From NCBI GenBank assembly GCA_006384855.1, contig VCJN01001034.1, positions 16,630 to 80,629 of the forward strand: a stretch of 64,000 nucleotides of DNA. The letters are read 5' to 3'. This DNA comes from Tetraselmis striata. Lineage: Eukaryota; Chlorophyta; Chlorodendrophyceae; Chlorodendrales; Chlorodendraceae. A program made the translations under genes and the position numbers. The notes under the pieces were generated by a model, which searched no databases, was not told the DNA's origin, and saw nothing but the letters and a program-made list of their open reading frames with translations. Below are positions 1 through 64,000 of the stretch, one piece after another (the stretch's first letter is position 1; each line of letters opens with the position of its first letter).

Positions 1-552
1 AGGAATCACCTTATAACACCCGTGCTATAATCATTTTGCCCCGCTGGTCTTCTGATTTAGGGAAATCTTGGACCCCTATACTGAAAAAGTACGAACGACT
101 TCATTCCTACCCCGCGGTTACCTACCTGGTCCACACTGCCACATCTGCCATTGAGAACTTGCCAATGCCACCCACACAGTGGATAGTTGACGTATACCTC
201 GCAGATAGCACTGTCGAGGAACGTGAGGCTGCTGCGAGAAATTATGTCATGGCCACTGAGGACTACAAGGCCCCCAGCTACGAATCTCAAGGTAAGACAT
301 ACATCCCACGTGCCCGGGTCAAGTCGCACCAACCCCGCTTTAAAACAGAAAAGGCCTTTACAACGTCTATGAACGACAACAATCTGCTATTACGCAAACC
401 GACCCTAACTGAACACCATGCTTTACTGCTTTACCCTGCTGCCCGCTACTATGATGCTCAATAAGCGGCGCTACCCTTTGCTTTATTGATAACGGTATGT
501 CCGCCTAAACAAATTACCCACTCAACCTCTAAATAATAAAATACGGATCGTC

Positions 553-717
553 ATGGCTGATGACCGCCTGTCTCTCACGGCTAAATCATGCACCCTCAAG
601 TTGAACATAAACGGTTATACGGCTACAGTTGAATTTATCATAACTACATTACAGAACTCGTTCAACTGTGTACTGGGCATGTCCTTCCTAAAAACGCACA
701 ACCCCGATATTGATTAA
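553..717 (+). pseudogene. Retropepsin C-terminal fragment of the Gypsy element
   Basis: The reading frame contains FNCVLGMSFLKTHNPDID followed by a stop where the family usually has W. This is the Gypsy protease C-terminal signature (LGM-x2-L-x3-NP-x-IDW). The catalytic DTGA part is not visible upstream. A short RT fragment follows after a frameshift. Confidence 0.65.
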
Positions 718-921
718 CCAACCGGTAAATTAACTTCTCCCGATGGCAGTGAAATAATCTGCCCTGCTCAGTCCCGCGAATCTAACCTCGATATCGTTCA
801 CGCTCATGCTATGGCTCATGAGATAAAACGAAGAGATCCGAATACTGTATTTTTTCTGCGCAAGCAATCCTAAAAGAATATGACGCTACTAGCACTGCCC
901 TTTGGCCTCACAAACGGCGTT

Positions 922-1110
922 CCTGGGCTCTTGCAATTTCACCGCCGATACATACACAAATACTCTCACTTAGCTGCACCCCTTTACGACATTACTCGCA
1001 AAAAAGAAAAATCTCGAATGGGGGTACGTCAACACACTGCGTTTAATGCACTGAAACACGCGCTCTGCTCTGCCCCTGTACTGATGAGTCCTAAGACCGG
1101 TCCTGACGCG
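922..1110 (+). pseudogene. Reverse transcriptase thumb/connection fragment
   Basis: The translation includes RRYIHKYSHLAAPLYDITRK and then an F-x2-LK-x2-L-x2-APVL pattern. This is the segment just after the palm domain of Gypsy reverse transcriptases (Y-R-x-FI-x2-Y-S-x2-A-x-PL). The palm with YVDD is absent: the sequence jumps from protease to this point, so an internal deletion has removed most of RT. Confidence 0.7.
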
Positions 1111-1210
1111 AAATTCGTCATATCCAAAATACGCCCTATCCCGCCGACCTAATCTTAAACATGATGTCCTCGCCGCTGAGGAAAGATTACTTGACTTCGA
1201 ACTAGAGGAT

Positions 1211-2060
1211 ATGCATGATTTTCTCTCGTCTATGTGTCACCTGCAAGTTGACTCCTCACTGCTTAACCGTATTCGCCACGGCTATAGCATTGATGCAAAT
1301 TATTCAGGCCCCCGTATACCTGTCGATGTCAACTTTGACTCTACCAATAACCTTTATTGGATGGCTGATAAAATCTGCATACCTGCTGCCGATAAACAAC
1401 TCATGCACTCTATAATACACGAATATCATGATACTGCTGGACACCCGGACGCCCGACACACTTTACTCCATATTTCAGAAAAACGTTCTGGTGGCCACGC
1501 ATGAACAAAGGTATAAAACAATACTGCAAACATTGCTCCACATGTCAACGCATTAAGGCTTCTACCCAAAAACCACCCGATATATTATTTCCGTTACCAA
1601 AAGCCTCTCGACCTTTGGAGATTATTTCAATGGATTTTATAACATGCCTCCCTTTGCAAGACGGCTACGATGCTACTGCAACATTTGTCTGCACCTTTTC
1701 TAAACAAGTCCACTTTATTCCCTGCAACATGTCTATTGACGCTCCCCAATTGGCCAAACTATTTCTAATATACCGTCATCACGGCCTGTGCCGCACTATC
1801 ATTTCCGACCGCGATCCCCGTTTTACCTCCGCATTTTGGAAATCATTATTCCGCTCTCTCAAAGCAAAGTTAAACATATCATCTTCATACCACCCTGAAA
1901 CTGATGGCCAAACTGAACGTACCCACCACACTGTTGAACAAATACTTTGCGCTTTTGTGCATAAAAATCATGATGACTGGTTGAATGCCCTATCTCTTGC
2001 TGAATTCTCATATAATTACTCACCCACTCCGCCACAAATCACACTCCCTTTGAAGCCGTG
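1211..2060 (+). pseudogene. Gypsy integrase (HHCC zinc domain and DDE core)
   Basis: The zinc-binding part shows H-x3-H (IIHEYHDTAGHP) and C-x2-C (CKHCSTC). The catalytic core shows the first D in ISMDFITCLP, the second in IISDRDPRF, and the E region in HPETDGQTERTHH. All three acidic residues are present. The zinc domain and core lie in two frames that meet near 1500, so a frameshift separates them, and a further shift near 2060 cuts off the C-terminal part. Confidence 0.88.
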
Positions 2061-2208
2061 TACGGCCTAAATCCGTTAACCCCTGCCAGTCTCTTGCACC
2101 AAACCCCGAATACTAACCACCCACACCTTGACCTCTTACATACTATACATAATACTCATGCCCTTATAACCGAACACCTGAAATTAGCCGACGAATACCA
2201 AAAAGCTT

Positions 2209-2763
2209 ATGCAAACAACCGTACCCGACCAGAAGATTTTTTTGAGGGTGATAAGGTGTGGTTGTCCACTGAACACCTCCTATTACGAAATCAACCAACT
2301 AAACAAATTCCGTCAACATTTTATTGGCCCTTATCCCATTGTTCGTAAAATTCCACCTCAAGCTTACCACCTACGTTTACCCCCCACAATGGAATGCCAC
2401 CCTGTGTTTCACATTTCCCGCCTTCGTCGCTGTCACTCCCCTGATGTCCCACCCGACACTGTCCCTGGTCGAACTGCTCTGCCAGCAGACGAATTTATCA
2501 TAGATCAAATCCTCAACCACCGTATCGAATATAACAACGATAAGCTTGACTACTCCCGCGGCCCTGCGCTTCTGTTCCTAGTCCGTTGGCAAAGCTATGA
2601 CGGATCCCATGACTCATGGGAAACATATCAAAATCTTCGTCGTGTTGATATGCTACACCTATATGCAGACAAATCTCAGCCCCTGCGTGACTTATTCCAC
2701 ACACCACACTACCGCAACTTGCATTCCAAATATCCGGCTCGCTTCCCCTTGAAAATACCGTAG
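2209..2763 (+). pseudogene. Integrase C-terminal region with chromodomain
   Basis: This frame has the GPYPIV and HPVFHISRLRR signatures that follow the Gypsy integrase core. They are followed by a chromodomain: an aromatic/hydrophobic start (LFLVRWQSYDGSHDSWE) and a helix ending near LHLYADKS. Chromodomains in this place help direct integration to marked chromatin in known chromoviruses. The frame is open to its stop at 2761-2763, right before the polypurine tract. Confidence 0.85.
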
Positions 2764-2792
2764 CTATTTTTCTCCGTAGTGGGGGGAAGTAA

Positions 2793-3214
2793 TGTTAGGA
2801 CTACACCTAACCCTGCACTATACCCACATAACCACTTATCTCATATTATTATCATTTCCTATGTCATATCACTACCTGCCGTACTTGTGTAACTCGTACG
2901 GTAACATGTACGTATACCATTTATCACTATCAATCCCAATCACCGATGCTACTACTAACAGTCCCCAATGCTGCTACAGACATTCCCTGATATTGCTGCT
3001 GACATTCCCCGATGCTGCTACTGACATTCCCCGATGCTATATTTCCGCAATGCCCAAGGCTGACCGCTGAACTGCTCTGCGGCTGCTCTGCCTCTGTGCT
3101 GCTGACTGCCGATAAATAGCTGAGCCAGCTGATGATCCTGTAACATTCGATACTGTTTCCTCACAACCTTTGCCTCCTCGCCTCTAATTGCATTAGAGCA
3201 TTAGTGTACCTCAC
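2793..3214 (+). repeat. 3' LTR of the Gypsy element
   Basis: The LTR begins TGTTAGGAC directly after a polypurine tract at about 2779-2790 and is taken to end near CTCACA at 3214, giving about 422 bp. It contains two or three tandem copies of a GACATTCCCCGATGCTGCTA-like unit (2970-3040). The 5' LTR is not in the window, so the end is set only by the TG..CA rule. Confidence 0.55.
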
Positions 3215-6200
3215 ATTCTGGGCCAACTAGGGGGATCCTAAGCTGGCCCAGAAGCGGTCATGGACCGGGGGTTGCATGCTAGGGTCTAAGCTAGCACCCC
3301 CCCCCCCCCCCCCCCAAAGGGGGTGGGGATGTGTTGAAATTAGAGCCCGTTCTCGCTACATGTACGTCGTGGGTACAGCGGTGTAACGGCGATATAATAT
3401 TTACCACGACGGCGCGGCAGAGTACCACCCTGGGTACATGCACTGTACGTTATTTACAACCCCGACACGGTGGAGCCCTCGTCTGGCGGCACGAGGATGC
3501 GAACCTTTCGTGTTCGCCGACTGATATAACCAACCGCCCTCTTGACAGAGAACGTCTTAGATTCGTACACGCAAGGTTGTCGGGCACGGAGATGGGGCTT
3601 GTGAAGAGCAGCCTGTGGAGTTTTGAGAGACGATGACGGCGGTGGGATAGACGGTTTAACGTCGAAAGCTCTGCAAATGAACTACCGTAATTAAGGACCG
3701 TGGGCGGGCGGGCGGGTGGGTGAATTATAGTACTTAGTAGTACATGCCAGTAGATAAGCGCTTTAGTCATGCACCTATAGGCCCGATCCGCTGCACTATA
3801 CGGGTACCCGTACGGCAATAAAGCTCAGCGCCGAAAAATCGTCGCTTCGCTGGATGAAAGATGTATACATACTGCTCCTTGGTGGTAGGTTGCGGTGAGC
3901 GCAAGCGCCGCGGTGTTGTTGAGTTTGCTCATCTCTGGGTTAGAAAGGTGCAGTCCCCGGCTACCTCGGGGTCTAACATGTATTTGACAGTCTTGGAGTC
4001 GTGCGTAGACCCCCCCCCCCCCCCCCCCCACACACACACACGTGGTATGTGTCAGAAATGCTACGTATTTTCGTGCACCAATCAAAAACGCCCATATTCG
4101 TTTCGTAAGTAAGAAATAACAAATGGAGTAATGGAATAGAATAGCGGGATAGAATACAACAGAAACGCTAGAAGGGTGGCAAATTCAAGACGGCCGTGCC
4201 CCACCATTGAGAATTATGCGCCACATACACGCTAGTAATATAATAGGGTGGTGTTGTTTGCACCCAACGGGTAGCGACTACAGTCTTATTTATGCCTGTA
4301 GCGACTTTTACATTTCTCTAAGTCCGGGCAGGTCCAGGCCTTCCAGAAATGGACAAGCCGCACCACCGCCTGGCAAAACACACAAGTGCCCGAGCCCAAC
4401 TGGGGGGGGATTTGCGCCTGGGCGAGGATGGGCGCAGCCACTAGAGTCATTGTCAAGGCGGTCTTGTGGCAATGGCTGGCGATGTCCCCAGGCGACGGGC
4501 ATCCATACGTTGTCCAGGTACGTCAGGACAGGGGGCATTGGTGGGCTCTGCTGTGGCGCTTGGCCTCGGCAGGTCACGACGCGGGTGTGGGTAGACGCTG
4601 GGCTGCAAGCGCGGCAGACTCCCGGGCGCGTTGGCCAGTACCAGCACCAGCGCCACCTAGACGATTGCCGTAGCGCCTGCGCCCGACAACAGTGCCCATC
4701 CGGACCGCTGGAGGGGTATCTTGGGTAGCGCGCCGTAGCTGATGCGGGCGAGGCACCGTACGGCAAGACCTGTGGCGGAACTGAAACGGGTAGTCGGTGG
4801 CGCGAAAATGGTCACGCCTTAGCTAGCCAGTCGCGGCCAGCGTAGTAGACCGTTTGCGCGGCTGCAGGCAACTGCAGATAGCACCGGCGCAGGGGCCCAG
4901 GCTATCGGCATGAGACTGTGCATATACATTGCTGGCACATGCGGGGCGAGAGGAGGTTCATGTCTTGGTTACCGATAGCGCGGCATCGGACCGCGGGCGG
5001 GTGGGCGGTCATCAAAATGGTTATGCCCGCATGTCAACCTGCACTGCCCATCAGGAGCACCCTTTCCAGGCCGATGGGATGGACGCAGGATGCCGGCCCG
5101 CTAGGGATATGGTGGTCTCCAGAAGTGGGCCTGGACATATTTTGGAGGTGACCACAACTAAGGCTGTGCTCATTAGGCGCAAAAAACAGTTCCCGATAAA
5201 ATATATGATTTCAAGTACTATATGTATATGGTACCACTTCCGCTAAATACTGATAATGAATACACTAATGAATACGACTGCCGGTACTGATGCAATGTCT
5301 ATAAGGAGTATGGATTAATCATTACTATCATATACCGATATCACACCACCAATATATATACCACAAGCGTACCACAAGTGTACCTGGTGTACCCACATTC
5401 ACATAGATACAATACATTGTAACCAAAAATGGAAATTTCCCTGCTACTACAACAACAACAACAACTTCTACTATTAGTATTATCATTGTTTGAAACAATA
5501 TTAGAATATCATATTATCATTATAACCCGACCCTGCCGCGGCGTCAGGATTATATTTGAGTACATTGTAGCAGTGCTTGCAGGGCAAGATGTTATTATTT
5601 GCAACTTGTCTCGTCGTATTAATAATATGTTCCGCCCCCGGAACAGGACTGGCACCAGTGAAAGGACAGAACTTAAATCACAAAAGTAGGTAAGTCAGTA
5701 CCATGTGGCACCGTATGCAATCTGTAGTTGCTTATATGATATAGTGCTTGATATTGTCGCCTGCACGCTGTGGTCACTAAACACGAAAGAGTGACAAGCC
5801 CAAATCACCAGGATGCTATCATATTAAAAATGAAACATGCCAATGCAATCCCCGTTTTGGGCAACCATCAATGAGACTCACCCGTTCTGCCGATATAAAA
5901 GCGCTGATCTTTGTTATCTCAAACCCATCCGACCACCTCTCACAAGTGTGCTGAGACAGTAAGGGCACACTCCTGCAGGGCCAAACGTTCCACCTAATCA
6001 CTACCCACATGGATTACTGCGCCCTTGGGCGGCATCTCGGTCACAGCAGGCTATGAATCATGTCAATAACACGTTTCGTAGCAGCAGTATACCGCCGCAA
6101 TAGGCCACGGAGCAATGGCTTTCCTAGCGGGGCAGTAGACGCCGTCCGCCAGATTCCTCAACCACTTTCTTTAAATTGCTGATAATTTCTAACAGCATGT

Positions 6201-6349
6201 ATAGGCAGTCGCATAGGACACCACCACTACAGCATACGACACCACCATCGCCGAGACCGGTCAATGCAATGACAGCGAGAACGATGTTCTGCAGTGGCTG
6301 CACCTGAATTTCTGAAATACTCGTCGCAGGGCCGATGGTAGGTGGCGCT
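3215..6349. other. Intergenic stretch, no supported gene
   Basis: No convincing gene is seen. The stretch contains poly-C tracts near 3297-3316 and 4010-4029, the latter followed by a CA repeat. A GC-rich block at 4320-4760 has minus-strand open frames (with LTYLDNVWMPVAWGH) that may be a decayed reverse transcriptase fragment. A short copy of a LINE 3' tail lies at 5629-5680. Confidence 0.5.
5629..5680 (-). repeat. LINE 3'-tail fragment
   Basis: The CCGCCCCCGGAACAGGACTG segment, continuing GGCACCAGTGAAA, matches the ends at 45798-45830 and 47695-47730. It is a short, probably 5'-truncated copy of the same LINE family. Confidence 0.45.
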
Positions 6350-7733
6350 TCAGTTCCACTCAAGCGCTGCCCGCTGCGCCCAGTACTCCTCTGGCGGCTG
6401 CACCATCTCGGCGCACAGCCCATCCACCACCATGGGATCCAGGCGCGCCGCCAGGTCTATCGCCGCCGCATTGGCGGCCATCATGCTCGGCGTACTCGCG
6501 CCCGACAATACCACCGGCCGAAACGGTTGCGCCATCACGCAGGCCAGCGACAGCGCATCCACGCTGGTGGATGCTGTCAGAGCGGCCCGGCTCAGCGTTG
6601 CCAGCCTGCTGGCCAATTCCGGGCTCTTGTTGCGGGGCGTAAGGCGCCCATTGGCCATCGCCTCCTTGATAAGCACACTCATCCCTGCATCGTGGGCCGC
6701 CTTGAGTGCGGGCCCCACGCTTTGCTCCAGCAAGTTCCACGTCGCCTAGGAGCAAAGACACATACCAACGAAATAAACACAGCAATTCCTTCATACATGC
6801 CACATCGTAACAATATCTTTGCCCCTCCGCCATGAAACCTCAGTGATGAACGAGCCATTCCGAATCCCGGGCATCGCTGGCAAGGGGTGAAAGGCAAAGG
6901 CGTAGTGTTTACATACCTGCACGCAATCAAAGAGCAGCTGCCCGTCGGACGTCTTCACCTGCATGGCTTTCGCCAGCGTGGCGGCTTGTCCGGTGCCCGA
7001 CAGCGTGAGGCCCACACGCCAGCCGCGCTCGTGCTTCAGCCTCTCCAGCTCAGCCAACACCTCGGCGTTTTCCAGGACTCCCGAGTCGAGCGTGGCGGAG
7101 TGGATCTGGTACAGCGCCAGGTGCTGCCCCAGCAGGGCGGCGGACTCGTCCGCCTGGTGCTCCAGGTGCGCCAGCGTGTGTTCCTTCACCTCGTGCGGAG
7201 TCCCTCCAGTGTCCACCTGCCAGTCCGCAGTGTAGCGATACCCCCACTTGCTACCTACCACGACCGCAGACGGCTCCAGCGCCCGCGCCTCAAGCCACGA
7301 GGCAAGGAACTGCTCCGACATCCCGTAGCTGCGCGCAGCGTCGAAGTAACGCACTCCAGCATCGAACGCGGCATCCTGCACGAAGCCAAGTGGGCAGCTT
7401 AACGTCGATATCTTAACCTGGGCAGTGGCCGCTGGACGGCTGCTTTGCCAGATCCCGGCGCGCGCACAGGTGGGAACATACCAGCACCTCCCAGCACTGC
7501 GTCCGCATATCGTCCACAGTTTTTGCCGGCAGATCCGAGTCGTGCCCCAGATTGATGTAACCTAGGTGCGAATAAGATCAAATGCCGTCAGCGCCGCAGC
7601 CGATAGATGCCAGCACCTGTCTGCGATAAGCCACCTCGCTGCCGTGCTCACCTGGCCGGCCCAGCGCCGCCAAGCCTAGGCCCAGCGGAGGGACCTTGCG
7701 CCCGATGAACACAGCTTCCGACGCGGTGGCCAT
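6350..7733 (-). CDS. Aldo/keto reductase family oxidoreductase, four exons
   Basis: An NAD(P)H-dependent aldo/keto reductase, probably acting on small aldoses or aldehydes. Exons on the minus strand are 7652-7733, 7482-7561, 6917-7375 and 6350-6745; phases agree and the product is 338 residues, usual for the family. Exon 1 has PPLGLGLAALGRPG and exon 2 YINLGHDSD. Exon 3 holds the catalytic D and Y (YFDAARSYG), the lysine (VVVGSKWGY) and the histidine (LYQIHSATLDSG), so the full AKR tetrad is visible. Exon 4 starts ATWNLLEQS and ends with the C-terminal helix region. The pattern is closest to D-threo-aldose 1-dehydrogenase or pyridoxal-dehydrogenase-like AKRs; the substrate cannot be told. The start ATG at 7733 is the first before the conserved barrel; a targeting peptide further upstream is possible, and a poly-G tract lies at 7889-7917. 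Confidence 0.87.
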
Positions 7734-7888
7734 CACGTTAGTACCGCCCTGGTGCGCGTTGAAGCGGCGGCCCCGGGGGCGATCCGCGCGGTGAGGGAGC
7801 GTGATCCGCGGCTGGAACACCGTGTGCAATGACAATCGCATGACGGAGCAAACGAGGCTGGTCTGCTCTGCTACTGGACTGGGGAAGG

Positions 7889-7917
7889 TGGGGGGGGGGG
7901 GGGGGGGGGGGGGGGGG
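7889..7917 (+). repeat. Poly-G tract
   Basis: A run of about 29 G just upstream of the aldo/keto reductase start (a C tract on the gene's sense strand). It is one of many such tracts in the window. Confidence 0.9.
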
Positions 7918-7919
7918 AT

Positions 7920-9114
7920 ATCCTGCTGTGGGGATGAAGTATTCCGGGCACTGGTCGTCAGTGTACCAGGTCCGGACTCGGCGCCGAGGCAACGACGCGC
8001 GCAAAGGCGCAATGCGCATGTACAGGTATGCGGCGATGCGGCTATTGGCGCTCCGTCATCCGGTGGCCTGAGTTGTCGCGCAAATATGCTGGTATAAATC
8101 CTTTTACAGGTAGTCGCTAATGACTGCTCATATGGTCGTACGAGGTACCCTGTAAGGACTATCAGTTTACTTACCAGCGACTGTATACTCTCTCGTCACT
8201 AGCCATAAAATCCCGGCCAGCTCATGTAACTTAATTTATATAATCCCGCGGTAAAAAGGATCAGAGCGCCTGTAGCGCTTCATCTTCGGTTAGTTTTGAA
8301 ATTATTACTAATTTCGATATAAATAAATGAAATATCTATTCTATCCAGATACTGGATAAATAAATTGAAAGCATCTGGGCATATTTCCAGATGATTGGTG
8401 GATTACATCCAATCAGTTTTTCGGAGTTGCAGCCATAGTGTGTTGACAACTCCAACCCCTCTCATGCAAGTCACGCAACCATCGATACTATCTTTAGAGC
8501 CGTGCTGCTTCATGACCTAGTAGCACATTGTTCTACTTCAGAATATATCCCCACAAAATATGCCTAATTTTACTTGCATGCACATGGATGCATATGTGTA
8601 TGACACTGTCCATGCCCTCTACACGGAGGGCATGTCGATACTCAAGCGCCCCCATCCGCGCCATCATTGCCTTGGATACTGTCATGAATGATGCAGCATA
8701 CGCCATGGCAGTGTTGCCGGTCGCCACAGGATGGAGGTGACCACGTGAGATGATGACGGGGGGCAGTGCAGTTGTTTGGTTGATGAATTTCGGAATGGTG
8801 TCATATAAAAGTAGGATTACTTTGCGTATTAGCAGCGCATAGTCCATTTAGACACAGCAGCCTGATAGAGCTGTTACACAATCAAGCACAGCAATGCGGG
8901 CTGTATGAGCGCAAACCTATGTTGTGCATACACCCCAATTTCAGGAAGCTGGTGGCTATCGTATGCCAATTAATCAACATCTTCATACAACGACAGGCGG
9001 AGAAAAACATCTCGTTATAGGCTGTGGGTGTGTGTCGTGTCGTGTGTATTTGTGTGTGTTTGTGTGTGTGTGGGGGGGGGGGGGGGGAATTGATATTTAC
9101 CAGCCCCGCCCCTC
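7920..9114. other. Intergenic stretch, no supported gene
   Basis: The open frames here are short and show no recognisable motif. A GT-rich stretch ends in a poly-G tract at about 9071-9087, just past the 3' end of the next gene. Confidence 0.5.
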
Positions 9115-9987
9115 TTAGGTGGCATTCGCATCAAGTACATCATCAAGTGTTTTGCTCCCGACGATAGACTTGACGAGACCCTTGAAGCGGGACATGCTCT
9201 GCTGCTCTATCTTTTCGTCATAACTGAGGAAGGGAGCCTTGTCCTGCACAAAGTTGCAAATTCGCTGCCGCAGCTGCCGCTTCTTGCGCACCGCGTTTGT
9301 GTCGTCTAGCTTGGCCACATCCTCCGCCAATTTGGTAGCGCAGAGTTGCTCTGCAATTGTCTTGTGGCGCTCAATCTCCTCGGCTGTCAGGCGGCTCTGT
9401 GTACGTGCGCTTGCCGACTCAACACGCTCCGTGAGACTGTTTGCGGCTTGGTTCCAGGCATTTGCCGCTCGCACTCGCATGCAATATTTTGCCTCCTTCC
9501 GCTGCGCCCACTCCCGCATCTGTTGCTTAGACAGGTGGCCCTGGATGGTGGCGCCCGCACGGTTCAGCTTCGCCTCCAGCGGCTGATTGCAAGCATCAAC
9601 ATGAAACAACAGTCAGGCATCCTTCCCAATCCGCAGATCGCCATCCCCATGCAGCATGCCCAAATGCACTTTCATATGTGATTGCGGCATACTATACATA
9701 TGCAATACATAGGCTGTGCGCTCCCATGTTCACCCGGTTGTCGGCATGCAATTTCCCACGCAACTCCTCCCGTGTCGCATCAAGACTTCTCCTAGCGGCT
9801 ACGCGCTGCGCACGGATATATCGTGACAACGTGGTTGACACCTTGGAGGTGATTGTCTGCAAGGGGGAAGGGGGAATGAGGGAGCGGGAAGCCATGACCC
9901 CCCCCCACGTGACAATAACACATTGTCCAGAGTGAGCCCAAGTATCAGCTTTGATGCGATGATCTCAGGGTATATAAACGCGCGCGC

Positions 9988-10051
<64 letters not shown>

Positions 10052-10684
10052 AGGCTACCAAATGCCATCTAACGCCGTGTGCATGCAAGATGGATGCTCT
10101 CCTGAATGTCCTGATAACGGCCATCCAAAGGTAATATGCCTTGTGGGGCATTGCTGGCATGTTAGTTGTCTTGATCTTGGCGTCTTGCTCGCGCTTGCTC
10201 CGGGCAGCCTCCCGGGCTGCCTCCACATCCTCACTCAGCGCAACGACAGTGCGCCCATGTGAGCGCGCTGCCGCAATCCTCTGCGCAATGCGGCCAGGTA
10301 CAGGTACGTGCCAGCTTACATAGTTGCAGCAAAGCTAGAAAATGGGCCAAATTCATGTCTGCCATGCAGCAAGTGGCCGAAGGATCACGAAGTCTCCTGC
10401 GCTACCTTGCGGTGCAGGCTGAGTTGCTGCTGCCGCATCTTCTCCTCCTCCTGCCGCTTTTGGCGCGTCTCCTCTTCATGGCGCCGGCGGTACTCTTGAG
10501 CAGAAGTCATCGAGGGTCCTAACTGACTGAGGACGCTGCCACCGCTGTTGACTCTTGATAGGGCGGCCTCCATGCCGGCATGTGGGGACGCGCTAGTAAA
10601 GGCGCCCATGCCTCGTTGGCTGCGTGGCACATGCATGCTCCTTTGGCTGACCACGGACACGCCCTGTTGGCTGAGCCCATCCAT
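9115..10684 (-). CDS. Coiled-coil protein, four exons, function unknown
   Basis: Minus-strand exons are 10406-10684, 10140-10280, 9734-9856 and 9115-9582, all phase 0, giving 336 residues. The N-terminus is rich in S, G and Q. The rest is highly charged and predicted helical: an EEETRQKRQEEEKMRQQQ segment, a second in exon 2 (EDVEAAREAARSKREQDAK), and long helices in the last exon (LTAEEIERHKTIAEQL). The tail is FKGLVKSIVGSKTLDDVLDA. I do not recognise the family; such proteins are frequent among axonemal and basal-body components, but nothing here proves that. Exon 2 to exon 3 needs a GC donor (AAG|GCATAT) to stay in phase, the least certain junction. The intron holds a 60-bp GA repeat. Confidence 0.6.
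9990..10050. repeat. (GA)n microsatellite
   Basis: About 30 GA dinucleotides without interruption, preceded by a CG alternation (cgcgcgcg). It lies inside an intron of the coiled-coil gene, where the sense strand is polypyrimidine (TC). Confidence 0.95.
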
Positions 10685-10710
10685 GCTTCGTCGTCAGGGC
10701 CCCGAGCCTC

Positions 10711-11130
10711 ATGGTGTTCGTTCAGAACGGCAACCTAACCGTACGACGAACTGTCGACGTGCAAGTAACCAGCTTCGACATGGCGATTAATGGGGCGGCC
10801 GACGTGTTGGGTTGGCACGCCCACTCACCATTGTTGGTCACGTTCGAGCCGGCGGGTGAGCTTGACGCGGCCGGACCATCAAGAGTCGCGAGTCCTGAGC
10901 ACATCATGCAGCCCATGGAGGTAGAAACAGGCAGGGGCGAAGGCCAAGTAGAGGAACTGGCACTTGCCCGTGAGGGCGGCCAACTCGCGAGCACGCAGCC
11001 GCCCCGGCGGTCGCGTTTATTCGCTCGCTGGATCACGCGTTTCGCATCCAAACGTGCGAGCAATGACGGCGAGTTTCTCAGCGGGCGCACGAAGAGTAGG
11101 CGACCCCATCGTGTCAATTTTCTACCCTAG
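10711..11130 (+). CDS. Hypothetical open frame of 139 codons
   Basis: An open frame with moderate complexity (TVRRTVDVQVTSFDMAINGA near its start) and a basic C-terminus. No domain is recognised, there is no clear splice context, and the opposite strand is open as well, so it may be chance or a retroelement gag fragment. Confidence 0.18.
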   Translation: MVFVQNGNLTVRRTVDVQVTSFDMAINGAADVLGWHAHSPLLVTFEPAGELDAAGPSRVASPEHIMQPMEVETGRGEGQVEELALAREGGQLASTQPPRRSRLFARWITRFASKRASNDGEFLSGRTKSRRPHRVNFLP

Positions 11131-12443
11131 GTGCACGAGCTTCCGGGTGGGTTCCCATACGCTTATGTTGGTGTTGCGCAATAGGCCAAACTCTGAGAGG
11201 TGGCGTTCGATATAGGTGCGTTGCCAGATAGCCTCAGCCCCAGTCGAGCTAGAAACAGGAAATCGTCAAGAAAAATCAAGAAATGTCAAGAAATGTACAA
11301 GAGGACAAAGACCAGCCCATGGGAAGGCTAGCCAAGCGGTACATACTACCACAGTAATCAATAATGAAAAAGTCCTTCTCCTCATTGACGATTCCAGCGG
11401 CGTAAACCCCATCATGCATATGTCCACCTGCATCATGTATATACAGGGATATATCCTATACCCTCACTAAATCCCAACCATCATAGCACATTAGGCGCGT
11501 AGCGCGCGCCCGTGAAGGCGCGTAGCGCCGCGCCCTCTCGGCCACATCGCGTCGTCTGATATATCAGGCACGGCGCCAGTCGGCCTGAAACCTACATCAT
11601 ACTCCACCATCACACCAGCGGAATAGCGCTCCCTCTCTCCACCACGCGCATCTTCCCTCACACGCACTTACGTACAGGCGGTACGTATGGGTGCTGGCGT
11701 TCAGGTATGGGCAGTCGTCTGCTGCTGATGTGAGACTGAAAAGCAAGCAGGATTACTGATGACACCAAAATAAAACAATTACTGATGACTCCCTGATTAC
11801 TACTCCACCATCATAATGATAAAAGCAACATACATAATAGAATGGCGATGCTACTAAGGGACGGGAGGCTGCATGCCATCATACACACACCTTTACCCAG
11901 TCGTGTAGTGCCAGAACACACCAGCCCGAGTGCTTGACCCAGAAGCAGCAAACACCTGAAATGCCAACCACATCGAAAATAACCGGCAGCATGAATTTCT
12001 CAGTCGACAACGGACTGGGTGGGGAGGAGCAAGCATCCCGGAGGAACATGTCTTCCTGCTGTGCTAGCAAAGGCCGAACCTTACAGCAAATTTATAGCCT
12101 GAGCGAACAATCAGGGGCCCACACGGACAACTTGTCAAACCCCTCCTAGTACGACATAGCATCGTCGCCAGCAGGGGGCCGTGTCAATGCAATTAGGCGC
12201 GTTACAGGCGAGACAACTCGACAGAGGACTTACAGATAAATTGTGACTTGCCGCTCTGTGCTGCTCAAGGAAAGGTGCTATTAGGGACGTGCCATTGGCG
12301 GCACAGTGCTGGGGTGGGATGGGTGGGGTCAGCATGGGGGGGGGCGGGGGGGGATTGCTGCCTCCGAAGAGCGCCTAACATGGGGAAACACGGATCAGGT
12401 GAAGAGGTTGTGGAGTGGGGGGGGGGGGGGGGGGGGGGAGGGG
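11131..12443. other. Intergenic stretch, no supported gene
   Basis: No gene seen. Repeated CAAGAAA motifs at 11265-11300, a GCGCGTAGCGC-rich patch at 11492-11530 and a poly-G tract near 12417-12439 are the only notable features. Confidence 0.5.
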
Positions 12444-14346
12444 TTAGAAAATGGTGATGTGACCGACGGCTGGGTGTGCCCTCAGTTGCAGCGACTGCCG
12501 CATGACCGGCCTGGGCATGTGAGCCGCTTGGGCCCGCACTCGGGTTGTCGCCCGGGCTGGTGGTGCGTTGAGTGACGGCGTGCTCGCGCCGCCTCCGCCT
12601 CCGCCACCACGGGCGCGGGAGCGCCCACCTCGCCCACCTCCACCCCCGGCCCTGCCCCCGCCGCGTCCACGCCCGCCTCGCCCACCAGATGGCTGTTCCC
12701 CGGGCTGCGGCAGCTCTCCGAGTGGGATGTCCACCCCGGGGAAGGCGCCCAGCGGGGAGGCGGCCGTGGAGGCAGCGGCCCAGCGCACACGCATCGCGTC
12801 CAGCTCCCGGGCGGCGTCAGGCCGTCTCGCGGATCCCGGCAGCAGCAGCGCCTCGATGGCGTCTGCGGCCGCGAGCGCGCTCTCTGCAGCGGCTTCTACG
12901 CAGGGGGGGCCTGCGCACCAGTCGCCGCAGGCGGCGGTGCGTGTAGCGGCGTCAAACACCGCGGGCACGCGCGCGACGGTGAGCGGATTGGCTGCGCCCC
13001 ACAGCTGCACGCGTGTGTATACGGGCCGGATGGCGCCAACGGGCAAGCCCAGTGCGGCCTCCAGCGCCCCCAGTAGCGCCGCGGTCACCTCCACTGCCTT
13101 GCCCTCCGGGATCGCCTCCTGCGGCACCTTGTTGTCGCGCGCGAAAGCAGGGCGTGCTGTGCACCACCCAGCACTCCTGCCTGGGGGCGGCCCCCAGCGA
13201 CTCCACGGCGAAGGGCGCGGCGCCCCGGTGTGCGCGCTTGGCGGTGATGTTGGACGCCCAGGCGAGTGTGGGAGAGCCAGTGATGTGCGCGCCCTCCCAT
13301 GGGATGTCCAGCGGCGCGTCGCTCACAAACATGAGCACCCATATACTGGACAGAATAAGCTTCCGCTGGCGCTGCAGCTGCTCCAGCGGACGCACGCCAA
13401 AGCCGCACTGCAGGCTTGCCAGCACCTGCGGCATCGTGCGAGCCCAACCTGGGGGGTCAGGCTCGGCTGCTCGCTGCGGTTGCTTGCGGTGCAAACCAAG
13501 CACAGGCCACAGATGTGCACTAGATGGTACAGAAAGTGCCCCATTTCCCCACCCACCTTGCTGGCCGCGCTGCTTCCATCCGGAGCCTTGGCAGTCCCCG
13601 CCAGTCTGGCGGCGCACTTTCCATTGTGGCTGATGAGAACAAAGTCGAACTGGCAGTGGAAGGGGAGAGGCAGGGGGGGGGGGGGGGGAGCGACAGCAAC
13701 CAGATGCGTATCAGCACGCTGAATTTGGTGCACACGCGTGGACGCCTGCAAATTATGGCACACGGCACATGACACGATTTGGTACAACTCACGAGGGCAA
13801 GGGGGGACGGGGGGGGGGGGGGGGGGGGGGGCGCACGGGCTCCGCCGTCAGTGGCTTGCCATGCTGCCCCTTGGACAGATCCCACCGGCCATTTGCAACG
13901 GGCGACATACCGCCCACCCACTGCGGCCGCACCACCTGGGCACACTGCCCCGCCAGGCCTTCGCAGAGGCCAGTGAAGCCATCCACGCCGATGTAGCGCG
14001 GCACGCCGTCGGCGAAAGGCTGGAACCGAGCCGACTCGCCGGCGACGCGGCCGCCGATTGACAGCACCCCGATGGCGCCCTCCGGCCAACGCGCTACCCA
14101 GCCCCGGCGCTCCCAGTCTTCCGTCAGCGCAGCGAACTCGGAGCCCGGTGTCGCGGTGAAGTACTGCGTGCTGTGGTCGAAGTCATAAGAGCCCACGGCG
14201 CGACTGCTACACCGCCCGCCCACCGCCTTCTCGCCGGTGTCGAATACCACCGCGTCCATGCCCGCAGCCGTCAGGCGCGCGCCCGCCACCAGCCCTGACA
14301 CGCCGCCGCCCACGATGGCCACGCGGGGAATGTAGCGCTTGGCCAT
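12444..14346 (-). CDS. Renalase-like FAD-dependent amine oxidase with Gly/Arg-rich tail; one apparent frameshift
   Basis: The first exon (13837-14346) starts MAKRYIPRVAIVGGGVSG, a Rossmann GxGxxG FAD site, followed by GEKAVGGRCSSR and FDHSTQYFTA, typical of renalase and related flavin oxidoreductases. Exon 2 (13557-13649) begins FDFVLISHNGKCAARL and exon 3 starts at 13435 (VLASLQCGFG). The last part has ECWVVHSTP and AIRPVYTRVQLWGAA, the C-terminal FAD-closing region. Near 13150 the family pattern HSTP-x-FAR only continues if one C is removed, so the copy carries a +1 frameshift or a sequence error. The C-terminus is a long GRGG/GGGG stretch, not normal for renalases. Phases of exons 1-3 agree. 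The in-frame GTG at 14355 was rejected in favour of ATG 14346. Confidence 0.82.
13809..13830 (+). repeat. Poly-G tract next to a splice donor
   Basis: On the sense strand of the renalase-like gene this is a C tract starting about six bases after the exon 1 donor (GTGCGC). A second tract at 13673-13688 lies just before the exon 2 acceptor, so the intron is bracketed by two C tracts. Confidence 0.85.
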
Positions 14347-15223
14347 TGCGCACACCGGGCCGGAGGGTCCCTTGTAGGATGTCGTAGGTCGACGTAGATG
14401 GTCGACAAGATGATGACGCTGATGATTTGCCCACGTGGGTAACGTCGTCAGTGGATATATTGAACTTTTTGGTTACATTCGTCGGCGATGTCAGACCGAC
14501 TACTATGGGACCTATCCCGGCGGCGGCGGTGCGGGCGGCTGCTGCACGACTAGCGACTACAATAACTGCATCTTTACGTGTTCACTATATTGGTACAGGC
14601 GGTACCTGTAAGGGTGTTCATAAAATAATGACCATCTCATATCCAAGAGGGAGATAACCAAGGATTCGACAGAGCGACGTGTCACCATACCCGCCAGCAG
14701 ACACAGCGACGTCAGCGTGAGACAGGTTTTGGCGGTCAAACCTCATGTACCCGAATGCGCTTCTATCAATAAAACTGTGATATTTTGGTTAAGGCGGGTC
14801 CGATTTAATTTTATGTTTTAGAACCCTCCCCTCTGTTTCCACCCCCCGAGTTTATTTATTATTTATCATAATAAATAATATGATACTGTATCAAAGTATG
14901 ATAAATATACTTTATAAATATTATAAAGTATGATAATAATTATTAGAACATGCCCAAAGTTGCATAATAACTACCACTGGCATGACCTTTTTTATGGTTT
15001 CAATATGCATGGCTGTTTCAATGCATGTGCACAAGGGTGTTCCCTGCCATATGCAAGCACAAAATGGAGAGGGGCTGGGGCACTTTTTGGAACCATCACC
15101 ATATTACAGTCAGCATCAAGGCAACCCAACCATATGGTGGCCCTATCCCTCCCTCCATGTAGTGATGTGACGCTGCTAAGCTACTGTATGCCACTGCTAT
15201 GTGTTGCTGCTCTCACCGCGTTG

Positions 15224-15472
15224 CTATGCCCTGCTGCGCAATGCTGCCTGCCTATCAAGTTCTCGCATCTTCTCAGCATCACAGTTGGCTTGGCGCCCCT
15301 CACGAGCACCTGATAGCCGGCACGCTCTCAGGTTTCGCACCTGGCCAACAGTGGTGTAGACAGTCTGTAACACCTCATCTAATATGAGTCCTCCGTCAAG
15401 CCTGGCCAAGCGCCGTCCAAGCAAGGATATTAACGGCGGCGACAATGCGGGGCTGAGCCCCCAGCCGCTCAT
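15224..15472 (-). CDS. Possible exon of an unknown gene
   Basis: The minus-strand frame LLGRRLARLDGGLILDEVLQ, continuing to a charged helix (CDAEKMRELDRQAALRSRA) and a stop, has coding-like composition. No partner exon or domain could be identified, so it is only a candidate terminal exon. Confidence 0.22.
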   Translation of the reverse strand: MSGWGLSPALSPPLISLLGRRLARLDGGLILDEVLQTVYTTVGQVRNLRACRLSGAREGRQANCDAEKMRELDRQAALRSRA

Positions 15473-15709
15473 GCACCGCTCCCAGCCGCCAAGTACTGGT
15501 TAAGTACGTGAACATAAAGTTGAGGCCACTTACAAAGTGAACCCCCCTCTGTTTCTCCAGAAAGTAGAGTATAAACATATCATTAAATCAAACCGGCCTA
15601 AGACCAAAAATACGACGAACTAGCTTGGCTCGAACTATACCCTAGGAGGAATATCAAACCCCAAGACACATGGGGGAGTTGCTTGAGACACCCATTCAAT
15701 GGTAAGAAC

Positions 15710-15937
15710 ATATTCTTAAAAGGAGCATCTCATTCTCCGCATGCCAAGCGAGCCGTCTACACCGCCGTCATTACCCTCTCCGTCCTCATGTACGGCTGTG
15801 GGTGCTGGTCGCTGAATGAGGCTGCTCTGCACACCCGTCTTTACCTTTTCCACGCTCAATACATGCGGGTCATGGCACGGGCGGGTCACACGCAAGGACA
15901 CCTAAAGATGTCACATCTCTACGGAGAGGTTGTGTAG
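15710..15937 (+). pseudogene. LINE reverse transcriptase C-terminal fragment
   Basis: The frame has the post-palm signature of non-LTR retrotransposons: AVYTAVITLSVLMYGC, the CWSLNEAALHTRL segment and FHAQYMRVMARAG. It stops after about 75 residues and nothing upstream continues it, so it is a decayed fragment. Confidence 0.72.
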
Positions 15938-16545
15938 GGAGGTGGAAGTCTGCTCTATTGGGTACTACATAGCCCGGCGGAAGCTCAGCGCTTGCTTTGA
16001 CCTGCCAGCCGGATGGATTTTGAGCGTCTACCCCACCCGCCGCATGTTGACAGTATAGATGCCTCACAGCAAGCACCCCAGAGGTAGACCCGACATGACC
16101 TATGGTCGCGCGGCTCACAAGGCGGCCCCAACCCTCTGAATAGCAGCTTTCAGATTGTGGCGCGGCGATATGTCATCTAGGGGCTTGTTACCCCAGGCGG
16201 TGCGTGAAACACACATAATGAAAGTCACTTGTTTTCGCATCTGCAGTCCAATGCGCGTCCTCCCCAACCTAGATGCCCGCCCTTCGCCCAAGGACTTGAG
16301 CTTTATATTGGCATATTCCCATCTTCCGCTCCATGATTCGTATTTTCATATATCCGTGATGCATTTGCATGTGCTCTGCGGCTCAACGTTACACAAGAGA
16401 CCCGCGGAAAATTCGGGACTACTGGAACAAGGACTAAGACTCAAAACATAAAGATGACTCCAGGTACTCGTCCCCGTTTCTCGAGTTCATCGCTTTATTA
16501 TTCTCGCCCCCATCGCCGCAAACCTTGTGACAGCATGAGGGGCGG

Positions 16546-17272
16546 TCAGGTATCAAATGCTCCTCTGCAAACTTGGGTGTGAAGCTTGTCAATGTCAGTG
16601 CATAGCCAATTCCTGCTCTTCAGTGGAAAGAGTTGCCAGCACCTGCGCGGGGGAGAGGGGCAAATGGGCAAGCGTTGTCTTGCAGGAAGGAGCCGGGAAC
16701 GCGTAGGGCGAAGGGGAGGAGAAAATGGCTCGCTGCCCCCCGCTATCAGCTCATCACCCACCTGGTCGCAGAACCGCACAAAGGCAGGGTCGCTCTCCAT
16801 CGTAGACAACAACTCCTGCGCAACACAACGGCGGGTGGATCAGGCACAGGCGGCTCAACCAAGTGCATTCCCCTGCAGCGATTCGTTCGCCCTTTTGCTA
16901 TGCCAGCAGGAAGTTGGGTCTGCCATGCCTGCAGCTCACACAACATGCCGCCAAGCGTGTGCGTTTGGTGCAGGGCGGGTGGGACATGCATTCATTGAGG
17001 GTCACCTTGCGCGCGTCATTGGCTCCATCTACTCGCCGGATCACCTCCTGCAGCCGCTTATCCCGCAGCACCTGCCTGAGGTGGTCCGAGGCCGCTGCAG
17101 AGGGCCGGCAAATGGAGGAGAAGCTCACAGTGACTCCGCGCCGCGATCTGGCCGGTGGGGTTGCGTCAGGGTGGGAGGTATGGTGAGTGAGAGGGCGCAC
17201 CGAGGGCCTCCAGTTGTGGCTGCTTCAGCGCCCAGCTGCCCTCCTGGTCTTCCTCCCCGGCCGCCGGCGCCC
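16546..17272 (-). CDS. ZNHIT3-like protein, C-terminal region (partial)
   Basis: Three minus-strand exons join in phase: 17201-17272, 17006-17094 and 16546-16815. The product reads GSWALKQPQLEAL, then SDHLRQVLRDKRLQEVIRRV, then ELLSTMESDPAFVRFCDQVG. This matches the C-terminal helical domain of HIT-type zinc finger protein 3 (L-x-S-x-LR-x2-L-x-D-x-RL ... M-x2-P-x-F-x2-F-x-D), which works in box C/D snoRNP assembly in other eukaryotes. The N-terminal HIT zinc finger (CxxC pairs) was not found upstream, so the first exons are missing or unrecognised. The last exon runs past the expected end into a low-complexity basic tail, and the true stop may differ. Confidence 0.5.
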
Positions 17273-17756
17273 CTAACCGGCCATCCAGTCATGTGCAATC
17301 CATCACCTCCCGCACCCCCCCCCCCCCCCCCCCCCGCCCCCCGCTGGCACCACACCACATAGCAGCGAAACAGTAGCAGCAGTAGATGGGCAAGCACCGG
17401 CAGCTTCGCCCCTCGATGTTCCTCCTCCCTCTGTGAGCCGAACCTGCACCTGTCAAAGCCACAATCTCGCCTCTCAGCCACCATGCTGTGATGGATGTCA
17501 ACCCGAAGGCTGTCGATAGCTGGCTCAGTAAAGATAAATAGGGACTTTGTACCTTTCTGAATATGTGTACATGGGTGATTTAAACAAGAAAACATGTACC
17601 TTTATGAACGTGATTTTTTTCATAGATGTTGCAAATAAATATAAAAGCACTTATATAAGTATCACACAGAAGCACCGCGCAGATTTACTTACATCAGCAT
17701 GCATCACATGATGCGCAAATTTCCACGCATGATAGTCACTCTAGAAAGGTACCCAC

Positions 17757-18026
17757 CTTCATGCCCTGCCCCTCTCCTTTTGGCCGGAACACCGAGCGCA
17801 CGGTGGCCACCACCCCGCAGCCCGGTGTCCAGTGGAATCCTGCCCGCGCCAGCTCCGCGAGCGGCACGCTGCCCACCACCGCCCCGCACGGCGCCGCCGC
17901 GTCCAACAGCTCCCCGCCGTCATCCGGCATATGCAGTGCCAGGCGCTGCCCTGCCTTCAACTCGGCACTCGGGCAGCCGGGATCCAGGCCCCCAAGGAGG
18001 ACGTCCACCTTGAGCGGCGCGCCCAT
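17757..18026 (-). CDS. Unidentified coding exon
   Basis: A 90-codon frame begins at an ATG (18026), MGAPLKVDVLLGGLDPG, and ends at a good donor (ATGAAG|GTGGGT). It contains a compact beta-rich stretch (LKAGQRLALHMPDDGG, then VVGSVPLAELARAGF) with faint resemblance to HIRAN-type folds. It may be the first exon of the ZNHIT3-like gene downstream, but the phases do not match directly, so a further exon would be needed. Confidence 0.35.
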
Positions 18027-18424
18027 CTCGTAGGCTGAGCGCTGGTCAGGACCCGGGACGCGGCGGCTGAGCGGCGGTTTTGATTTCCTCCCCTGGAGCG
18101 GCCGGCGGGTGGCGGCGATACGGAACCACAGCACAGAAGGGGGCGCTGAGGGGCTGCGTGCCGCGCGGCTCCGCGACCAATGACGCCCGCCTCTTGCAGC
18201 CGTGGCAATGGAGTGTTGCCAAGACCTTGCACGAGCGGGGTGGCAGTGGTGTGGAGGGGAAGGTTGGGCGTCAAGATTGTCCAAGGTGTTTATGTCATTC
18301 AGTCTCCCGAGGTGTTCGCAGGCGATTTCGGCGCGCGGAGGTACGATTACTCGATTAGCGAGTAGACGGCGGCGCGGCCCGCGAGTACTCGTAGGGCGTG
18401 GCGATGACGCGCCGACATTGTTCG

Positions 18425-18790
18425 TTTCCCCCGCCCCCGGGATAGCGACTCTAGGACTGGCACTAGGACTTGCAGCGTCTCTACGGCTCTACGACCGCCG
18501 TTTATTGAGCAGCGATCCAGCTACGGAAAGCCCTGGCTGGGTAGGCGACGCTCCGAAATAAGTCATGAAGTCACGGTTAGAGTCATTAAGCAAATTGCCG
18601 AAGCATCATTTAAGACTTATTACAGTGACATATCAATTATTTCCAATATTAACAGCAGCATAACTGCTGTTGGACGATCACCGTCTAAATCACTGCGGCA
18701 CTGACCACGAAAGGTCTACCCTGTATTCGTTTATTCGGCGTCGGCCCATTATCATTAAATGCGCCATGGTAAAAAGTAAAGTACAAAAAG
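18425..18790 (-). repeat. 5'-truncated LINE 3' end
   Basis: The segment matches 45798-46050 in order: the CCCCCGGGA end, TTGCAGCGTCTCTACG, GATCCAGCTACGGAAAGCCC, AAGCAAATTGCCGAAGCAT and CACTGACCACGAAAGGTC. It is an extra copy of the 3' end of the LINE at 46-47.6 kb, in the same orientation. Confidence 0.65.
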
Positions 18791-18932
18791 GTTCGCCCCG
18801 GGACGTCGGCCATGGTACTTTGCCCTCGCCCTCGCCCGACTACCCGTGTATTTAAAATAAATAAACATGCTTGGCGGCCGGGTTGACGGGGCGGGCGGTT
18901 AGCCGGGCGGGGGGAAGGGCCGTGATCTCGCG

Positions 18933-18937
18933 ATTTA
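18933..18937. repeat. Target site duplication, left copy
   Basis: ATTTA directly outside the LTR; identical to 20572-20576. Confidence 0.75.
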
Positions 18938-19174
18938 TCTTATAGCCCGGGTGCAGGGCACGGGCGTGGGCCCCTGACGAGGGGCAGCCGAGTAGGAGGG
19001 GCAGGAGGAGGCGGTGAGGTTAAAGGAAGTGGTTTGGCGCCCGCAGCGCCCGCGCCGCCATGTAGCGGCGCGCGCACCTGGCGGGCGCCCAGGATACTGC
19101 TGTCGCTGTGCACATTCGCACACTGCACACTGCACACTGCTGGCACACTGCGCTAGTACTGCTGTACTATAATA
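18938..19174 (-). repeat. 3' LTR of the copia-derived element
   Basis: 237 bp. On the minus strand it runs from TATTATAGTACAGCAGTAC to GGCTATAAGA. It differs from the other LTR by small indels in the GTGTGCAGT repeats and a GCGCC-rich patch. Confidence 0.8.
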
Positions 19175-19376
19175 GCCCCGGCCTCTCAAGCATAGGCCGG
19201 TCATACAGTTGACTAGTGTCCATGCTTGTCTAAGCAGCAGGGTGTGAGTAGGTTCTAGCAGGGCTTTGATGATGGGCACCATTGAGCATGCTGATGTCAC
19301 CGGACTGAGAGCGCTGGTTGCTGGTGTCAGCTGCCCGGTTGGAGTCTCAGTAGACTACAAGGTGAGCCCCTCCGGT

Positions 19377-19562
19377 TCAGTGGCCCCGTAGGTGATGCCC
19401 AGACCAGGGGTGCCTTTGAGATGGCAAAGCACGCATGAGGTGGGTCTTCTGCGGGGCAGACTGAAACCTTCGGAGCACGCTGATAGCGAAGGCGAGATCC
19501 GGTCCGGTGCACATCGTGTGGAAGTTGACAGAGCCCAGGAAACCAACACCGATACGTGTCAT
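19377..19562 (-). pseudogene. Copia reverse transcriptase / RNase H remnant
   Basis: The minus-strand frame TGPDLAFAISVLRRFQS aligns with the TRPDIAFAVSVLSRF signature at the end of copia RT. It is followed by a match to LGITYG, and in the next frame by a degenerate Y-C-D-S-(D/N) ... GDISMLNGA, the copia RNase H start. Stops and shifts interrupt it. Confidence 0.75.
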
Positions 19563-20304
19563 GGTCCTCTCGGGGGAGCAGGGCCTTGTCGGTGGCGATT
19601 GCGCTGGCGGGATGGCGGCGACTGAAGGGATGGCGGTGTGCGGGATAGCGGCGGGCGCTGAGGTGACTGCGGCAGGTACGGGCTCCGGCTCCGCGGGGGC
19701 GGCAGGCGGCGGAGGCACGGGCTCTGGCTGCGCGGATGGCGGCGTGCCGGATAGCGGCGGGCGCTGAGGTGGCGGCGGCAAGTACGGGCTCCGGCTGCGC
19801 GGGCGTGGGCGGCGGCGGCGCGGGGACTGCCGGAGGCGGAGGCACGAGCTCCGGCTGCGCGGGGGCGGCAGGCGGCGTAGGCACGGGCTCCGGCTGCACG
19901 AGGGCGGCAGGCGGCAGAGGCACTGCCTCCGGCTGCGCCGTCTCGTGCTTGAGAGAGACTCGGGGCAGGTCATGTGCCTGCAGAACCGCGCAGACGGCGG
20001 CCGTGGCAGCATCGTGCGCGATGTCTCGCATCAGCGCGAGCAGCTGAGACATCTGCTCGGCTGAGGCAGCTTGCTGGATCTGCACGGCGTGCTGCGCCGC
20101 TGCAGAGCTGACTTGTCCCCAGGAGGCAGGGGATAGGAGGCCATAGGATTGGTCGAGTGCGGGCCACTGGTCGGAGGATCCGCCGGCGTCTGGCGGCGGC
20201 GGGGCAGGCATGAGGTCGGACATACAAACGCTCACGGAGAAACCGGGCGACATGGCCAGGAGGGCGCGCCGTGCAGGCGGGCGCGGCGCATCGAGACGGA
20301 GCAC
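19560..20304 (-). CDS. Proline-rich gag-like ORF of the copia-derived element
   Basis: Starting near the 5' LTR, this frame has an N-terminal part with helical heptads (AAQHAVQIQQAASAEQMSQL) and then about nine repeats of a QPEPVPxPPAAPA-like unit. It is fused in frame to the end of the element's ORF. The repeat expansion is unusual for gag and may be a linker or an amplified tract. The upstream limit could be the ATG at 20304 or a later one. Confidence 0.5.
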
Positions 20305-20347
20305 ACAGCGGGAAGCGACGCTGTGAGGCTAGGAGGGCACCATAACC

Positions 20348-20571
20348 TCTTATAGCCGGGGTGCATGGCACGGGCGTGGGCCCCTGACGAGGGGCAGCCG
20401 AGTAGGAGGGGCAGGAGGATGCGGTGAGGTTAAAGGAAGTGGTTTGGAAGTGGGGCACTGCAGCGTGCCAGCAGTGTGCGGAAGTGCAGTGTGCGGTGTG
20501 CAGTGTGCACATTCGCACACTGCACACCGCACACTGCTGGCACGCTGCGCTAGTACTGCTGTACTAAAATA
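20348..20571 (-). repeat. 5' LTR of the copia-derived element
   Basis: 224 bp, direct repeat of 18938-19174. Its outer end is followed by ATTTA at 20572-20576. Confidence 0.8.
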
Positions 20572-20576
20572 ATTTA
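20572..20576. repeat. Target site duplication, right copy
   Basis: ATTTA directly outside the 5' LTR; identical to 18933-18937. Confidence 0.75.
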
Positions 20577-20955
20577 CATTGATGTCCGGTACCCGTATAT
20601 GCGGGAATCCCTACCCGTACCCGTATGCACGTACCTGTACGGGTATCTGTACCCGTATGTACCGGCACCCCATATTGTCGCTTGTTTTCCCGCCCCGCGC
20701 TGGACAGGCCTGGACTGAAGACACCAGCGTCTGCGCGCGCTACTGCTGCTCGACAGTCAAGTAAGTCGTCATAGAATTGGCACAGGTCGCGAGTGAGCCC
20801 ATCCAACCCAACCCCTCCACCGCCAACTAATATCTCACAGATTTCCGAAAACACCCTCCAACTCAGACTGGTGTCCACAGCGCGGGGCTAGATGCCGTAA
20901 GGCAGTTGGGATATTGTCGAGGATACGAGAGGGGGGAGAGTTGGGGGCGGGGGGG

Positions 20956-23900
20956 ATGTTCACCGTCATCCTTTACTGCTGCCTCCTTACAGCGGGCCTG
21001 TTGGCGTCGCAGCTGCTGCCTCCCGCGCTGCCAGCGATCGCGCTGGATCCCTACCTCATCAGCGTGCAGTTCCTGACGCAGCTCTTCCTCGCGTACATCA
21101 TGCTCCATGTCGGGCTGGAGTTCACCATCGACAAGTCTCGGCTGCCTTCCTACGGGCTGGACTACCTCATCACCGCGGGTGCCGCCAACGCGCCCTGGGT
21201 GGCCGTTGTGCTCTACATCGGCCTGCTGATCCCCCCGGACGCAGCCTCTGCCGGGGACGCATGGAAGCAGACGCTGCTGCTCGCGCGCTTCGTGGCGCCC
21301 ACATCGGCCGGCGTGTTGTTCAGCATGCTGGCGGCTGCTGATTTGCAGGAAACCTGGCTGTTCGGGAAGGTGTGCGCCAACTAGCTCACGTGACTGTTAC
21401 GACGTCGGTTTCCATGCTCGCCCTTCTTGAGGAGCCATCCGTGGCACTTCCAGGCGCGGATCATCGCGGTGTTTGACGACCTGGACACCATAATCTGGCT
21501 CATCCCGCTCAAGCTAATCATCACCGGCTTCCAGGCGAGCCCCCTTCTTGCCACCAGTGTCCCCCCTACCCCGCACGCTGCCCATTTAGCAAGCGCAAGC
21601 GTTAACCTCTTCCCCCTGCGGCACTCCACCGCGCAGTGGGAGGCCATCGTCGTGGTGTTCGTCATGCTGGGGCTGCTCACGCTTGCCTGGTTCCAGCTGC
21701 ACGCCTGGCGGGCGCCAGGTGCGCCGCTCGTCCCCCATCGGCGCGCTAGTCATCAGCCACCAGCCACCATGCGGCCTGCACTGACCTCCCCTTCCTCGCG
21801 TCCCTCTGCCGCCCAGTCACGTGGCCATGGGCGTTGCTCTATGCGGTCCTGATCACCGGGGCATGCCAGGCACTTGCTCTCATCACAGGTGCGCCATCAC
21901 CCCCCCCCCCCCCCCCCTCACTCCCTTCGTGGCCCTCTCATTCACGCTGCATGCTGCCCCAACTGTGCTGCAAGCGTTGCTACTGCTTGAGATGCAAGGT
22001 GTGTGGGGCTAGCGTGGGGGCGCGGAGGGCAAGGGCGACGCACTGGAGAGGGAGAGGTCGAGCGAGGAGATGAGTACGCAGAGCAGTCACCACCCAACCA
22101 AACATTCCAGCAAGGGAGATGCTGGCACCAGGTCCCTTGCGCGAAGAGGTTCCAGTGCCGAGTGCCCAGTGTGCGGCCAGAGTGGATGCAGTTTGGATGG
22201 ACGGGGCGCGTTCCAGGGAAAGGGCGGGTGAAAGGGTAGGGGGGGTGGGGGGGGGGGGGGGGGGGGGAAGGCTCTACCTGGATCCATCTGGGTCTACCTG
22301 GAGGGGAAGGAATTGCTGTTTGGGAGGGAAGGAGGGGGGGGGGGGGGGGGTGGGGGGGTCATATAGTATGAATGGTGAGACGGGCATGCGTGTTTTAGAA
22401 AGGGGCCAGCGCGGCGGCAGGAGTCCACCACATGCTAATGCAGCGCGCCTGCGGTCGATAGAAGCTCACGGGAAATGCTCCGGGTGTTAATGGGGTAGAA
22501 GCTCGTCACTCGCGGGCTACCCCTCGCCGCAGTGAGGGTGCTGGCCGCAGTGAGGGTGCCGAGCAAGCCGGTATGATGAAGATATTGGGTAAGGCGGGGC
22601 GGCAGGAGTCCACCACATGCTAATGCAGCGCGCCTGCGGTCGATAGAAGCTCACGGGAAATGCTCCGGGTGTTAATGGGGTAGAAGCTCGTCACTCGCGG
22701 GCTACCCCTCGCCGCAGTGAGGGTGCTGGCCGCAGTGAGGGTGCCGAGCAAGCCGGTATGATGAAGATATTGGGTAAGGCGGGGCGGCAGGAGTCCACCA
22801 CATGCTAACGCAGCGCGCCTGTGGTCGATAGAAGCTCGCGGGAAATGCTCCGGGTGTTGATGGGGTAGAAGCTCGTCACTCGCGGGCTACCCCTCGCCGC
22901 AGTGAGGGTGCTGGCCGCAGTGAGGGTGCCGAGCCAGCCGGTATGATTAAAGTATTGGGTAAGCCGGTACTGGGAGACCAAGAGGGAGGCCCACATCAAG
23001 GCAGGCGTCCTGCCTGGTGGATCGTGTTAGGAGTAGGGGACGGCGTGCGTTGTTGTGGGCAGCAGAACGAAGCAGCGCGCGAGGAGCTGCGCTTTAATGT
23101 ACATTTGTGCGAGGGAGGAAAAGGTAGGGGGGCATAGGTATGGCCATGGGGAACTCACAGGCTTTTTTGTTGTTTGCTGTACTGGCGTTAGTCCGTGTGA
23201 CGCATGACTGACACGCTGCGCCGCGTTCTTCCAGACCGCGTGGTCGTCAGCATGAACGGTATTGTGATTGAGGTGCTGCTTCCATCGTTTGCGCTCGGCG
23301 CCTGCATCGCGGAACCCAATTGGAGCGCCTCCCAGCAAGCAACTGAGGACAAGGCGCGCCGCCCCCTGACCCCGCCTGGTTGGGGTGTCAAACCTAGAAC
23401 CCTAAAGCCAAATATTCGAATTCTTCACACCAACACATGAAAAACTCACAAACTCAGCAGGCCACAACCAATACGTTGCTTTTTGAAACCCTTTACTTAA
23501 TGGATAAGTGATGTAATGCCCTAGTATATATATATAGTATACGTATCTATAGTGTATATACATATAGATACGTATACTATATATATATATATATATTAAT
23601 TTATATAATTACGTATTTGGTGATGTAAGCGCACTGCGGTTGAGCAATACCACATAGACTTATTGGTTTTCGAACGGCGCACAAAGATATCTATTCAGCT
23701 CCTGGAGATTCGCAATTTAAACTACTTTCCCTGCCACCCACCTGAGTGGCCCGCCCCGGTACAATTGGCTGTCTGCAAGTACACGATTGCGATAGGTAGT
23801 ACTGGTACCACTATTGCTTGTTTTGGGGGGGTGCCTTGTCTGGGCAGTGCATCCTGTCTCTGAACTTAGATGCATCCCCTTTATTGGGTCGCCAGGCATC

Positions 23901-25556
23901 CAGGGGGTAGCATGGAGACGTGCACTAAGCACTGCATTTACACCACCTCCTCGCGCTTGTCGCGTATGGGGCTTTTGCTTTCACACCAAATAATCGACTG
24001 TGTCCATGGCGATCCTGAAACCAGTTCAGATGATGCTTGGGTGTTTTCAACAGTTTTCAAGAGTGTGATTGTTGAATTGCCTCATCGCATCAATATATTG
24101 TCCGCGCATAAACGCATTTATGGTGTATTCTACTGTTACTATTTCAATTGTCTAGGAGCTTTCTCTCTTAGAAAGGGGGGTAGGAACTGTGATTGTGCAC
24201 GAACCCAAAACCAGAGTTTGTTTCGGCCGGTTGTTCCATATGTATTTCAGGTGTTCCCGCGATGAAGGCCAATCAACTATAATCAATTTAACCTCACTGC
24301 CAGGCGCCTGTCCCTGTCGCCCTCCACCTCCCCTGCTGACGCCGGCGTTGCTCCGCTGCAGGTGGCGATCGGCATGTCAGCGGTGTTCCTTCTGCTGGTG
24401 GGGCTGTCCATCCCGCCGTTTTTCATGGGGGCCCAGAACGCCGCTTCACTGGACTGGAGCGCCATCGCCGGCCACGGTGAGAGTGCGCGCGCCCATGGTC
24501 GGCACCCTTGACATCTGACTATAATGAAATATGGTGACCATGCAAGACACGTTCCACAAGGTTCAAACTCAGTGTTGCTTGTGTCTGGGACTCGTTTCCA
24601 TTACGCCAGTTCATTGGGTTCGTGGGTAGTCCAACGAATAGCGCCTATGTGTATATACTATGTGTGTGTATACATAGTATGTATGTATACTGTATATGAT
24701 ATATATAGTTTACATACATTATATCTGTATGTATACTATCTGTATACATACGCATAGTATGTATGTATATGGAATGTAAAAGCCTCATTAGCAGGCTTAC
24801 ACGTAGTAAGGCTGTTAATGATGCACAATACTTTCCTATTTGCATCATCCTTGACACGTGCCTGACCCATGGCTTATCCGGTGTTTATCTTATTTGCTCC
24901 CGCTGGGAATGTGGGAGGGAGAGGGGGAGGAATTGGTGAAGGGGGTGCCTGTCTTGTCTCTGGGCTCCATGCACGTGTTTGCAAGCTAGGGCAGGCAGAC
25001 AGCCAGGTGCCAGAGAAGTAGAAATTGACATCATCCCGAGCATACGATCCCATAACCCTGGCATCCAGAGTACATGAAAAGGCAAAGAAGGTGTTTCTCT
25101 TCTAAAAGAATGTTAAACTTGAGATAGGCGACTCGGTAAGACTGGTCCACTTTTCTGTATATATAGATATGCTTCAGTTGCGGATAACAGGCCATCTCCC
25201 TTGGAAGTGGTGGCCAAAGGGGAGTGGGGCCTTTAAAAGCGTAGCTCTGATCAGTGCCCTTCAGAGCGCGCCCCACGTATCTCCCTACTGGTGAGCAGCC
25301 GCTGACTTGGAGCCTGCCGATTCCCCCCCCCTCCCCATTTCCGCGGCCTGCAACGCTCGCAGTGGTTGCCATCAGCGTACTCATGAATGCCGGCAAGATG
25401 TTGCCTGCACTTTTCTACCGCCACGAGGCATCCCGCAAGGAGCGAGTGGTGCCCCCCCTACACCCCCCCCCCCCCCCCCCAACACACACACACCTCCCCC
25501 TTTTGCCCTTCTCTCAAATATACATATTGCCGTCCTCCCGTGTTTTGCGTGACCCC

Positions 25557-25587
<31 letters not shown>

Positions 25588-26359
25588 AGGCACACACACA
25601 TATCATCCATTCCCGTTTTTGCTGACCCACCAACAGCTGTACTCTAGCCCCCGAGCCCCGTCGACCCAAACTAATTCGCCCCAGCTGCCCACCAGGCACT
25701 CGGCATCGGCATCTTCCCTCGCGGGGAAGTGGGCGCCGGCATCCTCATCGTGGCCGTTGGCCTGGGCGTGACCGGCCTCTGCGTGCTCGTCTCCGCCCTC
25801 ACGCTCGCTCTCAACCTCATCCTTATCGGTGCGCCGGCTCTGCCCTCGGCCCTCTCACCCCCGCTCTCGCTGCCTCTAACTGTACCCTGAGTAAAGCCCT
25901 GGGTTTACCTTCCAAATGGGGGGGGGGGGGGGGGGGGCTATAGTATCCGTGTACTATTGTCTCTTTATTTATACCATTCTATTATCTGTTGCTATGTCTT
26001 GAAATGTATCCTTATTTAACACTGCACAATCTGCATGGGGACCTTCATTTCATGCTGCACAACAAACAATTTTAAAATCTAAGTTGTTTTTGGACCCTCG
26101 AATTCATGTAGTGCTAAGGGGCATGTACGCATCCACGTGTTCCACGCTGCACCTTCACTAACACATGCGCTTTTCGTCCCGCATTGCGCTGTTGACCTCA
26201 GGTGTGTATGTGTACATCGTGAAGTGCCTGCTTGTGTCCGTGAAAGCAAAGGCTGAGGGGGACGCGGAGCTTGGGAATGGCGCGGAGGTAGCGACAGAGA
26301 AAGTTGCTAATGAGGGGGATACTGTGGATGCTCAAGGTGTCAACCTTGCCGCCACGTGA
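20956..26359 (+). CDS. Cation:proton antiporter (CPA-type) membrane protein, nine exons
   Basis: Exons 20956-21369, 21454-21534, 21637-21718, 21817-21888, 23235-23353, 24362-24476, 25363-25448, 25696-25828 and 26202-26359 join in phase to 419 residues. The product is almost entirely hydrophobic helices (about 11-13 membrane segments) and follows bacterial-type Na+/H+ antiporters: ITAGAANAPWVAV, then AVFDDLDTIIWLIPLK with the conserved DD pair, TWPWALLYA, IVIEVLLPSFALGACIA, AVFLLLVGLSIP, VLMNAGKMLPALFYRHEA and ALGIGIFPRGEVGAG. It probably exchanges Na+ or K+ for protons; the membrane is not known. Introns after exons 2 and 5 need GC donors (CAG|GCGAGC and AAG|GCGCGC); skipping the first intron aligns best with the family. 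Further 5' exons may exist. Confidence 0.83.
22416..22963 (+). repeat. 185-bp minisatellite, three copies
   Basis: Three tandem units start at GGCAGGAGTCCACCACATGC (22416, 22601, 22786) and end with GGTATGATGAAGATATTGGG. Copies 1 and 2 are nearly identical and copy 3 has a handful of changes. The array lies in the fourth intron of the antiporter gene, next to poly-G tracts at about 22246-22266 and 22334-22349. Confidence 0.92.
23525..23597. repeat. Long AT-rich perfect palindrome
   Basis: Arms of about 25 bases containing ATAGTATACGTATCTATA and its reverse complement surround a loop of about 11 bases that is itself palindromic (TGTATATACA). It lies in a large intron of the antiporter gene. 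Confidence 0.85.
24640..24775. repeat. AT-rich imperfect inverted repeats
   Basis: Repeated GTATGTATAC and GTATACATAC motifs on both strands allow several hairpins. It lies in the intron after exon 6 of the antiporter gene. Confidence 0.6.
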
Positions 26360-29260
26360 CACACACCAATTGCGGTCTGGTGCATACAGCCGTGCGGCGC
26401 TATTTATTGCCCTTTGTCGCATTGAACCGTGTTGAGCTGCAAACAACTCGTCCCGGACATCCATTGGCGCCCACAAGATAAGTTGAGCAAGAAGAGAGAT
26501 AGGAGATAGCTAACTAATGCTCTGAAACAAGAAGATGGCGAAGGAGGTAGATTGGATTGTCGAGGTGGTATATATATGGAAGTCAAATGGGACCGCATCG
26601 AGCCCCCCTCCCTAAACACACAAGCATACATGATAGCTGGTTGATAGAGGGTGTCACCCTTCAATCCAATCCACGACAGTCCCACTCATGATGCCCGTGT
26701 ACCGCCTTTCAGATATCAATTTCATGTGTGGATGTGATACGACTGTGCGAGAATGTAGCAGTTATCAAGTCTTTCCAATGGTGCGTGTCCCATCGTCTTT
26801 TTCATTGTCTTTCCCATACGAACAGACTGAACGTAACGGACGGAAACTGTCATCTCACTCACCAGTCTATTAGCAGGATGCAGGCGGGGCTAGTAGAATA
26901 GGAAAAGAAAAGAATATGATAGAAAATGTCTTGCTAATTTGGCTACTTTCTTGAAAGAAAGCTGACAGATACATCTTAATTGTATTGCGAGTCGATATTG
27001 GACAGCATAAAAGACATTGTTTGAGTTTGAATTATTACCCATTTACCCATTATCAGGAATAAAGTTCACGATTGTTTCATATAGATTGCAATATATACAG
27101 GAATTCGTACCGATGCACAACAATGTGACAACGTTGACGGCCATCCTATGTCATATCTGCTATCTACTGGTACCGGCGTGTATACACTCTCCCTCGTATA
27201 AGCCTTGCTTTGTATGTATCTGTCCGTATCGCCACGTCAGCACCGGCGGCGCCGACCGCCGAGTGGTACAGTGGCGCAATTTCATGATATAAAAAACTTA
27301 CATTATTCGTCAACGGCTTGAGATGTGATAGGGGGCGAAAGGGGGGGGGGGGGGGGGGGGGCTGCTTGTTCGCCATTCCGCTCTGCGCAGGTAGTTCGGA
27401 TCATGCCGGGCCCCTCGGTGGACATATAACCGAGGGGGGTCGGGGAGGGGGGGGGGGGGGGGGGGGGGTGATGCAAAGATTTTTCAGGTTTTTTTACAAA
27501 CCTGATTACGGTGACTTACCGCGCGACTCGCACCCATCATTAAAACGATGATGTGATCGTCCCGCGCGGGCGGATTTTCCATGCGTAGGGGCCCGCTAGA
27601 CGCAGCCCAATAACAGAATATATGGGGAGCGTATTGGTCGCCAGTCCTATCAATACCCTAGACAATGCCCTAGCAGATGACCATATGGATGCACTTGCCC
27701 CGCTGACTCGGGGGCTGCACATCTGCACAGTACGGGCTGAACCCGGCTCTACCAATGACGCATTGAATGCGCCTGATGTAGGTGGGCTGGTTTTGGAGCA
27801 GGCCTTAGTCGCTAATTGCAGTATTGGCCGTTTTGCGGTTAAAGCTCACTTGCTTGCATGCCGACGGCGGTGAGAGCGCACATTTGTGAACTTATCCCAC
27901 GATGATATATCCAACTCTTGGCGTGCAGAGAACGCATCTAATAAGTGCCAAAAAGTTGTGCCCTCGTGGCATTGGGTTATCAAATTCATGACTAACCATT
28001 AACAATGACCGGCACACACGTATGGATCAGTCTTACAACGAGAACACGATAAACGCCATTCAGGGCTGCCCCCACGCATGATGTCATATTCACGAATGGC
28101 ACATGAAAGGGCGCGGCCAGAAACGAAGGCGAGTAGGGCTGATAATGGGCCGATCTAAGGGTGCATGATTGTTGTGGGCAGGTAGGTATATATACTGGTA
28201 CTGATGATGTACGATCGACGACGATGATGACGACCTATGACGCTGGCGCGCCGGCGCCGATGACATGTACGATCGACAACGATGATGACGACCTATTATG
28301 ACGCTGGCGCCGGCGCCGATGACGAGCTGAACTCGTAAAAGTAAAAGTAAAGTTCGCCCCGGGACATCGGCCGAAGCTGCGTACGCGAGAGGTCCGGCTA
28401 TCGATTCCTTGGGCGATGTACTTCGGCAATATATATCGTCCCGGTGTCTCATGGGTTTACCCGGTTGATACATTAGCTCTTCGAGGTTCGAATGAGGCAA
28501 TGGTTTACGGGCTATGCCAGACCTACGATTGCAGTTGGCGCACGAGGTCAAGTGCTGGAGTTGAACTCGAACTGCTGTAAAAACGGAAAAAGCTTGTGCG
28601 TAGTACAGGTAATCCTTATTTATTGTCCTCGTTGTAGTACCAATACTCAAGCATAACTTTTTGCAGATCCGCAATAGAAGACTCATGTGTAGTATATAAT
28701 ACATTGATGTGAGTCAACTGTGCGGCATTTTATGGTACCGAGGGTGGCGAGCTCTGGGCCGATACGGTCCATGCTTTCCGTAGACTCCTATCCGGCCGCG
28801 ATGTGTGCTCTTGTGACATCCATCATACCGTATGTGTCTTGACTTGAAATTTGATCGTTACTGGGAATTTGCTACTGATTAGGCCGCGTTTCTAGTTGAG
28901 TCGTAACCGCAAATACTAATACGGGGACCCGGTACGAATTTACGGTTGCGGTCACTACGAGCAGTCGCAAACGCCTTCCACCGATTTGCCTTTCTGAGTC
29001 GTAGCCGCAAATCACCCCAATTTGCGGCTGGAGGATTTGCGACAAGCCTCGCTGGTCATAATTATCCCGGTATTTGCGACCGACCTAAATCGGGCCCACT
29101 GAGCCGCAAATCAAAATAATGTATGTATTGCGTAGATAATACATGTTATGCGCAATGATAGGGTACCCGGAAACCAGAGGAACATAGCGTAGCAATTGGT
29201 CAGCAGGCCAAGGCCGCCGTAACCGCAGTGTGCCCCGTCTTTGCAAGCGGCGGGGGGGGC
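26360..29260. other. Intergenic stretch, no supported gene
   Basis: Contains poly-G tracts near 27340-27360 and 27447-27467, a weak open frame at 27622-27873 (+, 83 codons, no known motif), a 58-bp tandem duplication at 28208-28322 and a cluster of CCGCAAAT motifs in both orientations at 28880-29105. Confidence 0.5.
28208..28322. repeat. 58-bp tandem duplication
   Basis: Two adjacent copies begin GTACGATCGACRACGATGAT and end CGGCGCCGATGAC, with a few differences. The sequence is followed by AAAGTAAAGTTCGCCCCGGG, which also occurs near 18775-18805. Confidence 0.8.
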
Positions 29261-29700
29261 ACCTAGGATGAGAGTTCCACCCCCAAGGTTGTGTAATATT
29301 ACTCAAGTAATTACTGGATTACGTCCCTCCAATTTTCTACTTCTAGGAGGAAACGGCCCTGGCTCTAGCGGTGGCATGTCTGGCGCGCGGCGCGCGCTAC
29401 GCATTGCTGTTTATCTGGCCGGCAGCGCGCATCACGCCCCCGCACTGCATGGCGATGATGACGACACCAGTGCGATGAAACGTGCCGATAAGGCGTTGCT
29501 GATAGCAACCACATGGTTTGACAGCGCAAGGCGCTGATGATAGAGTGATACGGCCATGTAGCGGGCGGCATGGCTTGCTGGGAAAGGGAGTTTGTTTGAG
29601 GGGGGGGGGGGGGGGAGGGGCGGGGGGCTTGATGTAATTTCTCGAGTAATTACTGGGTGACCTCAACCCGTGTATTTAAGGGGTAACTCTCATCCTAGGC
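29261..29700. mobile_element. MITE-like element with 15-16 bp TIRs
   Basis: CCTAGGATGAGAGTT at the left end recurs as its reverse complement at the right end. GGGC flanks both sides (29257-29260 and 29701-29704), a possible 4-bp target duplication. Inside, a RAGTAATTACTGG motif near each end is in direct orientation. No transposase is encoded, and a poly-G tract lies at about 29599-29615. Confidence 0.6.
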
Positions 29701-30577
29701 GGGCACCCGACCCGATGCTCGGTAGCGAGCCGACCCCGTCCAACCTTAGCGCGCTACAAAATTACGATGGCTCGGCACGGGAGACTACAACTAGTCGAGG
29801 GCGGTCGGTATAGTGTTGTGGCATGACATATTTGTCGGCAACAGTGCGGTGGTGACCAAGGTTCGGCCAAGGGCGCCCGACGCTACGTGCTGCACTGCGC
29901 TTCACCAGTCGATCGGACCGACAATGGGCCGCTCCCCACACCCACCGCCGTCCCGCACAGTAAACAATACCCTGACTGGTCGACGTACGTTTCTATTCCC
30001 TCTGTGTGGCTCACGGGTGGCGAGGGAGCTGGGAGATGGACACGGTGCCGGCGGAGACTGGAGTCTGCGGTTGATGCGACCGAAAGTGGGATGTAACTTT
30101 TCGCGAGGCCGGCCGTAACCCTTCACCGCCCGAATATGCGGTTCGTACGAGAAATAACAGTACCCGTATGAAGATTTACGATTGTGGTCATGATGACTCA
30201 AACGGAAATGCGGCCTTATTATAGTTGGCTTTAATTAACGCCCCCCCCCCCCCCCCCCCCATGATCGTCTCTTGGATGGTAAGTTGTAAATAAAATGATA
30301 TATTAATGTTGCTGCTAGATTTAATCGGTTTCTTGACCGCGGGTCGTAGCGAAGCAAGTGCAACTATCATCACTTGTCTACCCGTTTATTATCTGCCTCG
30401 TACAACAATACATGGGCCCCGCGTCCGTCGACGGACGGGCGGCGAGCGACGGTACGAACGACATAACAACGACGGCGTCCGGCGTCCAAGTCCGGTCCAC
30501 GCGACGGGCTCCACCCCGGACGACAGCATAAGCAGCGCACGGGGCAGCATACGGCGAGACGACGATATCCTTATATA
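29701..30577. other. Intergenic stretch, no supported gene
   Basis: Overlapping short open frames only. A poly-C tract of about 20 lies at 30241-30260. Confidence 0.5.
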
Positions 30578-31762
30578 CACCCCTCCACATAAGTTTGGGG
30601 TCCCTTTTCGGCAGTCTCAAAACTTCAGTCTAGGGTACCTGATCGTAGGGTATATGAGATGAAACCCTGGAATCTCAGAGGGAATTAAAAGAACTGCATG
30701 ACGAGTGGCTCAAACCGAAGCTTGAAGACCTTTGACTAGGGTGTCACGCTGCACTTGGTGCGTGTATGGGCGTCGTCTGCAACTGCACCAAAACCAGGGT
30801 AGGTTTCACGCACACGCCGACGCGCGTGAATAGACAACCAAACGTCTAGATGGCAATGAACGCGTGAGGAAACACATTGGCGAGGGGCTCGGGTGCATTT
30901 GGTTGAGGTGCAGCCGTGTGGGCGGCGGTTAGTACATGCTGCGTTGTGATACTTGCATAGCATCAGTGTCGGCCACGCTCAGCAACACCCCCTTGGCTTT
31001 AAAACACTCTAACTTCTCAGGATTTGCTCAGAAACGTGTTTTAAAATGCCACGCGATTGCTCGTTCAAATTTGCGTCGAAACTATTCTTCCAGAATCAAA
31101 AGTTTGATTTTTGGGGGGGGGCTCGGAAAAAATCCCCAAAGATGATCATCCAAGTTGCCCCTCACTGCCTCATGTGCCCACCAATGTCGGGTGCGTGGCT
31201 TTGCGCCAAGTGCGTGTCTAAGCCCCATACTCGGCTGTACGAGAGCGTTATGTGTGTGGATGACCACAGACCGCCAATACTTGGCATGTGCCGCCTCCTA
31301 GCGATACACACATCTACCAGCCAAAATGCCATTTTCTACATCAAAGTAATTTCATATTAAGTCCACGCCCCTACCGCGCCACCCCGCCTACGAAACGGTG
31401 CAACTGGCATTCCACCACGCGCCCACATAGTAGAGCATCGCCCTACGCGAAGGGGTCCATCGAGCGCCTCTTTTACGTGCGTTCGCCAGCACAGAAATAA
31501 CCGCAGCATTTTCACCCCAAAACTGCTCCCCACAGTGGCCAACTTGTCATTGGGGTGTCACGTCGTGCCTATAGCGACATGCTTTCAGTGGCCTACACGC
31601 ACGGTGTGTGCAACTTATGCCAAGGGCCGTATTAACCGAGTTTGGTGCGGCGAGTGCCGCAATTTCCAAAGGTGTGAACGGTGGGCGCAACCCACAATTT
31701 TCTAGCGCCAACGCATCATGCACCGATTTCGCGTTTTTTTAAGGGCGCCCACAAATGCTCGT
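30578..31762. mobile_element. TIR transposon copy 1 (right end lost)
   Basis: It begins with CACCCCTCCACATAAGT after TA and is closely similar, over about 1.15 kb, to the complete copy at 57487-58831. Similarity stops near 31762, before the right terminal repeat, so this copy is truncated. Frames are broken; no transposase could be recognised. Confidence 0.82.
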
Positions 31763-31913
31763 CTAGGAATATAATATCGACTATTTAAAATCCTTAGTTG
31801 CTACTTGTACATGTATTATTAATCGCTACTCCAGCGCATCATCGCCGGTTGTGCATCGCACCGCGCCTTGCAAGTAGCGCAAGCGCCGCGCCTATGGTAT
31901 GATCGAAACCAAT

Positions 31914-32103
31914 TATGGGGTTTCCTCCTTTCCCAACCGCTTGCTAGTTGCATGTGTTGCTGGAGTGGTATGGGCTTCTAGTTCACCCGCAATTGCGCCC
32001 CTTCATGTGCAGCACGAACACACATAAAGAAGCCGTAACAATTAAGCTTGTCATCTTCCAGTTTCCGCTGTGTTCTACACACAGATCATTTTCCCCGTGA
32101 CAT
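31914..32103 (+). repeat. Split direct repeat A1
   Basis: Shares with A2 the blocks TTATGGGGTTTC, GTGCAGCACGA, ACATAAA and CAGTTTC-x-GCTG in the same order and spacing. Confidence 0.7.
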
Positions 32104-33201
32104 GTTGCGGGCAAGGTCACATGTTGTTTTAAGACCATACTCGGCTCACCATCCGAGTGTGTTATTCTCATCCATGCGTTCCTGCCTCTCGCACCATGCC
32201 ATATGGAGTAGAACTTGTCGCCGAGCCGACCTCGAGTCGCTTCAAGCGGACATGAATGCCCAATTACACGTTGCTTTAGAGCTCACTTCGTCGCTAGCTC
32301 AATTGACGGCTCGTGGACGCGATGTCGATGGCTCCGGGCAACGCAGCGCGGGGCAGCCGACAGATGATGGGGGAGCCGCAGTGCGCCCCGACGCGCTAGA
32401 GCCAGCCAAGAGCGGCGGTGTCGGCTCAAAATCCGTTTGTGACCAGGACGACTCCCTAGCGGTGACGCAATAGCTACGGTGGAAGCATAGCCTATTGACG
32501 AGGGCGTTTGACCGGTAGTTGTCCGGGTGCCCGAGTTGATCCCACTGCGCACCGACTTGACGAACGACTACCTCAGACAAACAAGTTGACCGGCGTCTGC
32601 CGACCCGGAAGAAGTACATTTGGATGACGTAATTCGGGGCTCACACTGCTGCTGTTTTCGTGGCCCCCGACGAGCTCCACCCCTACGCTCCGGCTGGCAC
32701 TCAAGACTTCACCCCTATCCTCGCGCGTGCTCTATCGCAACCACGCCGAGGCCATCGACAAGGCGGTGTTCCGTCTTCGTCTGGCTTTCCTCGGAGGTTG
32801 AACGTGATCAAGCGTGTGCACGGTGTCAATGGGGTGTTTGACGTGTTGCGGGCTCGGCATTTCTAGCCCACAGCGGAGTATTTGGGTTCATCGGTCCTCG
32901 GCAACCTGATGCGCGACCATGAGCGCTGGGTTTTGGAGGCGACGGTCGCCAACAGTGCCAAGGCCGCGTCTCCTACTGCTCGCGTGCATCCGATCGTCGC
33001 ATGTATATAGCGTGCGTGGACGTGGGCATTGTGGCGGTCGTGGGCACGGCTGCGAAGGTGAGCACGAGTGATGGCGTGGCGCGCTTTTCCGTCGGACGTG
33101 CTGGCGCTTCGCGAAGTCATATGTCGGTGACTGCTGCCGAGTAGTCCGAATCTTGGACTGCCGCCACAATATATCGGACTGGCTCTCTACGGCCATTCGT
33201 C

Positions 33202-33480
33202 TTGTCGGTGCTGCCCCTCCCACCGGCACTTCATTGGAGCTCACACAGCCTTCGCAAGGGTGCAACATCTGCCGCTAATGCCATCGGAACTCGTCCACTG
33301 TCCCACATTCGCTACCAAGGCGGCTGGGCCACTAACTCCGATGTCGTATCTGGACTACATCGACCCCAACGTCCTTCCTTCGCCTAGCGCGTGGTTCTTC
33401 TTTGGCAACATCGCACCCCTCCGCCACTTCCAAGTCCGACAAGACTCCGAAGCGGTTGCCTTCCCGGTGCCCCCTGCATG
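33202..33480 (+). pseudogene. Tyrosine recombinase C-terminal part
   Basis: One frame has HSLRKGATSAANAIG (the H-x2-R box) and YQGGWATNSDVV. The neighbouring frame continues with YLDYIDPNVLPSPSAWFFFG, which holds the nucleophilic tyrosine region. The two halves need a one- or two-base shift near 33345, so the gene is broken. The signature is that of DIRS-order and related YR enzymes of algae. Confidence 0.75.
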
Positions 33481-33533
33481 ACCTGGCGCTACCCCTTCTC
33501 CGCAATCTACCGCTCTCTGCGTTCGCTCATGAC

Positions 33534-33560
33534 TGGCAAAACCAGACTCAACTTTGAAAT
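33534..33560 (+). repeat. Split direct repeat B1
   Basis: TGGCAAAACCAGACTCAACT followed by TTGAAAT; 26 of 27 bases equal B2 at 33828-33854. Confidence 0.85.
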
Positions 33561-33573
33561 GTTCTGAACTTGT

Positions 33574-33743
33574 TTATGGGGTTTCTTAATTTCCCTGAAC
33601 CGCTTTTCCAGCTACCGTGCTGCTCAGTGGTACGGGTTACTAGGCACCCGTCGTTTCGCCCTTTTTGGGTGCAGCACGAGTAGACATAAAAGCAGCCATA
33701 ACAGCTGAGCCTGCCATCTTACAGTTTCGCTGCGTTACACGCA
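33574..33743 (+). repeat. Split direct repeat A2
   Basis: Second copy of A1, lying between B1 and B2. Confidence 0.7.
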
Positions 33744-33827
33744 GCGCCCCCTCTGACTCTCCCTCCACGCTTTCACTTTTAAACCTTCCTGCCAAAGAAC
33801 GGCTATTTTCCAATTTCGCGACCGTTT

Positions 33828-33854
33828 TGGCAAAACCAGACTCAACTTCGAAAT
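33828..33854 (+). repeat. Split direct repeat B2
   Basis: Differs from B1 at one position (T to C). It lies within an open frame starting near 33665 that is probably not a gene. Confidence 0.85.
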
Positions 33855-34224
33855 TCGTCGTTCATCGTCGTCGTCGCGATCTCGCTTCATCGCCTGTACC
33901 TGCCCCGGTTGGGAACAGGAAGATAGCGAACAATAATATCCTAGGGATACTTGTGGTCGCTATTTTGGGGGAAGTGTCATCGTCATCACCTCGTCCCCCA
34001 CCAGCACCGTGTACCGTTAGCGACAGCACTTAAGGAATTGGAAGACCTTACACCTTCCCTGCTCCAAGTGCAGGTGGCAGCCGGGTCCTACCGTCCGTCA
34101 TCGGCAACCCAGTCCTGCCGAAAGTAGGTTATCCCCCACTCGTCGCCGCAGGTAGCGGTACTACCATTATCGAGCATCCTCCGCATCACCAGCCGCAATC
34201 TTAAAAGCCCGCTCCTCTCCTAGG

Positions 34225-34268
<44 letters not shown>

Positions 34269-34351
34269 TGCCTTTTGCAGCTCTACCAGGACCCTTGTTT
34301 CAGACCATCAGCCACCGCCAAAGTTTCTCTATCGCCGCGAGAGCCGTCGCC
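33855..34351. other. Upstream region of the threonine-synthase-like gene
   Basis: No gene. It ends with a 42-bp poly-C tract (34227-34268) about 85 bp before the start codon, and CCTTTTGCAG at 34271-34280 could be a 3' splice site for a 5' UTR intron. Confidence 0.5.
34227..34268 (+). repeat. Longest poly-C tract (42 nt)
   Basis: Uninterrupted C run just upstream of the threonine-synthase-like start codon and of a possible splice acceptor. Confidence 0.95.
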
Positions 34352-37300
34352 ATGCGGTTTGTCAGCACCCGAACCGGCGCCGCGCTGAGCTTCCAGGACG
34401 CGGTGCTAGCGGGCTGGGCGCCCGACGGCGGGATGCTGCTCCCGGAGACGATGCCCTCCGTCACCCCCGACACCCTGAAGGTGCCCCACACTCACCCCCA
34501 ATTTTGCTCTCCCGCCCTCCTTCGCCTGGCATGACAACGAACCATAGGCGCGCGCGCGCACGGGGTCTGAGCCCGCGCTGTGTTGGAGCTTGCAAGAATA
34601 GGTTTGGAGCGGGCAGGCGCAAATATTATCGGGGCGGGGGGGGGGGGGGGGGATACTGGAATATGGAGAGGGCCACGAATAAAATCATATGTAGCCGCAA
34701 GTTATCGCGGCATTTACTCAGGTTTGCGGGCGGCCGGAAGAATATTGAATTGTTTCGCAGCAGCGATTGGGATCATCCGTGTTATTGTCGTTGTGTATTC
34801 TGATTTTCAGATGTACCTGTGTACCCAAAGCATGGATACGGTATATTCTAACCCTAAGAAACACCTGTATCCTTCTTACAGTGCCATATGTTGACAAAGC
34901 GAAAATGCTTCACAAAACATACAAGAAAAATGCGAATTATGTTGGCAAAATGTCCGGCATAGAGTTCTCATATCTAGCGCATACTCGTATCGAATTATAA
35001 TTGTGTATATTCTACCGAGTATCTGCACAGTGGTACCCAATTATTGTTTGTTGCCACGGCAAGTCTTCTGTGTCTGCTCCACCTTGGACAGGGCAACAAG
35101 GCAAGATAGAGCGCCCATCCCCGTGCTCTCCCGACTTGGCCTCTGACATCGCTCACTTTGTACGATCTGTGGCCTGTCAGGACTGGGCGCGGCTGACCTA
35201 TCCGCAGCTGGGCCTCGAGATTTTCAAGCTGCTGGTACCAGACGGCGACTTCCCCCACGCAGAGTTTCAGGCAAGCGCAGCTGGATGTGCCAGACTTGCC
35301 CACCGTGAGCCCATGCTGACCCATTGCTGGCGCCGGAAAGGGCAGCTAACCACGCTTTGGCTCTGCTACATTTTTTGTGTTTGTTTGCCCCCCCCCCCCC
35401 CCCCACCCGTTCGCAAGTATACTACCTGAAGTACTTGGGGGTCTGCATTTTTTTAAGGTAGGTATGATTATTGACCGCATGTATTGCATCTCTCAACAAA
35501 TTGATGGCCACTTATGGTTTCGTGCACTACCCGTCACACGCACCCGTAGGAAATTGGCACGGGTAATAGGGTGCGGTAATCGATTAGTTGGGGCCTTACT
35601 GATGCAGGATCCGTGTGTACGATCTCATGCAAAGACTGCGCGGATTCATTTGGGAATACTGTACGAGTTGCATGCAGATGTTGCTGGACATCTGCGCGTC
35701 AGCAACTGACGTTGACAGTACGGCCATACGGCGTGTGTACATTGCGTGACAGGCGACAGCTCCGTTTGATGAAGCTGAAATACAGTGCACCGCGATATAT
35801 ATGTCAAGGTCAATCTCTTTATCGTAATAAAGCACGGAATCTCACGACAAGTGTGACTCGTGAATCCAACCAAATGTTCCGGTATAGAAGGGGCCAGGTC
35901 TCAAGAGGGGGATGTCAGGGCCGGAAGGGGGGGGGGGGGGTAAGGGAGGCTATGATCCTGTAACCCCCCCCCCCCCCCCCCCCCCCCGTGGTGGCCGTGC
36001 GCCACAGGACATCTTCCTGTCGACTGCCTTTGCGGACTTCGCGTGCCCAGAGGTGGTACGAGTGGTACCGGCCAGCCTGCCACTGGACGGTGGCGGCGAG
36101 GCGGTGGTGCACGTGGCGGAGCTGTGGCACGGCCCCACGCTGGCGTTCAAGGACCTGGGCATGCAGGTCCTAGCCAGGGTGGGACCCCGCTCACCGTTTG
36201 CCATCTCCCCACTGAGCCACATGCCGCGGATAAGCTGACGTCGGGACGCGAGGGCCGGAGGGGGGGGCGTGGTGAGTGCGACCGATTTTGGGTGAGGACT
36301 GCTTGGAAACATGATGTTGATGGACTTGGCGAGATCAAATGTCCTGTGGATGAGAGGCGCGCAGCCTACGTTGCGTTCCGAGCGCGGCAGGGGTGTGGCA
36401 GTGGCACTGACTGAGCGTGACCGCGAGCCGGCGCAGGTGCTGCAGAAGATCCTGCGGTGGAGGAAGCAGAAGCAGATCATGCTGGTGGTGCGCGCCCCCC
36501 CGCCTTCTTCACCCCCCATTCTCCCTCACCTTCATCGGCCCTTTCCTCACCTCTCATATGGTAGTGCCACCCGGGCTGGACAAACGGCTTACCGCCCTTA
36601 TATCCTGCTCAACGCCTTGATGCCCCCCCCACACTCCTCCCTTTCTTGGGCAGGGCACAAGCGGCGACACCGGCTCCGCTGCCATCGAGGCAGTCCGCCA
36701 GATCCCAGAGGCACGCAGCCTGGCCGCCTGATTCACTACTTGCCATGCATCTCTGCACTGTCAGCATGAAGTCAGTTGGCATTCGCAGCGAGCTCATGCG
36801 CACACACACACCCTACCCCAGAGATACACCTGGCAGCCCGGAATCAAAGCGGCACACCGGCTTTGAGTACAAAATGTGTACAACGACCGTCGATGATAGT
36901 ACACACGTATAATTCGCAGAGCAGCGTCTAAGGTGTGCAGGCGTGACACCGCATCCAGGCTATTCCGCAGCACACTTATATCATACTCATGATACCGATG
37001 CTATCCTTGCCGTAGATACGGCACCGCCTGTTGCAGTTCTTGACGATGCATATCTTGCTCAGTACTACAATGCGCACTCAGTGTACAATTTATCAATGCG
37101 CACTCAGTATACAATGCGCATCTAGTGGATTATGGACCCCCCACCCATACCTCTCACCAGACTGTGTGCATATTTTATTATCACCGGCTAAGAACACAGA
37201 TAATCGGCGAAGATGATTGACGAATATGACGAAGATGACGGCGACATGAGGCTATAAAGCTTGATACTCTTCCAAATATTGAAACTGGGTGTCTCCCGAT

Positions 37301-40146
37301 TTCTTATTTGCCGTTTGCCATTTTGCCATTGTGTTTGTCAATGCCGATGCTGCGCAGATCGGCATCGCGGTGCTCTACCCATCTCGAGCGCACAGCAACG
37401 TGTCGGCCGCCCAGGAGGCGCAGATATGTCGGCGCGTGGGCGAGGCCCGCGTGCGGGTGGTGCGTGTGGAGGGCGGCTCCGACGATCTGGACGTGCCCAT
37501 CGACGCGCTGTTCCACGACCCTGCCTTCCGCGCGGCGCACCGCCTCGGCTCCCTCAACTCTGTCAACGTGGTCCGCATGCTGATGCAGGTGCACCCGTGA
37601 CCGCCCCGTTGCCGCTGCCCAAAGTAAAGGGGGTGCACCGCCGCTGACTGCTACGAGTACTGTGGCAGCCAGCGTGCCTGCAGATGCAGCACCTGGGCAG
37701 GCAGACCTATGCCTTGGGAGTAAGCAAAGGGCATGCCCCTGGCAAGGAGGACCCGCAGTCCATGCCCTCCTTTGATGCACCTGTCATACGCCCATCAGAG
37801 CACCAGGGTCAGCCTCCGTGGTTGCCCGACTGTGCGTCGTAGTTGCTTTGCCAGAATAACAACGCTGCCAGAGCGATACGGTGAATGGACTCGCTCCTGT
37901 GCTACCCTTATATTTCATAGTACCATGCCTATGTTGTAGCGTCCATTCAGCGCATCACTCTGGCTGTACTGCAAGTAACTAATCGGGAAACACGCTGTCA
38001 CTACCATTACTAGTACACAGCGCAATGTCTTGTTTTGAAAATCGCAGAATAAAACTGCGTGTGACTGCCCCCCCCCCCCCCCCCCCCCCCGGCACGCGCG
38101 CCCATCGCATTTTTATTCCTATAACCGATGCATTTTCGTAGCTCGAGAATGGGACAGGCCAGATGTATGCTGAGCAATGCCCAGAAAACTGCCCATGGTG
38201 CATGAAGTTAATTCTACGGGTGCCGCAGGCATGTGCTCGTTGGTATTTTGTGTCCAGCCCGACCCTGCGGTGGCAGTGCAGTTGCGGGGTGCGACACTGA
38301 CGCCTCTGACGCGAAACTTTGTGACCTGTGTGGCGCGCCCCAGCTGGTGCACATCTTCTACAGCTACCTGCAAGCCGAGCCGGCGGCCAACCGCCCAGCG
38401 GTGGTAGCCATCCCCACCGGTGCCGGCGGGCACATCACGGCCGGGGTGCTGGCGGTGCAGATGGGGCTGCCGGTGGCGCGCCTGCTGGCCGCCACCAACG
38501 ACAACGACCTGCTCACCCGCTTCCTGGCCACCGGCTGCGCAAAGCGGGGCGCCGTCGTAGGCACCACGTCTCCGGCAATGGACGTCCAGGTGAACACCCC
38601 CCCATCCCCCCCCCCTGGTGCCGTCCAACCACTATTGCATACGGTGCCATTTTAATGGGCTCGGTGATCCCAAGAACGACGAACTGTTTATTTTGCAGCG
38701 TGACGTCAGAAGATCCGTGTGATAGTCATGCCGCATTCTGATATATTTCAAGACAGGCACCCGTTTTTCCTCTCTTCTCGGTGTGTGTGTGTGGGTGGGG
38801 GGGGTGGGGGGGGGGGGGGGGGGGGGAGGTGTTGTGGGGTATCATGCATATATCGGGCCTCTGAGATGCAAACTCAAAGTGTGGTCGTTCCGGTATATAT
38901 GGCCTTTGCCTCTCCATTTGCACTCCATGCTGCCCCATATAGACAAGCGATATATATGATGTTTGCCGGTCACAATTTCAATGCAGTACAGCATAACACC
39001 AAATCGCAATAATCAAACTGCGCAGCAGCGGACTCAACTAGGGGTGCACTATCAAAGCATTTAGATGCTTTGCACGAACTTATGTTATTGCGACATTGGT
39101 GGTCAAGAACACAGATTATCCAAACGCTGCGCTGGGTACAACAATCCAAAAAACAATGCTGCGTGAAACCTTTTCCCCAAAACTACCGGAACAATCCACG
39201 CAACGCAAGTGCCCACCTCCGAAGTGTAGTAATATAACACATTGAGAAAACAATATAACATGCAAAACGTTTTGAGAGCGCTCCAAATACACGCTGCTAA
39301 TGCTCTGCGCCGCTTTGAAGGTTTCTTGAAACTGGCATGCTTGGCGCTAACTAAATTATATTATACGCCACTACGCTACCACATTGAGCCCAGTAGTCAC
39401 CGTTTATTTGCCCAACTTTTAATGACCAATTACAAAAACTTGGTGCTCAACCAAAGGGCCATGTTAACATTGAGAGGAAAATGCGGTTTCCGCGGAGCCT
39501 AACGTCGGCCACTGCCACTGCCGAATTGGAATGAAGCATCTGCTTTCTAGCCAGCTTGAGACCTTTGTTTGGCGCAATGAGTCATTTTGCCTCAGCGTCA
39601 CTGTCCCGCGCCGCCCGCCAGGTGCCCTACAACATTGAGCGCCTGCTACACATCGCCACGCGTGGCGACGCGCCCCGCGTGGCCGCCTGGATGTCGGCCT
39701 TCTACGCCACGGGGCAGCTGCAGGTGGACTCTGGCACGCTGGGCGCGCTGCGGTCGCTGCGCCTGGAGTCGGCGTCCTCCAGCTGCGCCGCCGTCCGCGC
39801 GGCGGTGGACGCGCTTCGGGGCGCCTCGGGTGGGTACGTGGTGGACCCGCACACTGGGGTAGGCCTCGCAGCGCTGCGGAGCTGCGTTGAGGCCGGCGCG
39901 CCCAGCGGGCCGGCTCTCTGCATGGCGTGCGCCCATCCGTCCAAGTTTCCCGACTTTCTGCAGACGCTGTCGCCGCCCGCGGCTGTCCCAGACACGGAGC
40001 ACCCCGCCGTGGCGGACCTCCTGGCACTGGGGGCCTCCGCAGCTGGCAAGGAGCCCAGCGTGACGGCGGTGTTCGAGAAAGCCACCCAATCCTGCTGGAC
40101 GGACCAGCTGCGCCGGATTGTCGAGGAGCTCAGCGGCAATTTGTGA
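34352..40146 (+). CDS. Threonine synthase-like protein (THNSL2/THR4 type), eight exons
   Basis: A PLP-dependent fold-type II enzyme; family members make threonine from O-phosphohomoserine or act as phospho-lyases. Exons are 34352-34480, 35181-35270, 36008-36166, 36437-36487, 36654-36710, 37358-37588, 38344-38589 and 39622-40146, giving 495 residues, close to animal THNSL2 and yeast THR4. Seen in order: MRFVSTRTG and GWAPDGGMLLPE, LTYPQLGLEIF, ELWHGPTLAFKDLGMQ with the PLP lysine, GTSGDTGSAAIEAV (phosphate loop), GSDDLDVPIDALF, LGSLNSVNVVR, PTGAGGHITAG, VPYNIERLL, and SKFPDFL near the end. All junctions are phase 0. Introns 2 and 5 use GC donors (CAG|GCAAGC, GAG|GCACGC). ATG 34352 was chosen because the family starts M-x-(Y/F)-VSTRG; the upstream in-frame TTG was rejected. 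Confidence 0.93.
35965..35987 (+). repeat. Poly-C tract before exon 3 acceptor
   Basis: A run of about 23 C ends some 20 bases before the exon 3 splice acceptor (36007) of the threonine-synthase-like gene, where a polypyrimidine tract is expected. A poly-G tract lies about 25 bases further upstream. Confidence 0.85.
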
Positions 40147-41778
40147 TGAAGAGGAAAGGGGAGAGAATCATAAGGAAGTTGAACAGGTTCATAATAATGT
40201 AAATGTTTGGCTTATGCTCTGCGTTAAGACATGTTGAGGGGTGGCGGGGGGGGGGGGGGGTCTCCATCAGAAGTACCGTGCTATGGTTTTCATTTTCCAA
40301 ATCGGGACAAGAGTATGGAGATACCCGTACTTAACAGCATGTAAACCCTTGCGCGCTGTTGCCGTGTTGGCAGCCCATGCAGTATGGAACGGCTCTTTTG
40401 CAGTCAGTATATATTGCGCACGTCCTGTGAAGAAATTTATCACTGACTATGACTACGACTATGAGGCATGTGAATCAATGTGGGCTCTCAGGCAGATACT
40501 ACGTGGCGATCTTTAGTTAGTATCGGATGACTACATTGCCTTGATGCTATGCATTTACTGAAGTACTGCCATCAGGTACGAGTTCATGTCCATGAATATA
40601 TGAATATCCACGGAGACATCCATGAATACAAGTCGACAATCATAGTATCAAGACAAACTGAACGTCAATGGTGACGTTCCCTCGAATGATAAGGGTGCTG
40701 TGTGGAGCAGGTGCGGAGACACTAGCGCCGCCCACACAGACGTCTCACACGCCATACTTTTCAAGCTCCTCCCTGGTGTAATACCTGACGAAGTGAGCAG
40801 CCAAACTGCGGGCGCTTGGTCACACCGGATAAACGGCCAGTTGTGCCTGCCGCGTATTTGCATTTCCAATCACCATCAACCGCGCTCACACGCCCCGGTT
40901 GCAATTCGGCAAATGAGGGACACGGGCAATAGCATCTCGGACATATCAACCGTCTGGCCAACCGGGGCGGACGAAGCAAAATGTTTCTCAAGTCGTCATG
41001 TATTGTTGGCTGCGGCTGCCGATTGCGGCCTGGAAGGCTCCTCTACGTTGGCATTTTGCCACTCGAAAACGATTCGACCATGTCAACGCAGCGGGTACCA
41101 GGATAAGGAGGCACTGCCGAGGTCCGGACGACGATGTTCGCCTGTGTTGGTTATTGTGCAGTACAGACTTGACGGCGCTCTCATATGCAGCGCCCTGGGG
41201 GAGCGTTGAACTCTCGCCATTTGAGAGTACAAGCGAGAGAGCGAGATCCGTGCAGAAAAAAAAGCGGAGATGAGCTCAAGGACTCGGTCGAGTGCCGCTC
41301 TCGTCCGCCCAATAAGCTACAACACATTACGGCATGTTCCCATCGATATATCAAAGCTGTCAACTATAATCGACTGCAATCCATCACATTCAGACACTCG
41401 ACACCTAGCTGCATGACATATTGGTGCTCTGATATAAGGTCGTGATTATATAATTTCCTGCTCTAATAACATTACACATTCCGACTCGCCAACGCTGTCG
41501 ACCCTCCGTCGCTAAGGCTGCAGTCTTCTACCACGAACCACCATGCTGCTTATTGTATTGGCGCGCGACAGAAGACCGCAAGCGCCATCCTGTCTTTGGC
41601 TGCAGGCGCGGCCAATGCGGCCTGCAAGAGACAGGCGACCAATAGCGCGACCCACGGCTGCTCTCTATCGCTTCTTTACATAGTGGCTACCATGCAATGA
41701 CATCTTTGAGAATGGTTATTGTTCAGCGGGCCCAGGCTGGAATTCGCAGAGCTCGCCGCCGTCGTGCTGGGCTCTTCG
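40147..41778. other. Intergenic stretch between convergent genes
   Basis: It lies between the 3' ends of the threonine-synthase-like (+) and EF-hand (-) genes. It contains a poly-G tract near 40245-40260, weak open frames at 40700-41273 with no known motif, and a hairpin at 41589-41635. Confidence 0.5.
41589..41635. other. Strong hairpin
   Basis: CCTGTCTTTGGCTGCAGGC pairs with GCCTGCAAGAGACAGG, with one small bulge and a GC-rich loop. It may be a foldback RNA, a transposon relic or chance. Confidence 0.4.
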
Positions 41779-43178
41779 TCATAAGAGTGTTGCCGCTACT
41801 CGGGCAATCTCTGGCCTCGACGGAGCGCCGCGCGGCGAGGCGTAGCTCATCCTGGCGACAGAAAGCTCGGCGCCCAGCATCCCCGGGTCCTCCGCCGAGA
41901 TATCCCCCAGCAGCCCCACGCCGAATCCAGTTACCGATTTCTGCGAACGCAGCTTGGTGGTGCTGGAGGCGGCCGGTGTCGGCACGTCGGGGCTGGATGG
42001 CACAGGCGCAGGGACAAAGATGGTGACGGTGACGGGGTCCGGGACGGCGGGCGCGGCCCCCTCCGGCGAGTGGGAGGAGACGACCGGCGGTGGGCCAAAC
42101 CGGTGGCGCATGCCGCCCGCCGGCATGCTAGAGAAGAGGGGCAGCGGCACCGCGGGAGCGGGGACGGGTGCCGCGTCCATGCCCTCCGGGAACGCCGCGC
42201 GGAAGTGGGACGCCTCCCCCTCCAGGGCTGCACGGCCTCCCGGGGCTTGCTGCCAGCGGGCTTGGTTTGCGCCGGCGGCGGCCTTGACGGGCTGCGCCCC
42301 GTCTTGGGGGATCGCTGGCTGCCTCCCGCCCGCGAGCTCCGGCAGCGTCGCGTCCAGCAGGATGCGGGCGGGGGCGCTCTGCTTAGGCGGCCCGGGGGCG
42401 CCTCCGCCGGGGTGCGGCACCCGTAGCGCCCGCGGTGGCGAGTGCTGTTGCCCCTCCGCCTCCAACCTCAGCTGCTGCGCGAGCGGGGACACGTGGTTGG
42501 TGGGACGGTGCCGCACCCGCTGCCCGCCCGCGGCTGCATCCTGCAGCAGCTGTACCCCCAGCGGTACCTCCTCCTCGGCCATCGCCTGGGGGCGTGGGGG
42601 CTGGGGCTTGTGCTCCGGCGGGGGCGACTCCGCCGCGCTGCTGCGCGATCCCTTTGGAGCGCGACGGTACCCGCGAGGTCCGCTCGGGTTCGCCTTCGAC
42701 GGGCCGCCGACGCCGCCACCCTCCGGCTGCCCTCCCCCTTTCGCCCGCCGCGGCGCCGGTGGGATCATCACGATGCCAACCGAATTAGTCTTCCTCTCTT
42801 TCACCTCTTTCTTTGTGGACGCCTTCCTTGCCAAGGCATCTTTATCGCCAGGTGGCAGCCTCCCCGCTGATTGCGACTCAGCTGCCGGCTCGGAAACACG
42901 ATCCTGGGAAAGCGACGGCTCTTGTTTCCCCCCGTCGTCCTGTACCCATGACAGTGGCACGCGTGAGGGTGGCTCCCTGCCTTCACATGGCCGGCGCCTA
43001 TACACACGCCCTGCCCCTCCCTTGCCCCAAAAGCCTGCCCACCCCATGGGCCACATGCATCACATGACTGCGCCAGCCATCCCGGCCACTCCGGCCATTC
43101 CGGCAACGATTACACCCTATGAGGCCACCATAAGTACATACAAGCACAGCAATACCGACCTAATATACAGATACATGC

Positions 43179-43211
<33 letters not shown>

Positions 43212-45589
43212 CGTGACAAATTGGTATAAGAGCACTAGCCATATAAAAGGCCGCAGTTTCCTCAAGCAGTTGACAGCGGCACTGTGACAAATATATCATG
43301 GCAAATGCTATTGTATGTTGCATGTAAGGCGCCTCCCAAACTTGCACTATAGATTCTTGCACTAGACACTTGCACTATAGATTCTTGTAAGCGTGTCGCA
43401 ACAAGTAGGTCTGCAGGTGCACGGGCACACTTGGACACATGCACACACACCTCAAAGTACAAACATTAACGGGCCGCCAAATAATGTACTTAAACGCCAT
43501 GCATGCTTTACACGCACGGAGTATGCCACATAAGAGTATCGTGCATATATGTATTTGAAACACAGCGGTGGAGAATGCTCCAAAACCATCTGCGCAGCAC
43601 CCAGCACTTGTCGCGCTACGGCTGATAAGACACACAGTTCACTGGAGATATATAAATAGCGGTTGCTATTGGACTGTACTGCATGACTTTGGGCGGAAAG
43701 AGAGAGAGAGAGAGCGAGAGAGACCCATTTTGAAGCTCTACTTTGTTCACGGGCACCACCTCGGACAGTGAGAGGCCTTTATCACCCCTCATATCCCTGG
43801 ACAATGCGTACCCACACACATGCCGCCCAAATGGCAGCAGGGGACTCACGTTTGGCTGCAGCAAGCCAGCCTTGGAGGCGTGCCGGCTGAGCTCAAGGAA
43901 CTCCGGTGTGCTCAGCTGCACGTCCTCCATGTCAAAGCGGTCCTCCCCCACCGCCCACGTCTCCTCCGAGTGCCGCCCAGCCCGGTCGCCCGCCAGGTGC
44001 CGGTACACCGTGTCTCGGTACATTGGCTTGGGGTGGTCCTCCAGGTCCCAGGAGGAGCGGGCGCCGGTGGCTGGGCCGCGCAGACAGGCGCGGCCCAGGC
44101 TGGGCAGGAACGGCCTGTCGCCCTCCCGCATGCGCGCCGGCAGCAAATGCGCCTCCACGCGGCGCTCGTACTCGCCGTAGCGGTGCGACGAGCGCTGTTG
44201 CCGCCGCTGGATCTGCTGCTCGAAGCGCTTGGCGGCGTTGTCAATGGCCTTCTTCTTCATGTCCAGCTCCTGGTGCCAGCGGGGGAACATGTGAGGGGGC
44301 AGCCGGTGAGTGAAGACCACGCAGACGTCACGCCAGCTCAATAAAGCAAGAGTAAACAACCCCTGGCAATATCGGAAAGCGGGAAACGACGCCTTGGAGC
44401 GGTGGCATCAAGCAATGGCATGCATGGCCCCATTGATGCTGGCCATGCTTGATTGCATACCGGTATTGGATATGCCAAAACAGAGATGGCCCGCGTGGGT
44501 GCAACACAACGCAGTGACGTCTCACCTTTTCCCTGTAGCCCTCACACTTGAGCACCATCGCATGCGTCTCATCAAAGTTGTTCGTCATGATGGATGACAT
44601 CAGCCGCGTTCGCCGGTACGTGGCCGCCGCAAACTGAAAATCGGTTACCTTAGCGACCTCAGATTTGCCGCCAGAGGTAGCCCATGCCTTGGTCATCAGC
44701 ATCAGGAACTCCTCATACTCGATCTGTTGGAGGCGTGGCATGGAGGCACGGCGGTGGGCAGTCAGCAGTGTGTAGCAGAGCCTCTGCGTATGCGGGCAGG
44801 CTCGCGGGGCTGCGTTCCATGCCATGCAGTGCCCAGCCGGCAAAAGGATGCCCGCACCTGCCCGGAGCCGTCTGCGTCCACAGCCTTGAGCATCTCCTTG
44901 GCGTCCGAGTAGGAGACCTTCATGCCCAGCAGCTTGAAGCACGAGCGAAGCTCGCTAACGTCGATGGCGCCGGAGTTGTCGATGTCCATCATTTCAAAGG
45001 CCTCCTTGAGCTGCGCCAGCTGCAGGTCGTTAAGCTCGTGCTTCTCCGGCTGTTGGAAAGCGGCAGAACTGACCTCAGTGAGCTCAAGGGCTGCGGATAC
45101 TCCCAGGCACCCCCCCCCCCCCCCCCCCCCCCGCCCCCCCCTTGTCCCAAGACAAACTGCATGTTCTGGTGCCAGTCCGGTCGCCCTGTATCAAATCCAG
45201 GTAATACTTTCCGCGCATCGGACATGCACGAGCAGGCGCCGCACCCGACCGCGCCGGCGCAGCCACTTGGTGATGTGGTGGCTCTGGTCCGCGCCGCACA
45301 GCAGCCGGGGCTTAACCACATCCGCCACCAGCGCCGTCGCCACCTGGTCCAAGTGCAGCCTGCCGTCGCCGTGTGTACCTGTATCCGTGCCGCTCATCGA
45401 CGGAAGCTGCATAGATGAATCGTCATGCCTGTAGCGGCTGACATAATCGTCTCCCAGTGGCGAGGGCTGCTGCGCACGCTGCCCGTCTTCGTCCGTTGTG
45501 CTCAAGCGCCGCTCCGCCGCCGCTGCGCCCTTCCACAGCTCACGCGCCGAGCTGCGAGGCTCCACGACTTTAAAGTGCGGCAGCACCAT
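41779..45589 (-). CDS. EF-hand (centrin-like) calcium-binding protein with long C-terminal region, five exons
   Basis: Minus-strand exons 45245-45589, 44858-45049, 44527-44723 (or to 44526), 43850-44269 and 41779-42939 join at phase 0, about 771 residues. Exon 2 holds a canonical EF loop (DIDNSGAIDVSE). The second loop is split by an intron (DADGSGQ then IEYEEF) and is complete when joined, which supports the model; the pair resembles centrin or calmodulin. Exon 4 starts with a charged helix (KKKAIDNAAKRFEQQIQRRQQ) followed by a region with PMYRDTVYRHLAG. The last exon is long, Pro/Gly/Ser-rich and low in complexity, with KSVTGFGVGLLGDISAEDPG near the C-terminus. The function is unknown; a calcium-regulated cytoskeletal or axonemal role is only a guess. 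Poly-C tracts lie in its first intron (45110-45132) and a CA repeat (43187-43210) in the last. Confidence 0.75.
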
Positions 45590-45789
45590 CGCAGAGGAAA
45601 AGATGGTGCGGCCTTGGCAAGCCGCCTCAGCTCGCGCGCTGCGAGTGTGTCCAAACGGTCGTGTGGCTCATGTGGCCCTTGGCTCAGCGCCTCGTCGCCT
45701 ATAGTATCGCTCCGTCCCGCATGCGCATGTGAGGTCTCCCGCCGCCAAGCTCTTCCTACTACAGGCGTCAAAAGTAATGAACGGGTGGG
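45590..45789. other. Upstream region of the EF-hand gene
   Basis: Short spacer between the EF-hand start and the LINE end. No distinct promoter motif recognised. Confidence 0.4.
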
Positions 45790-46002
45790 TAGTTTTTTTC
45801 GTCCCCGGGACAGGACTCGCACCAGTGAAACCCTTGCAGCGTCTCTACGACGGCCGTTTAGGCAGCAATCCAGTTACGGAAAGCCCTGGGTAGGCGACGC
45901 TCCGTTATAGTCATCAAGCAAATTGCCGAAGCATTCTGCAAGACTAATTGAGGGCCAGTGACGGAATTTCCAACTGTTGGATCACCGTCTAAAACACTGC
46001 CA

Positions 46003-46509
46003 TCAAAATACCCGGCACTGACCACGAAAGGTCCGCCCTACCCGTTTGGGCGTCGGCCCATTCGAGTAATGCGAGTTGGGGCAAGCCCCAACCCGCGGAG
46101 CAAAGCATTTCGGGAGTGCGATACATGTGCAACAAAAAAGGCAATGTGAGGGAGGGCCCGACGCCATAGCTGGAAAAATTTCCCATTCCCAGTAAAATCC
46201 AGGGCGCCGTGAAGGGAGGCAGGGGGGGACCCCGCCCAAAATAAAGGCAGTTAAGTCCTCAGGTGTTGACGCAATAACCTGACTACTAATAAAATCCCGG
46301 AACTCTGGAACTAACAACCCAAAAGTATGCCGGTGATACCCCCACCTCGGGCACTCCACCAACATATGTTCGATAGTCTCATATTCACCTCCGCCAGATG
46401 CAGGGCAGTGTTCCAGGAACCGCTCAGGCATGGCATGAATCCGGGCCAATCGGCGGGCAGTGGGAAATACTCGGGTGCGTAATTGTATCATAATGTGCAA
46501 CCCGGCCAC
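46003..46509 (-). pseudogene. LINE ORF C-terminal zinc-like domain
   Basis: Contains H-x-MPERFLEHCP and ETIEHMLVECPRWGYHRHTF, the C-x-H-C type motif found after RT in many LINEs. Confidence 0.75.
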
Positions 46510-47578
46510 AACCCCCCGGGGACACCCACACCATACTGTGGGAACGGGTTTGACGCATAAGACGCATGGAAATATATACCCCAGGTTTTATTGCGTGCTA
46601 ACGATGCCGACGATTCGTAACGCGCCCACACCGATGCCTTTACTACTTTAGCGGCATCGCGCGCGGCTAGTGACCTCCACTCAAGTGGAAGGTGCGCCCC
46701 CTCAGCTAGCCCTACGTTCGCCCTAGCTAGTCGATCTAACCACCGCACAGTCCCTGACGTCCACGTGTTAGGGCGCGCCCGACTTGGCCGATCTACTAAA
46801 TGGGTTATACATGTATTCAAGTCGGATGCTTTAAGGAACGCACAAGCCCGTGCCGCAGCGGCCGTAGCCTCTATGGGCGCAATATCTAATTCCCGCATCA
46901 TCGGTGCAGTGGCCACCCCATGGGAGTTCTTACCCACCCCAATGAGGCACCGCAAGCACTGATTGAGTACGGTTTGTAATTTATTTGCGCCGCTAGTTCT
47001 ATCCATGCCCCATACTTCACACCCATAAGTTAAAACCGGCAGTACACAGGTTTTAAAGACCGACACACGCACATTAATAGGAATTATGTCCCGTCCACCG
47101 ACTAATACCGAATCGAGCGCCTCAATGGCGCGTTTACCCTTCTTAACCCGGTCGTCTACTATGTGTTGCATACCTAAATCCGACTTAATGACCGTACCCA
47201 AGTACCTATATTCATTTACAACCGGTACCCGTTCCCCCCCAAGCTGCCATCGGGCAGCTTGTTCGCGTAACGCGGTCTCGTCGGAATATCGGCCTAATGC
47301 CATCACCCCACACTTTAGTACCCCGAACCCCATAAAATGGTCCTCCGCCCACTGCGAGAAGTGGGCGAACATGGCATGCAGGTTATCGAACGAGCATGTA
47401 ATTCCAACAGCGTCGCTCGTCCGCGTATAACTGACATGGCACCCTTAGTGGTTGCCTTGCCGCTAATGTGGCGGTGCACCCTGCCTGGTACATCACACCC
47501 TAGATGTTCTACCCCATCGAATATATCGTTAATAAATATGTTAAATAGGGTGGGTCTTAATCCGTGCGCAAGCTGCAT
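46488..47578 (-). pseudogene. LINE reverse transcriptase
   Basis: Two overlapping frames (47315-47578 and 46488-47372) cover RT motifs from PTLFNIFINDI to the thumb. The catalytic YADD box falls at the join of the two frames and is disrupted. Confidence 0.8.
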
Positions 47579-47689
47579 GTCGCCAACTGGGAGTACAGTA
47601 TATCCCCATCTTTAGGGTTTCACTGTTGCCAGTCCTGTCCCGGGGGCGAAAAAATAGCATCCTCATCTTCCCTCGAGCTGGCCGCCCAT

Positions 47690-47790
47690 TTTTCCCGCCC
47701 CCGGGACAGGTCTGGCACCAGTGAAACCCTTACAACGTCTCTATGCCGGCCGTTTAGGCAGCGATCCAGTTACGGAAAGCCATGGCCGCC
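47690..47790 (-). repeat. Extra LINE 3'-end fragment
   Basis: CCCGCCCCCGGGACAGGTCT, continuing GGCACCAGTGAAACCC and CGATCCAGTTACGGAAAGCC, repeats 45798-45895. A short piece in the opposite orientation lies just upstream (47630-47665). Confidence 0.65.
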
Positions 47791-48647
47791 CATACCATAT
47801 TCGCACATATGCGATAGTAAGCAATCCCATGGCTTGTCGTGGTTTGCTTACATCTATGCTTTAACATCTGAGCACTACAAACAGAAATAAAAGCAAATGT
47901 GAAAGGTTGCTAGCAAAATAGAGACACTACAAGCTTGAAACAAGGGTTAAGCAGGAGGCTAGGGAGCCAAGAACCAAGAAAGAGCCAAGCAAGGGAACCA
48001 GGAAGTCGCCAAGGTGCCAAGGACCCAAAGGGTCAAGGGATGTCGTGGTCATTGTACTCTGTGATCCTTGTTCCCGCCCTGCGGCGCCCCCTTTTGTGTA
48101 AATCCGGGCTTACCCCTTTCGGCATGCTCTCTGACCGTTATTTCCCAGTCCATATGATGCAATAAAACTTTGCACTAAAATCCTTTAAACTCAAACGGCT
48201 CACAACTAAATGTATTCATTCCGGGTTGGGCGCCCTTCGCAGTCAGGTGACAAGGTGTGTGTAGCTACCTCTCTAGACCAATTTCTCCTGATGGAGTCAA
48301 CGTCTGAATAACCCTGTGCAATCCGTTTTTTCCGAACCTGGAGATTTCCGTAATTCCGAAATAAATACAATTTGTCCAATAGCGCCGGATAGATGCCTCA
48401 AACTGCGGTGATTTATCCCCGGGTAAATGATAAGAATCCCCATAACCTGATCTTGGATATATTTTCCTACGGCGCCCCTGCTCAGTTTGATATGTCCCGA
48501 ATTCATTCTCTTCCGTACTTGGTAGTGCTCGCCCACGAGGTTCCGGCTTTGTCCCGGGGGGAGGGGCGTCTGCATTTATTTATTCTAAATACCGAACTTG
48601 ATCTGTTTTTGTATCCCGACTCAATTGGGGTGGTGTGGTACCCTTCC
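47791..48647. other. Stretch left of the large transposon
   Basis: No gene supported. A block of GCCAAG/GGGAGCCAAG-type repeats lies at 47955-48040. A weak + frame at 48393-48650 has no recognised motif. Confidence 0.45.
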
Positions 48648-48651
48648 TAGG

Positions 48652-48681
48652 AACAGTAATTTAACCTATTTTGCGCCGTGG
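48652..48681 (+). repeat. Left terminal inverted repeat
   Basis: 30 bp, 27 matching the reverse complement of 62528-62557. Confidence 0.7.
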
Positions 48682-48845
48682 AATTCATTTTGCACCGTAG
48701 GGTTTGTTTATACCCTAGTTCCCGGGTTTACTATCAGTACTTAAGACTCACTGGTGATGTAGCTTGGGTTTGTAGACCCTGGGTGCAGTGCAGCATTCAA
48801 CAGCATGAAGGCCAGCCGCGACGCATATCCAATGTTGGTTTTGGA

Positions 48846-48869
48846 GCATTTTGTCCAAAATGGGACAAG
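48846..48869. repeat. Left inner motif CATTTTGTCC / GGGACAAG
   Basis: CATTTTGTCC then AAAATGGGACAAG, a near-palindrome about 76 bp from the transposase stop codon. Its counterpart near the right end is GGCACAAAATG (62436-62446). Confidence 0.55.
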
Positions 48870-48944
48870 ATGAGGCAATGAAATCAATATTTATTATGAT
48901 TATTACATCCAGCGGCTAGCTAGCCACAAGACGTTGCTGATAGT

Positions 48945-51900
48945 TTATTCGTTGAGCATCCCCAACTCAAGCAAGTCCTTCTTCGTGGCTGCGTTAAACT
49001 TGACGACTCCGCCGGGTTTGCGTTGCGCTGGGGTGGTTGACATGACGTGGACGCAGTTGTTTCGTGGCTGGCTGATTTGCCACCCAGTTTGCGCATATGT
49101 CTTCACGACTTGGACGCTTTTACCGTACCACTTCTTTCTGACCATGGTGCCGTCCTCGTTGAACACCTCTCGACTTCCCGACGCGTCGTGGATGGCCTTC
49201 GCGTACGATAGGGGGACGGCTTCAACAAGCTTCCAAGGAAGCGTCAGGCACTTCTCCCAGCTTGTGTCAACTGGCTTCTTCCCTCCTTTTGTCTGCGCGT
49301 ACAACCATAGGGGCATGAGGGGTTTGCCCTTTGCATCGGCATGGAAGGGCTCGTATACGGCCACGGTCAACGTGTCTTCGGTAGTCTCGCGCGACTTCAC
49401 AAGCCCGATGACGAATCTCGACTCCCAATCACCAAGAGTTTCAGGACACTTGTCTTCCTCATGCACCTAACGATGACCAAGACCGCGAGCTATGTTAGTC
49501 CCGAGCGAGACGCCACGCCATTTTTGTCCCAGCTGGGACAAAATAACAAGCAGGGTAGAAGAACCAAATTGTTTTGTCCCGTAAAGGACAAAAATGACAA
49601 ACAATGGGACTCACATCGGAGACGTCGATGACAACGAGGTTCGAGCCCTTTGCATCGCTGGGCGATGTGTTGTCATGAAGCCTCTCCTTGGCGCCGGCGT
49701 GAACTCCCCGGAAGGCGCTGTCATCTTGAAGCACTTGAGCACGAACCTCGGCTTCAACGCGAGCGGCTTCGGCATTGTTGAGGTCTGCGTTGGTAGCCAT
49801 CGTGTGACGTGCCTCAGCAGGCGCGGTCTGCCCGTGCCCGCGCAAGAAGTCGTCAACTTCCTCTTTCCGTTGCGGCCAGAACCCGGAGAAAGCTGCCGAA
49901 GGAGCAGTTTGCATCTCATCCAAGACGTCGAGCAGATTCTTCCAGCTCTCGCGCTCGACTGGGGAGAAGTGCCACTGGACCGCAAGGTCCGTGATGTACG
50001 ACCTGACCTTCTTGAAATCATCCAAGTACCTCTGGACCTTCACCGCGTCGGGCTTCTTTTTGTCGCAGAGAGCGTACAAAAGGGGCCGGCCCGCACGAAT
50101 CTCGGGCGTCCCAGTTGGCGCGCTCTTCAAGATCTGCACGGGCTCAGAAAGCGGTGTGTTGGACCACAAGGCGGTGCGCAACGAGCCGCCAGACGCGGCG
50201 GCGTCGTCACGGGTGAACTCGAATTTGTGCGGCTTACTGATGTCCTGAATGTGGTCTTGGAAATGGGGCCTTAACCACTCAGAGAAGTCGAGGGAGTATG
50301 AGAGCTCAGCAATCTCCGGAGTGGGCGAGAATGCCTTCGCCACCAAGTCAAGAAAGGCCTCGATTGTGTAGGCGGAGCTGCGAGATAGCGCAAGACTGAT
50401 GCGGCTGAAGATCTGGTCAACCCGTTCGTGAGTGTGCCCGACAGGCAAGAAGACCAAATGAATGACGTCGCAGATGCCGATAGACACAAGCCAATTGCAG
50501 AGGGCCGCCACGTTCCTATTCTTGTTCTCCCTGACGGTGTTGTCCATCTGGATTCTGATGTACGGAATCTTTCTACCACGGTGTTGAATTTCCTGCATCG
50601 CAAACCAGATTTCATCAGTCCAGGGCTACCGGACAACCACGGCGAACCTATCGGGAGGCTAACGAGCTCACCTTCATGATCGTGATCCATATCAGAGTGC
50701 ACGTCGTGGACGAATCGTGGGGGATGGTGTTGGTGTAGTAGTAGATGTCGTCCGGGCGGTATCCGTCGTACTTCACACAGGTGAGGTGGTACTTGAGGAG
50801 CATGTCGGGCTTCACAGTCTTGGGGATGCGAACCCAGTGAGGCAGCAGGGTCTTCGCGGAGTCCATGCTATCAATTTCGAAGAAGAAGAAGTTTCCATGG
50901 CCAAGGCGCGACTGGAAGACGGCGTTGTTCAGATCCCTTCGTTCCTGGCGCACTCTCTCGAGGTGTACCTTCTGCTCGGCTCTGACCTGACGCCTCACCA
51001 GCTGTTGATGTTGACGGTGCACTTGACGTTCCTCTGGCGTCATGTCCTTTGTGCAAATCTCGCGAGCTTGGTCTCTGAGTGCTTTGCCCGCCGCGCATAT
51101 GGGACAGTGGCTGAATCGCTTCACCTTCGGCGTGGTGACATCCGGGAAGTCTTCCTTCCAAGTCCGGCGGAAAGTGTCGAACGATGCGAGCTTCACTTCG
51201 CTCTCGGTAGCCAAATCTACAAAGGGGCAGGGGCATGATAGGTCGGTATACAAATAAGGTCTCATACTGCGAGACAGAAAAGTTCGGTCTAAAGTGGGTC
51301 GAAATAATTATATCGGTAGTGGGTGAATAATCATGGAATCAGCATGGCGAAACAATCTGTCATCAGTGTGACGAAACGGTATGTCAGTAGTGGGACAAAA
51401 CCGTCTCTCAGCAGTGGGACAAGACGTTCTCTCTGCAGGGGGACGATATCGGCTAATTATGTGGGAGAAATACTTTTGTGGTCGGAGGGACGAAACGGTA
51501 TGCCATGAGCGGTGCGAAACGTTCTGTCATCAGTGGGACGAAATCGGTCCGGCGTCGGTGGGACTAAACGTTCTGGCGATAGCGGGATGAAACGCTTTGT
51601 CATCAGCGGGACGAAACGGTATGTCATCAGCGGGACGAAACGGTTTGTCATCAGTGGGACGAAACGGTCTGTCATCAGTGGGACAAAACGGTCTGTCATC
51701 AGCGGGACAAAACGATTTGTCATCAGCGGGACAAAACGGTTTGTCATCAGCGGGACGAAACGGTTTGTCATCAGCGGGACGAAAGGGTTTGTCATCAGTG
51801 GGACGAAACGGTTTGTCATCAGCGGGACAAAACGGTTTGTCATCAGCGGGACAAAACGGTTTGTCATCAGCGGGACAAAACGGTTTGTCATCAGCGGGAC

Positions 51901-52836
51901 GAAACGGTTTGTCATCAGCGGGACAAAACGGTTTGTCATCAGCGGGACGAAACGGTTTGTCACCAGCGGGACGAAACGGTCTGTCATCAGTGGGACAAAA
52001 TGGGCCTCACCACGGAGAATGGCGTTGTCGTCCTCGGCCCACGACTTGTAGTAGTAGTAGACGCAAATCTTGGTCATCCAGGGAGGTAGGTGCTTCTTGA
52101 AGGTCTCGCTGTTTCCGTCATGAAAAGGCATGATCTCGACGTGACCAAGGTCATCCGAGAAGAAGTGCTCGAGAAACATGCGCACATGCTCCCTCGGTAC
52201 GGTCTGTCTGCTCTCGTATTGCTTGCGCTGCCTGATGTACGTGGGTTCGTTATCCACCACCGACCGCTGGATCACGAGACGTCTGTGTTTCGAGACCTGA
52301 TGCAAGGCCTCCCACGCACGCCCACACGTGTAGATGGGGCCGCGATGATCGAAAGATCGCAAGTAGCCACCGTGATCGAACATGTAATCGAACTTGTCGG
52401 ATGCCGACTCGTAGCCACCCCTGAGAACCTGAGCGAGCCGGTCAAAGGAGCGGTTCTGATTGCCCGAGTATACGGTCAACGCACGGTCCAACACGGCATC
52501 AACGAGGGCCTCTCCGCACTGTGTGTATAGCTTGTGCACGCACTTGCGCGAACAGCATGGCGACTGCTCGCTAGCCTCCTTGGCGAGCATGAGGCGGATA
52601 CAATCGCGAGAGGTGCGCTTGCTGATCAGAGACGAGACCTTGCCATTATCGCTTTCGGCGACCTCATCGGAGCCCTTGCCCCACGTGTACTTTCTTTTCT
52701 CAGGCTCCTTACGATCACTCGCACGCGCGTCGCAATCACACGAGTACCCGCTGCGGCACGAACACGTCGGTAATGTAAGTGTAGTGTCCGACTCGCCGGA
52801 TCCTGGAGAAGAGGCCATGCTTTCGACCGCCGCCAT
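48945..52836 (-). CDS. Large transposase-like protein (DUF7869-like DDE candidate), four exons
   Basis: Exons 52011-52836, 50672-51216, 49615-50592 and 48945-49466 join in phase to 956 residues. The N-terminus has a Cys-rich patch (CSCRSGYSCDCD), then CCSRKCVHKLY, and HDGNSETFKKHLPPW. Exon 2 has CPICAAGKALRDQAR and a first acidic site (FFFFEIDSMDSAKTLLPHW). Exon 3 has IQMDNTVRENKNRNVAALCN followed by VFLPVGHTHERVDQIFSRIS. The D, MDN and GHTH-x3-D elements match what I recall of the DUF7869-type proteins, which look like RNase H-fold transposases; that family name is from memory. The last exon may be a DNA-binding or regulatory tail. ATG 52836 (MAAVESMAS) is preferred over the ATG at 52944; both are in frame. 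Intron 1 is filled by the 24-bp array, and intron 3 holds a TTTTGTCCC palindrome. Confidence 0.75.
49522..49543. repeat. Perfect 22-bp palindrome in intron 3 of the transposase gene
   Basis: TTTTGTCCC, AGCT, GGGACAAAA. It carries the same GTCCC/GGGAC core as the element ends and the 24-bp arrays. A weaker copy follows at 49571-49592. Confidence 0.9.
51357..52006 (+). repeat. 24-bp tandem array 1 (transposase intron 1)
   Basis: Seventeen regular units from 51599 to 52006, each beginning GTCATCAG and with core GGGACRAAACG, preceded by degenerate units back to about 51357. The last unit ends four bases from the exon 1 donor (52010). On the gene's sense strand the units are in reverse orientation. 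Confidence 0.95.
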
Positions 52837-53375
52837 GCAGCGCGGGGCGAGAAGGGGGGGGCGGGGGGTGAAGGACTGTGATCTGTGGTGAGGAAGAGTG
52901 ACGGCCGATGACCGTTCTCGGACGGGCCGTTGACCGGGGGGCATAATATCCAGCTACGGGTCAAAATAATTGATGACTCAAATACCGTGTTATTTCGTGC
53001 TTCTTTCGTATGTCGGAAATAGTTCTATACTAGTAAGTACACCCGAATCCAATCCAAGGAATATATCATCCCATGAAGGAATATTATTGCCACGCCACTG
53101 TACTCTCGTACCGTTATGACTCTCGAGTAGGGAATATTTTATCTTCCAGTAATAGTAATATATAGTCGCAGTAGTTAGCCCTGTATATTCGTCGCGGTGC
53201 AAAATACATGAACATGATGACGACGACGAGGTACACTATAGTGTGCGCACGCGCGCCGTTTGTCCAGCAGGGGTCAGAGCGGCGGCAGACAGAAACCACG
53301 TCATTTCCACCTCTCCCTCACCGCTTCCCACCAAGAAACCCGCTCATCTACCGCGTCAACCGACCTACCGCCAGA
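52837..53375. promoter_or_regulatory. Shared 539-bp region between two divergent genes
   Basis: It separates the start codons of the transposase-like and methyltransferase-like genes, so it must hold both promoters. It is AT-richer than the exons and has a G-rich patch near 52851-52866. No core promoter motif could be assigned with confidence. Confidence 0.5.
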
Positions 53376-56300
53376 ATGGCGCCGAAGAAGAACGAGCCTG
53401 CCAAGGACAAGGAAGACAAGGACGACGCCACCCCAGGTGAGTTGCGCGCGCGTGCAGTACCTGCCTGCCTGCTCGACGCGTGATACGGCCAGATCTAGCG
53501 AGTTCGGTTAGGGTTCACTGTATAAGCGGTGTAATCTAGGACCACTCGAGGTGTAGGCAGACGAGTGGCAGCGTACAGTAGCCGCCTGCCTGCTCGACGC
53601 GTGATGCGGCCAGATCTAGCGAGTTCGGTTAGGGTTCCCTGTACAAGCGGTGTAATCTAGGACCGCTCGCTCGAGGTGTTGGCAGACGAGTGGGAATAGA
53701 AACCCAAACGAGACGAGCGGCGTCAGGGTCCTGCAGGGTAGTATTACGTCCCGTCGAGGCAGCTGCGGCAAGCAGTAAGGATGCTAATTGGTGATGGGAG
53801 CGGGTGGGGTTGAAGAGCGGTCAGGGGGAACATCTGCCTGCACTCCGCCGTAAGGAGTGGTTTAATATTAGTGTGAAGCGCAGTACTTCAAGACATAACA
53901 TTATTAAACCGCAGTACATAATGTATTGAAAATAGTTTTGTCATCAGTGGGACGAAACGGTTTGTCATCAGTGGGACGAAACGGTTTGTCATCAGTGGGA
54001 CGAAACGTTCTGTCATCAGTGGGACGAAACGTTCTGTCATCAGTGGGACGAAACGGTTTGTCATCAGTGGGACGAAACGGTCTGTCATCAGCGGGACGAA
54101 ACGGTTTGTCATCAGCGGCACGAAAGGGTTTGTCATCAGTGGGACGAAACGGTTTGTCATCAGTGGGACGAAACGTTCTGTCATCAGTGGGACGAAACGT
54201 TATGTCATCAGTGGGACGAAACGGTTTGTCATCAGCGGGACGAAACGTTATGTCATCAGTGGGACGAAACGGTTTGTCATCAGCGGGACGAAACGGTTTG
54301 TCATCAGTGGGACGAAACGGTTTGTCATCAGTGGGACGAAACGGTCTGTCATCAGTGGGACGAAACGTTCTGTCATCCGTGGGACGAAACAGTTTGTCAT
54401 CAGTGGGACGAAACGGTTTGTCATCAGTGGGACGAAACGTTCTGTCATCAGCGGGACGAAACGGTCTGTCATCAGTGGGACGAAACGGTTTGTCATCAGT
54501 GGGACGAAACGGTCTGTCATCAGTGGGACGAAACGTTCTGTCATCAGCGGGACGAAACGGTCTGACAGGATATGATATTTGTAGGCCGAAGGTCCAAGCG
54601 GACATCAAAACCTACCGAGAAAGCAAAAGAATTCGATGCGCTCGGAGCGCTAGTAGGGAGAAAACACAAGGCGTCATCTTCTGTGCCAGAGCAGCCGGCG
54701 GCGAAGAAGAAAAGTGCAGCCTCAGCTTCTGCAGCTAGAGCCGGCGCTGAGGCATCAGGTAACCCCTGGAAACCGAGCCTTTTAGGAGGTAGGGTGACGG
54801 CTTACGGCACGCATTCGCAAGGAGAAAGATTGGCCGCCTTGCGTTTGAGGGACCGAATCAAGAGCGGTCAGGTCCTCTCAGATGCTCAAATGCAGACAGC
54901 GCGAAGGCTAATGGATTACGAAAAGCTCATGCAAGCTTACTATCAAGCAGGTCCTTGCCTCTCCAATCACATGATTTTTGTGTGTGCACTGTGTCATATT
55001 GACATTGTTTGAAATCATGTGTGTTTACATGTTCGAAAGGACGCGCACAAGAGCCAGTAGCGACTGAAGCTTCAAAGGAATCAAAGGGGAAAGAAAAGGT
55101 TTCAGAGACAATTGTGACTCCAGGTAATTGTGACTGAACGTATCAATCCCTGCCTTTGTGAGTGCACTGTGTCACATTGACATTGTTTAAAATCATGTGT
55201 GTTGACAGGTTCGAAAGGACGTGCACATGAGCCAGTAGCGACTGAAGCTTCAAAGGAATCCAAGGGAAAAGAAAAGGTTTTAGAGACGATTGTGACTCCA
55301 GGTAATTGTGACTGAAAGTATCAATCCCTGCCTTCTCACTCCCTTCGATTACTTTCTCGTCAATGAGTTATCTGACGTTCCAACAGGTCGTAAATTGGCG
55401 CAGGCAACCGCGTCGGAAGCAGCTGGTAAATCGGGATCCCCAGGTAAGAAAAAATACGCTTGGCTTTGATGGTGTATGGCGATACCGTTCGGTAGTTAAT
55501 CGTGACGCCCACCGCAGGTGTGTTGAGTACTCTCTACTCATTCTTTACAGGTTCCCCGAATCAAGGCTCTACTTTGTCTAAAGGCCCGCCGCAAGTACCG
55601 GAAACCTGAAACCGGAAGCCTGAAATAGAGCACACTGAGCCGGAGCCGGAGCCCGAGCCGGAGCCTGAAACAGAGCCCAATGAGCCCCAGCCAGAGCCTC
55701 GGCATGAGCCTGAAACCGAGCCCGCTCAGATGGAGCCCGAGCCGGAGCCCGAGCCGGAGCCCGAGCCCACCCCGCTTGACCCGGAGCCGGAGGCCGAGCT
55801 CGAGACTCCAGCGCCGACTACCGGGCAAGCGTCTGGTTCTGGAGCCTCTTGTTCTCGAGCCCCCGTTGCCGAGGCTCCGAGAAGGGTTCCTGAATTCCTC
55901 AGTATGTGCACGGATGAAGAGGTCTTCGGCACAGAGGAAGAACAGAGGCAACGGGCGGCGGAGAAGCGTGAGCAAGCTCTCGACATCACCGGCACTCCCG
56001 GACCCGAGAGGAAGACAAAGCTGATGACGGTCGCCTCTTACGACGACTTCTTTGACGAGAGGGACGGGTCCCAAGAACATGACTCCTACAGCGACTTTAC
56101 CTCAAGGAGCTGGACTATCCACTGGTTCAAGAACGCAAGTGCTAAGGTCGAGATCTATTTGTACATCGAATTGCACAAGGCGAGCCTGCTGACTGGCAAG
56201 GACTTTTTCGATGATCCGAAGGGGCCACTTCTCGCGTGTATCGGAAAGATCAAGGACGTCAAGCTGGACTCGGCCGGAAACTACGGGGTGAGTAAAGCTT

Positions 56301-59300
56301 ATATGATGTCTGAATTCGTGTCAATGTCGTGTTTCAATAAGTATTAATATTCTTGTGCTTGTTACCGCAGATATCTCTTGAACCTTATCGCTTGACAGTG
56401 CACAAGGAGTACATGATCGATGTCAGCTTTGAGAGGTTGCTACTCCACGCGATCCAACCGTCACTCCCCTTCCAACCGCGGTTCCAGTCTTACTACGCAT
56501 GGACTTTGGTCGAGCGCAATGTGCTGGCGCAGGCGCTGACAGGTTTCGCGTCGGGTCAGATTGACATCGATGACTTGGCCAACATTGACAAGGATTTTAA
56601 GAACGCGCTTCCATACGTCAACACGTTGGCCGTCCCGCCGGCCTGGAATGGCTTCCACAACACCGGTGCCGTCGACTGGATCTCTTACGGCCACCTCAGA
56701 GTCGAGATTGCTGATCCAGAGGTGAAGACATCTCACGGTGGCGACATCAACATGTTATACGCCGACAAAGTCAACCTCGTGGTCAACAAGGCTACGGGGC
56801 TGCCTTGCATTTTCAGCTTCATATCCGATACGTTCGTCGCTCTGCCGCCGGAATTTGAATTCCGTTCCCCAAAGCTGCAAGACTGCAATATGGTGGCGCA
56901 AAGCTACAAGGTAAAAGCCTATCGCGACCTGTTGTACCTATCCGGATCAGATATGTGTAGTTACATATAAATCAATACACAATGCAACTTACTGACATCC
57001 ATTTCTTGCATTTGTTATTCAGAGAAATCCTTCCCTATCCGCCGAGAATTTCTCGGTGTCCTTTCCAGTAGTCCCTAAACATGGGTTTTTATCCGATGAG
57101 TACGAGCCCCTGGCTCTGACCATGGCCAACTTCAAGGAGCTAGTCGCAGCAGACCAAGGCGGGGAGAACCCGAGGTTGGCGGATTCAAGTTCCTACAAGC
57201 CAGAGATCGACGTCATCGACGAGTTTCTTCGCGCCCACGGCGCGCGTCAAGCCAACATCGACGGCAGCCACAGACGGGAGGCGAAGCGCATGGTGAAAGA
57301 AAACTACCCGGATATCTACAACGCCAACAAAGGCATCCACCTCACGTCGACTAAGATGTACATCGGCCTCTCGCCGGAAGTCTGCCGCTACATGTCTATG
57401 AAGCTCAACGAGGCGGGTCACACCGTCGTGGGAGACACGTCGATGCACACAACTCCTGGTGAGTGACCCATTCTCCCAGATTACTACACCCCTCCACATA
57501 AGTTTGGGGTCCCTTTTCGGCAGTCTCAAGACTTCACAAGTCTAGGGTACCTGAACGTAGGGTATATGAGATGAAACCCTGGAATCTCAGAGGGCTTTAT
57601 AAAACCTGCATGACGAGTGGCTCAAACCGAAGCTTAATGACCTTTGACTAGGGAATCACGCTGCACTTGGTGCGTGGATGGGCGTCGCCTGCAACTGCAC
57701 CAAAACCGGGGTCGGTATCACGCACACGCCGACGCGCGTGCATAGGCAACCAAACGGCGGGATGGCCATGAACGCGTGAGGAAACACATTGGCGAGGGGC
57801 TCGGGTGCATTTGGTTGGGGTGCAGCCGTGTGGGCGGCGGCCAGTGCATGTCGCGTTGCGATACTGGCATGGCATCAGTGTCGGCCACGCGCGGCAACAC
57901 CCCCTTGGCTTCAAAACGCTGTAACTTTTCAGGGTTTGCTCAGAAAAACTTTTTAAAAATATCACGCCATTCCTCGTTCAATTCTGCGTCGGGAACACTC
58001 TTCCATAATCACAAAATCGATTTTTTGGGTCTCCGAAAAAAATCCCCAAAGATGATCATCCAAGTTGCCCCTCACTGCCTCATGTGCCCACCCATATCGG
58101 GCGCGTGGCTTTGCGCCAAGTGCGTGTCTAAGCCCCATACTCAGTTGCGCGAGAGCGTTATGTATGTGGATGACCACGGACCACCAACACTTGGCATGTG
58201 CCACCTCCTAGCGATACACACATCTACTAGCCAAAATGCCATTTTCCACAGCATTTTTCAAGGAATTTCATATTAATCAAAATCCACGCCCCTACCGCGC
58301 CACCCCGCCCACGAAACGGTGCAACTGGCATTCCACCACGCGCCCCCATAGTAGAGCATTGCCCTACGCCAAGGGGGCCATCGAGCGCCTCTCCTACGTG
58401 CGTTCGCCACAGAAACAGCAGCATTTTCACCCCAAAACTGCTCCCCACAGTGGCCAACTTGACGTTGGGATGTCACGTCGTGCCTATAGCGACATGCTTT
58501 CGGTGGCCTACACGCACGGTGTGTGCAACTTATGCCAAGGGCCGTATCCACCGGGTTTGGTGCGACGAGTGCCGCTATTTCCATAGGTTTGGACGGTTGG
58601 CGCAACCCACAACTTTCTGGCGCCAACGCACCATGCAATGATTTCGCGTTTTTGAAAGGGCGCCCACAAATGGTCGTGTTGTCGCGCGGGTGGGTATAAA
58701 GCGCACAATAGGCGTTCGCCCGAACTATTCCCACTGTAGTTAGCATGTATGCACATGCAGCCGGCGTTATCCTCGCCCATGCATGCGCTTTGCGATCGAA
58801 AATGCAAAACCCGGACTTATGTGGAGGGGTGTATTTAGCTAACCGTGGCAGCAAATAGGCGTAAAGTGTGACAAAAGTCGTTCTGTCGTTAGCGGGTTTA
58901 AAATATGTCACAGTGGGACGAAACGTTCTGTCATCAGCGGGACGAAACGGTCTGTCATCAGTGGGACAAAACGGTCTGTCATCAGTGGGACGAAACGTTC
59001 TGTCATCAGCGGGACGAATCGGTTTGTCATCAGCGGGACGAAAGGGTTGGTCATCAGCGGGACGAAACGTTCTGTCATCAGTGGGACGAAACGTTCTGTC
59101 ATCAGTGGGACGAAACGGTTTGTCATCAGTGGGACGAAACGGTTTGTCATCAGTGGGACGAAACGGTCTGTCATCAGTGGGACGAAACGGTTTGTCATCA
59201 GTGGGACGAAACGGTTTGTCATCAGTGGGACGAAACGGTCTGTCATCAGTGGGACGAAACGGTCTGTCTTCAGCGGGACGAAACGTTCTGTCATCAGCGG

Positions 59301-62211
59301 GACGAAACGTTCTGTCATCAGTGGGACGAACCGTTCTGTCATCAGCGGGACGAAACGGTTTGTCATCGAGGTACAAGCGTTCGGAATTTTGAAATCGGTG
59401 CAATTGTTTCTGCAGAACCTTCGCAGATGTTTCGAGAGCTGGTATGCAGAACAGGATGCAAATCGCCCCGGCTTTAGGGCACTTCCGCAAATCAGGGTAG
59501 TGAAGGAGTTCAAGAAGTATGAAGTTCTTCAAGTTGAACTTGAGAAGATCGGCATAAAAGATGAGAAGAGCAGCGAGTTCTCAAATTTGATTGACCTCTG
59601 CTCGCGCCCACAACGGTGAGCTGCGTACATGATGAAAATTTGTCGTGTTGTTAATGCTGCTAGATTCTGACAAATGATTTGCGCAGTGTTTTTGAGCCCC
59701 TTGAGCAGATTTCTGAAGCCTACCGGCATGTGGACCTCGGGGTTCGAGGATGGAGCGAAGCCAGAACCAAACTCGGAGACCTATTGGTGTACTACGAGCA
59801 AGAACTCGATAGACTCAAGCGGCGCCTCAATTACGGCAGGAAACTCACCCAGAAGGAAGTGAGCAAGGTTTACGAAGCAATTCGGAAGCCTATCAATACA
59901 ATCCTCGATAACAAGAAGTACGGCTTCGGGAAAGACAGAGCTCACTTCCGAGTCGCCCTCATGGAGGTAAGTTGTGACCGACCCCAATGTCTTAATCATA
60001 TGGAATACTATGATTGATTCCTTTCTCCGTACTGAAGTTTGTTTTTCGACCCAGGATGTCGGCTTTGGACCCCATGCGCCATGGCTAGACGAGCCGTCTC
60101 TTGCCAAGCAGAGCGACAGCGCGGATCTCCCTGTGGGCCAGATGTACCTGGTGGTTGGACTGCTCATCCAAGGCGAGCACAGTGTGACCCCGAGCCTCTA
60201 CGAGCTGGTGGATGACATTAAGCATGCCGGCGACGATGGCCCCATGGCTGTCACGCACACCAACGCGGAGTGGCTCGCGATGATTGAGACCTGGCGGTTT
60301 CGCGATCTCTTGCGTCGAGCAAGCATCAAGCTCATGAATGCTATTGGCACGGCAAAGGGACACGGACAGGAACTCCAACTGCTGACGCCGGACGAACCGG
60401 CCAGGAACTGGGGGAAATATCTCTCGGACCACATCATCGAAATGGATGTGGATGACGATGTGTCGGATGAGCAAGCGGCCGCTCGCCTTGACGCCATCAC
60501 CAAGTTCGGAGCCAAGGTTGATGACCTCGGCCCAACAGGCTTCCCTAGAAAGTTCCAGGATTTGTTCAAAGGTGCTCATCGCTCCGGTCCGTTGATGGTC
60601 TTGCTGACCCCTCCTGCCAGATGGGGGGACATGAAATCCGCCGATTGTCTCACACCACTACCGGTTCGAGAGCATATCGCGGCCACCAACACCACCATCA
60701 GGAGTGAGGCGTATCGCATCAAGAATCAGATGCCGGACTTGGTCATCTCCTTCTTCACAGAGTTTGCTCTTCTGGCATGTGCCCCGGAGCTTATCGCGGT
60801 TTCCGCTCCGAATGTTTCTGATGAGCTGTGGATATCGATGAAGGTAACTAAGATCTTGTGCAACCACAAATGCTCTTCTGAATTTTCGTTGTGAGCTATT
60901 AACCCGAATCTGTTTCCTACCACACACAGGCCGCGGCTCTTCCGGTGATGCCCAAGGGCTTTGAGCTCGACCAGGATGACAAGGTGTGGTTGAACGAGGA
61001 GTTTTGCAAGACTTGCATTGTGGAGGGGAACTTCAAGGCTCCCGCGACAAAACAATTCGCCGCGGACGCCATGTCGGCAGTTCGTGCCAAAAAGGCAACA
61101 GTCTTCATTGCCGACGCGCTTTTCGGAGCTGGTTCGCACACATGGGACTCGAAGGATGCTGCGTGGGGTACGGACGACTTCAACGACGTGTTTGCTTTCG
61201 CCAGGCAAGACAACCCCAACAACCCCGGTGCGTACTAGATGACTGTGCTTTCATTTATCTCATTCCCGATTTACCCCCGCGCAGGCAGTTGAATATCCTG
61301 ACTGGATCTTCTGACGTCCACACTGCTCTCGATGGGTGCCATTTCTTCATTCACCTCTCGGACCAGCAACTTGGATCCGCAATCACAGCCGTTCAAAAAC
61401 AAGCTGAGGACCTCATCTATCACGTCCTGACTTGGGCCAAGGATTGCGGGATGAAGATGGGCAGCTCTCTGCGTCACGACGCTGAGTACTACCTCTACGT
61501 CAGGAAGCCCCCGCCAAGCATCATAGCTGACAACATCCGTTTCAATGATCCCCGAAGGTGAGATTTGATCCGTGGAAAATAGCCGGCTTGTATATTCTAC
61601 TCGCTAAGCCGGTTGTGCCTTTCCAGGTTCTCTACATCCATCATGTTGGGTCACTTCAAAGACAGTTCGAAATTGAAGGACGAGAACAGACAGACGGTGA
61701 ACAAGTACCAAAAGCCTATCGCTCTCTTCGCCAAGCACCTTAAGATGGCGGCAACAGACGGGACAACAATCGTCGACGTCACAGCCGGAACCGGGACAAC
61801 CGCGGTGCGTGAGGGGTGCAACCCGGGTGAGTGTCTTAATGGGGTCAGCATAAACAAATTAACGCCTTGTGCGGTTTGCCACGCCTTTTCCAGGTCGCTG
61901 CGGCCTTTTCCGTGTGGTGGGACCATATGGAATCTACCTACTCGTTCACGCACAGGAACTTGAAGATTATCCTCATTGACAACCAGAAGACGCAAATCGC
62001 TGGGATGAAGTCCAGGATGACCTCATGGTTCAAAGAGAAGCCATGGGACGAGACTCAAAGACTGCGTCCAAGTGACTTCGAGAAGTGGCCGGGTCTACCC
62101 CTTCCAATGACCGAGTTAGAGGAGCGGGAAGAGCGTGCAGCGGCGGAGAAGAGGAGGCAACAGGCGGCAGAGCGCCGAGGAGATTATGTGATCGAAGATG
62201 ATGATATGTAG
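53376..62211 (+). CDS. Large protein with C-terminal DNA amino-methyltransferase domain, about 15 exons
   Basis: Exons 53376-53436, 54585-54950, 55040-55123, 55218-55301, 55387-55443, 55551-56287, 56371-56910, 57023-57458, 59450-59615, 59687-59966, 60055-60843, 60930-61204, 61285-61557, 61627-61804 and 61894-62211 keep phase (about 1,547 residues). The N-terminus is basic and disordered, with an E-P repeat. The middle (exons 6-11) is unrecognised. The end follows beta-class N4C/N6A methyltransferases: TVFIADALFGAGSHTWD (motif IV position, DALF instead of DPPY), CHFFIHLSDQQLG, EYYLYVRKPPPS, NKYQKPIALFAKHL (motif X), IVDVTAGTGTTAVAAA (motif I, SAM), IILIDNQ. A TGA at 55607-55609 is in frame unless a 135-bp in-phase intron (55595-55729) is removed. 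Intron 12 needs a GC donor. Exon 9's start is the least sure. Confidence 0.72.
53460..53693 (+). repeat. Direct duplication of about 115 bp in intron 1
   Basis: GCCTGCCTGCTCGACGCGTG and the following GCGAGTTCGGTTAGGGTTC occur twice with few changes, in the first intron of the methyltransferase-like gene. Confidence 0.85.
53940..54563 (+). repeat. 24-bp tandem array 2 (methyltransferase intron 1), 26 units
   Basis: Exactly 26 units of 24 bp with start GTCATCAG, core GGGACGAAACG and variable last bases (GTTT, GTCT, TTCT, TTAT). It ends 21 bases before the exon 2 acceptor at 54584. Confidence 0.97.
55040..55301 (+). repeat. Tandemly duplicated exon (exons 3 and 4)
   Basis: A unit of 178 bp containing an 84-bp exon and its intron is present twice. 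The exons encode EPVATEASKESKGKEKV, followed by (S/L)ETIVTPG, with only two or three changes. The copies are in phase, so both can be used or skipped without a frameshift. Confidence 0.9.
57487..58831. mobile_element. Complete TIR transposon copy 2, nested in intron 8
   Basis: 17-bp perfect inverted ends (CACCCCTCCACATAAGT at 57487-57503, reverse complement at 58815-58831) with TA on both sides (57485-57486, 58832-58833), 1,345 bp. The TA target suggests the Tc1/mariner group, but no catalytic motif could be read in the broken frames. One frame has spaced cysteines (HCLMCPPISGAWLCAKCVSK). The copy begins 28 bp after the exon 8 donor of the methyltransferase-like gene. Confidence 0.88.
58886..59370 (+). 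repeat. 24-bp tandem array 3 (methyltransferase intron 8), 18 units
   Basis: Eighteen regular units from 58930 to 59361 with degenerate flanking units. Same consensus and orientation as arrays 1 and 2. It lies just right of the nested transposon and about 80 bp before exon 9. Confidence 0.96.
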
Positions 62212-62240
62212 TACAATTCCGCAAAATTAGCCGCTCATAT

Positions 62241-62452
62241 GTTTTGTCCCGGCTTTGACAGAGTTTCAGCCCCGGACGGCACAAACTGCTTGTAGCCATC
62301 ACGGCCCCCGCCCTTATTTTTGTCCCAGTTTGGACAGAGTTTCAGCCCCCGACGGCGCAAACTACTTGTAACCATCCCGTTTCCTTCACTCTTTTGATTT
62401 GTCCCTGCTTGGACGGAATTGGTTTCCCCGACTTGGCACAAAATGAACCAAC
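62241..62452 (+). repeat. Right subterminal repeats, three units
   Basis: Three units begin TTTTGTCCC or ATTTGTCCC, followed by a GGACRGA block, (A/G)GTTTCAGCCCC and GGC-x-CAAA (62241, 62317, 62396). They lie between the methyltransferase stop codon and the right inverted repeat and share the GTCCC core with the left end. Confidence 0.8.
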
Positions 62453-62527
62453 CGGCATTCATATTAGCTTTCAATCCCACTGCTGCCCCCAAACCCTAAT
62501 TTAGACCTAACCACAATGCACCGCGTG

Positions 62528-62557
62528 CCTCGGGGCAAAATAGGTTACATTACTGTT
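62528..62557 (-). repeat. Right terminal inverted repeat
   Basis: Reverse complement matches 48652-48681 at 27 of 30 positions; followed by TAGG (62558-62561), as the left end is preceded by TAGG (48648-48651). Confidence 0.7.
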
Positions 62558-62561
62558 TAGG

Positions 62562-64000
62562 GCCATCATGCCATGCCCTCAACTTCTCCCTCTCGCCCGC
62601 TTAGGCCACTGCGACAGCCCCTAGGGCATGATGCACCTATCATGCCTAATCATTGTTGCTGATGACTTGCCAAAATACACATTGATGTTTCCAATTACGC
62701 CCGAATTTAGGTCATTTAGCCCTTTTGGTGTGTATTTCGGCATTGATGTTGTTTGTAGTAATCTTCCCCATATTCCCAGTCGCATGCTTTGCCTTGTTAC
62801 TAGACTTGCTAGACTATATATACGGTTGGGAGAAACGTTGCATTTGTTTTTTACACTTCTCACTTTCCAGCCGGCCCTTAACACTGGGCGAAGTACTGCC
62901 TATGTACTAAATCCGGGCGAGCCGGATGGTGATGACAGTGTACTCCTGTGAAACGGTGGACCGCGCGACGACCGGCCGACCCACCACCAAACATGCCCCA
63001 CAGGAGGTCATCACTACAGCCACCATGGAGATCAACAGACTAGAGGAGCAATAGAAGGCCACGGTCGGCGCCGCTCTCGATGCGCCGCGCGGCGGCAAGA
63101 CCCAACTTCCCAAGATCCGATCCGCCATCACTGCGGAACAAATCGCAGGCACCCGACTTCCATCGGCCGCCCGCCCCATGCTAGCTGACGGCCAGCGCCC
63201 TCCGCGGCGTGAAGAGCAGGCTCCGCAAGAGACTACCACAACAGCCAACAAGGACATCAACAGACCCGAGGAACACCAGGCGGCCGAGGTCGGCGCCACC
63301 ACCGATGCGCCGCGCAGCGGCAGAGCCGAGCCCCCCAAGACACCCAAGATCGCGACTGCTAACCACCCGGCGCCGCATACAGCCGACCAGTCGGCGAAGC
63401 ACCACGGCCAGCTCCCCCAAAAGCCCTAGCCACCACCAACTACATACCCAGCTACAAGTGGCCCACGACCCGGCCGCGGCAGCCCCTCAAGCCACGGAGA
63501 TGGACAGCGACGACTCGCCACCGGCAGTCGCGCAGCCGGCGACAAGCGTCGATCCAGCCCCGCACCCCGAGCCGGCTCCACCGGCCGCAGCGCAAGCCCC
63601 CACCGCGACAAGAGTGACATGGGAGGCCAACAACCCCTCGAGCATAACCCCACATCCAGCACACCAGCCCAGGCGTCCCGCCTGGCCTAGCTCGCGGCAG
63701 AGGCTCATCGCCCCCGCCGCCCCCCGCGCCGGAAGGCCCCCTTGCAGCCGCAAGTGGATCGTATGCGGATGCTCCGTAGGCAAGGCGCCCAACCCCAAGC
63801 TGGACGCACGACTGCGGCTATCAGCGCCGCCACCCAAGAACTCCGGACGTTTCTAGCCGGTATGCCCGGAATGCATTTTCGAATTTACCAGCACTATTCC
63901 CCGCAAGTATTACAAACAGTGTATCGCCCGACCCGCGGGCTTGGTACCGGTAAAGACACGAGACGAAGTCGTCATGCCATTAAACGCAGTATAATGTGCC
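62562..64000 (+). other. Flanking stretch with degenerate gag-like, duplicated coding sequence
   Basis: A TATA-like ACTATATATACGG lies near 62813. From 63000 a unit of about 220 bp is duplicated in frame (MEINRLEEQ then a stop; DINRPEEHQ), rich in Pro, Ala and Thr. A further frame to 63856 (TRVTWEANNPSSITPHP) and a C-x2-C piece at the window end suggest a decayed retroelement gag, but no diagnostic domain is seen. Confidence 0.3.

Follow-up and report, generated by a model that had tools for sequence, protein, structure and literature searches.

A complete DNA transposon of 13,906 bp occupies positions 48652..62557 of the window, the 64,000-nucleotide stretch of Tetraselmis striata DNA analysed here (16630-80629 of contig C821), and the element to which it belongs is a young, high-copy transposon of this green alga. 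It can be recognised directly in the 224-Mb assembly that was searched, by precise borders that recur from copy to copy, by ends that are almost identical among the copies, by 4-bp duplications, by the survival of an uninterrupted target, and by a linked pair of divergent genes. One of these (gene A) almost certainly encodes the transposase, and the other (gene B) ends in a methyltransferase-like domain. That both genes are integral to the transposon is very hard to doubt, and we consider it probable that the whole is an integral two-gene cut-and-paste element in which the gene B product is a partner acting on element DNA.

The left terminal inverted repeat of 30 bp (48652..48681, forward strand), which begins with the letters AACAGTAATTTAACC at 48652, agrees at 27 of 30 positions with the right terminal repeat (62528..62557, reverse strand), its imperfect reverse complement; when the whole window was compared, no other 30-mer agreed with either end at 20 or more of 30 positions. 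TAGG stands directly outside both ends (48648..48651 and 62558..62561), as the sequence-only reading of this DNA had stated for repeats and flanks alike. Both ends recur throughout the genome, the first 149 bp of the element at no fewer than 40 places with 99-100% identity (386 candidates) and the last 150 bp likewise at 40 or more places with 99-100% identity (387 candidates). Nine copies could be read at both ends, and, to judge from the end positions, the shortest of them measures about 7.3 kb (C70) and the longest about 14.8 kb (C2644). Equal 4-mers flank eight of the nine: TAGG in C821, ATGT in C2683, TGCA in C2224, AAAC in C1470, GTAC in C238, GTCG in C70, CTAT in C2644, and GTGA in C48. 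The target-site duplication of 4 bp proposed earlier thus stands, but the duplication is not tied to TAGG; with eight different 4-mers in the eight matching copies, TAGG as a fixed target is rejected. The sole unequal copy, in C2669, reads CTTC against GGCC, which may reflect recombination or a misjoined assembly. This tally left out C2865, C2760, C2525, and C1193, where the right end was not found in the stretches fetched, C663 (right end only), and C1240 and C746, whose stretches would lie beyond the contig ends.

An uninterrupted target is also preserved. The empty site with a single TAGG, put forward earlier as a check, is present elsewhere in the same assembly at C2421, which matches the window flanks joined by one TAGG with 97% identity over 300 bp and shows one TAGG and no gap at the joint. 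Rightward the alignment continues at 98.3% through the 1,439 bp that the window has on that side, and leftward the local alignment stops about 180 bp out. The inverted repeats at constant borders, the duplication of constant length, and a transposase with a predicted RNase-H-like core and three acidic residues place the element among the DDE/D cut-and-paste transposons. The DNA that received the insertion (48502-48651 and 62562-62711) is itself part of a repeat family, with many more places in the genome at 76-84% identity. Moreover, the 41st match to the right end is an 83% relative at C2683:40829-40974, and because this related end adjoins an element copy, abutting it across its ATGT, a sister family is present in the genome.

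Gene A lies on the reverse strand at 48945..52944 and encodes 1016 amino acids in four exons (52944-52011, 51288-50672, 50592-49615, and 49466-48945) separated by GT-AG introns, with an inferred start codon. The exon models of both genes come from our own splicing of the sequence, and the structures discussed here are predicted ones. The protein matches DUF7869 (PF25273) with an E value of 8.5e-44 and 149.9 bits against a curated cut-off of 26, and its core is predicted to fold in an RNase-H-like manner resembling DDE integrases and transposases. The D, MDN, and GHTH-x3-D arrangement noticed earlier is made up of residues that are indeed present, and the predicted core backs that reading. The first acidic motif, EIDSMDSA (residues 449-456; 50855..50878, reverse strand), has a first D that is invariant together with four distant relatives from other sources; the second is IQMDNTV (residues 531-537; 50533..50553, reverse strand); and in the third, LPVGHTHERVDQIFSR (residues 566-581; 50401..50448, reverse strand), E and D are conserved throughout the five sequences compared. 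A Foldseek search by itself found nothing for gene A at E 0.001 or better, the top entry being SETMAR at E 0.081, and a sequence search of the PDB returned one ribosomal protein only (E 0.57). A Pfam scan at E values up to 1 found DUF7869 plus a sub-threshold DUF3335 and nothing else. As that scan brought up no KDZ domain, and Pfam presumably contains a KDZ model, identification as a KDZ element is not supported. The hitherto uncharacterised DUF7869 can thereby be assigned to a transposon that makes 4-bp duplications and given a probable role as its DDE core.

Gene B (53376..62211, forward strand) has 14 exons and 1555 codons, with the methyltransferase-like domain at its C-terminus; its introns are GT-AG, the copy in the window has one in-frame TGA in exon 5, and all 14 exons align in the copy at C2224. 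With four and 14 exons, the two genes fill the interval as a divergent, intron-rich pair, just as had been described, and the 431 bp between their start codons (52945..53375) presumably form a shared promoter region. Within gene B the interval 54977-55334 holds two copies of a 178-bp unit, the second of which contains exon 3, and it is possible that this exon arose by duplication of the unit.

The C-terminal domain of gene B scores 28.1 bits as part of the whole protein and 32.0 bits as a domain against PF01555, above the curated cut-off of 26.7, and also matches DNA methyltransferases in phage and defence libraries. Along the chain motif IV is followed by motif X and motif I, which is the order of the beta-class amino-methyltransferases; the names of these motifs follow what we take to be the usual scheme. 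Motif I, which binds SAM in that scheme, reads DVTAGTGTTAV (residues 1441-1451; 61775..61896, forward strand, split by an intron), and the position of motif IV (DPPY) is taken by IADALFG (61107..61127, forward strand; DALF being residues 1261-1264), both having been located by alignment and followed through 20 copies. The placement of motif IV comes from one pairwise alignment, in which IADALFG lies opposite DLPYG of the viral methyltransferase L082, a sequence relative of CcrM and other solved amino-methyltransferases. On this evidence the domain is a divergent member of the beta-class N6/N4 amino-methyltransferase fold family. The earlier assignment to this fold therefore holds in that PF01555 is matched above its cut-off, but motif IV is DALF and not DPPY, and the PF01555 match begins only downstream of it. 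The canonical form [DNS]PP[YFW] does not occur at motif IV in any of the 20 copies, 19 reading DALF and one NALF, and for this reason gene B is not filed as a proven methyltransferase.

The copies of gene B vary in condition. DVTAGTGTTA is fully intact in 13 of the 20 fetched copies, with a changed residue in two, a gap in three, and no alignment in two, and a further copy beyond the 20 (C238) has a gene B without motif IV. In C2224, exons 7, 9, and 10 differ in length in ways that alter the reading frame. The predicted structure of the C-terminus is unreliable, with a mean pLDDT of 33, from a shallow alignment and a query in which part of exon 12 was missing. Most annotated gene B proteins omit this part, and P0092 contains it; against phrog_67 the window domain with the part included scores 37.7 bits and annotated P0002 without it 30.2 bits, two sequences that also differ elsewhere. 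Sequence searches of the PDB with gene B gave no match.

The introns of both genes share a 24-bp tandem array, as had been noted, one in gene A (intron 1, 51356..52000) and two in gene B (intron 1, 53937..54561, and intron 7, 58906..59367). The core GGGACRAAA occurs 62 times in these arrays, always in one orientation, five times in the remainder of the element, and twice in the 50,094 bp outside it. Close to the right end, three subterminal direct repeats spaced 76 and 79 bp apart (62242..62432) include two that contain the core word. In the copy at C2224 the core word occurs 74 times, grouped into three clusters. Intron 1 and intron 7 of gene B hold one cluster each, and the remaining cluster lies where its distance would put intron 1 of gene A, the exons of gene A being unaligned in this copy. 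From their sequence, the arrays and subterminal repeats look like a putative binding site for one of the transposon's own proteins.

The two genes are commonly linked across the genome, and in the searches made the protein relatives of gene B all come from Tetraselmis. The closest protein matches of both genes lie in the gene catalogue jgi/Tetstr1, where the catalogue numbers of genes A and B are adjacent in several cases (e.g., 428262 and 428263). Among the approximately 8,000 candidates with the most words in common with the query, residues 980-1555 of gene B matched 14 proteins, and, among about 8,000 candidates chosen in the same way, the gene B domain matched 41, all from the Tetraselmis catalogue. 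When the best 150 of 548 candidate DUF7869 places in the genome were scored, each lay above the cut-off, and 91 were on the same contig as a scored gene B place. For gene B exon 11 the best 150 of 286 candidate places were scored. At 81 of the 150 DUF7869 places a divergent exon 11 lay within 15 kb, with a median gap of 8,993 bp; five pairs within 15 kb had a non-divergent orientation. The 69 of 150 scored gene B places that are unpaired may lie at contig ends, have suffered deletions, or have partners outside the best 150. The expectation that a genome search would find several copies sharing the ends, both genes, and 4-bp duplications was borne out, many copies having the ends and both genes, and eight of the nine read at both ends a 4-bp duplication. 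Three catalogue models (P0017, P0018, and P0077) have DUF7869 joined to PF07714 and PF00069, to PF00443, or to PF01555 of gene B, and are either annotation joins or real fusions. Scans of prokaryote genomes with two patterns gave no match, a phage tblastn search gave three matches only (E 3 to 6; the one record checked contains hypothetical proteins only), and no Rfam or tRNA match came up in the window.

Whether gene B is maintained was approached through dN/dS, using a simple Nei-Gojobori count of our own that works with non-independent pairs, counts broken copies in, and skips stop codons. For gene B (exons 10-14, 18 of the 20 fetched copies, L041 and L044 being excluded with fewer than 450 codons) summed dN over summed dS is 0.43 (0.31-0.59) in the 53 pairs with dS above 0.08, and 0.52 over all 153 pairs. 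For gene A (exons 2-3, all 20 fetched copies) the corresponding values are 0.46 (0.26-0.75) in 69 pairs with dS above 0.08, and 0.53 over all 190 pairs. Individual exons range from 0.28 (B12) to 0.91 (B14) in gene B and from 0.42 (A3) to 0.82 (A2) in gene A. Both genes appear to be under similar purifying selection. Silent divergence is another matter: in six copies where genes A and B stand in their normal order and orientation (C2110, C184, C1460, C884, C48, and C2224), gene B differs from the window copy 2.3 to 3.5 times as much as gene A, and the halves of the element therefore do not have one simple common history, which suggests mosaic copies formed by recombination between element lineages.

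These results bear on the alternatives to a working partner. Gene B might be functionless passenger DNA that was caught once and has been carried along since, a notion that draws on the several copies with stops, frame changes, or lost motifs and on exon 14, which is nearly unconstrained. Nevertheless, the ratio for gene B is about as low as that of the transposase, and the splice sites of gene B in C2224 still read AG or GT at 24 of 26 places, the other two being unreadable where exon alignments are one or two bases short; chance cargo is accordingly an improbable explanation, and the least likely of the three readings of gene B considered here. A stronger competitor is that the protein has a methyltransferase fold that has lost its catalytic activity and is maintained because it binds DNA or the gene A protein, inactive partner subunits being present in other methyltransferase pairs. 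Since DALF is found in 19 of 20 copies and NALF in the remaining one, the non-canonical motif IV is the normal state of the family and not the decay of a single copy, and the late start of the PF01555 match fits with this reading as well. Against it, the motif ends in an aromatic residue in all 20 copies and begins with an acidic one in 19 of them, even in copies whose dS is 0.12 to 0.17, and such strict conservation would be unexpected in a catalytic site no longer used. Furthermore, as the viral relative has DLPY, the second position of the motif, at least, is variable. We regard a dead fold as a serious possibility that falls somewhat below an even chance, and methylation of DNA by gene B, as read from its sequence, as one that comes close to an even chance.

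Far more remote is the suggestion that the interval is not a transposon at all and consists of two neighbouring host genes lying between chance repeats, or of an integrated virus. Integrated Polinton-like viruses do occur in Tetraselmis genomes, according to the part of the literature consulted (PMC10120064). Yet identical borders in many copies, equal 4-mers in eight of nine, and the uninterrupted site all speak against both versions. As for a virus, neither protein matched a structural virus gene, a capsid, a polymerase, or a helicase when scanned against Pfam. Among viral contigs, two pattern scans with gene A and one with gene B yielded no relatives, and a scan with the gene B core yielded one viral methyltransferase in a 42-residue match around motif I. 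A viral origin is thus not supported, and this group of explanations has hardly any probability left.

Returning to the two-gene transposon, the gene A protein would cut at the inverted ends through its RNase-H-like DDE/D active site and join the ends of the element to target strands 4 bp apart. The gene B protein, being present with the transposase in diverged copies and conserved about equally, would serve the element as a functional partner, as opposed to cargo carried by chance. It most likely would act on the element's own DNA and, as its sequence would have it, likely binds SAM through motif I; it might then either methylate an amino group on element DNA or, if DALF is catalytically dead, serve as a SAM-dependent DNA-binding subunit. 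Likely docking places would be the 24-bp intron arrays and the subterminal repeats with their common GGGACRAAA. The points that count against this explanation are the DALF form of motif IV, the variable motif I, the low pLDDT, the lack of a Foldseek match, the one copy with unequal flanks, the damage to gene B in the window copy, C2224, and C238, the high dN/dS of exons B14 and A2, and the unequal silent divergence. A bolder and rather doubtful version is that of a self-marking transposon, whose own amino-methyltransferase, with DALF as an undescribed active-site motif, would methylate the GGGACRAAA repeats in the three introns and near the right end, the mark then licensing or protecting transposition. 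If true, this would be, as far as the literature examined shows, the first cut-and-paste eukaryotic transposon that writes its own 6mA or 4mC signal. As the copies are young and numerous in a culturable alga, self-marking is directly addressable by long-read methylation calls, and a working element could serve as a gene-transfer tool in green algae.

Mobile elements with DNA-modification proteins are known, and the comparisons made here draw on parts of the cited reports. Fungal DNA transposons with inverted repeats encode, besides a transposase, a TET/JBP dioxygenase, an enzyme that oxidises 5-methylcytosine or thymine, and other DNA transposons carry SET histone methyltransferases (PMC12730594). 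The fungal TET/JBP transposons share with the Tetraselmis element the combination of an inverted-repeat DNA transposon and an enzyme family acting on DNA bases; in the latter, however, the partner has an amino-methyltransferase fold, the transposase is of the DUF7869 type, and the element lives in a green alga. From Symbiodinium and charophytes, retrotransposons that have captured a DNMT have been described, their C5-cytosine enzymes having been shown to methylate CG (PMC5890265). They too are mobile elements with a DNA methyltransferase or methyltransferase-like protein that may mark their own DNA, whereas the Tetraselmis element is a DDE transposon with a putative amino-methyltransferase and not a C5-cytosine enzyme. 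The N4CMT of bdelloid rotifers is, like gene B by its fold, an N6_N4_MTase-type amino-methyltransferase in a eukaryotic nuclear genome, but it belongs to the host, combines SPPY with a chromodomain, and marks transposons (PMC8885841), unlike gene B, which lies inside a transposon and has DALF instead of SPPY. Sola2 transposons, compared here by their description, resemble the element in their 4-bp target duplications and short inverted ends, and sometimes carry an extra gene, Fanzor1 (PMC3627910); the duplications of some of their families are AT-rich, in contrast to those of the Tetraselmis element, although this composition may not be a defining trait, and the part of that account used here mentions no methyltransferase. 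Tetraselmis is absent from the main text, as far as it was available, of a survey of 6mA across eukaryotes (PMC12695648). The pairing had been proposed as previously undescribed, and no DNA transposon with an amino-methyltransferase was in fact among the best-ranked literature matches, a description in subscription papers or in Repbase being possible. What is new, as far as the literature examined shows, is the amino-methyltransferase-like partner of a DUF7869 DNA transposon, and with it the amino-methyltransferase fold joins the short list of DNA-modification proteins captured by eukaryotic mobile elements.

The DNA to the left of the transposon offers a minor observation of its own. Between 45794 and 47730 of the window a 41-nt sequence is found at three places, two of which are inverted around an interval of 1.8 kb and 93% complementary, and this interval contains an open reading frame of 294 amino acids (46488-47372) that, on inspection by eye, looks like a portion of a LINE reverse transcriptase; the region is possibly another mobile element adjoining the transposon.
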